Positions 1 through 64,000 of a stretch of 64,000 nucleotides of DNA are shown piece after piece. Source of the DNA: an uncultured beta proteobacterium (GTDB lineage Bacteria; Pseudomonadota; Gammaproteobacteria; Burkholderiales; Burkholderiaceae_C); NCBI GenBank assembly GCA_903853895.1, contig CAINUX010000106.1, forward strand, positions 1 to 64,000. Direction: 5' to 3'. The position numbers were made by a program, and so were the translations under genes. The notes beneath the pieces were generated by a model. The model worked only from the letters and a program-made list of their open reading frames with translations. It searched no databases and was not told where the DNA came from. Positions within the stretch are counted from its first letter, which is position 1, and each line of letters opens with the position of its first letter.

Positions 1-227
1 CGCTTGATAGTGTCGCGGGCCACCTGGATGTAGTCGACGTGCGCATTGGTGGTGATTTCACCGGCCAGCACGACCAGGCCGGTGTTGGTCAGCGTCTCGG
101 CTGCCACACGGGACTTGGGATCTTGTTTGAAAATAGCGTCCAGAATGGCATCGGAAATCTGGTCGGCAACCTTGTCAGGGTGGCCTTCAGAAACAGACTC
201 GGACGTGAAGAGGAAATCGTTCGCCAT
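1..227 (-). CDS. metK: S-adenosylmethionine synthetase, N-terminal part (runs off left edge)
   Basis: Methionine adenosyltransferase makes S-adenosylmethionine from methionine and ATP in the cytoplasm. Only the first 75 codons are in the window; the rest lies beyond base 1, which is why the ORF track does not list it. The visible N-terminus ([20 protein letters not shown]) is the strongly conserved start of the family and carries the ATP-contacting GHPDK motif at residues 15-19. The ATG at 227-225 has a GGAG nine bases upstream on the minus strand. It is divergent from the acyltransferase gene, the usual betaproteobacterial arrangement. Confidence 0.95.
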
Positions 228-478
228 GGTTCATTGCTCCAAAAAAACATCAAGTCGCGTTGCTTGGGCTTTGGGGCTTCGGCGAACGCTTTAGCAGAAT
301 TGTCATTTACGACAAGGCACAATGGCAACCCAATCGAGAATCGCCACCGTGTGCGTCGCCCTGCAAGTAGTTCCGTAACTCAGCGACACGCGCGATTTTA
401 TCCCAGACCTGTAGTCTCCCTAGAAATGTTGCCCTTCTTGTCTTTGTGGGTGTTTGTTGTACGCAGGACTGCACGCGC
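228..478. other. Divergent intergenic region between metK and the acyltransferase gene
   Basis: This 251-base gap separates two divergently transcribed genes and must hold both promoters. On the minus strand a TTGTCG (315-310) and TAAAGC (293-288) pair with a 16-base spacer is a weak sigma-70 candidate for metK, leaving a leader of about 60 bases. I see no convincing SAM or SAH riboswitch fold by eye and no clear plus-strand promoter. The small ORFs predicted here are shadows. Confidence 0.3.
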
Positions 479-1345
479 ATGCTGACCCGCGCCGTTTTGA
501 TGCTGGTGGGGTGGATGGGTTACTTGCCGTTGCCCGTGGTCCGCGCCTTGGGTGCGGCGCTCGGCCGCTTGCTGTATGGTCTGGTGGCGTCCCGGCGCCG
601 GGTGGTGTTGACCAATCTGAGCCTGTGTTTTTCGCAGTGGTCAGAGGCTGAGGTGCGCGCACAGGCGGCTCAGGTGTTCATTCACTTTGCGCAAAGCTGG
701 CTGGACCGGGGCTGGCTGTGGCATGGCTCGCCCCGGCTCACGCAAAGGCGCCTGCGCCTGACGGGCGCTTTGCACGAGCTGGACGGTGACGGGCCGACCG
801 TGCTCTTTGCGCCGCACTTCATGGGCCTGGACGCGGGCTGGACGGCGTTGACCCAGCAGATTCCCCGGCACTTCACCACCATTTATACCGACCAGGCCAA
901 TCCGGTGTCGGATGCCTGGATCTTGCAGGGCCGCCAGCGGTTTGGCTCCGCGCGCCTGTTCGGACGCATTGAAGGCGTCAAACCCATTCTGGAAGCCTTG
1001 AAAAAGGGCGAGCCGCTGTATCTGCTTCCGGATATGAATTTTGGGCCGGAAGAGTCGGTATTTGTCCCCTTCTATGGTGTGGCCGCCGCCACCGTGCCAT
1101 CGCTGGCGCGGTTTGCGAAGCTGGGGCGCGCCAAGGTGGTGCCTGTCATTTCCCGCATGACCCGCGAGGGCTATGACATCGAGGTGTTGCCAGCTTGGAC
1201 CGATTTCCCGTCGGGCGACATACTGGCAGACACAGCCGTGATGAATGCGCGGCTGCAGGGCTATATCGACACCATGCCCTCGCAGTACTACTGGGTGCAC
1301 AAACGCTTCAAGGACCGGCCCAACGGTGAGACGCCGCCGTACTGA
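479..1345 (+). CDS. LpxL/HtrB-family lipid A acyltransferase
   Basis: A lysophospholipid-type acyltransferase expected to add a secondary acyl chain to lipid A at the inner membrane. The protein (288 aa from the ATG at 479) has a hydrophobic N-terminus and the HX4D catalytic signature as HFMGLD (H113, D118), followed by the family block LYLLPDMNFGPEESVFVPF. The length fits LpxL/LpxM-type enzymes. The ORF track starts at 446, but the in-frame ATG at 479 has AGGAC about ten bases upstream and matches the family start better. Position beside metK is typical of Burkholderiales, where one or two such genes occur. Which acyl position it serves cannot be told from sequence alone. Confidence 0.85.
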   Translation: MLTRAVLMLVGWMGYLPLPVVRALGAALGRLLYGLVASRRRVVLTNLSLCFSQWSEAEVRAQAAQVFIHFAQSWLDRGWLWHGSPRLTQRRLRLTGALHELDGDGPTVLFAPHFMGLDAGWTALTQQIPRHFTTIYTDQANPVSDAWILQGRQRFGSARLFGRIEGVKPILEALKKGEPLYLLPDMNFGPEESVFVPFYGVAAATVPSLARFAKLGRAKVVPVISRMTREGYDIEVLPAWTDFPSGDILADTAVMNARLQGYIDTMPSQYYWVHKRFKDRPNGETPPY

Positions 1346-1366
1346 CGGTACGGCCCGTATTGCTGT

Positions 1367-1417
1367 TTGCTATTAAAAGTATAGCAATTTACGGTTATTT
1401 CACGAGGGCTTGCGCAG
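1367..1417 (-). repeat. Dispersed GCTAT-N7-ATAGC repeat, copy A (reverse orientation)
   Basis: The core is a 17-base hairpin, GCTAT-taaaagt-ATAGC (1369-1385), followed on the same side by a conserved flank that reads TGCGCAAGCCCTCGTG on the minus strand. The flank supplies the last six codons (FLRKPS) and is immediately followed by the TGA of the alpha/beta hydrolase. It lies between two convergent genes. It belongs to the same family as copies at 5598, 20951, 25831, 42331, 44673, 47980 and 63139. Confidence 0.7.
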
Positions 1418-2317
1418 GAAATCGCTTAAATGGTATTGGACCAACCCGGGTTGCTCGTGGATGATCCAGTGCGAGGCACCGGGAACCCTGTGCAGCGTGA
1501 GGTCGGGCACATAGGCGTCCAGGCCGTCAATCAACTCCGGCGGCAGCGCTGCGTCATCGAGTCCCCAGACCACCAGCGTGGGAACAGCAATGGTCAGCAT
1601 GCTGGCGGGCAGCGCTACGGCCGCCGCGGCCGGGTCCTCGGGCCGGGGCGGGCGCAGGGGTGAGGAGCGGTAGTAATTGCAGCCGCCGCGCAGGCCCTGC
1701 GACCAGACGTCGCGGTACTGGTCCTTGACCGCTTCCGTCAGCCACGGAGTGGGCCGCTCGCCGGTGAATTCATGGGTCAGGAAGCCCCACAGGCGCTCGT
1801 AGTCATTGGAGGTCAGCAGCTTTTCTGCATCGTCGCGGATCAGGAAGTTCATATAGGCGCTGGCCTGTTGCTGCGCCGGATTGTTCGTGAGTTCACGCAA
1901 AAACGTGCCCGGATGCGGCGAATTGATGATGGCCAGCCGCTTCGTCAAATGGGGCAGCTGGTTAGCAAAGTTCCACGCCACGGCGCCACCCCAGTCGTGG
2001 GCCACCAGGCATTCCAGCGTTTGGGATCCCCCGGTTTCGATGGCCACCAGCGCAGCGATGTCCTGCACCAGGTATTTGGGGCGGTAGGCTGCGACGTTCG
2101 GAGGCGCCGACGACCGCTCAAAACCCCGCAGGTTGGGTGCCACACAGCGGTAGCCACCGTTCTCGTCTTTGGAAAAGTGCTCCAGCAGCGCATCCCAGAC
2201 GAAGGCACCTTCGGGAAAACCGTGCAGAAAGATCAGCACGGGGCGCCCCGGTGATCCCGTCGCCCTGCAACTCAGCGTGATGCCGTGGGGCAGCGGCTGC
2301 AGGTAGGTCTCGATCAT
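1400..2317 (-). CDS. Alpha/beta hydrolase, epoxide hydrolase or dehalogenase type
   Basis: A 305-aa alpha/beta-hydrolase. The oxyanion-hole motif HGFPE is at 32-36, and the nucleophile elbow is AHDWGG with Asp108. An acidic residue lies in VWGLDDAALP, and the catalytic His is H283 in GASHW. An aspartate nucleophile (not serine) points to epoxide hydrolases or haloalkane dehalogenases; the HGFPE form and the following NLRGF motif favour epoxide hydrolase-like proteins. The substrate is unknown. Its ATG overlaps the TGA of engB by four bases (ATGA), so the two are probably translationally coupled. The last six residues come from an interspersed repeat, so the natural C-terminus may have been altered. 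Confidence 0.8.
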   Translation of the reverse strand: MIETYLQPLPHGITLSCRATGSPGRPVLIFLHGFPEGAFVWDALLEHFSKDENGGYRCVAPNLRGFERSSAPPNVAAYRPKYLVQDIAALVAIETGGSQTLECLVAHDWGGAVAWNFANQLPHLTKRLAIINSPHPGTFLRELTNNPAQQQASAYMNFLIRDDAEKLLTSNDYERLWGFLTHEFTGERPTPWLTEAVKDQYRDVWSQGLRGGCNYYRSSPLRPPRPEDPAAAAVALPASMLTIAVPTLVVWGLDDAALPPELIDGLDAYVPDLTLHRVPGASHWIIHEQPGLVQYHLSDFLRKPS

Positions 2318-3051
2318 TCCTCAGCAGGAGTTTCGGGTGTTAGTGTTGCGGGCGCGGTCTTGGCGGGCGGATGTGCCCACTTCCACAGCAGTTGGGCCAC
2401 GTCATCGACGCCCTTGCGCTTTGTAGCGGAGAAGAGCATGACCTCGCCGCCGCCGGCCTGCAATTTCGTAATGGACAGAATCTTGGTGGCTTCGCTGCGG
2501 GTCAGTTTGTCGGATTTGGTGAGGATGATCAAAAACTTCAGGCCCTCCTGCACTCGGGGGCGGATGACGTCCAGCAGAATCTCGTCCAGCTCGGTCAGGC
2601 CGTGGCGCGGATCGCACATCAGCACAATGCCCATCAGGTTTTCGCGGGTGATAAGGTAGTTGGCCATCACCTGTTGCCAGCGGATCTTGTCCTGCTTGGG
2701 AACGGCCGCATAGCCGTAGCCTGGCAGGTCGGTCAGAATGGCGTCGGTGACGCCTTGCTTGCCCAGGCTGAACAGGTTGATGTGCTGGGTGCGCCCCGGC
2801 TTTTTGGATGCATACGCCAACTGCTTTTGTTGCGTCAGCGTGTTGATGCAGGTGGATTTTCCGGCGTTGGAGCGGCCGACGAAGGCAATCTCGGGAACGT
2901 CCAGCGGGGGCAAAAAGTGTAGTTCGGGTGCAGTCGTCAAGAATTTGGCGGTATGCAGCCATCCCAACGCGATGGCTGCGGGCGTTTTTTCGCCAACCCC
3001 AGCCTTGGGCGCAGGTGGGGTAAAGGTGGTTGAGTTTGTGTTGGTAGTCAT
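2314..3051 (-). CDS. engB: Ribosome biogenesis GTP-binding protein EngB/YihA
   Basis: An essential-type small GTPase of the TrmE-Era-EngA-EngB class that acts in large ribosomal subunit assembly and cell division. In the 245-aa product the P-loop GRSNAGKS is at 59-66, G3 DLPGYG at 108-113, G4 TKSD at 178-181 and G5 SATK near 208. The ORF track extends to 3378, but residues before MTTNTN are the antisense of the cytochrome c4 gene, so the ATG at 3051 is chosen. No strong Shine-Dalgarno is visible. It is divergent from cytochrome c4 across 72 bases and coupled to the downstream hydrolase. Confidence 0.93.
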   Translation of the reverse strand: MTTNTNSTTFTPPAPKAGVGEKTPAAIALGWLHTAKFLTTAPELHFLPPLDVPEIAFVGRSNAGKSTCINTLTQQKQLAYASKKPGRTQHINLFSLGKQGVTDAILTDLPGYGYAAVPKQDKIRWQQVMANYLITRENLMGIVLMCDPRHGLTELDEILLDVIRPRVQEGLKFLIILTKSDKLTRSEATKILSITKLQAGGGEVMLFSATKRKGVDDVAQLLWKWAHPPAKTAPATLTPETPAEE

Positions 3052-3123
3052 TGAGTAAGGCGATAGACCCGAGCCGCATTGTAGAATGCCCTCTGTTTTG
3101 CCCACCAGACATACAGCAGCACC

Positions 3124-3780
3124 ATGAAGTTGATTGCCCATTTGCTCTTCGCCGCCGTTGCGGCCGCCTCGTCCTCTTTTGCCTTCGCAGCGGACGCCGC
3201 CGCGCCGGCGGCGCATGCCGCAGCGCCAGCTGCCAAGGTGAAACCCGATTTGACAAAGGGTGAGGCAACGTATGCTGCAGTATGTGCGGCCTGCCATGGT
3301 GCAGACGGAAATTCCGGTACGCCTGCATACCCCAAGCTGGCTCAGCAGCATCCTGAATACCTGGTCAAGCAACTGCAAGAGTTCAAGTCCGACAAGCGCG
3401 CCAGCCCGATCATGAAGGGTTTTGCCTCCGTGTTGTCGGACGAAGATATGAGAAACGTTGCGTACTGGGTGGCGGCCAAAAAGGCCAAGCCCGGCACTGC
3501 GACTGAGAAAAGCTTAGTGCTGTTGGGTGAAAAAATCTACCGCGGCGGAATTGCAGATCGCCAGATCGCCGCTTGTGCGGGTTGCCACAGCCCTAACGGA
3601 GCGGGTATTCCCTCCCAGTTTCCCCGTGTCAGCGGTCAGCACGCTGACTATGCCGTGGCACAGTTGACTGCTTTCCGTGACGGCGTGCGCAAGAACAGCG
3701 TGCAAATGTCGCAGGTTGCCGCCAAGTTGAACGACCGTGAAATCAAGGCCGTTGCCGATTACATTGCCGGTTTGCGCTAA
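3124..3780 (+). CDS. Diheme cytochrome c4, periplasmic
   Basis: A 218-aa c-type cytochrome with two tandem domains, each with one CXXCH heme site (CAACH 54-58, CAGCH 151-155). The N-terminus is a Sec signal peptide ending near AFAADA, followed by an unusual Ala/Pro-rich linker of about 20 residues before the first heme domain. The size and two-domain layout match cytochrome c4, which passes electrons from the bc1 complex to terminal oxidases. The divergent engB-c4 arrangement is common in betaproteobacteria. A TAGAAT at 3082-3087 could be its -10 box, but no matching -35 is visible. Two hairpins follow the stop codon. Confidence 0.9.
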   Translation: MKLIAHLLFAAVAAASSSFAFAADAAAPAAHAAAPAAKVKPDLTKGEATYAAVCAACHGADGNSGTPAYPKLAQQHPEYLVKQLQEFKSDKRASPIMKGFASVLSDEDMRNVAYWVAAKKAKPGTATEKSLVLLGEKIYRGGIADRQIAACAGCHSPNGAGIPSQFPRVSGQHADYAVAQLTAFRDGVRKNSVQMSQVAAKLNDREIKAVADYIAGLR

Positions 3781-3801
3781 AACGCCGCGTTGACGTCCAT
3801 C

Positions 3802-3884
3802 GCGTTGGTTCCGAGTGGAACCAAACGCTGGCCACAGTCCCTAAAGGGGCAGAAGCATCTCAGGATGGTTCTGCCCCTTTTTTT
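3802..3884 (+). terminator. Rho-independent terminator after cytochrome c4, preceded by a second hairpin
   Basis: AAAGGGGCAGAA (3843-3854) pairs perfectly with TTCTGCCCCTTT (3869-3880), and the T-run continues to 3884. Just upstream, TTGGTTCC (3805-3812) and GGAACCAA (3817-3824) form a second perfect 8-bp hairpin with a 4-base loop. The first-described hairpin with its T-run is a classical terminator; the role of the other is unknown. Confidence 0.85.
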
Positions 3885-3941
3885 GTTACGCTGTAAGAAA
3901 CCCGGCGTTGGCCCGACCAAGTACCAAACGAGGAAATTCCT

Positions 3942-4949
3942 ATGCTGATCAAGACCCTGGGCAACGGTTTCAACCATCCCGTTGCCAGTGAAATAACTGA
4001 CCGTGCGCATTATGAAGGCCGACGCGATATCCTGAAGCTGATGGCCACCGGAGCAGCCGGTGGTGTCATGGCCAGCTGGGCGTCGCGCCAGGCGCTGGCG
4101 CAGAGTCCGGGGCTGGTGCAGCGCCCGGGCAAGCTGGCTGCCCTGAGTGCCAAACCTTCTACGGTTGCGGGCGCCACAACGATGGAAAAGCCTACCGCCT
4201 ATAAAGACGCCAGCACCTACAACAATTTTTATGAATTTGGCACCGACAAGGCAGACCCAGCGGCCAATGCTCACACCCTCAAGACCAGTCCTTGGACAGT
4301 CGAAATCGAGGGGCTGGTCAAAAAGCCGGGCAAGTTGGGGCTGGAAGAGTTGCTCAAGCTCAGCGCCATGGAAGAGCGCTTGTACCGCCTGCGCTGCGTC
4401 GAAGGTTGGTCCATGGTGATTCCCTGGGTGGGCTACTCGCTGGCCGATCTGATACGGCACGTGGAGCCTTTGGGCAACGCCAAGTATGTGGAGTTCGTCA
4501 CACTTGCCGATCCCAAGACCATGCCGTTTGTTGGTTCGCGGGTGCTCGACTGGCCCTATGTCGAGGCGCTGCGGCTGGATGAAGCCCTGCATCCCTTGAC
4601 GCTGCTGGCCTTTGGCATGTACGGCGAGGTTTTGCCCAATCAAAGTGGTGCTCCTGTGCGACTGGTGGTGCCGTGGAAATATGGGTTCAAGAGCGGAAAG
4701 AGCATTGTCAAGATCCGTTTTACCGACAAGCAGCCGGCCACCGCCTGGAACAAGGCTGCGGCCAACGAATACGGCTTCTACTCCAACGTCAATCCCAATG
4801 TGGACCATCCCCGCTGGAGCCAGGCGTCCGAACGCCGCATTGGCGAAGACGGCCTGTTCGCCAAGAAGCGCAAGACGCTGATGTTCAACGGGTACGAGGC
4901 ACAGGTTGGCCAGCTGTATGCAGGCATGGACTTGAAGAAACTGTTCTGA
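3942..4949 (+). CDS. msrP: Protein-methionine-sulfoxide reductase catalytic subunit MsrP
   Basis: A periplasmic molybdopterin enzyme that reduces oxidised methionine residues in envelope proteins, taking electrons from MsrQ. The 335-aa precursor has a Tat signal: the twin arginine in GRRDILKLM (R27-R28), then a hydrophobic stretch and an ALAQ cleavage site. The molybdenum-ligand cysteine is C152 in [10 protein letters not shown], in the YedY/sulfite-oxidase fold. The start has a good AGGAAA ribosome site. The gene lies eight bases upstream of msrQ. Export would use the Tat translocase encoded at 46428-47964. Confidence 0.94.
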
Positions 4950-4956
4950 GCGGACG

Positions 4957-5598
4957 ATGCGAGTTGTCCTGAATCAGTGCCTGTCCAGCAAGTTTGCCAA
5001 ACCTGTTGCTTTTGCGCTGGCGCTGCTGCCTTTTCTCTGGCTGGTGACTGCTGCGGCGCTGGATTGGCTGGGGGCCAATCCGGCGGAGGCGTTGGAGCGC
5101 TCCACGGGTGATTGGACTCTGCGCATGTTGTGCGTGGTGCTGGCCGTCACACCCTTGCGCACCATGGCGGGATTGCCGGCGTTGGCACGGTTTCGGCGCA
5201 TGGCGGGGCTTTTTGTGTACTTCTACGCGGTGTTGCACTTGCTGGCCTACAGTTGGTTTGACATGGGCTTTGACTTGGCGGATATCGCCAAAGACATCAT
5301 CAAGCGACCCTTCGTGCTGGTCGGGTTCACCGCCATCGTGCTGCTGACTCCGCTGGCCTTGACGTCGTTCAACCGGGCCATTCGCGCATTGGGTGGCCGC
5401 CGGTGGCAGTTGTTGCACCGGTTGGTGTACGCGGTGGCGGTTCTGGCCATCGTGCATTTCTTCTGGATGCGGGCCGGTAAAAACAACTTTGCCGAGGTGG
5501 CGGTATATGCCGCGATTTTTGGCAGTCTGTTGGGCTGGCGTGTGGCGAACGCTGTTAAGAAAAAGGCCAGCCAGGCCTCGTCCATGTTGCGTAGTTAG
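4957..5598 (+). CDS. msrQ: Heme-binding membrane subunit MsrQ
   Basis: An inner-membrane b-type cytochrome (213 aa, about six transmembrane segments) that delivers quinone-derived electrons to MsrP. Histidines in the ferric-reductase-like core (VLHLLAY, LLHRLVY, IVHFFW) are the expected heme ligands. It directly follows msrP with a 7-base gap, as in the canonical operon. The TAG stop codon at 5596-5598 sits at the edge of a dispersed repeat hairpin whose first base is 5598, so the C-terminus ends where the repeat begins. Confidence 0.92.
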   Translation: MRVVLNQCLSSKFAKPVAFALALLPFLWLVTAAALDWLGANPAEALERSTGDWTLRMLCVVLAVTPLRTMAGLPALARFRRMAGLFVYFYAVLHLLAYSWFDMGFDLADIAKDIIKRPFVLVGFTAIVLLTPLALTSFNRAIRALGGRRWQLLHRLVYAVAVLAIVHFFWMRAGKNNFAEVAVYAAIFGSLLGWRVANAVKKKASQASSMLRS

Positions 5599-5618
5599 CT
5601 ATAAAAAAGATAGCAATT
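5594..5618 (+). repeat. Dispersed repeat, copy B (core hairpin only)
   Basis: The hairpin GCTAT-aaaaaag-ATAGC occupies 5598-5614 with the family's fixed 5-7-5 geometry. The TAGCCCT flank seen in other copies is missing. It overlaps the msrQ stop codon and lies in the convergent gap between msrQ and the LptM-like gene. Confidence 0.6.
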
Positions 5619-5633
5619 GGGTGGGGCTGTAAA

Positions 5634-5798
5634 TCACTCTGCTGTGGTGGCGGGGAGCGGAACTGGCAACACCTTTGCAGCGGTCGGCGCGGGCTTGGCG
5701 GGCAAATACAGTGCACCGGTCTGGCCGCAACCCGCCAAAGTGGACAACCCCGCACCAAGGACAATCGAGCTGACTAGAATTTGCTTTGTGATCAACAT
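5634..5798 (-). CDS. lptM: Small LptM/YifL-like outer-membrane lipoprotein
   Basis: A 54-aa lipoprotein with a short signal peptide and lipobox LAGC, giving Cys24 as the lipidated residue. The sequence just after it, [10 protein letters not shown], resembles the CGLKGPLYFP signature of LptM, which helps the LPS transporter LptDE mature. The ORF track begins far upstream (6068); the in-frame ATG at 5798 gives a proper signal peptide, and the longer N-terminus is antisense of cyaY. It diverges from cyaY with only 12 bases between the start codons. In many proteobacteria the same pair (lptM and cyaY) is adjacent and divergent, often with lysA following. Confidence 0.75.
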
Positions 5799-5810
5799 GG
5801 TGAAATTGTA

Positions 5811-6140
5811 ATGACAGACTCCGAATTCATGGACCGCGCCGAGGCGTTGCTCAAAGCCGTTGAGACGGGCTGCGACTGCATCAATGATGAAACCGATGCC
5901 GATGTGGACAACCAGCGGGTCGGTGGCATGGTCACACTGACCTTTGCCAATCACAGCCAGATTGTGATTAACCAGCAAAAACCGCTGCACGAAATCTGGC
6001 TGGCGACCCGGGCCGGCGGTTTTCATTACCGCTGGCTGGATGGTTTCTGGCAGGACACCAAGGGGCAAGGAGAATTTTTTGCAGCGCTTTCCAGCAACGC
6101 CTCGGCCCAGGCTGGGCAGGCGTTGCAGTTCCAGCCCTGA
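5811..6140 (+). CDS. cyaY: Frataxin-like iron donor protein CyaY
   Basis: Bacterial frataxin (109 aa from ATG 5811) binds iron and modulates iron-sulfur cluster assembly. It has the acidic first helix ([12 protein letters not shown], then [11 protein letters not shown]) and the family strands with [17 protein letters not shown] and GFHYRW. Length matches CyaY. The ORF track adds ten residues from 5781, but ATG 5811 with GGTGAA upstream fits the family start. It converges with the PBP1A gene; the two stop codons are adjacent (6140/6141). Confidence 0.93.
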
Positions 6141-8519
6141 TCAGTTCCTGAACAGGTCCAAGATCTTCTTCTTTTCTTCCGCGGGTGGTAGGGTTAGGGG
6201 CGTGGACTCCGGTTTGTCTTCCAGGCCCATGGCGGATACGCCGGAGCTCTTGACGTATTCGTCGTAGAACCACTCTCCACCCACATGGACCACGCCTTCC
6301 GGTGCCGCCATCTCGTTGACGGGTACATTCTTGAGTGCACTTTCCATGAACGTGATCCATACGGGCAGGCTCAGGCCGCCGCCGGTTTCACGGTCGCCGA
6401 GTTTGCGGGGCGTGTCATAGCCAATCCAGGTGACCGCCGTCAGGGTCGGGTTGTATCCAGCGAACCAGGCGTCCATCGAATCATTCGTTGTGCCGGTCTT
6501 GCCATAGACGTCCGGCCGTTTGAGGGTGGCTTGAGCCCGTGCGGCAGTGCCAGAGCGGGTCACTTCTTGCAGCAGGCTGGTCATCATGAAGGCATTGCGC
6601 GCATCAATGGCTCGGTCGAATTCTTCCAGAGCCGGTGGTTTGGACTCGACCAGCACTTTGCCACGCTGTTCGCTGACCTTGGAGACCATCCACGGGTTCA
6701 CGCGGTAGCCGCCGTTGGCAAAGGTTGAGTAACCGACCACCATTTGCATGGGCGTCACCGAGCCTGCGCCCAGGGCCATGGTGAGATAAGGTGGGTGTTT
6801 ATCCGCCTCAAAACCAAATCGGGTAATCCACTCCTGCGCGTACTGGGTGCCGATGGCACGCAGGATCTGAATGGAGATCATGTTTTTCGATTTCGCCAGA
6901 CCCCGGCGCAGCGTCATCGGGCCTTCAAACGTGCCGTCATAGTTCTTAGGCTCCCACGGTTGGCCACCGGTCACCCCCGCATCGAAGAACAGCGGCGCGT
7001 CATTGATCACGGTTGCTGGCGTGAAGCCCTTTTCCAGAGCTGCCGAATAAATGAAAGGCTTGAAGCTGGAGCCTGGCTGTCGCCACGCCTGGGTCACGTG
7101 GTTGAACTTGTTCTTGGTAAAGTCAAAACCGCCAACCAAGGCCTTGATGGAGCCGTCGCGTGGGTCAATCGCGACAAATGCACCCTCAACCTCGGGGAGT
7201 TGGGTAATCTCCCAGGTGTCTTTGATCGTCCTGGCCACCCGTATGACCGCGCCTTTACGCAGCTTGATATTGGGTGGCGCCTTGTCGGAGAGCCCTGATT
7301 GCGCAGGTTTGAGGCCGTCGCCGGTGATTTCCACCAGCACGCCGCCCGGTCGCATGGCCTTGATCTTCTTGGTGTCTGCCTCAAGCACGACGGCGGACAT
7401 GACATCTCCGTTGTCGGGGTGGTCATCAAGTACATCGTCGATGGTTTCTTCAACGTCTGCCGGGTTGGCGGGCAGTACCACGAATTTCTCTGGCCCCCGG
7501 TAAACCTGACGGCGCTCGAAGTCCATGATGCCCCGCCGCAGGGCCTTGTAGGCGGCGTTCTGGTCAGCTGTGCGCAAGGTCGTGCGCACGTCCAAGCCAC
7601 GGGTATAGGTTTCGTCGCCGTACTGGTTGTACATCAGTTGGCGCACCATTTCAGCGGCGTATTCCGCATGAACCTGGTTGTGGTTGGCGTTGGACCTGAT
7701 TTTCAGTTCCTGCGCTTTGGCTGCTACGGCTTCTTTTTCGGAGATAAAGCCGTTTTCGAGCATCCGGTCGATGATGTGGCGCTGGCGAATTCGTGCGCGT
7801 TGGGGGTTGCTGATCGGGTTGTAGGCTGATGGCGCTTTGGGCAATCCCGCTAACATAGCTGCTTCAGCAATCGTGATGTCCTTCAACGGTTTGCCGTAAT
7901 AGGCCTCAGATGCGGCCGCGAAACCGTAGGACCGGTTGCCCAGAAAAATCTGGTTCATGTAGATTTCAAGAATCTGGTCTTTGGAGAGAAGATGCTCCAG
8001 TTTGAACGTCAGAAGAATTTCATAGATCTTGCGCGTGAATGTTTTTTCCGACGAAAGGTAGACGTTTCGCGCCACTTGCATGGTGATGGTGGAAGCGCCC
8101 TGGCTCTTGGCCTTGCCGACGTTGGCCAATCCGGCGCGTATCACCCCCAGGTAGTCGACGCCTCCGTGTTGATAAAACCGTGCATCTTCAATAGCCAGCA
8201 CTGCGTTGGTCATGACTTTGGGGATCTCGCCGATAGGTGTCAGATTGCGGCGCTCTTCGCCGAATTCCCCCATCAAGTCGCCTTCCGCCGAGAAAATCCG
8301 CAGCGGCAGTTTGGGCCGGTAATCGGAAAGGTCTGAAATGTCGGGCAAATTGGGAAAAGCCACCGCCAGTGCGATCGCAATGACCATGAGCAAGGACAGG
8401 GCGCCCGCAATGGCCAAGCCCAGCGTCCACAACACCGTCCGCACAAACCAATGCAAGCCTGATTTCTTCTTATCCGATGGAGCGGTATCTTTTTCAGCTG
8501 GTGTGGATTTGGAAGGCAT
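6141..8519 (-). CDS. mrcA: Penicillin-binding protein 1A (bifunctional murein synthase)
   Basis: A class A PBP that polymerises glycan strands and cross-links peptides in the periplasm. From the ATG at 8519 the protein has 792 aa: a cytoplasmic Lys-rich tail, one transmembrane segment (about 26-54), a glycosyltransferase domain with catalytic Glu111 in IEDARFYQH, then an OB-like insert typical of PBP1A. The transpeptidase domain has SSFK (Ser484, Lys487), SKN, and KTGTT near the C-terminus. An upstream in-frame ATG at 8546 overlaps a TATAAT sequence (8550-8545), so the later start is preferred. The gene is divergent from pilM, a conserved arrangement in many proteobacteria. Confidence 0.93.
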   Translation of the reverse strand: MPSKSTPAEKDTAPSDKKKSGLHWFVRTVLWTLGLAIAGALSLLMVIAIALAVAFPNLPDISDLSDYRPKLPLRIFSAEGDLMGEFGEERRNLTPIGEIPKVMTNAVLAIEDARFYQHGGVDYLGVIRAGLANVGKAKSQGASTITMQVARNVYLSSEKTFTRKIYEILLTFKLEHLLSKDQILEIYMNQIFLGNRSYGFAAASEAYYGKPLKDITIAEAAMLAGLPKAPSAYNPISNPQRARIRQRHIIDRMLENGFISEKEAVAAKAQELKIRSNANHNQVHAEYAAEMVRQLMYNQYGDETYTRGLDVRTTLRTADQNAAYKALRRGIMDFERRQVYRGPEKFVVLPANPADVEETIDDVLDDHPDNGDVMSAVVLEADTKKIKAMRPGGVLVEITGDGLKPAQSGLSDKAPPNIKLRKGAVIRVARTIKDTWEITQLPEVEGAFVAIDPRDGSIKALVGGFDFTKNKFNHVTQAWRQPGSSFKPFIYSAALEKGFTPATVINDAPLFFDAGVTGGQPWEPKNYDGTFEGPMTLRRGLAKSKNMISIQILRAIGTQYAQEWITRFGFEADKHPPYLTMALGAGSVTPMQMVVGYSTFANGGYRVNPWMVSKVSEQRGKVLVESKPPALEEFDRAIDARNAFMMTSLLQEVTRSGTAARAQATLKRPDVYGKTGTTNDSMDAWFAGYNPTLTAVTWIGYDTPRKLGDRETGGGLSLPVWITFMESALKNVPVNEMAAPEGVVHVGGEWFYDEYVKSSGVSAMGLEDKPESTPLTLPPAEEKKKILDLFRN

Positions 8520-8544
8520 ATTGGATGGGCGGGGAGACCCAAGC

Positions 8545-8786
8545 ATTATAAAAATCAGACAGGATGGGTTTGCGTCAGTGCGGTCGCCTGCATTGTTGCC
8601 CGTTCTTGAGTTCGTCGCAAAAACTGCCGTCAGATTTTGTAAAAGGATAAAAACCGTCTGCTTTTGGCAACGCTTGAAACGTCTTAAAACAGAAAAAACC
8701 TTTGCGGGACAAGGAGCTTACTGATAGCATTGAAGTGATTTCTTAAGTCTGTCCGGTGCTTGACCGGTATGTTTCAGGGGACCGTT
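8545..8786. promoter_or_regulatory. Divergent promoter region between mrcA and pilM
   Basis: On the minus strand TATAAT at 8550-8545 is a perfect -10 box for mrcA, although no good -35 precedes it. On the plus strand TTGCGG (8702-8707) and TAGCAT (8725-8730) with a 17-base spacer are a possible pilM promoter. I found no sigma-54 site. No gene is visible in the region; the 128-aa plus-strand ORF at 8338 is a shadow. Confidence 0.35.
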
Positions 8787-9866
8787 TTGATCTCATTGGG
8801 GTCGTTTTTCAGTCGCCAGCCTGCTTCGATGTTCGGGCTGGATATCAGTTCCTCCAGTGTAAAGCTGGTGGAGTTGGGTCGTGACAAGGCCGGAAACCTG
8901 GTGCTGGAATGTTGCGCCATCGAGCCGCTGGAGCGGGGATGGATCACGGACGGCAATATCGAGAAATTTGAAGAAGTTGCCAACGCCTTGAAGCGTCTGG
9001 TCAAGAAGAGCGGCACCAAGACCAAGAATGTGGCCATGGCCCTGCCTCCGTCGGCCGTAATCACCAAGAAGATCGTGTTGCCAGGCGGTATGTCAGACCA
9101 GGAACTGGAACAACAGGTTGAAAATGAAGCCAACCAGTACATTCCCTTTCCGCTGGACGAAGTGAGTCTGGATTTCTGCGTGATAGGCCCTAGCGCCACA
9201 TCCGCAGGCGACGTGGAGGTGCTGATTGCAGCCTCCCGCAAAGAAAAAGTACAAGATATTCAAGGCTTGGCCGAAGCGGCCGGATTGACGCCAGTGGTTG
9301 TCGACGTTGAGTCATATGCTTCGCGCCTAGCGGCCGGACGTCTGATTGAAAACTTACCGAACAAGGGTGCCGGTTTGATTGTTGCGTTGTTTGAGGTTGG
9401 CGCGTTAACGACCAGCATGCAAGTGCTTCGCGACGACGAGGTCCTGTACGACCGGGACCAAGCGTTTGGAGGTGCCCAACTAACCCAGTTGATTGTGCGT
9501 CAATACGGTTTTTCGCAAGAAGAGGCAGAAAGCAAAAAGCGTAGCGGTGAGTTGCCTGAGGACTATGAGGCTTCAGTGCTTCGTCCGTTTATTGAAACTA
9601 TGGTCCAGGAGTTGGGCCGTGCGCTGCAGTTCTTCTTTACCAGCACGCCGCACAACAAGGTCGACTACATCATGTTGGCGGGTGGCTCTGCGGCATTGCC
9701 GGGTTTGACTGCGGCTGTTACGCAACACACCACATTCCCTTGCAACTTACTCAACCCGTTTGACGGCATGGAGATCGGGGATGGAATCCGGTTGAAGAAA
9801 ATGACCCGTGAGGCGCCGTCCTACCTGACGTCCTGCGGCTTGGCCTTGCGGAGGTTTGCGCAGTGA
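8787..9866 (+). CDS. pilM: Type IV pilus assembly ATPase-like protein PilM
   Basis: An actin/FtsA-like cytoplasmic protein that binds the N-terminus of PilN and anchors the pilus alignment complex. The sequence has FGLDISSSSVKLVEL (phosphate-1 region), an SHS2-like middle domain, and the C-terminal ATP-site motif IMLAGGSAALPGL. The ORF track starts at a TTG at 8760, but TTG at 8787 has AGGGG seven bases upstream and gives MISLGSFFSRQ, the usual family start; the length is then 359 aa. A start at ATG 8769 is not excluded. First gene of pilMNOPQ; its TGA overlaps the GTG of pilN. Confidence 0.93.
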   Translation: MISLGSFFSRQPASMFGLDISSSSVKLVELGRDKAGNLVLECCAIEPLERGWITDGNIEKFEEVANALKRLVKKSGTKTKNVAMALPPSAVITKKIVLPGGMSDQELEQQVENEANQYIPFPLDEVSLDFCVIGPSATSAGDVEVLIAASRKEKVQDIQGLAEAAGLTPVVVDVESYASRLAAGRLIENLPNKGAGLIVALFEVGALTTSMQVLRDDEVLYDRDQAFGGAQLTQLIVRQYGFSQEEAESKKRSGELPEDYEASVLRPFIETMVQELGRALQFFFTSTPHNKVDYIMLAGGSAALPGLTAAVTQHTTFPCNLLNPFDGMEIGDGIRLKKMTREAPSYLTSCGLALRRFAQ

Positions 9867-10522
9867 TTCTGATCAACCTGCTACCCCACCGCGAAGCAGC
9901 GCGCAAGCGTCGCCGTGACTTTTTCAATGTGTCATTGGGACTATCAGTGATTTTGGGTGTGCTCATCGCCGGCGCCATTTATGGGTGGTACCAAGCCGCC
10001 ATATCGGAACAGGTGAGTACCAACACAGCACTTGAAACCGAAATCAAGAAACTTGAGAGCCAAATCAAGGACATCAGCACACTCGAAGCGGAGATTGCAG
10101 CCTTGCGGGCACGCCAACAGGCTGTTGAGGATCTCCAATCTGATCGCAATTTGCCCGTGCATTTGTTGACGGAAATAGTGAATCAGCTGCCCGACGGAGT
10201 TTATGTGGCAAGAATGGTGCAGGTTGACCAGTTAGTGACAATCAATGGGGTGGCGCAGTCCAATGAGCGGGTGTCAGAGCTGCTACGTAACTTGTCCAGC
10301 AACACACCTTGGTTCTCCAAGCCCGAATTGGTTGAAATTGTGGCCGGGACAGTTGCCCTGACACCCCGCGATCAGCGGCGGGTCGCCAATTTCACAATTC
10401 GCGTGCGGCTGGTGCGTGCCAGCGAGGCGGCAAAAGCTGCGAAGTCGGCTGCAGAAGCTTCTGCTCCGCTTGGAACGGCATCCATCCCTGTAGCTGCCGC
10501 GTCGGCAGCTGTTAAGAAATAG
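9863..10522 (+). CDS. pilN: Type IV pilus inner-membrane protein PilN
   Basis: A bitopic inner-membrane protein (219 aa) of the pilus alignment subcomplex. The N-terminal INLLPHR motif that docks into PilM is at residues 3-9, followed by a transmembrane segment (about 27-47), a coiled coil with regular EIKKLESQIKDISTLEAEIAALRARQ pattern parts, and a ferredoxin-like periplasmic domain. The GTG start overlaps the pilM stop (GTGA), which implies translational coupling and fixed stoichiometry. The Ala-rich tail after about 190 is low-complexity. Confidence 0.92.
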   Translation: MILINLLPHREAARKRRRDFFNVSLGLSVILGVLIAGAIYGWYQAAISEQVSTNTALETEIKKLESQIKDISTLEAEIAALRARQQAVEDLQSDRNLPVHLLTEIVNQLPDGVYVARMVQVDQLVTINGVAQSNERVSELLRNLSSNTPWFSKPELVEIVAGTVALTPRDQRRVANFTIRVRLVRASEAAKAAKSAAEASAPLGTASIPVAAASAAVKK

Positions 10523-10532
10523 CAGGAATCTA

Positions 10533-11201
10533 ATGGCTACCAAATCTTTGGGTTCAATTGATTTTTCGCAGCTTCAGCAAACGCTGACCGAGCAATTTAG
10601 TGGGCTGGATCCGAAAGACCCTTCTTCTTGGCCTTCGATTCCGCGCTACGCGCTGTTTGCAGTGACGTCCATCGTTATCGTCGTAGCGCTGTGGTTCGCT
10701 TGGCTGGATGGGGAAAACGAAATACTGATACAAGAGCAAGCCAAAGAAGTCAAGCTCCGTGAGGACTATAAAACCAAGTTGACGAAAGCGGTCAATCTGG
10801 ACGTGCTGAAGAAACAGCGTGAACAGGTTCAACAGTATGTCACCCAGCTTGAGAAGCAGTTGCCAAGCAAGGCTGAGATGGATGCGTTGCTGTCCGATAT
10901 CAACCAGGCTGGATTGGGGCGCAGTCTGCAGTTTGACCTGTTCCGGCCAGGCCAGATCGCGGTGAAGGACTACTATGCAGAGCTACCAATCGCTATCAAA
11001 GTAACTGGTAAGTACCATGACATCGGGGCCTTTGCATCTGACATTGCGAATTTGTCGCGCATCGTTACTCTCAATAACCTCACGATATCTCCGAAGCCAG
11101 ATGGGACGTTGATTCTTGACTCAACTGCGAAGACGTTCCGCTATCTTGATAAGGACGAAGTAGCGGCGCAGAGTAAGGCTTCCAAGGGAGGCAAGAAATG
11201 A
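10533..11201 (+). CDS. pilO: Type IV pilus inner-membrane protein PilO
   Basis: Partner of PilN in the periplasmic alignment complex (222 aa). It shows a short cytoplasmic segment, one transmembrane helix (about 37-54), a coiled coil (roughly 60-110, ending VTQLEKQLPSKAEMDALL) and the ferredoxin-like domain with FRPGQIAVKDYYAELPI, a PilO hallmark. It starts ten bases after pilN, and its stop overlaps the pilP start by four bases. Confidence 0.92.
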   Translation: MATKSLGSIDFSQLQQTLTEQFSGLDPKDPSSWPSIPRYALFAVTSIVIVVALWFAWLDGENEILIQEQAKEVKLREDYKTKLTKAVNLDVLKKQREQVQQYVTQLEKQLPSKAEMDALLSDINQAGLGRSLQFDLFRPGQIAVKDYYAELPIAIKVTGKYHDIGAFASDIANLSRIVTLNNLTISPKPDGTLILDSTAKTFRYLDKDEVAAQSKASKGGKK

Positions 11202-11740
11202 GATTTTTGATCGCTTTGTCTGCCGCATGCTTGTTGTTCGCTCTCGCTGGTTGCGGTGCCTCACGGGACGATGACATTCGGCAGTGGATGTTGGAAGAGC
11301 GCAATCAGACGCGCCCCAAGGTGGACCCCATTCCCGCACCAAAACAGTTCAAGCCAGAGGCCTACACGAACGCAGCTGCAATAGAGCCCTTTAGCAAGGA
11401 AAAGCTCACTCAGGCGCTGAAGCGCGATTCTTCACAGGCCGTGGCCAACGGGGCGCTGGTAGCTCCAGAGCTGGCACGCAGGAAAGAGCCAATGGAGGCA
11501 TTTCCGCTGGACGCAATGGCATTAGTGGGAAGCATTTTCAAGGCGGGGCAGCCGGTGGCCTTGGTGAAGGTTGACAATCTTCTTTACCAAGTCAAGCAAG
11601 GCAGCTATCTCGGCCAAAACTACGGCAAGGTGATGAAAATCAGTGAAACCGAGGTTACGCTGCGTGAAATTGTGCAGGATGCAGTCGGCGAGTGGATTGA
11701 ACGGGTTGCGACGCTACAGTTGCAAGAGAGGTCTAAATGA
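11198..11740 (+). CDS. pilP: Type IV pilus lipoprotein PilP
   Basis: An inner-membrane lipoprotein (180 aa) that bridges PilN/PilO to the secretin PilQ. The signal peptide ends in lipobox LAGC (Cys19). The C-terminal beta domain contains the pattern PVALVKVDNLLYQVKQGSYLG and YGKVMKISETEVTLREIV, typical of PilP. Overlaps of four bases with pilO (ATGA at 11198) and pilQ (ATGA at 11737) indicate coupled translation. Confidence 0.92.
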   Translation: MRFLIALSAACLLFALAGCGASRDDDIRQWMLEERNQTRPKVDPIPAPKQFKPEAYTNAAAIEPFSKEKLTQALKRDSSQAVANGALVAPELARRKEPMEAFPLDAMALVGSIFKAGQPVALVKVDNLLYQVKQGSYLGQNYGKVMKISETEVTLREIVQDAVGEWIERVATLQLQERSK

Positions 11741-13887
11741 AAAATCAGAATCAGCGATTGGGTTTGCACATGTGGCATAGGCTTGTTTTTTCGGTCTTTC
11801 TTCTGTGTGGCGCGGGAGCGTACGCGCAAACCGCCATTGAAGCGGTCACCGGCTCAGTTCAGGGCGGATCGGAGGTCGTGCGTATCGACCTGACGAAGGA
11901 GCTGACAGCCGTTCCTACAGGTTTTGCCATCCAATCACCAGCACGTATTGCGCTCGATTTTCCCGGCGTCTCTAGTGCGATGGGTCGTTCGACGGTCGAA
12001 TTGAATCAAGGTAATTTGAAATCTGTAAGCGTCGTTCAAGCTGGCGAACGTACCAGGGTTGTTTTGAATTTGAAGCACCCAGCGGCATACACTGCAGAAA
12101 TCCAGGGTAAGTCTTTGCTAGTGGTGCTTGAGTCCGTGACACCCAGTACGCCGACCGCTGCCGTCGCAGCCACTTTTGCAGAAAATCGTAGCCGCGAGTC
12201 AGCACCGTTGAAGGACCTTGATTTCCGTAGGACAACTGACGGCGCCGGTCGAGTAGTAGTGACGCTGCCGAACAACCAGGTTGGTGTCGATATTCGTCAA
12301 CAAGGGCAAACACTGGTTGTGGAATTCATGAAGTCTTCGTTGCCTGAGGGGCTGCGTCGGCGCCTGGATGTGGCTGACTTTGGCACGCCCATCAAAACGG
12401 TAACCACGACACAAAGCGGGGATCGCGTGCGGATGGTGATCGAACCCACTGGCCAATGGGAACACAGTGCGTACCAAAGTGACGAGCAGTTTGTCATTGA
12501 GGTCAAGGAAATAAAGATCGACCCGAGAAAACTGACTCAAGGCGTTGGCTACACAGGCCAGAAGCTCTCGCTCAACTTCCAGAATATCGAAGTTCGATCT
12601 CTGTTGCAGGTGATCGCCGATTTCACGAATTTCAATATTGTTACGTCTGACTCGGTGTCAGGTTCCGTGACATTGCGCTTGCAGGATGTCCCATGGGATC
12701 AAGCACTGGACATCATCTTGCAGGCCAAAGGTTTGGGCCTTCGCAAGAGTGGCAATGTTCTGTGGGTTGCTCCAAAAGACGAAATCGCCGCTAAGGAGAA
12801 GTTGGATTTGGAGTCGGTGGTCGCTGTACAAGGATTGGAAGCCCTTCGGACCCAGTCTTTCCAGATTAACTATGCAAAGGCTGAAGAGATTGCTGCCTAT
12901 TTCAAAGCTGACGGCGGTGGTGAAAAGGGATCGGCACGTATTCTTAGCACGCGTGGCAGTGTGATCGCAGAAAAACGAACCAACCAGTTGTTTGTAACGG
13001 ATATTCCCAGCAAGCTCGAACAGGTTCAGCAACTTATTGCTAAATTGGACATTGCGGTTCGACAGGTCCTGATTGAAGCCCGGATTGTTGAGGCGACCGA
13101 TACATTTGGTAAGTCGTTGGGCGTGAAATTGGGCGGATATGATGCAAGAGCCAATCAAGGCGGAGATAGTGGCTATCAGGTTAACGGTGACAACCGCGTT
13201 GCGTTTGGCGCAAGCTATTTCAATGCAGCCAAGACTTCCAATGCTAATGTTGAGGGTAAATTGTTGGTATCGGGTCCGGGTGCAGAATTCTTGACTATGC
13301 CCGCAGTTGTAAACTACCCTGCGTTGTCATCGCCTGCTGCCTTCGCCGTATCCATCTTCAACGCAACTGCGAATCGATTCCTCAATCTTGAAATTTCGGC
13401 ATTGGAAGCGGATGGCAAAGGGAAAGTGGTTTCGAGTCCGCGCGTCGTTACGGCGGACCAGGTGAAAGCGACCATTGAGCAAGGGGAAGAGCTTCCCTAT
13501 CAAGTGGCCTCTGCCAGCGGCGCAACGTCGATCGCGTTCCGAAAAGCCAATTTGAAGCTGGAAGTCACACCTCAAATTACCCCCGAAGGCAGCATCATTT
13601 TGAAACTGGATGTCACAAAGGATACGGTAGGACGACTGACGACTGCGGGCTTTGCCATTGATACGAAACACATTAATACCGAGGTTCTGGTTGAGAATGG
13701 CGGGACCGTTGTGATCGGTGGTATCTACGCGGAAACGAGTAAAGAAGATGAGACGAGAGTGCCACTCCTAGGTGATTTGCCCTACGTCGGCAATTTGTTC
13801 AAGAGCAAGGTCCGTTCGACAGCGAAGCAAGAGTTGCTGGTGTTCATTACACCCAAGATGATTTCTGATCGCGGTGTGACGCGATAA
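11737..13887 (+). CDS. pilQ: Type IV pilus secretin PilQ
   Basis: The outer-membrane channel through which the pilus passes (716 aa). After a signal peptide ending AYAQ there are two AMIN-type peptidoglycan-binding regions (about 35-125 and 155-250), the N0/STN domain (NFQNIEVRSLLQVIADFTNFNIV, from about 283), an N1 domain, and a secretin domain with EARIVEATDTFGKSLGV and the C-terminal VPLLGDLPYVGNLF signature. The domain order and length are normal. Last of the five pil genes. Codon use here is visibly less GC-rich than in the neighbouring metabolic genes. Confidence 0.95.
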   Translation: MKNQNQRLGLHMWHRLVFSVFLLCGAGAYAQTAIEAVTGSVQGGSEVVRIDLTKELTAVPTGFAIQSPARIALDFPGVSSAMGRSTVELNQGNLKSVSVVQAGERTRVVLNLKHPAAYTAEIQGKSLLVVLESVTPSTPTAAVAATFAENRSRESAPLKDLDFRRTTDGAGRVVVTLPNNQVGVDIRQQGQTLVVEFMKSSLPEGLRRRLDVADFGTPIKTVTTTQSGDRVRMVIEPTGQWEHSAYQSDEQFVIEVKEIKIDPRKLTQGVGYTGQKLSLNFQNIEVRSLLQVIADFTNFNIVTSDSVSGSVTLRLQDVPWDQALDIILQAKGLGLRKSGNVLWVAPKDEIAAKEKLDLESVVAVQGLEALRTQSFQINYAKAEEIAAYFKADGGGEKGSARILSTRGSVIAEKRTNQLFVTDIPSKLEQVQQLIAKLDIAVRQVLIEARIVEATDTFGKSLGVKLGGYDARANQGGDSGYQVNGDNRVAFGASYFNAAKTSNANVEGKLLVSGPGAEFLTMPAVVNYPALSSPAAFAVSIFNATANRFLNLEISALEADGKGKVVSSPRVVTADQVKATIEQGEELPYQVASASGATSIAFRKANLKLEVTPQITPEGSIILKLDVTKDTVGRLTTAGFAIDTKHINTEVLVENGGTVVIGGIYAETSKEDETRVPLLGDLPYVGNLFKSKVRSTAKQELLVFITPKMISDRGVTR

Positions 13888-13918
13888 TTCTTCTAACACG
13901 ACAACACAAGAGTTCATC

Positions 13919-15154
13919 ATGCGCATCCTTTCTTACTTGACGACATTTTTAGTCGCTGTTTTACTCGCTGCCTGTGGAGGTGGAGGTGGATCACCGGGGT
14001 TGAGTTCAGGGTCGGTTTCGGCGTTGTCTGTTGCGGCACCTGCTGCGGTGACACTGCAGGTTGGTTCAACCCAGCAGTACACGGTCCAGGGTGGCGTGAA
14101 GCCCTATGTTGTCTTTAGCAGTGACCCGTCGGTGGCTGTCGGCTGGCTTGTTGGTGAAAACGTGTTCTCAATAGGGACAATCGTGGCAGGCAAAGCGACT
14201 GTTACATTGCAGGACGCGAAGGGAACCAAATTTGACATTGCTCTTGTTGCGGGTTCAAACACGGCATTTTTCACATCCATGCCGCCACTGCTGAAAATCG
14301 CCCCGGGGACTTTTGGAACGCATACGTTCATTCTGGGCGGTGGCGTGCCACCGTACAAGGCAGTTAGTGAGGTCCCGGCGGCGGTTTCGGTATCGGTTAA
14401 TGGGACTGTGTTGACGGTCACAGCCCTGCTGTCGAAGGCCGACCCGCTTCAACCACTGTCGTCAATCGTTACATTGACCGATTCTGCTCAGCAGCAAGCG
14501 GTCATTGCAAGTTCTGTGCAAACCGCTGCGGTGCTTCTTTCGGTAGCTCCGGACGCCATGACAGTGGCTCTTGGTGATGTAATTCGCGCGATCATTACTG
14601 GGGGAACGCCTCCGTACCGATTGTTGGTTGGCATTGACGACACAATTCTGTCACCAAAAATTGTTAATGGGAACCAACTGGAAGGTGTGGCGGGGCAGGT
14701 AGCCGCAGGCGCTGGTATTCGCATTATCGATTCCAATGGTATTCAGGTTGGCGTAACCGTAACCATTTCTAATATTGCGGATGTTTTGCGAGTCTCCCCA
14801 GGTGTCCTTTCGATTCCTGAGAGTGCGAGTACCCCAAGTCTTTCACTTAGCGTCTTTGGAGTTTCATCATCGGGGGGGATTCAGGTGTTTAGTAGTGACA
14901 ACAATTTCCTGAAGCCCGGCACACCTGTGAAGAATGCTGCTGGAACTGGATACGACATCCCCTTGACAGGTGGGAACACTTGCTCGGCAACTGTTGCCCC
15001 CGCTGTTGCACCTGTCGTCGGACCTCCATTTGTACCTGGGACGCCAGCTGCTGGTGGGGATAGGGTAATCACGATCACGGTTCTGGATGCCAAGGGCAGC
15101 ACCGGTACGAGCACGATTACCATCAAGGACAACAACGGCGTTGCAGGTTGCTAG
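13919..15154 (+). CDS. Uncharacterised lipoprotein with repeated Ig-like units, downstream of pilQ
   Basis: No known family is recognised with confidence. The 411-aa product has a lipoprotein signal with lipobox LAAC (Cys19) followed by a glycine run and Ser/Gly linker. Three similar units of roughly 90-100 residues follow, each opening with GGVKPY, GGVPPY or GGTPPY and ending in a beta-strand run such as ATVTLQDAKG, SIVTLTDSAQ or GIRIIDSNGI. A fourth, diverged unit ends in ITITVLDAKGSTG. This resembles bacterial Ig-like repeats, so a surface or periplasmic binding role is likely. It lies 31 bases after pilQ and 9 bases before aroK, apparently within the same transcript, which suggests but does not prove a link to pili. 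Confidence 0.6.
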   Translation: MRILSYLTTFLVAVLLAACGGGGGSPGLSSGSVSALSVAAPAAVTLQVGSTQQYTVQGGVKPYVVFSSDPSVAVGWLVGENVFSIGTIVAGKATVTLQDAKGTKFDIALVAGSNTAFFTSMPPLLKIAPGTFGTHTFILGGGVPPYKAVSEVPAAVSVSVNGTVLTVTALLSKADPLQPLSSIVTLTDSAQQQAVIASSVQTAAVLLSVAPDAMTVALGDVIRAIITGGTPPYRLLVGIDDTILSPKIVNGNQLEGVAGQVAAGAGIRIIDSNGIQVGVTVTISNIADVLRVSPGVLSIPESASTPSLSLSVFGVSSSGGIQVFSSDNNFLKPGTPVKNAAGTGYDIPLTGGNTCSATVAPAVAPVVGPPFVPGTPAAGGDRVITITVLDAKGSTGTSTITIKDNNGVAGC

Positions 15155-15163
15155 TATTGCCGC

Positions 15164-15724
15164 GTGGCATCGTTTGACAAACTGGCGCCAGACAGGGTCA
15201 CTCGCGTGATCGGTTTGGTCGGCCTACCCGGTTCCGGAAAATCCACAGTCGGGCGCCAACTCGCCCGGCGGCTGCAGCTGCCTTTTTATGATTCCGATCA
15301 CGTTATCGAAGAGCGCTTGGGTTGCCCCATCCGGGTCGCTTTTGAGCGTGATGGAGAACCAGCGTTTCGGGACTTGGAAGAAGCAGTCCTAGATGAACTG
15401 ACACAAATCCCTCGCGCGGTGATTTCAACGGGCGGTGGCGCAGTCATCCGCCCCGCGACGCGCCAGCATTTGCGGGAGCGCGGTCAAGTGGTCTACCTCA
15501 ATTCAACACCCGACGAAATTTTTCGGCGGCTTCGGCACGACGTGAACCGTCCCCTTCTGCAGGTGGCAGATCCGTTGAGCCGACTGCGCGACCTGTATGC
15601 GCAGCGGGACCCGCTTTACCGCGAAACGGCGCACTTTGTCATTGAAACCGGTCGCCCGTCTGTGGCAACCCTGGTCAATATGATCGTGATGCAACTGGAA
15701 CTGTCTGGGGTGACTCTAAACTAG
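15164..15724 (+). CDS. aroK: Shikimate kinase
   Basis: Phosphorylates shikimate at the 3-hydroxyl in aromatic amino acid synthesis. The 186-aa protein has Walker A GLPGSGKST (20-28), the shikimate-binding DSD at 43-45, RDLEE, and STGGGAV (the GGG loop), then the lid region with RPLL. The start is a GTG at 15164, only 9 bases after the preceding stop; the N-terminal extension before VIGLVG is about 15 residues. aroK-aroB pairing downstream of pilQ is conserved in proteobacteria. Confidence 0.94.
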   Translation: MASFDKLAPDRVTRVIGLVGLPGSGKSTVGRQLARRLQLPFYDSDHVIEERLGCPIRVAFERDGEPAFRDLEEAVLDELTQIPRAVISTGGGAVIRPATRQHLRERGQVVYLNSTPDEIFRRLRHDVNRPLLQVADPLSRLRDLYAQRDPLYRETAHFVIETGRPSVATLVNMIVMQLELSGVTLN

Positions 15725-15730
15725 CAGGCT

Positions 15731-16840
15731 ATGCAAGCAACGAATTCCACGTCAAGCGTCACCATTGAATTGGGTGATCGCAGTTACCCTATTCATATTT
15801 CTTCCGGGCTGCTGTCCGATCCCGAAACCTTCGAAGCTTTGCCTGCTGGTGCAAGTGCGATGATCGTGACCAACGTGACGGTCGGGCCCTTGTACGGGCA
15901 GAGCCTGAAGAGCACACTGGAACGCCACTACAAAACAGTCCATGTTGTGACACTGCCAGACGGGGAATCGTACAAAAACTGGGAAACTCTGAATCTGATT
16001 TTTGATGCTTTGCTGGGCCACGCATGTGACCGCAAGACCGTGCTATTTGCCTTGGGTGGCGGTGTGATCGGCGACATGACCGGCTACGCGGCCGCAAGCT
16101 ACATGCGCGGAGTGCCCTTTGTGCAGGTGCCCACTACCTTGTTGTCGCAGGTGGATTCATCGGTTGGGGGAAAGACTGGCATCAACCACCCGATGGGCAA
16201 GAACATGATTGGTGCCTTCTATCAGCCCCAACTCGTGGTGTGTGATCTGAACACACTGAAGACCTTGCCAGCGCGTGAACTCAGCGCGGGCCTGGCTGAG
16301 GTCATCAAGTACGGGCCGATTGCAGATCTCGCATTTCTGGACTGGATTGAAGCCAATATGGATCGCTTGCTGGCGCGCGATGTCGAGTCGCTGGCCTATG
16401 CGGTGAAGCGCAGCTGCGAGATCAAGGCCTGGGTTGTAGGACAGGACGAGCGGGAATCCGGGATACGCGCCATCCTCAATTTTGGACATACTTTCGGCCA
16501 TGCCATCGAGGCCGGCATGGGTTACGGCAATTGGTTGCACGGCGAGGCAGTCGGCTGCGGCATGGTGATGGCGGCGCAACTCTCCCATGAACTGGGTCTG
16601 GTTGACGGCGATTTTGTCAAACGACTACGTACATTGGTTCAGCGGGCCGGGTTGCCCACGATTGGCCCGCGGTTGGACGCCAACGACAACGCCGGTCGCT
16701 ATCTGGACCTGATGCGCGTGGACAAGAAAGCCGAAGGAGGGGAAATCCGGTTTGTACTGATCGACGGTCCAGCCCACGCGACTGTGCGCGGCGCGTCGGA
16801 TGCAGTGGTGCGTCGCGTGATTGATGTGTGCACCGCCTGA
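15731..16840 (+). CDS. aroB: 3-dehydroquinate synthase
   Basis: Converts DAHP to 3-dehydroquinate, the second step of the shikimate pathway, using NAD and a divalent metal. The 369-aa protein contains the NAD-binding [19 protein letters not shown] region, the [19 protein letters not shown] block, and metal ligands in [24 protein letters not shown] and [11 protein letters not shown]. The ATG is six bases after the aroK stop, so the genes are co-transcribed. The order aroK then aroB is usual, and the product upstream of dgt is typical for this group. Confidence 0.95.
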
Positions 16841-16874
16841 GAAGCAAACAGCCTCGACGCGTTCGTATCACACA

Positions 16875-18050
16875 ATGAAACTGGCACCGTATGCCTGCGA
16901 TCCAACACAGTCACGTGGACGTAAATTTGTTGAGCCAGATGCACCGACACGCAACGCATTCCAGCGTGACCGGGACCGCATCGTCCACTCGACGGCGTTT
17001 CGACGCCTGGTGTACAAGACGCAGGTCTTTCTCAACCATGAGGGTGACCTGTTCCGCACCCGGCTGACGCACTCACTGGAGGTCGCTCAACTGGGGCGTT
17101 CGATTGCGCGGTCTCTCGCGTTGAACGAAGACCTGGTCGAAGCCATTGCGCTGGCCCATGATCTGGGTCACACGCCTTTTGGTCACGCCGGGCAGGACGC
17201 GCTCAACGAGTGCATGCGTGAATACGGTGGATTCGAGCACAACCTGCAGAGTCTGCGCGTGGTGGATGAACTGGAAGAGAGCTACCCGCAGTTTGATGGC
17301 ATCAACCTCACGTTTGAGACGCGTGAAGGCATCCTCAAACACTGCAGCCTTAAAAACGCCCAGGCCATTGAAGCGATGGAGCCCAATGGAGTGGCTCGGC
17401 GATTTCTGGATAAAACACAACCGAGTCTGGAAGCCCAGTTGTGCAACCTTGCCGATGAAATCGCCTACAACGCCCACGACATTGACGACGGTGTACGCTC
17501 GGGATTGATCACTATGGCGCAACTGCAGGAAGTTGCCCTGGTTGACGGTTTTCACCGGCAGGTGATTGCAGAGTTCCCAACACTGGGCCAGAAGATTCAA
17601 CAGCGGCGTCTTCTCTCTGAGACGATCCGGCGCATGCTCAGCGCACAGGTTTACGACGTGATCGCCATTAGCAATGCCGCCGTGACCGCCGCATCGCCCG
17701 CGTGCATCGAAGACGTGCGCACCATGGGGCCATTGCTGGCTTTCAGCGAGGACATGCGTCAGCAATCGGCACAACTCAAGCAATTCCTGTTTCGCAACCT
17801 GTATCGGCATCCGCAGGTCATGCAGACGACTGGCCTTGCCAAGCAGGTAGTGCGTGAACTATTCGAAGCCTATGTAGCAGCACCGCAGGAGTTGCCGGCA
17901 TATTTTCGAACCAGATGGGGTGGTAGCGACGCGCAAACCAGCGCTCAAGTCTTACCCGCTCGTGTCGTGGCAGATTACATTGCCGGCATGACCGATCGGT
18001 TTGCCGCCCGTGAACACGAGCGCCTCACGGGAATACGACTACTAGGGTGA
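16875..18050 (+). CDS. dgt: Deoxyguanosinetriphosphate triphosphohydrolase-like protein (HD domain)
   Basis: A dNTP triphosphohydrolase of the HD superfamily that releases tripolyphosphate from deoxynucleoside triphosphates. Metal ligands are visible in RTRLTHSLEV and in AHDLGHTPFGHAG, with a later EIAYNAHDIDDG motif. The ORF track starts at 16821 inside aroB; ATG 16875 gives MKLAPYACD, the usual start of this subfamily, and 391 aa. No clear Shine-Dalgarno precedes either start, so the start is less sure than the function. It follows aroB closely and is probably in the same operon. Confidence 0.88.
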   Translation: MKLAPYACDPTQSRGRKFVEPDAPTRNAFQRDRDRIVHSTAFRRLVYKTQVFLNHEGDLFRTRLTHSLEVAQLGRSIARSLALNEDLVEAIALAHDLGHTPFGHAGQDALNECMREYGGFEHNLQSLRVVDELEESYPQFDGINLTFETREGILKHCSLKNAQAIEAMEPNGVARRFLDKTQPSLEAQLCNLADEIAYNAHDIDDGVRSGLITMAQLQEVALVDGFHRQVIAEFPTLGQKIQQRRLLSETIRRMLSAQVYDVIAISNAAVTAASPACIEDVRTMGPLLAFSEDMRQQSAQLKQFLFRNLYRHPQVMQTTGLAKQVVRELFEAYVAAPQELPAYFRTRWGGSDAQTSAQVLPARVVADYIAGMTDRFAAREHERLTGIRLLG

Positions 18051-18123
18051 TGGCCGGTTGGTTTTAGTCTGAAAGGGCGACTCGTTAGAATCACCCCAAA
18101 CCAAGAGTGGCCCCGGAGGATTA

Positions 18124-18771
18124 GTGAGTTTTCTCAACGAATTGAAGTTGAAAGCCAGTGCGCTGCAAAGCCAGCAAACCGCGCAGTTGCAGGACTTCGA
18201 GGCCAACACCGAAGAGACCGAGCGGGTGTGCTATGTGGTCTGGAAGTATATGCAGGATCTGTCACGTCAACTCACCGTGATCGAGCCAGCAGCCCCGCGC
18301 TTCTCGCTTGACGGCAAAACACCGTGGCCCTCCATGAAGCTCTCGGATTTTCGCGTGGACTTCCGCAAGAAGAAACTGCGCGACAAGGATGTCTACGATT
18401 ATGTAGCCATGGGCTGGGATATCGTGCCGCAGTCCGGGATGCCTGTTCATGGCTCCGTCAGTGTCAACTTTCCACCGGACCTGGAGCGGGTGCAAAAGCG
18501 CCTTTCGTTTGGTCATGTGGAGCATGAACGCAAAGATGTACGCCATCCGGAAAAGAACACTTTGCAGGCGATTCGCTTTGAATACACCGCCAAAGCCCGT
18601 GGAAACGTCACCATGACTGCGGATCACGACAACGGGCTGCTGGTGTTCAGACTGGCCAATGCAGATGGATTTGGTGTGGTCACAACGACCTGGGCTGCGA
18701 CCAAAATCCAGCATTCCCTGTTGGATGAGCTGGCCAAGCTGATCGTGGCCCAGCCCAACCGATTCCTATGA
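18124..18771 (+). CDS. Conserved hypothetical protein, first gene of a coupled trio
   Basis: I do not recognise the family. The 215-aa soluble protein starts at a GTG with an excellent GGAGGA site six bases upstream. It has no signal peptide or membrane segment. The N-terminal 35 residues look like a coiled coil, and a basic stretch FRVDFRKKKLRDKDVYDYVA lies in the middle; the C-terminal half appears beta-rich. Its stop overlaps the next gene by four bases. A TAGAAT at 18086-18091 may be the -10 box of a promoter for the trio. Confidence 0.65.
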   Translation: MSFLNELKLKASALQSQQTAQLQDFEANTEETERVCYVVWKYMQDLSRQLTVIEPAAPRFSLDGKTPWPSMKLSDFRVDFRKKKLRDKDVYDYVAMGWDIVPQSGMPVHGSVSVNFPPDLERVQKRLSFGHVEHERKDVRHPEKNTLQAIRFEYTAKARGNVTMTADHDNGLLVFRLANADGFGVVTTTWAATKIQHSLLDELAKLIVAQPNRFL

Positions 18772-19355
18772 GCGAACCACTGGACCATGGCGATGCGGTT
18801 GTGATCGACGACACCCGCCGCTGGTTGCAGCGCGCCGTGATTGGCCTGAACCTGTGCCCGTTTGCCAAATCGGTGGACGTCAAGGACCAGGTGCACTACG
18901 CGGTGACCCGGTCAGTCGGCTTCAAGGACTTGCTGGCAGACTTGAAGCAAGAGCTCAATGCGTTGTTGGCCCTTGACGCCACTGAGCGGGACACTACACT
19001 TTTCATAGCACCAGACGGTCTGGCCGATTTTCTGGAATTCAACGACTTTCTCGCCCAGGCGAATCGCCTGCTGGCCAAGCTGGGTTATGAGGGTGTCTTC
19101 CAAATCGCCAGTTTGCATCCGCAGTACCAGTTTGCCGATGCGCATCCGGATGCGATCACCAACTCCACCAACCGTTCCCCATACCCCACGCTGCACCTGT
19201 TGCGCGAGGACAGCATCGACCGGGCGGTGAAGGCCTTTCCCCATGCCGAGGCCATTTTTGAGACCAATATGCGGACCATGGAGAGCCTCGGCCCCGAAGG
19301 CTGGGCTGCGCTGGAAGTGGGCGCCAGAGCCGGGCGTGGCAAACTCCCACCATGA
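18768..19355 (+). CDS. DUF1415 family protein
   Basis: A 195-aa soluble protein of the DUF1415 family, function unknown. Family hallmarks are LNLCPFAK near residue 30, the LEFNDFLAQANRLL helix, and YQFADAHPDAITNSTNRSPYP followed by LHLLRE. The conserved Cys-Pro-Phe and His/Asp positions might bind a metal or nucleotide, but that is speculation. It overlaps the genes on both sides by four bases (ATGA), so the three genes are likely translated as a unit. Confidence 0.8.
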   Translation: MSEPLDHGDAVVIDDTRRWLQRAVIGLNLCPFAKSVDVKDQVHYAVTRSVGFKDLLADLKQELNALLALDATERDTTLFIAPDGLADFLEFNDFLAQANRLLAKLGYEGVFQIASLHPQYQFADAHPDAITNSTNRSPYPTLHLLREDSIDRAVKAFPHAEAIFETNMRTMESLGPEGWAALEVGARAGRGKLPP

Positions 19356-20263
19356 AACAGCACAAGCCCCGTTCGAATGCAGCTGCAGTTCCAGCGGCGG
19401 GCAAAACTGTGCCCGCCCACCCTCTGGCCGACGAAGTGCGCCCCGGCCAGAGTGTGGAACTGCTCAAGGAACTGCACATCCTCACCCGCGAGGGCAAGCT
19501 CAACCAGGATTCCAGGCGTAAGCTCAAGCAGGTCTACCACCTGTACCAGTTCATCGAAAAGCTGTTGCTGGAGCTGCCGCAAGGCGGTGAGGGCGCCACG
19601 TTGGCGGACCATGGCGCGGGCAAGTCGTATTTGGGTTTCATCATTTACGACCTCTTTTTCAAGAGCCTGCACAGCGGCCATATCTACGGCATCGAAACCC
19701 GGCCGGAGCTGGTGCAGAAATCCCGCGAGCTGGCTGCACGTTTGGGGTTCGAGAGAATGTCGTTTCTGAATCTCAGCGTGGCCGAGTCCACCGCGTCCGA
19801 TGCATTGCCAGATCAGATCGACGTGGTTACCGCCCTGCACGCCTGCGACACCGCAACCGACGACGCGATCGCCTTCGGGTTGAAAAAACAGGCACGTTAC
19901 CTCGTATTGGTACCGTGCTGCCAAGCCGAAATCGCCCGCTGCCTGAACGCCAATAAGGCTTTGTCGCTGCGCCGCACGCCGCTGGCCGAGTTGTGGCGCC
20001 ACCCGCTGCACACGCGCGAGATGGGCAGCCAGATCACCAACGTGCTGCGCTGCCTGTACCTGGAGGCCAGTGGTTACCAGGTCACTGTGACCGAGCTGGT
20101 CGGCTGGGAGCACAGCATGAAGAACGAGCTCATCATCGCGCGGCGCACCGGCAAGCCCAACCACGCGGCGGCCCAGCGCCTGCAGTCGTTGTTGGCAGAG
20201 TTTGGCCTGACGGCGCTGATGGACACTCGCTTTTTGCTGCCATGGCCCGCCTTCCCCGCCTGA
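19352..20263 (+). CDS. SAM-dependent methyltransferase, 3' end overlapped by a transposase gene
   Basis: A class I methyltransferase-like protein (303 aa). The SAM-binding glycine loop is LADHGAGKSYLG, the acidic end of strand 2 lies in YGIETRPELV, and VLVPCCQAEI and ALHACDTATDDAI are typical of the family that includes human METTL25-like or trmO-unrelated Methyltransf_32 proteins. The substrate is unknown. The last 22 bases overlap the start of the transposase gene at 20242, so the C-terminal residues (LLPWPAFPA) may have been created when that element arrived. The ATG overlaps the DUF1415 stop. Confidence 0.75.
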   Translation: MKQHKPRSNAAAVPAAGKTVPAHPLADEVRPGQSVELLKELHILTREGKLNQDSRRKLKQVYHLYQFIEKLLLELPQGGEGATLADHGAGKSYLGFIIYDLFFKSLHSGHIYGIETRPELVQKSRELAARLGFERMSFLNLSVAESTASDALPDQIDVVTALHACDTATDDAIAFGLKKQARYLVLVPCCQAEIARCLNANKALSLRRTPLAELWRHPLHTREMGSQITNVLRCLYLEASGYQVTVTELVGWEHSMKNELIIARRTGKPNHAAAQRLQSLLAEFGLTALMDTRFLLPWPAFPA

Positions 20264-20946
20264 CTCTGCCGGGTCATCCCCACCACATCATCCAGCGGGG
20301 CAACAACCGCCAGGCCATCTTTGCCACGGCGGCGGACCGCCAGATGATGCTGGACCTGCTGGACGAGAATGCCCGCAAGTTCGGTGTGGCCGTCCACGCC
20401 TATGTGCTGATGGACAACCACTTCCACCTGCTTGTCACGCCCCAGACCTTGGATGGTCTGCCGCAGATGATGCAGGCCGTCGGCCGACGCTATGTGCGCT
20501 ACTTCAACGACAGCCAGCAACGCAGTGGCACCCTGTGGGAAGGGCGCTACAAATCCACGCTGATCCAGACCGAACGCTTCCTGCTGGCCTGCATGGCCTA
20601 CATCGACCTCAACCCGGTGCGGGCCGGCATGGTGGCGCAGGCGCGGGACTACCCGTGGTCCAGCCACGCGCATTACATCGGGTTGCGCATAGACAAGCTG
20701 CTCACGCCCCACCCACTGGTCTGGGCCCTGGGCAACACCCCGTTTGCACGTGAAGCCGCCTACGCTGAATTGGTGCAGGCGGGCATCAGCGCGGGGCAGC
20801 AGCAGGCACTGACGGACTCGGCTTTGCGCGGCTGGGCCCTAGGCGAGCCCGATTTTGTAAAAAATCTACAAAAGATGACGGCGCGCAGGGTGTCAAAAAG
20901 TACGGCTGGGCGTCCGCTGGCAGCCAAAACACCATTGACGAAATAG
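20242..20946 (+). mobile_element. REP-associated tyrosine transposase (Y1/HUH family) gene
   Basis: A single-copy-type transposase of the IS200/IS605-like RAYT group (234 aa). The HUH motif is DNHFHLLV (His60, His62), and the candidate nucleophile tyrosine is in RRYVRYFN (Tyr84 or Tyr87). The opening MARLPRLTLPGHPHHIIQRG and the block FLLACMAYIDLNPVRAG are characteristic. The ORF track extends upstream to 19993, but that part is the methyltransferase in another frame. RAYTs are domesticated transposases that mobilise REP hairpins. A matching hairpin lies downstream at 21029-21055. No terminal inverted repeats or accessory gene are seen. Confidence 0.88.
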
Positions 20947-20949
20947 GTC

Positions 20950-20994
20950 AGTAGCCCTCGTCAATATTGGCCTTATTGCTATCAATATTAATAT
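20950..20994 (+). repeat. Dispersed repeat, copy C (diverged)
   Basis: The family flank GTAGCCCTCGTCAA begins at 20951, and a GCTAT half-core is at 20978-20982. The partner arm has decayed (AATAT instead of ATAGC), so no stable hairpin is formed. It lies just after the transposase stop codon. Confidence 0.55.
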
Positions 20995-21028
20995 GTCCCT
21001 AATTATTTGGTAATGATATTCTCAAATT

Positions 21029-21055
21029 AATAATTGGAATCTGACCCCAATTATT
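21029..21055. repeat. REP-like palindrome next to the transposase gene
   Basis: AATAATTGG (21029-21037) is the exact reverse complement of CCAATTATT (21047-21055), separated by a 9-base loop containing TCTGACC. The sequence reads GGGGTCAGATTCCAATTATT on the minus strand, a form I associate with RAYT-flanking repeats in proteobacteria. It ends five bases before the proposed gltB -35 box. Confidence 0.55.
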
Positions 21056-21059
21056 CCGC

Positions 21060-21088
21060 TTGGCATCTTTGTTGCGTTGCAGTATTCT
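21060..21088 (+). promoter_or_regulatory. Candidate sigma-70 promoter of gltBD
   Basis: TTGGCA (21060-21065) and TATTCT (21083-21088) are separated by exactly 17 bases. The predicted leader to the gltB ATG at 21121 is about 25 bases and includes the AGGAGA ribosome site. It lies directly beside the REP-like hairpin. Confidence 0.5.
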
Positions 21089-21120
21089 TCAAGTCCATTG
21101 CAAAAACCCAGGAGAGTGCC

Positions 21121-25893
<4,773 letters not shown>

Positions 25894-25897
25894 CAAC

Positions 25898-25949
25898 CTT
25901 GCGGCACAGACCAGGATTGCCGTAGGTAATCTGGTCTGCCCCCAACTGA
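25898..25949 (+). repeat. Second-module hairpin upstream of gltD
   Basis: TTGCGGCACAGACCAG opens the module, and CAGACCAG (25907-25914) pairs with CTGGTCTG (25931-25938) across a 16-base loop; the module ends CCCCAACTGA. Related modules lie before hisH (42378) and hisE (45143). It ends 17 bases before the gltD ATG, just upstream of the AGGAAG ribosome site. Confidence 0.6.
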
Positions 25950-25965
25950 CTAGATAGGAAGAATC

Positions 25966-27432
<1,467 letters not shown>

Positions 27433-27474
27433 TACACGCCAGATACAAGGGTTAACGCGAATCCCGTATCATCC

Positions 27475-27505
27475 AAGAGCCGGAAATCGCCCGGCTTTTG
27501 CTTTT
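27475..27505 (+). terminator. Hairpin with T-runs between gltD and mlaF
   Basis: AGCCGG (27478-27483) pairs with CCGGCT (27491-27496), extended by flanking A-T pairs, and is followed by TTTTGCTTTTT. It looks like the gltD terminator, but its T-run ends one base before the mlaF ATG, so it also occupies the whole translation initiation region of mlaF. Confidence 0.65.
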
Positions 27506-27506
27506 T

Positions 27507-28319
27507 ATGGCTCCAAATTCGTCCAACGCCCTCGTAGAACTGCGCAACCTGACCTTTGGATACGGGCAGCGCGTCATTCTGGACGACGTTTCTCTCCAAG
27601 TGCCGCGCGGTAAGGTAACGGCGCTGATGGGTGCATCTGGCGGGGGCAAGACAACCATCTTGCGCCTGATAGGTGGCCAGAACCGGGCGCAAAAGGGCCA
27701 GATGCTGTTTGATGGCCAGGACGTGACGATCATGGACCCTTCCCAGCTGTACGCCGCGCGGCGGCGCATGGGCATGCTGTTCCAGTTTGGCGCCTTGTTT
27801 GCAGACCTGAACGTCTATGACAACGTGGCCTTCCCGCTGCGCGAGCACACGGACCTGTCGGAGGAGATGCTCCACGACATCGTGCTGATGAAGCTCAACG
27901 CTGTGGGCCTGCGCGGTGCGCGCGACATGATGCCCGGCGCACTGTCGGGCGGTATGGCGCGCCGTGTGGCGCTGGCCAGGGCCATTGCGCTGGACCCGGA
28001 ACTGGTGATGTACGACGAGCCTTTTTCCGGCATCGATCCCATTTCGGTCGGCACCTCGGCCCACCTGATTCGTCAGCTCAATGATGCGATGGGTCTGACC
28101 AGCATTTTTGTCTCGCATGAGCTGGAGCAAACCTTTGCCATTGCAGACCATGTGATCATTCTGGCCAATGGGAAAGTGGCGTCCCAGGGAACCCCCCAGG
28201 AGGTGCTCCACAGCACAGACCCGCTGGTCTACCAGTATGTGAATGCCTTGTCCGAGGGGCCGGTTCGTTTCCACTACCCGGCCGTCTCAGTGGAGAATGA
28301 TTTCGGAGTTGCACGATGA
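27507..28319 (+). CDS. mlaF: Phospholipid transport ATP-binding protein MlaF
   Basis: ATPase of the MlaFEDB complex, which moves phospholipids between inner and outer membrane to keep outer-leaflet asymmetry. The 270-aa protein has Walker A GASGGGKTT (42-50), signature LSGGMARR, Walker B VMYDEPFSGID, and a switch His in FVSHELE. ATG 27507 is chosen over the TTG at 27498. There is no Shine-Dalgarno; a terminator-like hairpin abuts the start. First gene of the operon, overlapping mlaE by four bases. Confidence 0.94.
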   Translation: MAPNSSNALVELRNLTFGYGQRVILDDVSLQVPRGKVTALMGASGGGKTTILRLIGGQNRAQKGQMLFDGQDVTIMDPSQLYAARRRMGMLFQFGALFADLNVYDNVAFPLREHTDLSEEMLHDIVLMKLNAVGLRGARDMMPGALSGGMARRVALARAIALDPELVMYDEPFSGIDPISVGTSAHLIRQLNDAMGLTSIFVSHELEQTFAIADHVIILANGKVASQGTPQEVLHSTDPLVYQYVNALSEGPVRFHYPAVSVENDFGVAR

Positions 28320-29098
28320 CCTGGTACAAGCCCGCAGATGTAGGATTCGTGACACGCACCAAGATGGCAAACCTCGGGTATGCGGCCCGGCTGTTTTTCC
28401 GCCTGATCGTATCGGTGGTTCCAACCTTTAGACGGTTTGGACTGGTGCGTGACCAGATCCATTTTCTGGGCAATTATTCGCTGGCCATCATTGCGATATC
28501 GGGGCTGTTCGTCGGGTTTGTGTTTGGTCTGCAGGGTTACTACACCTTGCAGCGCTATGGGTCTTCCGAGGCCCTGGGCCTGTTGGTGACCCTGAGTCTG
28601 GTGCGTGAACTCGGTCCTGTAGTGACAGCCTTGCTGTTTGCCGGCCGGGCCGGAACATCATTGACTGCAGAGATTGGTCTGATGAAGGCGGGTGAGCAAA
28701 TCAGTGTCATGGAGATGATGGCGGTGGATCCCATTCAGCGGGTTCTAGCGCCGCGCTTCTGGGCTGGCGTAGTCGCCATGCCCCTGCTCGCGGCCGTGTT
28801 CAGCGCCATGGGTGTCATTGGTGGCTGGGTCGTGGGTGTTCTCATGATTGGCGTGGATGGCGGCTCTTTCTGGAGTCAGATCCAGGGCGGGGTGGATGTC
28901 TGGCAAGACGTGGGCAATGGGGTCATCAAGAGCATTGTTTTTGGTCTTACGGTAACGTTTATTGCCGTGTTTCAGGGGTTTGAGGCGCAGGCCACACCGG
29001 AAGGCGTCGCCAGTGCAACCACCCGTACGGTTGTCGTGGCGTCCCTGGCGGTGCTCGGGCTGGATTTCATTCTGACCGCGATGATGTTTACGATTTAA
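28316..29098 (+). CDS. mlaE: Phospholipid transport permease MlaE
   Basis: Inner-membrane permease of the Mla complex (260 aa, about five or six membrane segments). The MlaE/DUF140 signatures are ALLFAGRAGTSLTAEIGLMKAGEQISVMEMM and the C-terminal QGFEAQATPEGVASATTRTVV. The start overlaps the mlaF stop (ATGA), and mlaD follows ten bases after the stop. Confidence 0.94.
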   Translation: MTWYKPADVGFVTRTKMANLGYAARLFFRLIVSVVPTFRRFGLVRDQIHFLGNYSLAIIAISGLFVGFVFGLQGYYTLQRYGSSEALGLLVTLSLVRELGPVVTALLFAGRAGTSLTAEIGLMKAGEQISVMEMMAVDPIQRVLAPRFWAGVVAMPLLAAVFSAMGVIGGWVVGVLMIGVDGGSFWSQIQGGVDVWQDVGNGVIKSIVFGLTVTFIAVFQGFEAQATPEGVASATTRTVVVASLAVLGLDFILTAMMFTI

Positions 29099-29108
29099 GG
29101 AAGAGTTT

Positions 29109-29591
29109 ATGCAGCGTTCCAAGATTGATGTGTGGGTTGGTTTGTTTGTGATCCTCGGGGGTGTGGCCATCCTGTTTCTGGCGCTGCAGTCGGCAAACCT
29201 GCTGTCCCTGAATTTTCAGTCCACCTACCGGGTGACGGCCAAGTTTGAAAACGTGGGTGGTCTCAAACGCGATGCCGCCGTGCGCAGTGCAGGCGTGGTC
29301 GTTGGTCGTGTGGAGTCGTTGGTGTTTGACGACAAGTCTTTTCAAGCCCGCGTCACACTCGCCCTGGAAAACCGTTACGCCTTCCCCAAGGACAGTTCCT
29401 TGAAGATTCTCACCAGTGGACTTCTAGGGGAGCAGTATCTGGGTCTTGAGGCCGGTGCTGCGGATACCAATTTGGTGGCAGGGGACGTCATTGGCGCAAC
29501 CCAGTCCGCCGTGGTGCTGGAAAACCTGATCAGCCAATTCCTGTACAGCAAAGCTGCCGAGGGTGCCGGCCCGGGGACGGAGAAAAAATGA
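29109..29591 (+). CDS. mlaD: MCE-domain phospholipid-binding protein MlaD
   Basis: A membrane-anchored periplasmic protein (160 aa) that forms the hexameric lipid channel of the Mla complex. One transmembrane helix at about 9-29 is followed by the MCE domain with YRVTAKFENVGGLKRDAAVRSAGVVVGRV and a helix near LSQFLYSKA. AGGAA lies before the ATG. The stop overlaps the mlaA start. Confidence 0.94.
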   Translation: MQRSKIDVWVGLFVILGGVAILFLALQSANLLSLNFQSTYRVTAKFENVGGLKRDAAVRSAGVVVGRVESLVFDDKSFQARVTLALENRYAFPKDSSLKILTSGLLGEQYLGLEAGAADTNLVAGDVIGATQSAVVLENLISQFLYSKAAEGAGPGTEKK

Positions 29592-30358
29592 ACGTGATGA
29601 AATCGCCTGTGAGGGCAGTGCAGCAGAAGCTCTGGCACGGTATGGGGGCACGTGGCGTCCTATTGGGCATGGTCGCCTTGTTGCAGGCCTGCAGCACGGT
29701 GCCCTACAAGGACCCCAGGGATCCGATGGAGTCATGGAACCGCAGCGTGTTCAAGTTCAATGATGCGGTGGATGCTGCCGTGGTTAAGCCAGTGGCGATC
29801 GCTTATCGGGACGTTTTGCCCCATTGGATGCGCACCGGTGTTGGTAATTTCTTCAATAACCTGGAAGACCTGTGGTCAGGTGTCAACAATGCCCTGCAGT
29901 TGCGCGCCCTGGATACCGCGGACAGTTTTGGACGTTTCGTGGTCAACACCACCATGGGATTTGGCGGTTTGCTGGATGTCGCGAGCGAAATGAACATGGA
30001 GCGCCACCCAGCCAACTTTGGCCTGACGCTGGGGCGTTGGGGTGTAGGCTCAGGGCCCTTTGTCGTCATCCCTTTTCTGGGGTCTTCAACCCTGCGAGAT
30101 ACGGCCGCACTATCCGTCGAGTTCAAGGGAAGCCTGGTTCGCAACATCAGTGATGACAGCACCCGCAATGCGCTGACGATCCTGAATCTGGTTGATACCC
30201 GGGCATCGTTCCTCAAGGCCGGCGAAGTGGTTGAAGAGGCTGCACTCGACAAATACAGCTTCACCCGCGATGCCTATTTGCAGCGGCGGCGCAACCAGGT
30301 CTTTGACGGCAACCCGCCCGACGAAGAGCCCGCCCCTGATCCCAGTGCACCGGATTAA
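29588..30358 (+). CDS. mlaA: Outer-membrane lipoprotein MlaA (VacJ)
   Basis: Outer-membrane ring lipoprotein that extracts mislocalised phospholipids and passes them to MlaC. The 256-aa precursor has a long charged N-region and lipobox LQAC (Cys35), then the VacJ signatures DPMESWNRSVFKFNDAVD and NFFNNLEDLWSGVNNALQ, with RWGVGSGPFVVIPFLG. ATGA overlap with mlaD; an internal ATG at 29597 could be the start instead. Having mlaA inside the mlaFEDCB operon is common in betaproteobacteria, unlike E. coli. Confidence 0.92.
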   Translation: MNVMKSPVRAVQQKLWHGMGARGVLLGMVALLQACSTVPYKDPRDPMESWNRSVFKFNDAVDAAVVKPVAIAYRDVLPHWMRTGVGNFFNNLEDLWSGVNNALQLRALDTADSFGRFVVNTTMGFGGLLDVASEMNMERHPANFGLTLGRWGVGSGPFVVIPFLGSSTLRDTAALSVEFKGSLVRNISDDSTRNALTILNLVDTRASFLKAGEVVEEAALDKYSFTRDAYLQRRRNQVFDGNPPDEEPAPDPSAPD

Positions 30359-30411
30359 ACCTGACGCGTTGTTAAGCGACGTGACGTGAAGTAAAGCAAA
30401 TGGAGAACACG

Positions 30412-31050
30412 ATGAAACGAACATTTTTGCGCCAAACCCTGGTGTTGGTGGCACTCACCGCGGCTGCGTTGGCCGCACCCTTGGCATATGCCGAAGATGA
30501 GGCGCCGGATGCCTTGATCAAGCGGTTGTCGGTCGATGTTCTGGAAACAATCAAGAACGACAAGGCCATCCGCGCCGGCGATACTGCCAAGGTGGTGGCT
30601 TTGGTTGATTCGCGCATCATGCCCAATGTCAACTTTCAGCGCATGACCGCTTCGGCAGTCGGCCCGGCTTGGCGCCAAGCGACTCCCGAGCAGCAAAAAC
30701 GGTTGCAGGAAGAGTTCAAAATTCTGCTGGTCCGCACCTATGCGGGCGCACTGGCGCAGGTGACGGACCAGAGCGTCAACATGAAGCCCCTTCGAGCAGC
30801 AGCTGAAGACAAAGAGGTGCTGGTCCGCTCCGAAATCAAGGGCAATGGAGAATCCATTCAGCTCGACTACCGTCTGGAGAAAACCCCGGGCCAGGGCGCT
30901 GGCTGGCGCATCTACAACCTCAACGTTCTGGGTGTGTGGCTGGTTGAAACGTACCGCAGTCAGTTCGCCCAGGAAATCAATGCCAAAGGCGTGGATGGCC
31001 TGATCGCCACACTGACCGAGCGCAACAAGGCCAACGGCAAAAAGGCCTGA
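30412..31050 (+). CDS. mlaC: Periplasmic phospholipid-binding protein MlaC
   Basis: Soluble carrier that shuttles phospholipid between MlaA and MlaFEDB. The 212-aa precursor has a signal peptide ending LAYAED, then the family core DALIKRLSVDVLETIKND, VNFQRMTASAVGPAWRQATPEQQ and GWRIYNLNVLGVWLVETYRSQF. The ORF track starts at 30400; ATG 30412 has GGAG seven bases upstream and is preferred. mlaB follows directly. Confidence 0.92.
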   Translation: MKRTFLRQTLVLVALTAAALAAPLAYAEDEAPDALIKRLSVDVLETIKNDKAIRAGDTAKVVALVDSRIMPNVNFQRMTASAVGPAWRQATPEQQKRLQEEFKILLVRTYAGALAQVTDQSVNMKPLRAAAEDKEVLVRSEIKGNGESIQLDYRLEKTPGQGAGWRIYNLNVLGVWLVETYRSQFAQEINAKGVDGLIATLTERNKANGKKA

Positions 31051-31051
31051 T

Positions 31052-31318
31052 GTGCTGAGTTTGCCTGCCGAGTTGACCCACGACCTTGCCACTGCCAGCC
31101 TGGCGCAGCTGGTGGACGGCATAGGTGCTGAAGCGTCGCCCGTGGTGGTAGATGCCTCACCACTGCAACGTTTCGACTCGTCTGCCCTGGCGGTGTTGCT
31201 GGAGTTGCGCCGCACGTGCCTGCGCGCTGGCAAGACCCTGGTCTTGCAGGGCCAGCCCCAACACCTCAGTGATTTGGCCACTCTCTACGGTATCGAAGGC
31301 CTGTTGCCTTCTGCCTGA
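31052..31318 (+). CDS. mlaB: STAS-domain protein MlaB
   Basis: A small cytoplasmic subunit (88 aa) that binds and activates MlaF. The STAS core is VVVDASPLQRFDSSALAVLLELRR, with the conserved Asp-Ser-Ser. The start is a GTG one base after the mlaC stop. Short and low in similarity, but position in the operon makes the call firm. Confidence 0.85.
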   Translation: MLSLPAELTHDLATASLAQLVDGIGAEASPVVVDASPLQRFDSSALAVLLELRRTCLRAGKTLVLQGQPQHLSDLATLYGIEGLLPSA

Positions 31319-31347
31319 ACACTGGTCGCCTAAAATGGCGGTTCTCC

Positions 31348-32289
31348 ATGTCTGCCATTTCCTTTCAGTCCGTCTCCAAGAGTTATCCATCGCCACGCGG
31401 CCCGAAAGGCGCCACGTTTTTGGCGCTGGATGGCGTGCAATTGGACATTGAAGAGGGCGAGTTCTTCGGCCTGCTGGGCCCCAATGGTGCTGGCAAAACC
31501 ACCATGATCAGCATTTTGGCCGGTCTGACCCAAGCCACCAGCGGGCGCGTCACGGTACTGGGTAGCGACGTGCAAACTGACTACGCGCAGGCCCGTCGCA
31601 AGCTGGGCATTGTTCCGCAAGAGCTGGTGTTCGACCCGTTCTTCAACGTGCGCGAGGCCTTGCGTTTTCAGTCCGGCTATTTTGGTATCCGTAACAACGA
31701 TGCCTGGATCGACGAACTGCTTGACAGCCTTGGCCTGGCCGACAAGGCGGGCGCCAACATGCGCCAGCTCTCGGGCGGCATGAAGCGCCGCATGCTGGTG
31801 GCCCAGGCGTTGGTGCACAAGCCACCAGTAATCGTGCTGGACGAGCCCACCGCCGGTGTGGACGTGGAACTGCGCCAGACCCTGTGGCAATTCGTCTCCA
31901 AGCTGAACAAGCAGGGTCACACGGTACTGCTAACCACCCATTACCTGGAAGAGGCCGAGGCGCTCTGCGGGCGTATTGCGATGCTGCAGGCCGGGCGCAT
32001 CGTGGCGCTGGACCGCACCAGTGATCTGCTCAAGGCCGCCTCTGGCAATGTGCTGCGTTTCAAGACCACGGGTGCCTTGCCGCCCGCCCTGGCCGCGCGC
32101 GCGCGCGTGACTGGCAGCGTGGTCCAACTGCCCGCCCACAATGCACTGCAGATCGAGCAGTATCTGGCCGCTGTGCGCGAGTCAGGTCTGGTGGTGGAAG
32201 ATGTGGAAATGCGCAAGGCCGATTTGGAAGACGTGTTCATCGAAATCATGAACCGCCATGTGCACCAGCCTGAGGTCGCAACATCATGA
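31348..32289 (+). CDS. ABC transporter ATP-binding protein (YadG-like)
   Basis: The ATPase half of an ABC-2 type exporter (313 aa) with unknown substrate. Walker A GPNGAGKTT is at 44-52, signature QLSGGMKRR, Walker B VIVLDEPTAGVD, and switch TTHYLEEAE. The C-terminal 80 residues are the regulatory tail of the DrrA/YadG type. It overlaps its permease by four bases and lies between the Mla genes and the IbaG gene, a conserved Burkholderiales context. TAAAAT at 31332-31337 may be a -10 box. Confidence 0.88.
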   Translation: MSAISFQSVSKSYPSPRGPKGATFLALDGVQLDIEEGEFFGLLGPNGAGKTTMISILAGLTQATSGRVTVLGSDVQTDYAQARRKLGIVPQELVFDPFFNVREALRFQSGYFGIRNNDAWIDELLDSLGLADKAGANMRQLSGGMKRRMLVAQALVHKPPVIVLDEPTAGVDVELRQTLWQFVSKLNKQGHTVLLTTHYLEEAEALCGRIAMLQAGRIVALDRTSDLLKAASGNVLRFKTTGALPPALAARARVTGSVVQLPAHNALQIEQYLAAVRESGLVVEDVEMRKADLEDVFIEIMNRHVHQPEVATS

Positions 32290-33041
32290 CCGGCTGGCAA
32301 ACCTTGCTGTACAAGGAAGTGCTGCGGTTCTGGAAGGTCGGCTTCCAGACCGTGGCGGCGCCTGTGCTGACGGCCATGATGTATTTGCTGATTTTTGGCC
32401 ATGTGCTGGAAGATCACGTCAAGGTCTATGAAACCATTCGCTACACCGCATTTTTGGTCCCCGGCCTGGTGATGATGAGCGTGCTACAAAACGCATTTGC
32501 CAACAGTTCGTCATCACTCATCCAGAGCAAGATCATGGGCAATCTGGTCTTCCTGCTGCTCACGCCGCTGTCGCACTGGAGCTGGTTTGTGGCTTACGTG
32601 GGATCAAGCATCGTCCGGGGTCTGGTTGTCGGGGCTGGTGTGTTGCTGGTGGCGATTTGGTTTGCCCCGTTGACGTTTGCTGCACCCCTCTGGATCGTAG
32701 TCTTTGCCATTTTGGGCGCCGCCCTGATGGGGGCCATGGGGTTGATCGCCGGTTTGTGGGCGGAAAAATTTGACCAGCTAGCTGCATTCCAGAACTTTGT
32801 CATCATGCCCATGACGTTCTTGAGCGGCGTGTTCTATTCCATCCAGTCGCTCCCCGCGTTCTGGCAAAGCGTGAGCCACCTCAATCCGTTCTTCTACATG
32901 ATTGACGGCTTTCGATATGGTTTTTTTGGTGTGAGCGATGCGTCTCCTTGGTTGAGCCTGGGCATCGTTGGCTCGGCCCTGACAGGCGTGAGCCTGATCG
33001 CCATGCATTTGCTACGCACCGGCTACAAAATTCGCAGCTGA
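32286..33041 (+). CDS. ABC-2 type transporter permease (YadH-like)
   Basis: The membrane half (251 aa, six predicted segments) of the exporter encoded with the preceding gene. The ABC-2 pattern is visible in SSLIQSKIMGNLVFLLLTPLSHW and the C-terminal MPMTFLSGVFYSIQSLPAFWQ followed by NPFFYMIDGFRYGFFG. ATGA overlap with the ATPase gene. Substrate unknown. Confidence 0.9.
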   Translation: MTGWQTLLYKEVLRFWKVGFQTVAAPVLTAMMYLLIFGHVLEDHVKVYETIRYTAFLVPGLVMMSVLQNAFANSSSSLIQSKIMGNLVFLLLTPLSHWSWFVAYVGSSIVRGLVVGAGVLLVAIWFAPLTFAAPLWIVVFAILGAALMGAMGLIAGLWAEKFDQLAAFQNFVIMPMTFLSGVFYSIQSLPAFWQSVSHLNPFFYMIDGFRYGFFGVSDASPWLSLGIVGSALTGVSLIAMHLLRTGYKIRS

Positions 33042-33056
33042 ACCTTTTTTACCACT

Positions 33057-33299
33057 ATGACCGCAGAAGAAATTCAAACCCTGATCGAAGGCCACATTGC
33101 GTGTGAACTGTGCCATGTGGATGGCGATGGCCGTCACTGGTACGCCACCGTCGTTTCTGCCACATTTGAAAGCGTGCGTACGATTGCCCGCCACCAACGG
33201 GTGTACGCGGCCATGGGTTCGCGCATGAAGACCGACGAGGTGCACGCCTTGTCGATCAAAGCCCACACGCCCGCCGAGTGGGCAACGCTGACCGCCTGA
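33057..33299 (+). CDS. ibaG: BolA-family protein IbaG
   Basis: A small monothiol-glutaredoxin partner of the BolA/IbaG group (80 aa), thought to act in iron-sulfur cluster handling and acid response. The fold is shown by [30 protein letters not shown], the conserved helix QRVYAAMG and the C-terminal [13 protein letters not shown]. In many betaproteobacteria this gene is followed by murA; here hisG follows after 11 bases. Confidence 0.9.
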
Positions 33300-33310
33300 A
33301 AGGCAACGAC

Positions 33311-33955
33311 ATGATCACACTCGCGCTGTCCAAGGGTCGCATCTTTGAGGAAACCCTGCCCCTGCTCAAAGCGGCAGGCATTGCAGTGCTGGACGACCCG
33401 GAAAGGTCCCGCAAGCTGATTCTGGACACCAATCTGCCCGACGTGCGCCTGCTGGTAGTGCGCGCCACTGACGTACCTACCTACGTTCAATACGGCGGCG
33501 CCGACTTGGGCATTACTGGCAAGGACACGCTGCTGGAACACGGAGGTCAGGGGTTGTACCAGCCGCTGGATTTGCAGATTGCCAAGTGCCGCATGAGCGT
33601 GGCGGTCCGCGCCGATTTTGATTACGCCTCTGCCATCAAACAGGGTTCGCGCCTGACGGTTGCTACCAAGTTTGTTGCCATTGCGCGCGAATTTTTCGCC
33701 TCCAAGGGCGTTCACGTCGACCTCATCAAGCTTTACGGCAGTATGGAACTGGCGCCCCTGGTGGGCATGGCCGATGCCATTGTGGATGTGGTCTCTACCG
33801 GTGGTACGCTCAAGGCCAACCACTTAGTTGAGGTGGAACAAATCATGGAGATCAGTTCGCGCCTGGTCGTGAACCAGGCCGCGCTCAAGCTCAAGCGCGA
33901 GCCGATTCGCAAGATCATCGATGCCTTTGCCAGCGCCATTGTGGTGCCCGCCTGA
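33311..33955 (+). CDS. hisG: ATP phosphoribosyltransferase, short form
   Basis: The first enzyme of histidine biosynthesis joins ATP and PRPP. The 214-aa protein is the short form, lacking the C-terminal ACT-like regulatory domain; such enzymes need the HisZ partner, which is not in the window. Motifs include [34 protein letters not shown] and the PRPP loop [21 protein letters not shown] 33311 with AAAGG upstream is chosen; the ORF track adds 11 residues. Confidence 0.95.
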
Positions 33956-33970
33956 ACCTTCTTCATTGCC

Positions 33971-35287
33971 ATGACATTGTCCGCTACACCGCTTCGCCTA
34001 TCGACTGCCGACAGCCAATTTGAGGCGGCCTTCCAGGCACGCCTGCATTGGGCAGCGGATACCGATGCGGCCATCGAGACCAGCGTAGCGGCCATCCTGC
34101 GCGACGTGCAGCTGCGGGGCGATGCCGCCGTGCTGGAGTACACCGCGCGCTGGGACCATGTACAGGCCGAGACGGTGGCAGAGCTGGAACTGACCCAGGC
34201 CGAACTCAAGGCCGCGTTTGACAGCATTCCGGCCAAGCAGCGCGAAGCATTGGAGGCGGCCGCACAACGCGTGCGCAGCTACCACGAGGCGCAAAAGCGT
34301 GCCTGTGGTGAGAGCTGGAGCTACCGCGACGAACACGGCAGCCTGCTGGGTCAGAAAGTCACGCCGCTGGACCGTGTGGGTATCTACGTGCCCGGCGGCA
34401 AGGCCACCTATCCATCGTCCGTGTTGATGAACGCTATTCCCGCCCACGTGGCGGGGGTCGGTGAGATCATCATGGTCGTGCCTACACCGCGCGGCGAGAA
34501 AAATGCCATGGTGCTGGCCGCAGCGTATGTGGCCGGCGTCACACGCGCTTTCACCATCGGCGGCGCCCAGGCAGTCGCGGCACTGGCCTACGGTACGGCC
34601 ACCATTCCTGCTGTGCACAAGATCACCGGCCCCGGCAACGCCTTTGTCGCCGCCGCCAAGCGCAGCGTCTTTGGCTCCGTGGGCATCGACATGATCGCCG
34701 GGCCCAGCGAGATTCTTGTGCTGGCGGATGGCACTACGCGGCCTGACTGGGTGGCCATGGACCTGTTCAGCCAGGCTGAGCACGACGAGCTGGCGCAGAG
34801 CATTCTGCTGTGCCCGGATGCTGCTTACATCGATGCCGTGCAGGCCGCCATTGACCGCCTGCTGCCACAGATGCCCCGTGCCGAGATCATCGCCAAATCC
34901 CTGAACGACCGCGGCGCGCTGATCCTGACCCGTAGCATGCAAGAGGCTTGCGACATCAGTAACCGCATCGCCCCAGAGCACCTCGAAGTGTCCAGCCAGG
35001 ACCCGCACCGCTGGGAGCCGCTGCTCAAGCACGCTGGCGCGATTTTCCTCGGTGCCTTCACCAGCGAATCGTTGGGTGACTACTGCGCTGGCCCGAACCA
35101 CGTGCTGCCCACCAGCGGTACCGCGCGCTTCTCCAGCCCGCTAGGCGTGTACGACTTTCAAAAGCGTTCGAGCATCATCGAAGTCAGCAAGGCCGGTGCC
35201 CAAGTGCTGGGCCCCATCGCCGCCGAACTGGCCTACGGCGAAAGCCTGCAAGCCCATGCCCGTGCCGCGGAAATGCGGCTTAAGTAA
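33971..35287 (+). CDS. hisD: Histidinol dehydrogenase
   Basis: Catalyses the last two steps of histidine biosynthesis, L-histidinol to histidine, with NAD and zinc. The 438-aa protein shows [19 protein letters not shown], the NAD site, [32 protein letters not shown], zinc-site residues in FSQAEHDE and the late block [13 protein letters not shown]. It lies 15 bases after hisG. hisC, which would normally follow, is 5.3 kb downstream. Confidence 0.96.
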
Positions 35288-35339
35288 AACACTGGTCGGG
35301 CGGGGTGTAAGAATGGTTGCTAACCTGCGACTATTCACC

Positions 35340-35717
35340 ATGCCCTCCAAAATCTTTACTTCAACTCACGCCCGTATCGTCGTGCTGACCATGGCCGGTG
35401 CCAGTCTGATGGCCACCGCATCCGCCATGTCTTTGCGTGAGCTGCGCGCACTCGAAAAGACTAGCAAGCAAGGCCCGCACTACGCCAACTACTACCTTGT
35501 GGGTGTGATGGAAGGTGCACTGGAGGCCCACGCGCATGGCGTGCGCAACGGCGCAAAGCCCTCCATCTGCCTGAACGGTCGTCGCCTGGAGCCGCACATG
35601 GCCAAGAGCCTGTATGACACCGAACGTAAACGCAACGAGGACCTGTACGAAGCGGACATGCCGGTGCAGCTGGTGATGGTCAATGCGCTGGCTACGGTAT
35701 ATGCCTGCTCGGACTAG
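35340..35717 (+). CDS. Secreted Rap1a/Tai-like small protein
   Basis: A 125-aa protein with a signal peptide ending near ATASAMS. The mature part has the pattern YYLVGVMEGAL, then a Cys in PSICLNGRRL, and ends MVNALATVYACSD. This spacing of a YxxGV helix and two cysteines resembles the Rap1a/Tai family, which includes type VI effector immunity proteins. Identification is tentative. ATG 35340 gives a clean signal peptide, while ATG 35313 has a stronger ribosome site. It lies between hisD and a convergent caspase-like gene. Confidence 0.5.
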   Translation: MPSKIFTSTHARIVVLTMAGASLMATASAMSLRELRALEKTSKQGPHYANYYLVGVMEGALEAHAHGVRNGAKPSICLNGRRLEPHMAKSLYDTERKRNEDLYEADMPVQLVMVNALATVYACSD

Positions 35718-35742
35718 CGACTAAAGACTGGCGATAGTCGCT
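35716..35742. terminator. Hairpin in the convergent gap after the Rap1a-like gene
   Basis: AGCGACTA (35716-35723) pairs perfectly with TAGTCGCT (35735-35742) across an 11-base loop. The left arm begins within the TAG stop codon. A run of T is absent (TGTTTCGC follows), so it may be a weak bidirectional terminator. Confidence 0.45.
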
Positions 35743-35770
35743 TGTTTCGCTTCCCGCAATGCGGCGGGGC

Positions 35771-37309
35771 CTATCGCGGACCGGGAGAATAGTGCAGCGT
35801 CACAGAGCTTTCGTACTCGACGATCGCGCCTGTGGCTGACCGAAACAAACGCTCGCCCTTGACTTGAAACATAGTGCTGGGGTCAATCCAAAACGTTGTG
35901 GTTATCATCGTCCGCCCGCCCGGAAAATTGGCGAAACCGCTTCCCTGGACTTTGAACGCTTTGACGCTGCGTCCCAACGCTTCCACATCTTCCAGAGCAG
36001 TGACTTTATAGTCCCAGTAGACGTTTTCGAGAACGCCATCGGGGCGAAGATTGGTAAATGCGGCGCGCCATTGTTTCCCCAAAGCGATATCGGCGGGTGT
36101 GCCCAATACAGGTGGATTTTTGAGGCCAAACCGATTCTCAATGACCGCACCCATCTGGGTCGTGCGTATCATGCCGTTGTTGAAAACCACAGTTTCATTG
36201 TCTGCGCTAGTAACCCGCGCGATGAGCGTACGCGATTCTTTGCTCAAACCATCGGTCACTTCGATCGTGAATCGGTCACCCTTGGCATAGCGATTCGTGC
36301 CTGGTGGCAGGGCCTTCACCCCGTTTTTGTTGGGCTGGGGAACAACTTTCGCGATTTGCAATTGGTCAATACGAAACTGGACCTGCTCGGCAATGGCTCC
36401 GTTGGGATACTTCAACAAATAGGCGTACAGCTCATCGGTATTGCGGCTACTCTTGATCTTGTCCCAATCGGCCTTTTCCTGATCGAAGGCCAGGGCCATC
36501 GCTTTTTCATCGGGCTTTATCGCCCTGATGACTTGTCCGGTATTGAAGTAAAAGTCATCTTCCAAGCTGGTGGACTCCCACGGAATTTGACGTCCTTCGC
36601 TGCTCTTTCTGACGTTCAGCCGAACCCGCTTAAAAACGTCCTCAATTTTGGCGATCGGTTTTTGAAGCTCTTCCAGCAGGTATTGCGTATAGAGCCCATT
36701 CCCGGTTGCACTGTCTCCATCACTGGCAACGTTGCCTGGTGCAGTGGCGTACGCAAGAAACGTCCCGACCGGCGCATCCATTGGAGCCAATCCCTTTTCG
36801 CTGCCAAATGAGACAAACGGATTGTCTCGGCATGCGTCGAGCACAACGATGTTCATTCGGTTGCCCGCGGCGCGAAACGCCTCTACTACCGCGTTCACAT
36901 CAATTGACTGGTTTGGCACGTCAGTCGAATTGGTCAACATCGCATCCACCGGGATCATGTAGTTGCGCCAGTCCAACTGGAGACCGTGGCCTGCGTAGTA
37001 AAGCATACCCACTCCGCGCTTGTCCTTGAGGCCTTCCTGAACTTTCGCAATTGCCTCTCGCATCTGCACTTTGTTGCCGTCACGTAATTCGATTACGGTA
37101 AAACCCAATTGTTTCAGCGTATGTGCCATTGCGCGTGCATCGTTGCCAGGGTTCGTCAGTGATGCTTTGCCCGAATACGCGGAATTGCCAATGACCAGAG
37201 CAATCCGAATGTCCATAGGCGCTTGCGCGACGACAGGTAGGGCCGACAACGCAAAGGCAAATGCTATGGCTTTGAAAAGTGATCGCTGAGTTCTGAAACT
37301 GATTCGCAT
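35771..37309 (-). CDS. Secreted caspase-like (peptidase C14) protein
   Basis: A 512-aa protein with a Sec signal peptide ending PVVAQA (about 1-30). A caspase-fold domain follows (about 33-270) with catalytic His108 in YYAGHGLQ and Cys160 in VVLDACRDNPF, the GNSAYSG opening strand, and ATAPGNVASDG. A helical linker (about 280-350) leads to a beta-rich C-terminal domain with unknown function. The export signal suggests action in the periplasm or outside. ATG 37309 with AAGGTAA upstream is chosen over 37393. It runs opposite to the his genes and its base composition is less GC-rich. Confidence 0.8.
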   Translation of the reverse strand: MRISFRTQRSLFKAIAFAFALSALPVVAQAPMDIRIALVIGNSAYSGKASLTNPGNDARAMAHTLKQLGFTVIELRDGNKVQMREAIAKVQEGLKDKRGVGMLYYAGHGLQLDWRNYMIPVDAMLTNSTDVPNQSIDVNAVVEAFRAAGNRMNIVVLDACRDNPFVSFGSEKGLAPMDAPVGTFLAYATAPGNVASDGDSATGNGLYTQYLLEELQKPIAKIEDVFKRVRLNVRKSSEGRQIPWESTSLEDDFYFNTGQVIRAIKPDEKAMALAFDQEKADWDKIKSSRNTDELYAYLLKYPNGAIAEQVQFRIDQLQIAKVVPQPNKNGVKALPPGTNRYAKGDRFTIEVTDGLSKESRTLIARVTSADNETVVFNNGMIRTTQMGAVIENRFGLKNPPVLGTPADIALGKQWRAAFTNLRPDGVLENVYWDYKVTALEDVEALGRSVKAFKVQGSGFANFPGGRTMITTTFWIDPSTMFQVKGERLFRSATGAIVEYESSVTLHYSPGPR

Positions 37310-37560
37310 CGGGTTACCTTGTTGAAAGCACAGAAGCAGGGCGTTGCGCGCGGCCAGAGTCAGGCTCATTCCGCCAGGGCAGCGGAATTGCAAGACTCTT
37401 CATTGGAGTATCCCACGCGGTGGCATCTAGCAAAGCATAGTCCCCCATCGCTGCCACAACAATACACCGCGCGCTTCATTGCAAATTTTCAATGCGCTGA
37501 GCGCTGGTCCACGAGGGTACCGATTGACGCAAACTAGATGCAAGCTAACCCATTCTTGCT
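37310..37560. other. Intergenic region upstream of the caspase-like gene
   Basis: A 251-base gap between the caspase-like gene and the glutathione S-transferase remnant. It should contain the promoter of the caspase gene, but I see no convincing boxes and no repeat or coding signal. Confidence 0.3.
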
Positions 37561-38110
37561 TCACGACATCACCACCGGTCCACCCTTGGCCAGTGCGCGC
37601 TGGTAGGCGGGTCGCGCCACCATGCGGGCCTTGAATGCGGCCAGCTTGGGAAACTGCTTTGGATCGGCACCGCGTGCCAGCGCAGCCTCCACGGCGAAGC
37701 TCATCTGAAAGTCGGCGATGCTGATCTGGTCACCAGCGAACCAGGCATGCATGCCCAGGTGCACTTCCATGAAAGTCAGGGCGGGGCCAGGTTGGGTGCA
37801 ATGAGCTTGGCCTGCACCTTGGCGCACAGCTGCCGCGCGATGGGTCGCAGGCCAGCTAGATCGCCCCGCGCCTGAGCACCATAGCGTTCGATCAGGTATT
37901 CGAGAATGGCGCCGGATTCGGCAACGGTTTTGTCGCCATCCGTTATGACCGGTGACTTGCGCGGGGGTGCACCGCCTTAAGTTCAGGCGGCGCCAGCTTG
38001 GTCCGTGGATCACGCTTGTACAGCTTGAGCGCGTAGGGAACGCTCAGCTCTTCAAGCAATCACAGAACGCGCTGTGAACGGGATGTTTCAAGGTGGTGGA
38101 CGGTGATCAT
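37561..38110 (-). pseudogene. Degraded glutathione S-transferase gene
   Basis: Reading from ATG 38110 the frame gives MITVHHLETSRSQRVL and then a TGA (38062-38060) where the family has Trp, followed by LLEELSVPYALKLYKRD. The frame shifts after the HPR triplet near 37970, resuming as KSPVITDGDKTVAESGAILEYLIERYG, and shifts again near 37790 before the C-terminal helix TFMEVHLG and ISIADFQMSFAVEAAL. One nonsense mutation plus at least two frame breaks and a missing middle piece show it is dead. The 150-aa ORF in the track covers only the C-terminal part in frame. Confidence 0.8.
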
Positions 38111-38393
38111 GCTAAGGATTATCTATGGATGCTCCGTTTGCTTCGGGTTAATCCGAGGGTAGCTTGCAGGTTGGGGCCCGCTTGTCAAAGTGCAGCAGGC
38201 GCACCGAATTGAATTCGCGGCTGGCGAGGAATTTCATGGTTACTAAAATGTGGACAGTGCCGTGTAGCACTTGCACAATCCTCCAAGACATGTTTGTGCA
38301 CCGCGCAGTCTGGTCGGAGACAACGCTGCCATGTGGCCTCGCTAGAACGCAGGTCCAGGATTGTGGTAAACGCACCTATAACGAGGAAGCAGA
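38111..38393. other. Intergenic region before the antiporter gene
   Basis: A 283-base gap. Predicted ORFs on both strands (38164 plus, 38148 minus) overlap each other and have no recognisable motif, so I do not call a gene. The promoter of the antiporter should lie here, but no clear boxes are seen. Confidence 0.3.
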
Positions 38394-39776
38394 GTGAACT
38401 TCGACAATATCAACCTAGTGGCCCTGCTCGGCGATGTCTTCGCCAAGCATGGCCCCTCGGTTCCCGCAGCCGCCCAGACCTATTCCCCAGCGGACTTCAG
38501 CGTCCACTTCTTCTTGCAGCTCGCGCTGATCATGCTGGCCTGCCGCGTCGTCGGATGGGTCGGGACCAAGTTCTTGGGCCAGCCCCAGGTGGTTGGCGAA
38601 ATGATTGCGGGTGTGGTTCTCGGCCCCTCGCTGCTGGGTCTGTTCTTCCCTGACCTGCAGGCCACGATCTTCCCCAAGGAGATGAACAACGTCCTGTACA
38701 CCGGCGCGCAACTGGGCGTGGGCCTGTATATGTTTCTGGTCGGCACCACCTTGCGACTGGATCATTTCCAAACCAAGGCGCGCAGCGCCATGGGCGTGTC
38801 GTTCGCTGGTATTGCGGCGCCTTTCTTGATCGCCTTCCTGATTACCCCCTATCTGGTCCGCATTCCGGGCCTGTTTGCCGCCGGCATTTCGCAAACCAAC
38901 GCGACCCTGTTCATGGGCGCATGCATTGCGCTGACGGCCTTCCCGATGCTCGCTCGCATCATCAACGAGCGCGGCCTTGCCAACACCTCACTTGGCACAC
39001 TGACGCTGACGGCCGGCGCATTCGATGACGCGGCCTCCTGGTGTGTGCTGGCTCTTGTGCTGGCCGCCTTCGGTGCGGGGCCGGGCGTGGCCGTACTAGC
39101 TATTGGCGGCGGCATCATCTGGAGCGCCTTCGTTCTGTTGTTCGGTCGCAAATTGCTGGCCCCGCTAGGCCGCGTGGTCGTACGCGAAGGCGAGATGAGC
39201 AACACCGTGTTGGGCATCACACTGATCCTGTTCTGCGTGTCAGCCTTCATCATGGACGCAGTCGGCATCCATGCGATTTTTGGCGGCTTCATCCTGGGCA
39301 CGGTGATGCCACGCGGCCTGTTTGCGCTTGAGTTGAAGAAGAAAGTGGAGCCCATCGCAGTGATCTTGCTGCTGCCTATGTTCTTCACCTACTCGGGTCT
39401 GAACACCCGGCTGGACATGATCAACTCCTCGGAGATGATACTGATCGCGGCGGGCGTCCTGGTGGCATCAGTGTTGGCCAAGTTCGGCGCCTGCTATCTG
39501 GCCGCTCGGTTGTCGGGTGAAGACAACCGAACTGCCCTGGGCATAGGCGCCCTGATGAATTCACGCGGGCTAATGGAGCTGATCATCATCAACATTGGTT
39601 TGCAAAAGGGCATCATCGGGCCCGCCCTGTTCTCGATACTGGTGTTGATGGCCGTGGTCACAACCATGATGGCCAGCCCAGTGTTTGAGCTGGTTTATGG
39701 CCGCAAGGCGCGTGAAAGCGGCGAACTGGGCGAACTGAATGCCACTTCCGGCGGTCCGGTCAGTAATTTGGCCTGA
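38394..39776 (+). CDS. CPA2-family cation:proton antiporter
   Basis: A monovalent cation/proton antiporter of the KefB/NhaS3 type (460 aa, about 12-13 membrane helices). It has the family segments GQPQVVGEMIAGVVLGPSLLG, GVGLYMFLVGTTL and the discontinuous-helix motif TLTAGAFDDAASW with the paired Asp residues expected for ion exchange, plus GFILGTVMPRG. No TrkA-N or TrkA-C regulatory domain follows. A GTG start at 38394 has GAGGAAG upstream. It has no visible link to histidine synthesis and is part of the block inserted in the his operon. Confidence 0.88.
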   Translation: MNFDNINLVALLGDVFAKHGPSVPAAAQTYSPADFSVHFFLQLALIMLACRVVGWVGTKFLGQPQVVGEMIAGVVLGPSLLGLFFPDLQATIFPKEMNNVLYTGAQLGVGLYMFLVGTTLRLDHFQTKARSAMGVSFAGIAAPFLIAFLITPYLVRIPGLFAAGISQTNATLFMGACIALTAFPMLARIINERGLANTSLGTLTLTAGAFDDAASWCVLALVLAAFGAGPGVAVLAIGGGIIWSAFVLLFGRKLLAPLGRVVVREGEMSNTVLGITLILFCVSAFIMDAVGIHAIFGGFILGTVMPRGLFALELKKKVEPIAVILLLPMFFTYSGLNTRLDMINSSEMILIAAGVLVASVLAKFGACYLAARLSGEDNRTALGIGALMNSRGLMELIIINIGLQKGIIGPALFSILVLMAVVTTMMASPVFELVYGRKARESGELGELNATSGGPVSNLA

Positions 39777-39818
39777 CCGGCGATGGTATCCGATGTATTG
39801 CGCCTAGCTGGTTTTTGA

Positions 39819-39855
39819 ATTACACGAATTTCGTGTAGCACGAAATTCGTGTAAT
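39819..39855. promoter_or_regulatory. Perfect palindromic operator upstream of vapB
   Basis: ATTACACGAATTTCGTG (39819-39835) is the exact reverse complement of CACGAAATTCGTGTAAT (39839-39855), with TAG between. It lies nine bases before the vapB ATG, where a VapB dimer or VapBC complex would bind to autorepress. A TAATAT at 39852-39857 overlaps it and may be the -10 box, which would give an almost leaderless mRNA. Confidence 0.7.
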
Positions 39856-39864
39856 ATCAGCCCC

Positions 39865-40116
39865 ATGAAGAACGTAACCATCACCGTTGACGATGCCGCT
39901 TTGGAATGGGTGCGCATTGAGGCGGCCAAACGCAATACCAGCGTGTCCAAGCTGGTGGGTGAAATGCTGGTGGAAAAGATGCAGCGCACCGACGCCTACG
40001 CCCGCGCGGCGCACGACTGGCGCACCAAAGACCGCTTGTGGGCATCCGATGGCCGCACCTACCCACAGCGTGCCGACCTCTATGACAGAAGTAACCGAAG
40101 TGATGGCATCCCATGA
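39865..40116 (+). CDS. Ribbon-helix-helix antitoxin VapB-like
   Basis: An 83-aa DNA-binding antitoxin. The N-terminal ribbon-helix-helix is MKNVTITVDDAALEWVRIEA followed by NTSVSKLVGEMLVE; the C-terminal half (WRTKDRLWASDGRTYPQRADLYD) is probably the disordered toxin-neutralising arm. It overlaps the PIN-domain toxin gene by four bases, and the palindrome at 39819-39855 is its likely operator. Confidence 0.85.
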   Translation: MKNVTITVDDAALEWVRIEAAKRNTSVSKLVGEMLVEKMQRTDAYARAAHDWRTKDRLWASDGRTYPQRADLYDRSNRSDGIP

Positions 40117-40559
40117 GCGGCGTTTTTGTGGACACCAACATCCTGATCTGTAGCGAAGACGGGGCACATCCGACTAAGCGCGACGTGGCCTTGCAGTGGC
40201 TGGCCGTGCTGTGGCAACGTGGCATCGGGCGCACCAGCACGCAGGTGCTGAACGAGTTTTACGTGAGTGCCACCCGCAAGCTCACTCCGCCCATGGCTTC
40301 CGGTGATGCGCGGGCGGAGGTGCGCCGCTACGCGCTGTGGCAACCCTGGCAAATCGACCACGCCACGGTGGAATCTGCCTGGGCGGTGGAGAGCCGCTAT
40401 GGCCTGCACTATGGCGACAGCCTGGTGATTGCCTCCGCACAGCACCTGGGTTGCACCTTTGTGCTCAGTGAAGACATGGTCCATGGGCAACACTACGGTG
40501 CGGTTCAAGTTATCAACCCGTTCAGCGCATCGCTGGCAATACTGGATCAAGTGCAATGA
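40113..40559 (+). CDS. PIN-domain ribonuclease toxin VapC-like
   Basis: A 148-aa PIN-domain RNase. The four acidic metal ligands are visible as Asp7 (FVDTNI), Glu48 (LNEFY), Asp102 (YGDSLV) and Asp121 (LSEDM), so the active site appears intact. The start overlaps vapB (ATGA). The stop codon TGA at 40557-40559 overlaps the hisC ATG at 40556, so this toxin gene is directly coupled to a biosynthetic gene. Confidence 0.87.
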   Translation: MSGVFVDTNILICSEDGAHPTKRDVALQWLAVLWQRGIGRTSTQVLNEFYVSATRKLTPPMASGDARAEVRRYALWQPWQIDHATVESAWAVESRYGLHYGDSLVIASAQHLGCTFVLSEDMVHGQHYGAVQVINPFSASLAILDQVQ

Positions 40560-41683
40560 GCAATGACATAAGCATTTTCGCCCTGATAGAGCGCCGCATC
40601 CGCCAGGACGTGAAATCCATGCACGCCTACGCCATCCAGGACTCCGCCGGCATGGTCAAGCTCGACGCCATGGAGAACCCGCACCGCCTGCCAGTTGAAC
40701 TGCAAGAGGCCCTGGGCAAGCGACTGGGTGCGCTGGCACTGAACCGCTACCCCGATGGACGTGTCAACGACCTTCGCCATGCGCTGGCCGCCTACGCACA
40801 AATGCCCGAAGGCTGCGACATCATGCTGGGCAATGGCTCGGACGAACTGATCTCGCTCCTGGCCATGGCCTGCGATGTGGCGGTGGACCCGGTGACCGGT
40901 AAGAAGCCCGTTATTTTGGCGCCACTGCCGGGCTTTGTGATGTACGCCATGAGCGCTACCTTGCAGGGGCTGGATTTTGTTGGCGTGCCTTTGACCGCCG
41001 ACTTTGAACTCGACGTTGCCGCCATGCTGGCCGCAATTGGCCTGCACCAGCCGGCTATCGTCTATCTGGCCTACCCCAACAACCCCACGGCCAATCTGTG
41101 GGATGCCGATGCCATGGCCCGCGTGGTCGCCGCGGCCGCTCAGGTGGGATCTCTGGTGGTGATTGACGAGGCCTACCAGCCATTTTCCAGCCGAACCTAC
41201 CTCGATGCCATCCGCGCCAATCCAGCTGTGCACGCCCATGTGCTGCTGATGCGTACGCTCAGCAAGTTTGGCCTGGCGGGCGTGCGCCTGGGCTACATGA
41301 TGGGCCCCAAGGCGCTGATTGCCGAGGTCGACAAGGTGCGTCCGCCCTACAACATCAGCGTGCTGAACTACGAGTGCGCACTGTTTGCGATGGAGCATGC
41401 CGACGTCTTTGCCCAGCAGGCCACGGCACTGCGCGCCCAGCGCTCGCGGCTGCTCGCCGCCTTGCGTTCCATGACGGACGTGAAAGCCTGGGACAGCGAC
41501 GCCAACATGGTGCTGGTCCGTGTGCCCGACGCGCAAAAAACCTTTGAAGGACTAAAGGCCCGCAGCGTACTGGTCAAGAACGTTTCTAAAATGCACCCAT
41601 TGCTCGCCCAATGTTTGCGTCTCACCGTCGGCACTGCCGACGAGAACACCCGCCTATTGGCCGCCCTCCAGGAATCCCTATGA
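40556..41683 (+). CDS. hisC: Histidinol-phosphate aminotransferase
   Basis: A PLP-dependent aminotransferase (375 aa) that converts imidazole acetol phosphate to histidinol phosphate. The PLP lysine lies in [15 protein letters not shown], with the substrate-binding [13 protein letters not shown] and GSDELISLL motifs. Its ATG overlaps the vapC stop and its stop overlaps the hisB start (ATGA at 41680). No independent ribosome site is seen apart from sequence within vapC. Confidence 0.94.
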
Positions 41684-42312
41684 CCAACCGCTCGCTGATC
41701 GAATTGCCCCCCAACCCCCAAGCGGACCGCATTGCCGAGGTCACCCGCAACACCGCCGAGACGCGTATCCGCGTCAAGGTCAACCTGGACGGCACCGGCC
41801 AGGCGCGGCTAAGCACCGGTATCGGTTTTTTTGACCACATGCTGGACCAGATTGCCCGCCACGGGCTGATCGACCTGGACATCGAGGCCGATGGCGACCT
41901 GCACATTGACGGCCACCACACCGTCGAAGACGTGGGCATCACGCTGGGCCAGGCCGTGCACCAGGCGGTAGGCGACAAAAAGGGCATTCGCCGCTATGGA
42001 CACGCCTACGTGCCGCTGGACGAAGCGCTGTCTCGCGTGGTCGTTGATTTTTCGGGTCGCCCAGGGCTGGTCATGGATGTGCCGTTCAAGAGCGGCATGA
42101 TCGGCACCTTCGACAGCCAGTTAACGCACGAGTTTTTCCAGGGCTTTGTCAACCATGCCTTTGTCACCCTGCACATCGACAACCTGAAGGGCGAAAACGC
42201 CCACCACCAGGCCGAGACCGTGTTCAAGGCCTTTGCACGCGCACTGCGCGCGGCGCTGGAACGCGACCCGCGTGCAGCGGGTATGATCCCTTCAACCAAG
42301 GGTTCGCTCTAG
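41680..42312 (+). CDS. hisB: Imidazoleglycerol-phosphate dehydratase
   Basis: Monofunctional HisB (210 aa) that dehydrates imidazoleglycerol phosphate. The manganese-binding HHTVED motif is in the first half and a second set [15 protein letters not shown] in the second half, with GIGFFDHML near the start. ATG 41680 is chosen rather than the ORF track start at 41611, which is inside hisC. The HisNB phosphatase domain of enteric HisB is absent. Confidence 0.95.
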
Positions 42313-42330
42313 TCTTGTGAGGTAAATTGG

Positions 42331-42412
42331 GCGGTAGCCCTCGTCAAAGTTGCGCAAGCAGCTACTATTTCAATAGCATTGCGGGACAGATCTTTAGCTC
42401 TGTCCTCAACTG
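42331..42412 (+). repeat. Composite dispersed repeat, copy E plus second module, between hisB and hisH
   Basis: GCGGTAGCCCTCGTCAA opens copy E, a TGCGCAAGCA flank follows, and the core is GCTAC-tatttca-ATAGC (42361-42377, 4 bp plus a C-A mismatch). It runs straight into the second module TTGCGGGACAGA, whose GGACAGA (42384-42390) pairs with TCTGTCC (42399-42405), ending CAACTGA. The hisH ATG follows 13 bases later, so the transcript between hisB and hisH carries two hairpins. Confidence 0.7.
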
Positions 42413-42425
42413 ATCAGGTGTGTTC

Positions 42426-43085
42426 ATGAAGCGCGTTGCGGTTGTGGATTACGGCATGGGCAATTTGCGTTCGGTCACGCAGGCCGTCATGCATGTGGCC
42501 GCGGATGTCGGTATCGAAGTCGTCTGGGCCCGCACCCCCGCCGAGGTCATGGCCGCGGACCGCGTAGTCCTGCCCGGCCAGGGTGGCATGCGCGACTGCA
42601 TGCGTGAGTTACATGAGAGCGGCATGTATGGCGCTGTCATGCATGCGGCTCAGCACAAACCGCTGATGGGCGTGTGTGTGGGAATGCAGATGCTGCTGGA
42701 CCACAGTGCGGAGCTGGATACCCCGTGCCTGGGCCTGATCCCGGGAGAAGTGGTCAAGTTTGAGCTGGCGGGTCAGATTCAGCCAGACGGTAGCCGCTAC
42801 AAAGTACCGCAAATGGGCTGGAACCAGGTGTGGCACAGCGACTTGGGGCACCCAAGACCGCACCCGGTATGGGGCGACGTGCCGGACGGCAGTTACTTCT
42901 ACTTTGTGCACAGTTACTACGCACGACCGTCGGATGCACGCCACAGCGTGGGTGAAACGGAGTATGGTCAGCGCTTTTCTGCTGCCATAGCGCGCGATAA
43001 TATTTTCGCCACCCAGTTTCACCCTGAAAAAAGTGCCGACCACGGTCTCTCGCTCTACCGCAACTTCCTGCACTGGAATCCTTGA
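42426..43085 (+). CDS. hisH: Imidazole glycerol phosphate synthase glutaminase subunit
   Basis: The class I glutamine amidotransferase (219 aa) that supplies ammonia to HisF. The catalytic triad is Cys in GVCVGMQ, His in QFHPEKS and a nearby Glu, and the N-terminus is [17 protein letters not shown] 42426 with AGGTG upstream is used in place of the GTG at 42420. A 59-base gap separates it from hisA. Confidence 0.95.
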
Positions 43086-43144
43086 TCAATTTTCCCGCCG
43101 CGGGACTCTCTGCGCTCTTCTTTTTCCACCCACTCTGAAGCATC

Positions 43145-43885
43145 ATGCTTTTAATCCCCGCAATTGACTTAAAAGACGGCCACTGCGTTCGCCTCAAACA
43201 AGGCGACATGGACCAATCCACCACCTTTGGCGAGGACCCGGCTGTCATGGCCCGCTCCTGGGTCAACAAGGGCGCGCGGCGCCTGCACCTGGTGGATTTG
43301 AACGGCGCCTTTGCGGGGCATCCGAAGAACGAGATGGCGATCCGCAAGATCCTGAAAGAAGTGGGCAACGAGGTGGACGTGCAGCTGGGTGGCGGTATCC
43401 GCGACCTGGACACCATTGAGCGTTATCTGGACGCGGGCCTGCGCTACGTCATCATCGGCACTGCCGCAGTCAAGAACCCCGGCTTTTTGCAGGACGCCTG
43501 CACGGCATTCGGGGGCCACATCATCGTCGGCCTGGACGCGCGCGACGGCAAGGTCGCCACTGATGGCTGGAGCAAGCTGACCCGCCATGACGTCATCGAC
43601 CTGGGCAAAAAATTTGAAGACTACGGCGTCGAATCCATCATCTACACCGACATTGGCCGCGACGGCATGCTCAGCGGCATCAATATCGAAGCCACCGTCA
43701 AGCTGGCGCAGGCATTGACGATTCCGGTGATTGCGTCGGGCGGCCTCTCCAATATGGCCGATATCGAAGCGCTGTGCGAAGTCGAAGACGATGGAGTGGA
43801 AGGCGTGATCTGCGGCCGAGCCATCTACAGCGGCGATCTGGACTTTGAAGCCGCGCAGGACCGGGCAGACGAGCTCAATGGCTGA
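43145..43885 (+). CDS. hisA: ProFAR isomerase HisA
   Basis: The (beta/alpha)8 isomerase (246 aa) that acts between HisI/HisE and HisF. The catalytic acid-base aspartates lie in [14 protein letters not shown] and [12 protein letters not shown], and phosphate-binding loops QLGGGIR and IASGGLS are present. The stop overlaps the hisF start by one base (TGATG). Confidence 0.95.
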
Positions 43886-44664
43886 TGCTCGCTAAAAGAA
43901 TCATCCCCTGCCTGGACGTGACCGGTGGCCGCGTCGTCAAGGGCGTCAATTTCGTTGAGTTGCGCGACGCCGGAGACCCGGTGGAAATTGCCGCCCGTTA
44001 CAACGCCCAGGGCGCCGACGAACTCACCTTTCTGGACATTACAGCCACCAGTGATGGCCGTGACCTGATCCTGCACATCATCGAGGCCGTGGCATCTCAG
44101 GTGTTCATTCCGCTGACCGTGGGCGGTGGCGTGCGCACCGTGGATGATGTGCGCCGCCTGCTCAATGCCGGTGCCGACAAGACCAGTTTCAATTCGGCCG
44201 CGCTGGCCAACCCGCAGGTGATTGAAGATGCGTCCCTGAAATACGGTTCGCAGTGCATCGTCGTGGCGATTGACGCCAAGCGCCGCTTTGGGGACGACGT
44301 GCTGGCGCGCGGTGACGGCTGGGACGTCTACAGCCATGGTGGGCGCAAGAACACCGGCCTGGACGCCGTGGCCTGGGCCATCGAGATGGCGCGCCGTGGC
44401 GCGGGGGAGATTTTGCTGACTAGCATGGACCGCGATGGAACCAAGTCCGGTTTTGACTTGGCCCTGACCCGTGCAGTAAGCGATGCAGTGGGTGTGCCGG
44501 TGATCGCCTCGGGCGGCGTAGGCACGCTCGATGATCTGGCCGACGGCATCTCCAAGGGTGGCGCCGACGCCGTGCTGGCTGCCAGCATCTTTCACTACGG
44601 CGAATACACTGTGGCCCAAGCCAAGGCCCGCATGGCGGCGCGTGGCATTCCCGTGAGAACTTAA
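43885..44664 (+). CDS. hisF: Imidazole glycerol phosphate synthase cyclase subunit
   Basis: The (beta/alpha)8 cyclase (259 aa) that pairs with HisH. Catalytic aspartates are in [15 protein letters not shown] and [15 protein letters not shown], with [11 protein letters not shown] and [12 protein letters not shown] phosphate loops. It directly overlaps hisA and is followed by a repeat before hisI. Confidence 0.96.
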
Positions 44665-44671
44665 GCAAAAG

Positions 44672-44723
44672 AAGGCTCTAGCCCTTGTAAACGCTGCATA
44701 GACAGCTATGAATTGGATAGCAA
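44672..44723 (+). repeat. Dispersed repeat, copy F, between hisF and hisI
   Basis: The flank GGCTCTAGCCCTTGTAA begins at 44674, and the core hairpin GCTAT-gaattgg-ATAGC is intact at 44705-44721. It ends two bases before the hisI ATG (44724), so it occupies the whole ribosome-binding region of hisI and no conventional Shine-Dalgarno can be found. Confidence 0.7.
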
Positions 44724-45137
44724 ATGCAAACCACACCAACGCCGCCAGTGAGCTGGCTTAAACATGTTCGCTGGGATTCAAAGGGCCTGGTGCCGGTGAT
44801 CGCGCAGGAGCAGGGCAGTAACGACGTACTCATGTTCGCGTGGATGAACCGCGAAGCTTTGCAGAAAACCGTGGAGCTGGGGCGGGCGGTGTATTTCAGC
44901 CGTTCGCGCGACAAGCTCTGGTACAAGGGTGAAGAGTCTGGCCACGTGCAGACGGTGCACGAAATTCGCATGGACTGTGACAGTGATGTCATCTTGCTCA
45001 AGGTTACACAGTTGGGTCATGAACCCGGCATTGCCTGCCATACCGGCCGCCACAGCTGTTTCTTCAGTATTTTGAAGGATGGAGAGTGGAAAAGTGTCGA
45101 TCCGGTCTTGAAAGACCCTGAGAGCATCTATAAATAA
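44724..45137 (+). CDS. hisI: Phosphoribosyl-AMP cyclohydrolase
   Basis: Opens the purine ring of PR-AMP in histidine biosynthesis (137 aa). Magnesium and zinc sites are visible in [35 protein letters not shown] and the Cys pair in [11 protein letters not shown]. It is a separate gene from hisE. The repeat hairpin before it replaces an ordinary ribosome site. Confidence 0.95.
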
Positions 45138-45142
45138 CACCC

Positions 45143-45176
45143 TTGCGGGACAGATCTTTGGGTTTGTCCCCAACTA
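45143..45176 (+). repeat. Second-module hairpin between hisI and hisE
   Basis: TTGCGGGACAGATC opens it; GGGACA (45147-45152) pairs with TGTCCC (45165-45170), and adding G-T and A-T pairs makes the stem 8 bp. It ends CAACTAAATAAG directly before the hisE ATG at 45183. Here this module occurs without the GCTAT core module. Confidence 0.65.
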
Positions 45177-45182
45177 AATAAG

Positions 45183-45560
45183 ATGGCCATTCCAAATTCT
45201 TCCGATGCACTGGCGCGCCTTGCCGACGTCATGGAATCGCGCAAGCCGCGCAACGGCGGTGACCCGGCTGCGAGCTATGTGGCACGCCTGCTTGCCAAGG
45301 GACCGGATGGTTTTCTGAAGAAGATTGGCGAAGAAGCCACCGAAGTGGTCATGGCCGCCAAGGATGTGGACCATGGCGGCGACAAGGCCAAACTGGTGGG
45401 TGAGGTGGCCGATTTGTGGTTTCACTGTATGGTGGCACTGGCCCACTACGAATTGGCGCCGGCCGATGTGATCGCCGAATTGGAGCGCCGCGAAGGCACC
45501 AGTGGCATTGAGGAAAAAGCCCTGCGCAAGGCGGCGCACCGGGAACAGGAGTCGAAATGA
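45183..45560 (+). CDS. hisE: Phosphoribosyl-ATP pyrophosphatase
   Basis: Removes pyrophosphate from PR-ATP, the second step of histidine synthesis (125 aa). The MazG-like metal site is [12 protein letters not shown] with a later [13 protein letters not shown]. Stop overlaps the DUF4870 gene start by four bases. No Shine-Dalgarno beyond AAATAAG is visible; the module repeat precedes it. Confidence 0.94.
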
Positions 45561-45976
45561 CACAGGATTTTTCACAGATTCCCGCACCCGGCTCTGAGCC
45601 GGACCGCGCCCTGCTGGAGCGGCTACAGGCACTCAATACGGTGGGCACGATCAGCTACGTGTTGCACTTGATCGTGGCAGTCGGCGCGCTGATCCCGGGG
45701 GGGCAGTTTGGCCCGGTGCTGCTTTTGGCGGCGCTGGTTCTTGATTTCGTCAAACGGGGTGACGCAGAGGGCACCTGGCACGCGTCGCATTTTTCGTGGC
45801 GGATTCGCACGGTTCTCATCGCCGGCCTGTTGTATCTGTTAACCGCGCCGCTGTGGCTGCTCTTGGTGTTACCCGGCTGGGTCGCGTGGTTCTGTATCTC
45901 GCTGTGGTTCTTGTACCGCATCGTGACCGGTCTGGTGGCTATGAACAAGGGATTGCCTATGGAAAGTGCAGCATGA
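45557..45976 (+). CDS. DUF4870-family membrane protein
   Basis: A 139-aa membrane protein with about four hydrophobic segments and a cytoplasmic N-terminus. The pattern of [36 protein letters not shown] and the C-terminal [16 protein letters not shown] fits the DUF4870/Tic20-like family. Function unknown. It overlaps hisE and hinT by four bases each, so it is translated with the histidine genes. Confidence 0.8.
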
Positions 45977-46347
45977 GTGATGGGGCAATGGACCACGATC
46001 CAAATTGTCTGTTCTGCAAGATCGCAGCCGGCAAGATTCCTTCGCGCACCGTATTCGAAGACGATGAATTTTATGCCTTTCACGACATCCACCCCTGGGC
46101 ACCTGTGCACTTTCTGATCATTCCAAAGCTGCACATTGCGTCCATGGCCCATGTGCAATCTGAACACGCGGGGCTGATGGGGCGCATGATGGCCCTGGTC
46201 CCTAAATTGGCGCTGCAAGAGGGTTGCAACCCCTATCCTGCGGGCGGCTTTCGCCTGGTGACCAACACCGGAGCGGAGGGCGGGCAGGAGGTCCAGCATC
46301 TTCACTTCCATGTGATGGGCGGACCCAGACCGTGGTTGCGCGGTTAG
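45973..46347 (+). CDS. hinT: HIT-family nucleotide-binding protein (HinT-like)
   Basis: A histidine triad hydrolase of nucleotide phosphoramidates (124 aa). It has CLFCKIAAGKIPSR near the start, the family FHDIHPWAPVHFLIIPK and the catalytic triad HLHFHVMGG. ATG 45973 is inside the preceding TGA overlap (ATGA); the ORF track start at 45796 is a shadow extension. Confidence 0.93.
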   Translation: MSDGAMDHDPNCLFCKIAAGKIPSRTVFEDDEFYAFHDIHPWAPVHFLIIPKLHIASMAHVQSEHAGLMGRMMALVPKLALQEGCNPYPAGGFRLVTNTGAEGGQEVQHLHFHVMGGPRPWLRG

Positions 46348-46427
46348 TCCGTCAGGGTATTGACGGCCTCTTTGTTCGCGTGCTTACAGCGTTCCTCTAA
46401 AATACGGTAACTACCAAGGAGTCAGCC

Positions 46428-46667
46428 ATGGGCTTTTCGACTACACACCTGATCATTTTTTTGGTCATCATCATCGTCATCTTTGGCACCAAGAAGCTGC
46501 GCAACATCGGCTCGGACCTGGGGGGCGCTGTCAAGGGGTTCAAGGACGGCATGAAGGACGGCAGCAATGCGGAAAAGACGGCCGAAACGCCTGCCCCGAC
46601 GCTCGTGGCTACTGAAAAGACCGAAGCCAAGTCCACCATCGATGTCGAAGCCAAAATCAAGAGCTGA
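46428..46667 (+). CDS. tatA: Sec-independent translocase protein TatA
   Basis: Forms the pore of the Tat pathway for folded proteins (79 aa). It has an N-terminal membrane helix ([20 protein letters not shown]) with the conserved FG hinge, then an amphipathic helix and a charged tail. AAGGAG lies upstream of the ATG. First of tatABC. Confidence 0.94.
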
Positions 46668-46708
46668 GGGCTTGCGTTTGCAGCGGTCCGTTTGGACGGA
46701 CCTCATCC

Positions 46709-47173
46709 ATGCTTGATATTGGTGTCACCAAGCTTGCCATCATCGGCGCCATTGCGCTGGTGGTGATAGGGCCTGAGCGGCTTCCCGGCGTGGCTCGCAT
46801 GGTAGGTACTTTGCTGGGCCGTGCGCGCAGCTACATGGCCGAAGTCAAGGCCGAGGTTAGCCGGTCCATGGAGCTAGATGAGCTCAAGAAGATGAAAGAC
46901 ACGATGGAGAGTGCGGCGCGCGACGTCGAACAAACCATTCAAACCGGCACCAGCGACTTCGAGAAGAGCTGGTCCGAGGCTACCAATACAGCATCGCGCG
47001 TCTCCCTGGATGATGCGTATTCTGCAATCCCGGAGTACCGCCACCCCAAAAAGCACTGGCGCCTGAAGAAGGGCGCCACACCCTCCTGGTACAAGGCGCG
47101 AGTCGGCGTGCGGACCAAGGCATTGTCTGGCGCGGCGCGGGTTGCCCGGTTTCGTCCACCCAAAGTTAACTGA
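46709..47173 (+). CDS. tatB: Sec-independent translocase protein TatB
   Basis: Pairs with TatC to recognise twin-arginine signals (154 aa). It has [26 protein letters not shown], the classic membrane helix plus GPERLP hinge, followed by a long amphipathic helix with acidic and basic residues and a basic C-terminal region. Overlaps tatC by one base (TGATG). Confidence 0.94.
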
Positions 47174-47964
47174 TGTCAGACGATAAAAAATCACCAGATG
47201 AGCTGGCGGGCACGGAACAACCGTTCGTGCAGCATTTGATGGAGCTGCGCGATCGCCTGCTCTACAGCGTTTATGGCATTGGCGCCCTGTTTGTGCTGCT
47301 GGCATTCTTTCCGGGGCCGTCTGCGTTGTATGACTTGCTGGCCATGCCCCTGGTCAAGACGCTGCCCGAGGGCGCGCGCATGATCGCCACCGGCGTGGTG
47401 TCGCCCTTTCTGGTTCCCATCAAGGTGACGGTGCTGGCGGCGTTTGGGTTGGCGCTGCCCTGGGTGCTGTACCAGGTGTGGGCCTTCGTGGCGCCGGGTT
47501 TGTACAAACATGAGAAGCGGCTGGTAATGCCCTTGGTAATGACCAGCACGCTGCTGTTCTACGCGGGTGCGGCATTCTGTTACTTCTTTGTCTTCGGGCA
47601 GGCGTTTCCCGCCATTCAGAGAATGGCGCCCATATCCGTAGCGGTGAGTCCAGACATTGAAGCCTATCTGGACTTTGTCATCACCATGTTCATTGCGTTT
47701 GGCGTCGCATTCGAAGTGCCTATTGTTGTGGTGATCGTGGCCCGCATGGGGATGGTCACTGTGGAGCAACTCAAGTCTTTCCGAGCTTATTTTGTCGTCG
47801 GTGCAGCCGCTGTGGCCGGTGTCGTTACCCCGCCAGACCCGGTGTCCATGCTGGCTTTGCTGGTGCCGATGTGTTTGTTGTACGAGGTTGGCATCTGGGC
47901 GGCCAGGATTTTCATCAAACACACCCAGGCGCCTGCGGACGATACAGCCACCACGCCGTCTTGA
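47173..47964 (+). CDS. tatC: Sec-independent translocase protein TatC
   Basis: Core receptor of the Tat system (263 aa, six membrane helices). Diagnostic motifs are QPFVQHLMELRDRLLYSVYG, a long periplasmic loop with SPFLVPIKVTVL, FAFGVAFEVPIVVVIVARMGMVT and the C-terminal VTPPDPVSMLALLVPM. It would export MsrP and the Rieske protein encoded in this window. Confidence 0.95.
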   Translation: MSDDKKSPDELAGTEQPFVQHLMELRDRLLYSVYGIGALFVLLAFFPGPSALYDLLAMPLVKTLPEGARMIATGVVSPFLVPIKVTVLAAFGLALPWVLYQVWAFVAPGLYKHEKRLVMPLVMTSTLLFYAGAAFCYFFVFGQAFPAIQRMAPISVAVSPDIEAYLDFVITMFIAFGVAFEVPIVVVIVARMGMVTVEQLKSFRAYFVVGAAAVAGVVTPPDPVSMLALLVPMCLLYEVGIWAARIFIKHTQAPADDTATTPS

Positions 47965-47978
47965 GTCCTTCAATGAAT

Positions 47979-48034
47979 TGGGCCTATAGCCCTCACAAAC
48001 GTTGAACTATTTGCTACTAAATAGGTAGCTACCT
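47979..48034 (+). repeat. Dispersed repeat, copy H, between tatC and the protease gene
   Basis: GGCCTATAGCCCTCACAA opens it, and the core is GCTAC-taaatag-GTAGC (48013-48029). Compared with the GCTAT/ATAGC copies, the fifth base pair has changed on both arms, so pairing is kept. The minus-strand stop codon of the protease (48031-48029) is TAG from this repeat. Confidence 0.7.
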
Positions 48035-49177
48035 GCCAGAAGTCCGAGGCCGGGGCCGCACGCCCGGTGTGACATCCAGTTCCAGCGGCTGGCTCTTGCG
48101 CTCTATAGAGAACCGGGTTGCGGTTCCTGGTTTGAGCGTGGCGACCATGGACAGCAACTGCGTCACATCCACTACCGGAACGTTGGCAATTTTGACGATG
48201 ACGTCCCCCGGGCGTATGCCCGCCTGCGCCGCCGGTCCATTTTGCAGCACGCCAGTGATGATCACACCCTGGCGTGTTTTGACCGCAAAGGTTTCGGCCA
48301 GTTCGGGCGACAGGTCGTTGGGCTCCACGCCAATCCATCCTCTGGTGATCTGGCCATCCTTGACGATGCCCTCCAATACCAGCTTGGCCGTAGACACGGG
48401 AATTGCAAAGCCAATGCCCATGCTGCCGCCTGAGCGGGAATAGATTGCCGTATTGATGCCCAGCAGGTTGCCGTTGGTGTCCACCAGCGCGCCGCCGGAA
48501 TTGCCGGGGTTTATGGCGGCGTCGGTCTGGATGAAGTTCTCGAACGTGTTGATGCCCAGCTGATTGCGCCCGAGTGCGCTGACGATGCCGCTGGTCACGG
48601 TCTGGCCCACACCAAACGGGTTGCCAATGGCCAGCACCTGGTCACCGACCTGGGCGCCATCGGAATTGCCCAAGGTAATCACCGGGAGTTTGTCGAGTTC
48701 GATCTTGAGGATGGCGAGATCGGTATCCGGATCCGTGCCAATCACCTTGGCACGGGCGCTTCTGCTGTCGTTCAAGACAACTTCGATTTCGTCGGCCCCC
48801 TCGACCACATGGTTGTTGGTCAGGATGTAGCCGCTGGCGCTGACGATGACGCCACTGCCCAAACCGACCTGTGGTTCGTTACCCTGGTCTCCATAGAAGA
48901 ACCGGAACCAGGGATCGTTTGCGTTGGGGTTTTTACGCGCCGCCTTGCTGGTGTTGATGCTGACCACTGCGGCTGATGCCTTTTGAGCGGCGGCTCGGAA
49001 GCTGCCGGCTGGCGCAGACCCCGGTTGGGCGGGTGGTGCTTCAACCAACGCCACGGTGCCCGTGCGGGCCACGGTTGGGTTGTGCCCCAGCCAATGGGGT
49101 TTGAGCGTGGCCACCACAAAGTAGGCAGCCAGAAGCAGGGTCGTGGTTTGGGTAAACAGAAGCCAGAGTCGTTTCAT
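48029..49177 (-). CDS. DegS/DegQ-like periplasmic serine protease with PDZ domain
   Basis: A trypsin-like HtrA protease of 382 aa. The N-terminal membrane anchor is about 5-24, the triad is His123 (TNNHVV), Asp153 (DTDLAI) and Ser227 (GNSGG), and a single PDZ domain follows (about 280-365, with GVIITGVLQNGPAAQAGIRPGDVIV). One PDZ domain and an uncleaved anchor favour DegS-like sensors, though no direct evidence of stress signalling exists here. ATG 49177 is chosen; the ORF track start at 49429 lacks a proper signal. The stop is contributed by the neighbouring repeat. Confidence 0.9.
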   Translation of the reverse strand: MKRLWLLFTQTTTLLLAAYFVVATLKPHWLGHNPTVARTGTVALVEAPPAQPGSAPAGSFRAAAQKASAAVVSINTSKAARKNPNANDPWFRFFYGDQGNEPQVGLGSGVIVSASGYILTNNHVVEGADEIEVVLNDSRSARAKVIGTDPDTDLAILKIELDKLPVITLGNSDGAQVGDQVLAIGNPFGVGQTVTSGIVSALGRNQLGINTFENFIQTDAAINPGNSGGALVDTNGNLLGINTAIYSRSGGSMGIGFAIPVSTAKLVLEGIVKDGQITRGWIGVEPNDLSPELAETFAVKTRQGVIITGVLQNGPAAQAGIRPGDVIVKIANVPVVDVTQLLSMVATLKPGTATRFSIERKSQPLELDVTPGVRPRPRTSGR

Positions 49178-49263
49178 GGGATATTCCGGTGCCAGTACGG
49201 TGCATGCCGTGCTTCGGTAAATTGTAGAGTGCCAGGGGAACCACAGTACAGTGCAGGTCTGAT

Positions 49264-49692
49264 ATGGCCCACACCGCGTATACCGAGCACACCATTCACA
49301 TCCACCCGCAGGCACCCAGCAAGGTAGCCGAAGGGGTGGCCTGCAATGGTTGCGGTGTGTGTTGTTTGTTTGAGCCGTGTCCGCTGGGCGTGGTCTTGTC
49401 AGGCACGCGCTTAGGCGCCTGTGCCGCATTGCGCTGGCAGGATGTAACCGGTCAGTACCGCTGCGGTGCCATCATGGCGCCCAAGGACGTGCTGGCGGCG
49501 TCCCTGCCGCGGGGAATGTGGTGGCTGGCACCATGGCTGGCCCCGCTGTTGCGGCGTTGGGGCGCACGCTGGATTGCAGCGGGCTCGGGCTGCGACAGCA
49601 GTCTGGAAGTCGAGCAGGCTGGTTCAACGACAATGCCGACGACGGATTCAACCTTTCCCACTCGCGCCGTGGCGCGACGCAACCCACCATGA
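49264..49692 (+). CDS. Cys-rich YkgJ-like metal-cluster protein
   Basis: A 142-aa protein with clustered cysteines (ACNGCGVCC near 26-34, then EPCP and GACAALR), typical of the YkgJ/Fe-S or zinc-chelating cluster family. The N-terminus has no signal peptide. The last 25 residues overlap the Nif3 gene start by four bases and look unlike the family, so the native C-terminus may be shorter. Function unknown. Confidence 0.75.
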   Translation: MAHTAYTEHTIHIHPQAPSKVAEGVACNGCGVCCLFEPCPLGVVLSGTRLGACAALRWQDVTGQYRCGAIMAPKDVLAASLPRGMWWLAPWLAPLLRRWGARWIAAGSGCDSSLEVEQAGSTTMPTTDSTFPTRAVARRNPP

Positions 49693-50441
49693 CAGATCGC
49701 CAGGAACTCCAGTCCGCATTGAATGTCTTGCTCCAGCCCGAGACTTTTAAGGACTATTGCCCCAATGGATTGCAAGTGGAGGGTGCAGCGGAGGTGCGAA
49801 AGATCGTCTCGGGAGTTACTGCCAGCTTGGCCCTCATCGAAGCGGCGATTGCGCAAGGTGCCGACACCATCCTGGTCCACCATGGCCTGTTTTGGCGTGG
49901 CTACGACGGACGGGTGACCGGCTGGATGCGCCAACGGTTGGGGCAGTTGCTGGCACACAACATCAACCTGTTTGCCTACCATTTACCGCTGGATGCCCAT
50001 GCTGAACTTGGCAACAACGCCCAACTGGGACGACGGCTGGGTTTGCAGGCTAGCGGTCGGTTTGGCGACCAGCAGTTGGGGTGGATGGGGGAAGGATCGG
50101 CGGATTTTTCCGATGCCCACGCGCTGGCACAGCACGTGGATTCGGTGCTGAAGCGTTCTGTGGTGGTGGTGCCCGGGCGAGCCGGATCGCTCAAACGCAT
50201 CGCCTGGTGCACCGGCGGCGCGCAAGGCTACTTTGAAGCCGCCATAACGGCGGGTGCCGATGCCTTCATCACCGGGGAAATCTCCGAGCCCCAAGCACAC
50301 CTGGCGCGGGAAACCGGAGTGGCTTACTTAGCTTGCGGTCACCACGCCACGGAACGCTACGGCGCTCCAGCGTTGGCGGCGCACGTTTGCGCGCAGTTCG
50401 GGCTGGAGCATGTGTTTATTGATATCGATAACCCGGCCTGA
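49689..50441 (+). CDS. Nif3-like dinuclear metal-center protein
   Basis: A 250-aa NIF3 family protein that probably binds two metal ions; E. coli YbgI is a homologue. Metal-ligand blocks are LVHHGLFWRGYDG, AYHLPLDAHAELGNNA and the C-terminal ITGEISEPQAHLA plus CGHHATERYG. ATG 49689 is chosen because the ORF track start at 49377 overlaps the YkgJ-like gene in another frame. The start overlaps that gene's stop. Function in bacteria is unsettled; roles in GTP cyclohydrolase-like chemistry have been suggested. Confidence 0.88.
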   Translation: MTDRQELQSALNVLLQPETFKDYCPNGLQVEGAAEVRKIVSGVTASLALIEAAIAQGADTILVHHGLFWRGYDGRVTGWMRQRLGQLLAHNINLFAYHLPLDAHAELGNNAQLGRRLGLQASGRFGDQQLGWMGEGSADFSDAHALAQHVDSVLKRSVVVVPGRAGSLKRIAWCTGGAQGYFEAAITAGADAFITGEISEPQAHLARETGVAYLACGHHATERYGAPALAAHVCAQFGLEHVFIDIDNPA

Positions 50442-50456
50442 CTCAGTGTCTAACCT

Positions 50457-51533
50457 ATGACTGATACCGCACCCGCCGCGAAACCGCTGGCTATCACGAT
50501 GGGGGATGCCGCGGGTATTGGCCCCGAGATCATTGCCAAGGCCTACCGGCAGCAGGCCGACCTGTTGCGCAACTGCTTTGTGGTGGGCGACGTGGGCACC
50601 CTGCGCCGTGCTGCCCAAGTGGTTGCGCCGGGCGGGCAACCCTCGCTGCCGATTGCAGTCATCAGCGCGCCAAACGAGATGTGCGAGGTGCCTCCAAACT
50701 GTATCCCGGTATTGCAGATCGGCGAACCGGCGGAGCCCGTGGCCTGGGGTGCCATCAGCAGGGTGGCGGGCGCGTTGGCCGGGCGTTGTGTCGAGTGGGC
50801 AGCGGATGCTGCGTTGGCCGGACAGGTGTGCGCCATGGTCACGGCCCCCTTGCACAAGGAGGCATTGGCCGCAGCCGGATACCCGTTTGACCAGTTTCCC
50901 GGGCATACCGAGCTATTGCAGGAGCGCGCCGCGCGATTCTTGGGGCGGCCGGTTTCCGAGGTGCCGGTTCGCATGATGCTGGCAAATGGGGAGTTGCGCA
51001 CTGTGCTGGTGAGTATCCACATGTCGCTGCGCCAAGCCATCGAAGCCGTGACCTTTGCGAATGTGCTGGAGACCTTGCAGATTACCCATGGAGCCTTGTC
51101 GCGGGTATTGGGACGGGCGCCGCGCATCGCGGTGGCGGGGCTCAACCCGCATGCGGGCGAAGGTGGGCTGTTTGGCCGTGAAGAGCTTGAGGTGATCCGG
51201 CCCGCCGTGGACGCTGCGCGAGCCAGCGGTATCGACGCCAGTGGCCCCTGGGCGCCTGACACAGTGTTTATGCGCGCCCGCAACAGCACGGGTCACGTGG
51301 GAGAGTTCGACGTGGTGGTCGCCATGTACCACGACCAGGGACTGATTCCGGTGAAATACCTGGGCGTTGAACAGGGGGTTAACGTGACGTTGGGCCTGCC
51401 GCTGGTGCGCACCAGTCCTGACCACGGCACGGCTTTTGATATTGCTGGCACCGGCCGTGCCGATGCGTCCAGTCTGATCGAGGCAGTGCGCATGGCAAAG
51501 ATGCTGGCGACTGAGGCGGGCAGCGATCTGTGA
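50457..51533 (+). CDS. pdxA: 4-hydroxythreonine-4-phosphate dehydrogenase
   Basis: Makes the aminoacetone phosphate precursor of pyridoxal phosphate (358 aa). Family motifs are AITMGDAAGIGPEI, VTAPLHKEAL, GHTELLQ, AGLNPHAGEGGLFG and VAMYHDQGLIPVKYLG, with DHGTAFDIAGTGRA near the end. It follows the Nif3 gene by 15 bases. A PdxA paralogue acting on a different substrate cannot be excluded. Confidence 0.9.
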   Translation: MTDTAPAAKPLAITMGDAAGIGPEIIAKAYRQQADLLRNCFVVGDVGTLRRAAQVVAPGGQPSLPIAVISAPNEMCEVPPNCIPVLQIGEPAEPVAWGAISRVAGALAGRCVEWAADAALAGQVCAMVTAPLHKEALAAAGYPFDQFPGHTELLQERAARFLGRPVSEVPVRMMLANGELRTVLVSIHMSLRQAIEAVTFANVLETLQITHGALSRVLGRAPRIAVAGLNPHAGEGGLFGREELEVIRPAVDAARASGIDASGPWAPDTVFMRARNSTGHVGEFDVVVAMYHDQGLIPVKYLGVEQGVNVTLGLPLVRTSPDHGTAFDIAGTGRADASSLIEAVRMAKMLATEAGSDL

Positions 51534-51553
51534 AGCGGTGGAGCGTAGCGGCG

Positions 51554-51988
51554 CTATTTCTTCAGACTGTCGCGGATTTCGCGTAGCAGCAACACGTCTT
51601 CTGATGTGACGACCGGCTCCGGGGCGGCCACGGCTGCAGGGGCCTCACGCTTCAAACGGTTGATCTGTTTGACCATCAGGAAAATGATGGATGCAAGAAT
51701 GGCGAAGTTCACAGCGACCGTGATAAAGCTGCCGTAGGCAAAAACCGGAACGCCTGCCTTGCGCAAGGCATCTAGGCTGGCTCCGGTACCAGCGGGAACG
51801 GAACCCAGAACGACAAACAGACTGGAGAAGTCGAGTTTCCCAAACGCCGCGCCTACGACGGGCATGATCAGGTCGGCGACTATTGAGTCAACAATTTTCC
51901 CGAATGCGCCGCCGATGATCACGCCGACTGCCAAGTCAATGACATTGCCTTTAACCGCGAAATCCTTGAATTCCTGAATCATTCCCAT
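51554..51988 (-). CDS. mscL: Large-conductance mechanosensitive channel
   Basis: A homopentameric inner-membrane channel that opens under osmotic downshock (144 aa). It has the family start [45 protein letters not shown]1 and TM2 around it, and the C-terminal helix [13 protein letters not shown]. The ATG at 51988 is chosen; ATG 51982 is also possible. The gene faces petA divergently. Confidence 0.95.
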
Positions 51989-52017
51989 TGCCGTGTGCTC
52001 CAAATTGGTGAAAAAAG

Positions 52018-52047
52018 AGAGTATTGCCGACAAATGACCCCTGTCAA
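52018..52047 (-). promoter_or_regulatory. Candidate mscL promoter
   Basis: On the minus strand a perfect TTGACA (52047-52042) is followed after 18 bases by TACTCT (52023-52018). This leaves about 30 bases of leader before the mscL ATG at 51988. On the other strand TACAAT at 52098-52103 may be the -10 box of petA, but no matching -35 is visible. Confidence 0.45.
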
Positions 52048-52143
52048 GGCCACACCATGCCAGCAACGGCGATCAAATTCGCGCTGTGGCGGTCAGCTAC
52101 AATGAGAGCTTACCCCTAGTAGTCATGTTCATTGAGGATTCTC

Positions 52144-52758
52144 ATGAGTGAAACCCTTGTCGACAGCCAACCGATCGACTCCAGCAAGCGTACTTGGTTG
52201 ATCGCGTCCAGTTGCGCTGGTGCCGTTGGCGTTGGTGCAGCCGCCATCCCTTTTGTCAGTACATTTCAACCCTCCGAGCGTGCTAAAGCGGCCGGCGCAG
52301 CTGTGGAAGTGGATATCGGAGGCCTGAGGCCTGGTGAGAAAATGACCGTCGAATGGCGCGGCAAGCCGGTGTGGGTTATCCGCCGCACACCTGAGCAATT
52401 GGCGAGTCTGACGACAGTGACACCGCAATTGGCCGACCCTACATCCCAGCGTAAGCCTTCCGAGTTGACCCCGGAATACGCTCGCAATGAAGGTCGATCC
52501 ATCAAACCTGAGTTTTTCATCGCAGTGGGGATTTGTACCCATTTGGGCTGCTCGCCCTCCGACAAATTTCAACCCGGACCGCAGGCGTCTCTGCCCGACG
52601 ATTGGCAAGGTGGCTTTTTGTGCCCATGCCATGGATCGACCTTTGACTTCGCAGGCCGCGTGTTCAAAAACAAACCTGCACCCGACAATCTCGAAATCCC
52701 TCCCCACATGTACCTCTCTGACAGCAAACTGCTGATCGGCGAAGACAAGAAAGCCTGA
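52144..52758 (+). CDS. petA: Rieske iron-sulfur protein of the cytochrome bc1 complex
   Basis: Passes electrons from ubiquinol to cytochrome c1 (204 aa). A Tat-like N-terminus (SSKRTWLIASSCAGAVG) and membrane anchor are followed by the [2Fe-2S] domain. Ligands are Cys131 and His133 (CTHLGC) plus Cys160 and His163 (CPCHGS), with the Cys136-Cys162 disulfide. The twin-arginine signature here is only a KR pair, as seen in several bc1 Rieske proteins. ATG 52144 with GAGGAT upstream is chosen over 52132. Confidence 0.95.
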   Translation: MSETLVDSQPIDSSKRTWLIASSCAGAVGVGAAAIPFVSTFQPSERAKAAGAAVEVDIGGLRPGEKMTVEWRGKPVWVIRRTPEQLASLTTVTPQLADPTSQRKPSELTPEYARNEGRSIKPEFFIAVGICTHLGCSPSDKFQPGPQASLPDDWQGGFLCPCHGSTFDFAGRVFKNKPAPDNLEIPPHMYLSDSKLLIGEDKKA

Positions 52759-52769
52759 GGAACAAGAAC

Positions 52770-54173
52770 ATGGCTGATTTCAAGGAAATTTCCCCTAACG
52801 CGTCGGCGGGCGCCAAGCTCACAAACTGGTTCGAGAACCGTTTACCCACAGCATTCGACATGTACAAGGTGCACATGTCGGAGTACTACGCGCCCAAGAA
52901 CTTCAACTTCTGGTACATCTTTGGTTCACTGGCCATGCTGGTTCTGGTGATCCAGATCGTCACCGGCATTTTTCTGACGATGCACTACAAGCCGGATGCC
53001 GCCTTGGCCTTTGGCTCAGTGGAGTACATCATGCGCGACGTGCCGTGGGGCTGGCTGATTCGCTATATGCATTCGACGGGTGCTTCTGCGTTCTTTGTTG
53101 TCGTTTACCTCCACATGTTTCGTGGTCTGTTGTACGGTAGCTACCGCAAGCCACGTGAGCTGGTCTGGGTATTCGGATGTGCAATTTTCCTGTGCCTGAT
53201 GGCCGAAGCCTTCATGGGCTATCTATTGCCTTGGGGGCAGATGAGCTACTGGGGCGCCCAGGTGATTGTCAATCTGTTCGCTGCTGTGCCCTTCGTTGGT
53301 CCGGATTTGGCATTGCTGATTCGTGGCGATTTTGTGGTCGGTGACGCAACCCTGAACCGGTTCTTTAGCTTCCACGTGATCGCAGTGCCGTTGGTGTTGC
53401 TCGGTCTGGTGGTTGCACACTTGATGGCATTGCACGATGTGGGTTCCAATAATCCCGATGGCATCGAGATCAAGGCGACCAAAGACGCCAAGGGCATTCC
53501 TCTGGACGGTATACCTTTCCACCCCTACTACACCGTGCACGACATCTTCGCGGTGTCCATGTTCTTGATGGTTTTTTCAGCCGTCATCTTTTTTGCGCCT
53601 GAGCTGGGCGGCTACTTCCTGGAATACAACAATTTCATTCCAGCGGATCCATTGCAGACACCGTTGCACATCGCGCCGGTCTGGTACTTCACCCCGTTCT
53701 ACTCCATGCTGCGCGCCATCACCGATGAAATGATGGTTGTGTTGGAAATTTGTGCGGTGGTAGTTGCCTTGTTCAGTATCGTCAAGTTCAAGATGCCCAT
53801 GATTTTCAAGGTCGTGATTGTCATTGCAACGGCTGCGGTCGTGGCGATGATGGTGTCGATCGACGCGAAGTTCTGGGGTGTCGTGGCCATGGGTGGCGCC
53901 GTTGTCATCTTGTTTTTCCTGCCTTGGCTGGACTATTGCCCGGTCAAGTCCATACGCTACCGCCCTGATTGGCACAAATACAACTATGCTGTTTTTGTGA
54001 TCAATTTTGTGATCCTTGCCTACTTGGGAACGCAACCTCCATCCGCAATTGGCGAGCGTGTGTCTCAGGTCGGAACCATGTTTTACTTCGGCTTTTTCCT
54101 GTTGATGCCGTGGTGGAGTCGTCTGGGGGAGGCCAAGGCCGTGCCGACCCGCGTCAATTTCGCTGCCCATTGA
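52770..54173 (+). CDS. petB: Cytochrome b of the bc1 complex
   Basis: The heme-b subunit (467 aa, about eight to nine membrane helices). Heme-ligand histidines are in RYMHSTGASAFFVVVYLHMFRG and in SFHVIAVPLVLLGLVVAHLMALH. The quinol-site PDWY-like motif is replaced by HIAPVWYFTPFYSMLRAI. It starts 11 bases after petA. The length and full C-terminal half mark it as a bc1, not b6f, protein. Confidence 0.96.
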   Translation: MADFKEISPNASAGAKLTNWFENRLPTAFDMYKVHMSEYYAPKNFNFWYIFGSLAMLVLVIQIVTGIFLTMHYKPDAALAFGSVEYIMRDVPWGWLIRYMHSTGASAFFVVVYLHMFRGLLYGSYRKPRELVWVFGCAIFLCLMAEAFMGYLLPWGQMSYWGAQVIVNLFAAVPFVGPDLALLIRGDFVVGDATLNRFFSFHVIAVPLVLLGLVVAHLMALHDVGSNNPDGIEIKATKDAKGIPLDGIPFHPYYTVHDIFAVSMFLMVFSAVIFFAPELGGYFLEYNNFIPADPLQTPLHIAPVWYFTPFYSMLRAITDEMMVVLEICAVVVALFSIVKFKMPMIFKVVIVIATAAVVAMMVSIDAKFWGVVAMGGAVVILFFLPWLDYCPVKSIRYRPDWHKYNYAVFVINFVILAYLGTQPPSAIGERVSQVGTMFYFGFFLLMPWWSRLGEAKAVPTRVNFAAH

Positions 54174-54183
54174 GTCGGAGACT

Positions 54184-54948
54184 ATGCAAATGAAAAAAGT
54201 ACTATTGAGTTTGCTGGCGGCCGTGGGTTTCATGGTCGGTGCCCAGGCGAATACTGGCGGAATGGCTTGGGATCGGGCTCCGGACCGGTCCAATGATCTC
54301 GCAGCTCTACAAAATGGCGCCAAGCTGTTTGTCAATTACTGTCTGAATTGCCATTCGGCAGCCTTCATGCGATTCAACCGGCTGAAGGATATTGGCCTGA
54401 CGGATCAACAGATCAAAGATAACCTGTTGTTCACCACCGAGAAGGTCGGTGAGACCATGAAGTCGGCGATCGATCCCCGCCAAGCCAAGGAATGGTTTGG
54501 TGCCAATCCCCCTGATCTGACGGTGATCGCACGTTCCCGTTCAGCCCAGGGCAAGGGAAGTGGCGCGGACTACCTGTACACGTATCTGCGTACGTATTAC
54601 GTGGACGATGCCAAGGCGACAGGCTGGAACAACCTGGTCTTTCCCAATGTGGGTATGCCCCACGCTTTGTGGGAATTGCAAGGCAAACGTGCCGCTGTGT
54701 ATGAAACAATTTCTGAACACGGCCACGAAGTGCAGACGTTCAAGGGTTGGGAGCAATTGACGCCTGGCACCATGGCACCAGAGCAATACGACCAGGCCGT
54801 CGGCGATTTGGTGAGTTACCTTCAATGGATGGCGGAGCCTGCCAAGAATACGCGCATTCGAGTTGGCTTTGGCGTGATGCTGTTCTTGCTGCTCATGACT
54901 TTCTTCGCATGGCGGCTCAACGCGGCCTTCTGGAGAGACGTCAAGTAA
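54184..54948 (+). CDS. petC: Cytochrome c1 of the bc1 complex
   Basis: The membrane-anchored heme c1 subunit (254 aa). A signal peptide ends near VGAQAN, the heme site is CLNCH (53-57), the methionine ligand lies in FPNVGMPHALWELQ, and a C-terminal anchor (FGVMLFLLLMTFFAW) closes the protein. ATG at 54184 or 54190 both fit. Last gene of petABC. Confidence 0.95.
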   Translation: MQMKKVLLSLLAAVGFMVGAQANTGGMAWDRAPDRSNDLAALQNGAKLFVNYCLNCHSAAFMRFNRLKDIGLTDQQIKDNLLFTTEKVGETMKSAIDPRQAKEWFGANPPDLTVIARSRSAQGKGSGADYLYTYLRTYYVDDAKATGWNNLVFPNVGMPHALWELQGKRAAVYETISEHGHEVQTFKGWEQLTPGTMAPEQYDQAVGDLVSYLQWMAEPAKNTRIRVGFGVMLFLLLMTFFAWRLNAAFWRDVK

Positions 54949-55001
54949 TACGACCTTTTGCCCATGCGGTTGCATCCGGCGGATGTGACAAGATGGTCCC
55001 G

Positions 55002-55040
55002 GAGTGGGTTCGCAATGGCAACCCACTCTTTTTAATTTTT
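55002..55040 (+). terminator. Hairpin terminator between petC and sspA
   Basis: GAGTGGGTT (55002-55010) pairs perfectly with AACCCACTC (55020-55028), followed by TTTTTAATTTTT. It is a strong rho-independent terminator by appearance. The AGGAG ribosome site of sspA starts right after the T-run, so any transcript from petABC into sspA must read through it, or sspA has its own start. Confidence 0.8.
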
Positions 55041-55054
55041 AGGAGTCTTTTGCC

Positions 55055-55666
55055 ATGATGGTGCTGTATTCAGGAACAACCTGCCCCTTTTCTCACCGTT
55101 GCCGCTTTGTCCTTTTCGAGAAGGGCATGGACTTCGAAATTCGCGATGTGGACTTGTACAACAAGCCGGAAGACATCAGTGTCATGAATCCGTATGGTCA
55201 AGTGCCCATTCTGGTGGAACGCGATTTGATTCTCTACGAATCCAACATCATCAATGAGTACATTGACGAGCGGTTTCCCCATCCCCAATTGATGCCCGGT
55301 GACCCTGTAGACCGCGCCCGTGTTCGTTTGTTCCTGCTCAATTTTGAAAAGGAACTGTTTGTGCATGTCTCGACTCTGGAAGCTCGCAGTTCCAAGGGCA
55401 ACGAGAAGGCGCTCGAAAAAGCCCGCGCCCATATACGCGACCGTCTAACGCAATTGGCTCCGGTATTTTTGAAGAATAAATACATGCTGGGCGACAACTT
55501 CTCTATGCTGGACGTGGCGATTGCCCCGCTACTGTGGCGCCTGGATTTCTATGGCATTGACCTGAGCAAGAACGCGGCACCGTTATTGAAGTATGCGGAG
55601 CGAATCTTTTCGCGTCCGGCCTACATTGAGGCGCTGACACCCTCTGAAAAGGTGATGCGCAAGTAA
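55055..55666 (+). CDS. sspA: Stringent starvation protein A
   Basis: An RNA polymerase-associated protein with a glutathione S-transferase fold (203 aa). The thioredoxin-like N-half has GTTCPFSHRCRFVL and PYGQVPILVERD, and the helical C-half has YMLGDNFSMLDVAIAPLLWRL. The catalytic Cys of real GSTs is not evident. AGGAG precedes the ATG. Paired with sspB as in E. coli. Confidence 0.94.
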   Translation: MMVLYSGTTCPFSHRCRFVLFEKGMDFEIRDVDLYNKPEDISVMNPYGQVPILVERDLILYESNIINEYIDERFPHPQLMPGDPVDRARVRLFLLNFEKELFVHVSTLEARSSKGNEKALEKARAHIRDRLTQLAPVFLKNKYMLGDNFSMLDVAIAPLLWRLDFYGIDLSKNAAPLLKYAERIFSRPAYIEALTPSEKVMRK

Positions 55667-55683
55667 TTGCGCGCAGGCTTGCC

Positions 55684-56154
55684 ATGATTGATTCAGCGGA
55701 CTCCAGCTCGACACGTCCCTATCTCATTCGTGCTTTGTATGAGTGGTGTACGGACAATGGTCTGACGCCGTTCATTGCCGTCTTGGTGGATGAGACGGTG
55801 CGTGTGCCCAATGAGTATGTCAAAGACGGTGAGATTGTGTTGAATATCAGTTTTGACGCAACCAGTTCACTGACAATGGGCAACGAGTTCATCGAGTTCA
55901 AGGGGCGGTTTGGTGGCAAGGCACGGGACATTTTTGTTCCCGTGGACCGTGTCGTTGCCATCTACGCACGGGAAAACGGGCAAGGCATGGCTTTTCCCAT
56001 GTTGGCACGCTCGGCAGCGGCCCCCACGGCAGCGCCCGCGGCGGAGGGTAAGTCGACCGTGTTAACGCAGGTGACCAATGTTGTAGCGGGCGAGGGGGTG
56101 GATCCGCCCCGTCCCTCAGGTGGCGGCAAGCCTGCGCTGACACGAATCAAGTAA
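55684..56154 (+). CDS. sspB: ClpXP adaptor protein SspB
   Basis: Delivers ssrA-tagged proteins to ClpXP (156 aa). The substrate-binding core is RALYEWCTDNGLTPFIAVLVDE, with NISFDATSSLTMGNEFIEFKGRFGG, an extended flexible linker rich in Ala and Pro, and the C-terminal ClpX-tethering motif PALTRIK. It follows sspA by 17 bases. Confidence 0.94.
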   Translation: MIDSADSSSTRPYLIRALYEWCTDNGLTPFIAVLVDETVRVPNEYVKDGEIVLNISFDATSSLTMGNEFIEFKGRFGGKARDIFVPVDRVVAIYARENGQGMAFPMLARSAAAPTAAPAAEGKSTVLTQVTNVVAGEGVDPPRPSGGGKPALTRIK

Positions 56155-56195
56155 ATCACGCGGCGCCCGGGATTTTTTGTGGTTCCTGGGTGATG

Positions 56196-56201
56196 TAGAA
56201 T
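56196..56201 (+). promoter_or_regulatory. Candidate -10 box of the tRNA-Thr gene
   Basis: TAGAAT lies nine bases upstream of the tRNA 5' end, the expected distance for a -10 box. The upstream TTTTTT (56173-56178) is only a very poor -35. Confidence 0.4.
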
Positions 56202-56210
56202 AAAAGACGT

Positions 56211-56286
56211 GCCGATTTAGCTCAGTTGGTAGAGCAACCGCCTTGTAAGCGGTAGGTCATCAGTTCGAATCCGATAATCGGCACCA
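56211..56286 (+). tRNA. tRNA-Thr (anticodon TGT)
   Basis: A complete tRNA with encoded CCA end. The acceptor stem GCCGATT pairs with AATCGGC, the anticodon stem ACCGC pairs with GCGGT, and the anticodon loop CTTGTAA places TGT at 56244-56246. The T arm has the GTTCGAATC consensus and the A-C mismatch also seen in the E. coli thrU tRNA. It reads ACA and, by wobble, other threonine codons. Confidence 0.97.
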
Positions 56287-56298
56287 TTTTTTATTCAA

Positions 56299-56613
56299 TC
56301 AGGCAGAAGGGCGTGGCGTCTGGACTTTCAGACGAATCGCGCTGACGTCCCAGCCTTTTGTACGAAGGTGTGACTCAAGGGCTGGCACAAGTTGACGGAC
56401 TTTCGCGGCAATAGCGTTGTTGTCGAGTAGCAGGCACCAGACGGAACCTTCGATAGGCCCCGCATGCACCGCTGAACGCAATGGAGCGGGAATGAGTGCC
56501 TCGACGGATTTCAGTCGGGCTGTTGACTCCATTGCAAGCCCGGCTAGGCGCGCCAATGTAGGCGAGTCCTGTGTAGCCTGAAGTAGCGTATATGAATGAT
56601 TGCGGCGGTTCAT
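56299..56613 (-). CDS. DUF721 (DciA-like) protein
   Basis: A 104-aa protein of the DUF721 family, related to the replicative helicase loader DciA. The family core GSVWCLLLDNNAIAAKVRQLVPALESHLRTKG is in the C-terminal half. ATG 56613 is chosen; the ORF track start at 56673 has an odd N-terminus. It converges with the tRNA gene and is divergent from the M23 peptidase gene, a common arrangement next to secA. Confidence 0.75.
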   Translation of the reverse strand: MNRRNHSYTLLQATQDSPTLARLAGLAMESTARLKSVEALIPAPLRSAVHAGPIEGSVWCLLLDNNAIAAKVRQLVPALESHLRTKGWDVSAIRLKVQTPRPSA

Positions 56614-56638
56614 GGCCTTGTATGTAAAGGGATTCTGA

Positions 56639-57643
56639 ATGCAGTTGATTATCACGGATGCTTGGCTGACCAAGAGTCGTGCCTTTCACCTGAGTGGATC
56701 TAAGCTTCTGATGGCGATCATCGTGTCATCTTTCGCACTCATGTTGATATCGGCGGGTCTGTATCACTGGGTCTTCCTGAAAGGCGCCCGGGAGGGCTGG
56801 CCCATCATTGGAACGCTGGTACGCTTGGTCGTGAAGGACGAAGTGGCGCAGCAGGATCGCTTCATGCGTGAAAACATCGATGTCATGGCCAAGAAGCTGG
56901 GTGAAATGCAGGCCAAAATGTTGCAGCTGGAGTCACTTGGTGAGCGTGTTTCCGGCTTGGCTGGCGTCAATCCTTCCGATATCAAAATCAGGCCGGGTCA
57001 GGGTGGCAAGCTTGTTTCTGGCAGAGACCTCTCCATGCTCGAATTGCAGACTACGTTGCAAGAGCTCGATGAAGTTGCGAGCGCGCGAACCGATCTGATG
57101 ACAGTACTCGAATCTAGGCTGTTCGAGCAAAAGATCAAAAAGATGATGATTCCGACGCAGACCCCAGTGCCGAATGCCAACCTGGGCTCCATGTTCGGTT
57201 GGCGTATTGACCCCATTACCGGACGATCGGCATTGCATACAGGACTCGATTTCCCCGCAACACCAGGAACGGCCATCTTCGCCGCTGCGGGCGGGGTGGT
57301 CGTCACCCAAGAGTTTCAATCTGAATACGGCAACATGATCGAGATCGACCACGGCAATGATTTGATTTCCCGCTATGCCCATACTTCCAAGGTGGGGGTC
57401 AAGAAGGGTGACTTGATCAAGCGCGGTCAAAAAATTGCAGAAGTCGGCAACACCGGTCGGTCAACCGGACCACATTTGCATTTTGAGGTCCTGGTGCAGG
57501 GCGTTCCACAAGACCCCCAGAAATTTCTCAACGCCGGACGCCAAGTCGCGCCCGCCCAGCTGGCGCAATCCAATCCGCAGGCATCTTCAGGCTTTTCTCC
57601 ATCGAAAGGCAATTTGGCCATGCCGCCTCCCAGTCAACGGTAA
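56639..57643 (+). CDS. Membrane-anchored M23 (LytM-like) peptidase
   Basis: A murein hydrolase-like protein (334 aa) with an N-terminal membrane helix (about 23-45), a coiled-coil region with MAKKLGEMQAKMLQLESLG, and a C-terminal LytM domain. Zinc ligands are visible in HTGLDF and HLHFEV, so it may be active, unlike EnvC-type activators. The last 40 residues are low-complexity. It sits upstream of secA, the usual place for this family in Burkholderiales. Confidence 0.88.
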   Translation: MQLIITDAWLTKSRAFHLSGSKLLMAIIVSSFALMLISAGLYHWVFLKGAREGWPIIGTLVRLVVKDEVAQQDRFMRENIDVMAKKLGEMQAKMLQLESLGERVSGLAGVNPSDIKIRPGQGGKLVSGRDLSMLELQTTLQELDEVASARTDLMTVLESRLFEQKIKKMMIPTQTPVPNANLGSMFGWRIDPITGRSALHTGLDFPATPGTAIFAAAGGVVVTQEFQSEYGNMIEIDHGNDLISRYAHTSKVGVKKGDLIKRGQKIAEVGNTGRSTGPHLHFEVLVQGVPQDPQKFLNAGRQVAPAQLAQSNPQASSGFSPSKGNLAMPPPSQR

Positions 57644-57785
57644 AATCAACGGTTTGGTTTTCAACGGTGCCGGTTTGATCGCAGGAGCGATTGAATTTCA
57701 TCAGAACATCCCCACTTCAAACAGATTAGAAAAAGGACTGTGCTGTGCTGCGAACCCATAGTGGGTCCAGGCCAGTCTTGCATCC
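57644..57785 (+). other. Leader region between the M23 gene and secA
   Basis: A 142-base gap. ACCCA (57757-57761) and TGGGT (57765-57769) form a 5-bp hairpin with a TAG loop shortly before secA. No SecM-like arrest peptide is encoded, and no Shine-Dalgarno is seen at the secA ATG. No clear promoter boxes are visible. Confidence 0.35.
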
Positions 57786-60554
57786 ATGGCCATCAATATC
57801 CTTACCAAAATCTTCGGCAGTCGCAATGACCGCTTGCTTAAACAGTATCGTGCCGGCTTGGGACGCATCAATGCCCTGGAGGCGCAGTATGAGCAGTTGA
57901 GTGACGACTCCCTCAAGGCCAAGACGCAAGAATTCAAGGAGCGTATCCTGAAGGGCGCCACTTTGGATGACATGCTCCCAGAAGCGTTTGCCGTTGTGCG
58001 GGAAGGTTCCAAACGCGTCATGAAGATGCGGCACTTTGATGTCCAGATGCTGGGCGGCATGTCCTTGCATTACGGAAAGATTTCTGAAATGGGAACCGGC
58101 GAAGGCAAGACACTGACAGCAACGCTGCCGGTCTACTTGAATGCCCTGACCGGAAAGGGTGTTCACGTGGTAACGGTGAACGATTACCTGGCCAGCCGTG
58201 ACGCCCAGTGGATGGGGCGACTCTATAACTTCCTGGGGTTGACGGTGGGCATCAATCTACCGCAGATGCCGCGGGAAGAAAAGCAGGCTGCCTACAAGGC
58301 GGATATCACCTACGGGACCAACAACGAGTATGGTTTCGACTACCTGCGCGACAACATGGTCTACGAAGTGGCAGATCGCGTGCAGCGTGGTTTGAACTAT
58401 GCCATCGTGGATGAGGTGGACTCCATTTTGATCGACGAGGCGCGCACGCCGTTGATCATCAGCGGACAGGCCGAAGACCACACCGACATGTATCTGGCCA
58501 TCAACAAGGCCGCGCCCCGTTTGCAGAGGCAGGAGGGGGAGGCTGATCCCCGCACCGGCGAGGGCGTCACCAAGCCGGGCGATTTTACGCTGGATGAGAA
58601 AAGCCATCAGGTCTTTTTGACCGAACAAGGGCACGAAAGTGCTGAGCAAATTTTTGCGGAAATGGGATTGATCCCAGCCGGTGCGTCGTTGTATGACCCG
58701 GCCAACATCACGCTCATGCACCATCTGTATGCTGCGCTGCGTGCCAACAACCTGTACCACCGCGACCAGCACTATGTGGTGCAGCAGGGCGAAATCATCA
58801 TCGTTGATGAATTCACAGGGCGTTTGATGACGGGGCGCCGTTGGAGCGATGGACTCCACCAGGCGGTTGAAGCCAAAGAAGGCGTCGCCATTCAGGCAGA
58901 AAACCAGACGCTTGCGTCCATTACCTTTCAGAACTACTTCCGCCTGTATGCCAAGTTGGCGGGCATGACGGGCACGGCCGATACCGAGGCCTACGAGTTT
59001 CAGGAAATCTACGGGCTGGAAACCATCGTGATTCCGCCCAACCGCATCAGCCGACGTGAGGATCAGCTGGACCGTATTTACAAGACAACCCGTGAAAAGT
59101 ATGAAGCGGCCATTCAGGATATCCGCGAGTGCTATGGGCGGGGACAGCCGGTTTTGGTGGGTACTACATCCATTGAAAACTCTGAGATCATTGCACAACT
59201 GCTGGAGAAGGAGAAGCTGCCGCACCAGGTGCTCAACGCCAAACAGCACGCACGTGAGGCCGATATCGTCGCGCAGGCTGGGCGCGCCAAGATGATCACC
59301 ATCGCCACCAATATGGCCGGGCGCGGCACGGACATCGTGCTGGGGGGCAGCATTGGAAAGACCATCGAAGCCATTGAGACGGATGAGACCCTGGATGCTG
59401 GTGCGAAGCAACACAAAATCGAGTCAGTCCGTTCGCAGTGGAGTATTGACCATGAGCAGGTCAAAGCCCTGGGCGGATTGCGGATTATTGCGACCGAGCG
59501 CCACGAATCCCGCCGCATCGACAACCAGTTGCGGGGCCGTTCCGGCCGCCAGGGCGACCCTGGCTCGTCACGCTTCTACCTAAGTCTCGACGATTCCTTG
59601 ATGCGAATTTTTGCAGGCGACCGGGTCAAGGCCATCATGGACCGCTTGAAGATGCCGGACGGTGAAGCGATCGAAGCAGGCATTGTGACGCGCAGCATCG
59701 AGAGCGCCCAGCGCAAAGTGGAAGCGCGCAATTTCGACATGCGCAAGCAACTGCTGGAATACGACGACGTGTCCAACGACCAGCGCAAAGTGATTTACCA
59801 GCAGCGCAATGCCATCTTGGACGCGAAAGATCTGACTGCCCAAATCGCTTCATTGCGCGAAGGCTGTTTCCACGATTTGGTGCGCCAATACATTCCTGTG
59901 GAATCCGTTGAAGAACAGTGGGACATCGGCGCATTACAGAAAGTGCTGGCCGAAGAGTGGCAAATCGGGCTAGACTTGCAGAATCAGGTACAGGATGCCA
60001 GTGCCATCACGGACGAAGACCTGCTTACCTCGGTGGGCGCGGCTGCCGATGCACTATTTACGGCAAAGGTTGATCAGGTCGGGGCGGAGAATTTCACCCA
60101 GTTCGAACGCATGGTGTTGCTGCAGAGTATCGACACCCACTGGCGTGACCACTTGAGTTCACTGGACTATTTGCGCCAGGGCATTCACCTGCGCGGCTAC
60201 GCACAAAAGCAGCCCAAACAGGAATACAAACGCGAAGCGTTCGAGCTGTTCGGGCAGTTGCTGGACTCCGTCAAGAACGAAGTCACCAAGGTGCTGATGA
60301 CGGTCAAGGTCCAATCCAGTGAGCAGCTTGAGGAAGCTGCCGACGCCATGGAAAGCCGTGGCGAGAGTATTGCCAATGTGACCTACAGCGCGCCGACGGA
60401 AACCGGCGGCATCGAGACCGTGGTGGACCCGGAAACCGTGCGCAGCGGCGTGTCTCTGGCTGCGGCCGATCATCTGCCACGGGTTGGACGCAATGAGCCT
60501 TGCCCTTGTGGTAGCGGCAAGAAATTCAAACAGTGCCACGGAAAACTTGCCTGA
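57786..60554 (+). CDS. secA: Protein translocase motor SecA
   Basis: The ATPase that drives Sec export (922 aa). Walker A is GEGKTLT near residue 104, the DEAD-box Walker B is [12 protein letters not shown], the PPXD, helical wing and scaffold regions follow, and [10 protein letters not shown] is the second-domain motif. The C-terminal zinc-binding [14 protein letters not shown] is complete, so SecB and lipid interaction are likely intact. Downstream argJ follows by nine bases. Confidence 0.97.
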
Positions 60555-60563
60555 AAGATCGCG

Positions 60564-61793
60564 ATGTCTGTTAACTTGCCCGCGCCCGATTTGGAGACGT
60601 TATTTCCCATTGCCGGCGTTCGCATCGGCGTGACCGAGGCGGGGGTGCGCAAAGTAGGTCGCAAGGACCTGACGGTTTTTCTGCTGGAAGACGGCGCGTC
60701 GGTTGCCGGTGTCTTTACGACGAACCGTTTTTGTGCGGCTCCTGTTCAGATTTGCCGCCAGCATCTGGATGGGCGCCAAAGTATCCGGGCGATGTTGATC
60801 AATACGGGTAACGCCAACGCCGGGACCGGCGCAGACGGCCTGGCCAGGGCCCACAGCACGTGCAAAGCTCTGGCGCAGCAGTTGGGTGTTGCCGCGGAGC
60901 AAATCCTGCCTTTTTCCACGGGTGTGATCATGGAGCCGTTGCCCAATGATCGCATTGAGGCCGGGTTTGCCGCGGCGATTGCGGATGCGAAGCCGGGTAA
61001 CTGGATGCGGGCCGCTGAGGGCATCATGACGACCGACACGGCCCCCAAGGCCTTTGGGGCCAAAGTGATGATTGGTGGAAAACCGGTGCATATCACCGGC
61101 ATCAGCAAAGGCGCGGGCATGATTCGTCCGAACATGGCTACCATGTTAGGTTTCATTGCGACCGACGCCTGTGTGCACCAAAGCGTCATGCAGCAATTTG
61201 CGCTGGAGTTGGCCGAAGGCTCGTTCAATCGGGTCACCGTGGATGGTGATACATCGACCAATGACTCACTGGTCGTGATCGCATCCAATCAGGCGGGGCA
61301 TGCTGAAATTACTTCCCTGGACAGTGCAGACGGGAAAATGCTTCGGCAGGCCATGCTGGGAGTTGCGCGCAATCTGGCGCAGGCCATCGTACGCGATGGC
61401 GAGGGCGCTACCAAGTTCATCACCATCACGGTTGAGGGCGGACGCAATGCCGCGGAGTGCCGACTGGCGGCCTACGCCATTGCCCACTCGCCCCTGGTCA
61501 AGACCGCGTTTTTTGCCAGCGATCCCAATTTGGGGCGTATTCTCGCGGCCGTGGGCTATGCCGGCATCGACGATCTGGACCAGAGCCGCATTGAGCTGTT
61601 TCTGGACGACGTTCACGTGGTGACCCAAGGTGGACGTAACCCGTCCTATCGTGAAGAGGACGGCCAACGCGTCATGAAACAAAGTGAAATCACCGTGAAG
61701 GTGGGTCTGGGGCGTGGTGAGGTGGCAGAGACCGTGTGGACCTGTGATTTGAGCCACGACTACGTGACCATCAACGCGGACTACCGTTCTTGA
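60564..61793 (+). CDS. argJ: Bifunctional ornithine acetyltransferase / N-acetylglutamate synthase
   Basis: Transfers the acetyl group between N-acetylornithine and glutamate in arginine biosynthesis (409 aa). The nucleophile Thr193 lies in [14 protein letters not shown], where self-cleavage produces the two subunits. Other motifs are [23 protein letters not shown] and [19 protein letters not shown]. Located between secA and the DUF815 gene. Confidence 0.96.
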
Positions 61794-61807
61794 GGGATTC
61801 CTAGGAT

Positions 61808-62686
61808 ATGGATGATCGGTTGACCGCGTTTTTGTTACGCGCAGAGCACCTGATGGAGCGCATCGAATCTGCGTTGCCCCATGGGCTCTTGCCGCCCGAT
61901 TGGAATGCCTCCATTGCGTTTCGGTATCGCCGGCGCAGTTCCGGGCAAGGTGTCATTGCCCCTGTGGGTCACATTGGCGCCATCAGCCTAGCCGACCTGA
62001 AGGAAGTTGACGTACAGAAGGAAAAAATCCAGCGCAATACTGAACAGTTTGTCCGCGGTTTGCCCGCCAACAACGTGCTGCTGACCGGTTCGCGAGGCAC
62101 CGGAAAATCCTCGCTGATTCGGGCATGCCTGCATGCGTACGCAGCTCAGGGGCTGCGTTTGATTGAGGTCGACAAAGCGGAGCTGGTGGACCTACCTGAC
62201 ATCGTCGAGCTGGTGGCCCAACGACCGGAGAAGTTCATCGTCTTTTGCGATGACTTGAGCTTTGACGAAGGCGAACCCGGCTACAAGGCTTTGAAGTCGG
62301 TTCTGGATGGCTCCGTCGCCGCTGCCACGCCCAATGTGCTGGTGTACGCCACCAGCAACCGACGCCATTTGTTGCCTGAATACATGGCGGAAAATCTCAC
62401 CTACACCTACACCCCGGAGGGAGAAGTGCACCCGGGCGAAGTGGTGGAGGAAAAAATTTCCCTCTCGGAGCGTTTTGGTTTGTGGGTGAGCTTCTACCCA
62501 TTCAATCAGGACGAGTATCTGCAAATTGTGGCGCAGTGGCTCTCCGCAATGGGTGTGGAGCCGTCCCGCATTGCCGCTGCACGACCCGAAGCCCTAGTGT
62601 GGGCGCTGGAGCGTGGCTCCCGCAGCGGCCGCGTGGCCTGGCAGTTTTCGAGAGACTTCGCAGGCCGCAGCGCCTCTCAATCATGA
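61808..62686 (+). CDS. DUF815-family AAA ATPase
   Basis: An AAA+-type ATPase of the DUF815 family (292 aa), function unknown. Walker A GSRGTGKSS lies near residue 96, Walker B-like IVFCDDLSF near 138, and the sensor-type ATSNRRHLLPEYMAEN follows. Its stop overlaps mutT by four bases (ATGA at 62683). The link of this family with mutT and secA in Burkholderiales is by position only. Confidence 0.85.
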   Translation: MDDRLTAFLLRAEHLMERIESALPHGLLPPDWNASIAFRYRRRSSGQGVIAPVGHIGAISLADLKEVDVQKEKIQRNTEQFVRGLPANNVLLTGSRGTGKSSLIRACLHAYAAQGLRLIEVDKAELVDLPDIVELVAQRPEKFIVFCDDLSFDEGEPGYKALKSVLDGSVAAATPNVLVYATSNRRHLLPEYMAENLTYTYTPEGEVHPGEVVEEKISLSERFGLWVSFYPFNQDEYLQIVAQWLSAMGVEPSRIAAARPEALVWALERGSRSGRVAWQFSRDFAGRSASQS

Positions 62687-63174
62687 CCCGCAAGCCCATC
62701 GTGGCCGACCCCGGGTCGGCGCGGCAAGGGGGCCCGGACCGCGGTGTGGTGGACGTGGCGGTTGGGGTTTTGATGCGACCTGACGGTGATTTTCTGCTGA
62801 CCTCGCGCCCTCACGGGAAGCCGTATGCAGGCTATTGGGAGTTTCCGGGTGGGAAGCTGGAGGCCGACGAAACCGTTCAACAGGCGCTGGCGCGTGAACT
62901 GTTTGAGGAACTCGGGATTCAGATCGGTGCCATCCATCCCTGGAAAGTCGAAGTAGTGGACTATCCTCATGCCCTGGTGCGTCTGCACTTTTGTAAGGTC
63001 TATGAATGGTCGGGCGAATTAGAGATGCGCGAGGCGCAGTCATTTTCGTGGGAACGGCTTCCCGTGCATATGGGTCCGGTTTTGCCCGGAACGATTCCGG
63101 TATTGCTGTGGCTGGCAGAAGAATCGGAATACCAGGGCGCTACACATTTAGTAGCGGTCGAGTCAATAAAATAG
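62683..63174 (+). CDS. mutT: Nudix hydrolase, MutT-like
   Basis: Probably sanitises 8-oxo-dGTP (163 aa). The Nudix box is GKLEADETVQQALARELF (starting G57, E63, R71-E72, E75-E76, G78), all catalytic residues present. ATG 62683 is inside the ATGA overlap; the ORF track start at 62482 is an out-of-family extension. The last 11 residues (A153 to K163, ATHLVAVESIK) are encoded by dispersed repeat copy I in reverse orientation, so the native C-terminus has probably been replaced. Confidence 0.9.
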   Translation: MTRKPIVADPGSARQGGPDRGVVDVAVGVLMRPDGDFLLTSRPHGKPYAGYWEFPGGKLEADETVQQALARELFEELGIQIGAIHPWKVEVVDYPHALVRLHFCKVYEWSGELEMREAQSFSWERLPVHMGPVLPGTIPVLLWLAEESEYQGATHLVAVESIK

Positions 63175-63185
63175 AGGGCTACAGG
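63137..63185 (-). repeat. Dispersed repeat, copy I, at the mutT 3' end (reverse orientation)
   Basis: Read on the minus strand it gives CTGTAGCCCTCTA, then the core GCTAC-taaatgt-GTAGC (63155-63139). The hairpin is intact. On the plus strand it encodes the last 11 codons and stop of mutT. Confidence 0.65.
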
Positions 63186-63218
63186 GCGATTTAGCCAAGC
63201 CAATCGAGCTGAGTGGTG

Positions 63219-63416
63219 CTATTGGAGCGTGGCGACACTTTCATCCAGATCACCGGCCGTTACGGGCGCTGGTACCCGAAAGCTTTCACTGGCCCAAGCA
63301 CCGAAATCCATGTCCTTGCACCGTTCGCTGCAAAACGGCCGGGCAGTATTGGATACGGCATAAACACTATCTCCACCGCAGTTCGGACAGCGGACTAGGC
63401 GCGTGGTATCTGTCAT
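63219..63416 (-). CDS. yacG: DNA gyrase inhibitor YacG
   Basis: A 65-aa zinc protein that inhibits DNA gyrase. The four zinc cysteines are Cys10, Cys13, Cys29 and Cys33 (CPNC and CSERC), and the C-terminal tail is acidic. Its ATG overlaps the zapD stop (ATGA). It converges with mutT with 44 bases between stops. Confidence 0.92.
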
Positions 63417-64000
63417 GAGCAGAGGGTCAACTCGAATGCACCATCCTCACTGGAGGTGTGCAGGTGATCGTCTTCCCCGTGGCGCATGAGGCGGATCGAC
63501 ACCATGAGCCGGTTCCCGCTGATTTCAGGAATCAGTCGCAACGAATCGTCCAGGGACAGTCTCAGGAGTTGAAAGGTGCGGCCCTGCGGCAAGTTTTGCT
63601 GAAACTGTCCTCCGACGGCAATGACTTTTTGGGGCGATCCCGAATCCCGCAAGAGTTTCAGAAGCAGGTGTATGGATTCGGCCAATGGCGCCAATGTCGA
63701 GGCCCAACGCTGCAAATCGGCTTGCCGCGCCGGGGTGTCCCGGTGCTGCCAGGCAAAATAGGCAGGCAGATCAAACTCACAGGTTCCCCCGGGAATGCCG
63801 ACCCGACTGCGAATGCTCATCAGCCAGTCGTTTTCCGTCAGTGCTTGCCCAGCCTTTCCGGGCTGCGCGTTGAGAGCTGCATAGCAGCGTTCCAGTTGGC
63901 GGATGATGTTGTCTAGCACGCCTTCTGCAATCGCCGGATTGCCGCGGTAGCCATTCAAAATCTGCTTTTGCTTCTCGAGGTCTTTGAGGACATCGGATTT
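63413..64000 (-). CDS. zapD: Cell division protein ZapD, C-terminal part (runs off right edge)
   Basis: ZapD cross-links FtsZ filaments in the Z ring. The visible 195 codons lie beyond base 64000 at their 5' end, so the ORF track entry (181 aa from a TTG) is shortened. The family core is seen in [25 protein letters not shown] and [18 protein letters not shown]. Its stop overlaps the yacG start, so the two are co-transcribed; coaE and pilD are expected to the right. Confidence 0.92.

Follow-up and report, generated by a model that had tools for sequence, protein, structure and literature searches.

A fast-changing Ig-like lipoprotein encoded between pilQ and aroK as a candidate accessory of the type IV pilus secretin

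What is the lipoprotein gene that stands between pilQ, the gene of the type IV pilus secretin, and aroK in this uncultured beta proteobacterium, and is its product connected with the pilus? The gene lies in a stretch of DNA of 64,000 nucleotides, here called the window. A preliminary description of this DNA had proposed an Ig-like repeat lipoprotein that was inserted into a row of genes and could interact with the pilus secretin. In the present study, the interval between pilQ and aroK, here called the slot, was analysed together with the neighbouring PilQ in the window and in its relatives. The features of the window are as follows (residues are those of the protein named).

8760 to 11740, plus strand: row of pilM, pilN, pilO and pilP, upstream; open reading frames, PilP by Pfam, pilM, pilN and pilO by position and sequence.
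11737 to 13887, plus strand: pilQ, type IV pilus secretin; Pfam Secretin, AMIN and STN, and PilQ relatives in the PDB.
13138 to 13275, plus strand: predicted apical segment of PilQ, residues 468-513, YDARANQGGDSGYQVNGDNRVAFG...; covaries with slot occupancy (mutual information, tree test and held-out test).
13372 to 13374, plus strand: PilQ N546; also covaries with slot occupancy.
13919 to 15154, plus strand: slot lipoprotein, open reading frame of 411 aa, ATG start, complete; relatives likewise placed in G047, G003 and another Rhodoferax sp. MAG.
13919 to 13975, plus strand: signal peptide and lipobox LAAC, residues 1-19, predicted from sequence.
13973 to 14017, plus strand: lipidated Cys and Gly/Ser tether CGGGGGSPGLSSGS, residues 19-33, predicted from sequence.
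14033 to 14272, plus strand: Ig-like unit 1, residues 39-118, GGVKPY; HMM 5e-20, model pLDDT 88, Foldseek.
14291 to 14527, plus strand: Ig-like unit 2, residues 125-203, GGVPPY; HMM 1e-8.
14543 to 14773, plus strand: Ig-like unit 3, residues 209-285, GGTPPY; HMM 1e-10.
14786 to 15151, plus strand: divergent C-terminal unit, residues 290-411, ending ITVLDAKG..TSTITIKDNNGVAGC; weak HMM match at residues 385-408 (0.06).
15164 to 15724, plus strand: aroK, downstream; open reading frame, shikimate kinase by Pfam.
15731 to 16840, plus strand: aroB, downstream of aroK; open reading frame, named by position and sequence.

The place of the gene within the pil row was borne out, with pilP, pilQ and aroK recognized by Pfam. 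Between the pilQ stop and the slot reading frame lie 31 bp, and 9 bp separate the end of the frame from the called start of aroK; pilM-pilN-pilO-pilP-pilQ, the slot gene, aroK and aroB all lie on one strand (+). The pilQ-aroK interval was scanned for terminators and sigma-70 promoters, and only weak matches near background were obtained. Judged by the spacing of the genes, on which the operon structure rests, the slot gene is likely co-transcribed with the pil genes. Genes for PilY1 and PilT were found in the window genome (G000), including four PilT-family ATPases above the NCBIfam cut-off (contigs C84, C145 and C154), two of them adjacent on C84. Because the genome carries these PilY1 and PilT-type genes, a working pilus is plausible. 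Further along the window, at 20109-20946 (+), a reading frame with MARLPRLTLPGHPHHIIQRGNNRQAIF... resembles a REP-associated tyrosine transposase.

The slot product has the lipobox LAAC at residues 16-19, followed by GGGGGSPGLSSGS, and a tether GGGGGSPG; with LAACGGGGG at residues 16-24 and no Asp at +2, it is a predicted lipoprotein. A tether of the CGGG(GG) type is present in nearly all slot proteins. The Gly tether was ruled out as a signature of the slot, as it occurs also on other lipoproteins of these genomes. A search of G000 for the Slam exporter (PF04575) gave no match, and control searches matched nothing either.

The sequences GGVKPY, GGVPPY and GGTPPY are found at residues 58, 141 and 228. 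A repeat HMM made of 38 GGxPY units, all from proteins other than the window protein, recovered the three units listed above at their E-values and a trace or tail of a fourth at residues 385-408, and the best of 200 composition-matched shuffles used as control scored 0.27. No repeats were found at the DNA level in the slot gene, and therefore the repeat units must be old and have diverged long ago. Unit 1, modelled with a shallow alignment of 9 units, gave a 7-strand beta sandwich (pLDDT 88, pTM 0.75). The best matches of this model in the PDB by Foldseek were bacterial or phage Ig-like domains (4uid, 2l04, 2mh4 and 2mqg, TM range 0.73-0.78), among them SbsC (0.78), the lambda tail tube (0.75) and Leptospira Big domains (0.73). 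The modelled fold thus supports the Ig-like label and agrees with the fold of the Big superfamily. AlphaFold modelling of the whole protein from 3 sequences gave a poor result (pLDDT 49); the Foldseek matches to this model, cadherins among them and of low TM, were set aside. With the lipobox, the tether, the three HMM units and the model of unit 1, the earlier reading of an Ig-like repeat lipoprotein held; of the checks named for it, repeat detection returned a repeat signal and structure prediction an Ig-like fold for unit 1.

Profile searches for bacterial Ig-like domains gave a divided answer, with no Pfam match in the window protein but matches in many relatives. The window protein matched no Pfam family at E up to 1, neither the Big_1 (PF02369) nor the T2SS-T3SS_pil_N (PF13629) profile, no PDB sequence, and in NCBIfam nothing except one signal-peptide match below the cut-off. 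LysM, TPR and SPOR domains were not found in it by Pfam, nor LysM or TPR in the relatives scanned. Most of the longer slot relatives match Big_1, many of them above the Pfam cut-off, and like the stalks of the invasin and intimin type they have stacked Ig-like domains outside a membrane anchor. The window protein differs from such stalks by the missing Big_1 match, by a lipid anchor in place of a beta-barrel and by its position in the pil row. The GGxPY repeats of relatives (L057, L065, L080 and L108) match PF13629, and among Big_2-like and related Ig domains modelled unit 1 resembles those of Leptospira Big, SbsC and the lambda tail tube; the window repeats do not reach the Pfam model, however, and stand in a lipoprotein and not at the N-terminus of a secretin.

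To see how far the arrangement extends, aroK was located in relatives and the DNA was read back to pilQ. A lipoprotein reading frame between the two genes was present in 72 of 137 loci of the GTDB family of the window, families and genera being GTDB groups and many of the genomes MAGs of varying completeness. In the genus of the window (Rhodoferax), 19 of the 49 loci with both genes were occupied, the window included, as were 42 of 72 loci in other genera of the family; linkage to the type IV pilus locus is accordingly seen in many genera. Unoccupied loci nearly all have gaps of 250 bp or less, and one (L104) has a 351-bp gap without a reading frame. Outside the family, the slot lipoprotein was found in none of 32 loci from other families of the order and in none of 24 from other families of the class with pilQ next to aroK, a further 5 loci of the class survey not being judgeable with 1.5 kb flanks. 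The statement that pilQ normally stands directly before aroK was therefore right for other families, but it fails at about half of this family's loci; the survey called for earlier found the gene to be recurrent in the family. The word "inserted", in the sense of a local oddity, does not fit these counts. By sequence comparison, the slot lipoprotein is a family-wide feature that has been repeatedly lost and replaced.

The closest relatives of the window protein have about 50-59% identity and occupy the corresponding position; they are from G047, G003 and one more Rhodoferax sp. MAG. When contigs were scanned with the single window protein as query, no relative was found; scanning with an alignment returned two Rhodoferax MAGs. 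A Cytophagales match to the slot-protein alignment was doubtful (20% identity) and was not used. All slot reading frames inspected with a complete N-terminus, L301 included, have a lipobox, and in nearly all of them several glycines come next. In one locus (L173, 3422-7295), the slot contains a tandem of two lipoprotein genes that differ from each other.

The slot proteins are highly variable, with lengths from 110 to 1303 aa. The longer ones combine Big_1 domains with either of two conserved C-terminal modules, and the window protein and its closest relatives belong to a short type with GGxPY repeats only. In an alignment of slot proteins from L185, L158 and others, a C-terminal module contains the conserved sequence NEDxNRNGxLDxGEDxNGNGxLxP, which resembles calcium loops of the EF-hand or dockerin type and is absent from the window protein. 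Between L099 and L101, PilQ is 94% and AroK 95% identical, but the slot proteins, of different classes, are only 24% identical; their DNA is similar through pilQ, in one 96-bp signal-peptide patch, and then again from aroK. The same contrast is found between L085 and L087 (PilQ 86, AroK 93, slot 34%), between the window and L056 (PilQ 89, AroK 83, slot 59%) and between the window and L058 (PilQ 91, AroK 80, slot 52%), and L092 and L094 are a conserved pair (PilQ 90, AroK 94, slot 90%). From these identities beside constant neighbours, it follows that the occupant changes by replacement and by repeat or domain change, while the anchor and the neighbours stay.

Such a pattern raises the question of whether the pilQ-aroK gap is simply tolerant of insertions and collects lipoprotein genes as passengers. 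The replacement of occupants and a patchy presence, with at least 13 changes of occupancy forced by supported tree branches, would agree with this. A tolerant gap does not account for contents that, in the loci examined, are almost always one lipoprotein reading frame and never another kind of gene, for occupation in this family only, or for the association with a PilQ motif given below, and we consider the passenger explanation hardly credible.

PilQ was compared between 60 occupied and 54 empty loci. Its median length is 720 aa in occupied and 705 aa in empty loci. The 30 columns most informative on occupancy all fall in residues 468-513 (window numbering), apart from N546; Asn stands at this position in 58 of the 60 occupied loci and in 17 of the 54 empty ones. 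Over residues 468-513 the mutual information averages 0.333, against 0.16 in the flanking residues 514-560 and about 0.10 in most other regions; the AMIN, N0 and N3 regions do not covary with the slot. The entropy of the segment is 1.94 bits in occupied and 2.61 bits in empty loci, other regions differing little, and in empty loci the segment is mostly shortened or scrambled. Linkage of pilQ to the slot as the sole cause was rejected, since residues 561-716 lie nearer to the slot and show no excess (about 0.10). A motif rule, at least three of D469, R471, G476 and Y/F/W480, holds for 58 of the 60 occupied loci and for 9 of the 54 empty ones.

For the effect of common descent, a tree was built quickly from AroK and PilQ without the segment; good support was obtained for 46 of its 111 inner branches. 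Among 13 independent pairs of loci differing in occupancy, the motif changed in the same direction in about 10 and in the opposite direction in 0.1 (median p 0.002). Run in reverse, the pair test gave 11 against 0.1; the motif columns had been picked on the same 114 sequences, a circularity from which the held-out set is free. As the independent pairs agree, phylogeny does not explain the covariation away. In the held-out set, 16 of 20 fresh loci had PilQ nearby and 11 of these were occupied; the rule, left unchanged, gave the correct prediction for 15 of the 16 (10 occupied with the motif, 5 empty without it, and 1 occupied without it), a figure from a small set and without phylogenetic correction. 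Occupied loci without the motif number three in all. Of the empty loci, nine retain the motif, and four of these form one clade. When their genomes and controls were searched with two profiles, no full homologue was found, only short N-terminal matches to unrelated lipoproteins with a Gly tether, and no lipoprotein remnants were visible in their slots; for these reasons the nine loci look like later losses. Evolutionary coupling with a type IV pilus component is thus found at PilQ residues 468-513, and the earlier suggestion that the lipoprotein could interact with the secretin gains indirect support from it.

The position of this segment in the secretin bears on how the two proteins may be related. 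On alignment to the type II secretion (T2SS) secretin 6hcg, PilQ residues 420-500 correspond to 320-397 and residues 530-713 to 398-595, and by alignment to solved secretins residues 468 to about 540 fall between the end of N3 and the rest of the secretin domain. By homology with other secretins, residues 468-513 would fall in the apical, outward region. TsaP and the pilotins (PilF/PilW/Tgl) are known helpers of PilQ, with LysM in TsaP and TPR in PilF/PilW. In the T2SS secretin, the apical region varies greatly and bears the top gate, an optional feature above the outer membrane (PMC10550240). The PilQ segment from 468 to about 540 is likewise a variable, optional outward part, although the top gate has been described as a permeability feature and not as a site for a partner (PMC10550240).

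An outer-membrane type lipoprotein beside pilQ could be a periplasm-facing helper that, as pilotins or TsaP do, aids the assembly of PilQ or anchors it to peptidoglycan. Like TsaP and the pilotins, which serve PilQ, the slot protein is an envelope protein. It has no TPR, LysM or SPOR domain by Pfam, however, it covaries with the apical and not with the periplasmic AMIN, N0 or N3 parts, and such variability would be unexpected in an assembly factor, so that a helper of this kind is very unlikely. The lipoprotein might instead be exported through PilQ as a substrate, with the apical region tuned to release it or hold it at the surface; a gene adjoining that of the secretin and covariation in the outward region of the pore would suit this. 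But very different folded bodies would need a common signal, L099 and L101 share the N-terminus only, and a search of the literature yielded no case of this for a type IV pilus secretin. We judge export through PilQ to be distinctly improbable.

Related proteins occur also away from pil genes. Lipoproteins of about 1050-1070 aa with many GGxPY repeats are encoded at non-pil loci in L107 (217-3426, G009:C95), beside an amtB-like and a comM-like gene, and in L108 (1660-4809, G022:C28). Their tether after the lipid Cys is CGGASNRDQ or CGGATNREQ and not CGGGGG. By eye, the C-terminus of the window protein resembles theirs, and for this reason the short type may have moved between loci. One genome with an occupied slot encodes a second slot-type protein away from the pil locus (L275, G128:C99), and the matched stretch of this second protein has one in-frame TGA. 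In L259 (G082, of another family of the order), two adjacent lipoproteins with similar GGxxxY Ig-like repeats adjoin a putative glutamate synthase gene and are not at the pilQ-aroK place of that genome. Presence unrelated to pil genes, which had been named as an argument against a pilus connection, thus holds for the repeat domain, which L107 and L108 show not to be pil-specific, although the slot is.

These proteins, and the hypervariability of the slot that is typical of exposed proteins, would also agree with a surface adhesin or decoy merely co-expressed with the pilus, the PilQ segment and the lipoprotein answering the same outside pressure (e.g., pilus phages or habitat) without touching. 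The PilQ motif is conserved across many genera despite very different Ig parts, which suits a constant interface better than an arms race common to both proteins, and we regard such a response without contact as rather unlikely. The reading that we favour, by a narrow measure of confidence, is that the slot gene encodes a fast-changing Ig-stalk lipoprotein of the outer membrane, an accessory of the type IV pilus that acts at the outer rim of PilQ. The lipoprotein would be made together with PilMNOPQ, be anchored in the outer membrane beside the secretin and meet the PilQ ring at its outward rim by way of a feature that all slot proteins have. Since very different Ig bodies share one PilQ motif, this contact should be the anchor and tether or the generic Ig fold. 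The variable Ig domains would be projected at the exit of the pilus, where they would probably act as an adhesive or shielding collar, and surfaces, competitors or pilus phages may supply the diversifying pressure. More tentatively, it is possible that the lipoprotein is a hitherto unrecognised, family-specific subunit of the pilus machine, a lipid-anchored Ig collar on the outward rim of PilQ whose domains are swapped wholesale while the docking segment of PilQ is conserved.

At the outward end of PilQ, the pilus, DNA and pilus phages come into contact with the outside. What covers this end is an open question, and unassigned extracellular densities over PilQ have been described as a "crown" in T. 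thermophilus and as bumps in M. xanthus (PMC7545093). The place proposed for the slot protein is, like that of these densities, on the outward end of the secretin, but the densities are from different bacteria. That a lipoprotein of the slot type is the kind of protein behind densities over other PilQ secretins is only an idea. A fixed slot with covariation in PilQ was not found in the open-access literature searched, the domain types themselves being known. The covariation gives a precise candidate interface, PilQ D469/R471/G476/Y480 and the lipoprotein, together with natural pairs with and without the gene, and the slot offers an example of how alleles are replaced at one locus while the proposed partner stays constant. 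If the proposed role is true, then in a large environmental family about half of the sampled loci encode an additional, rapidly changing component of the pilus pore, which profile libraries would see at best as generic Ig-like domains, and the pore in these bacteria would have a variable "face plate".
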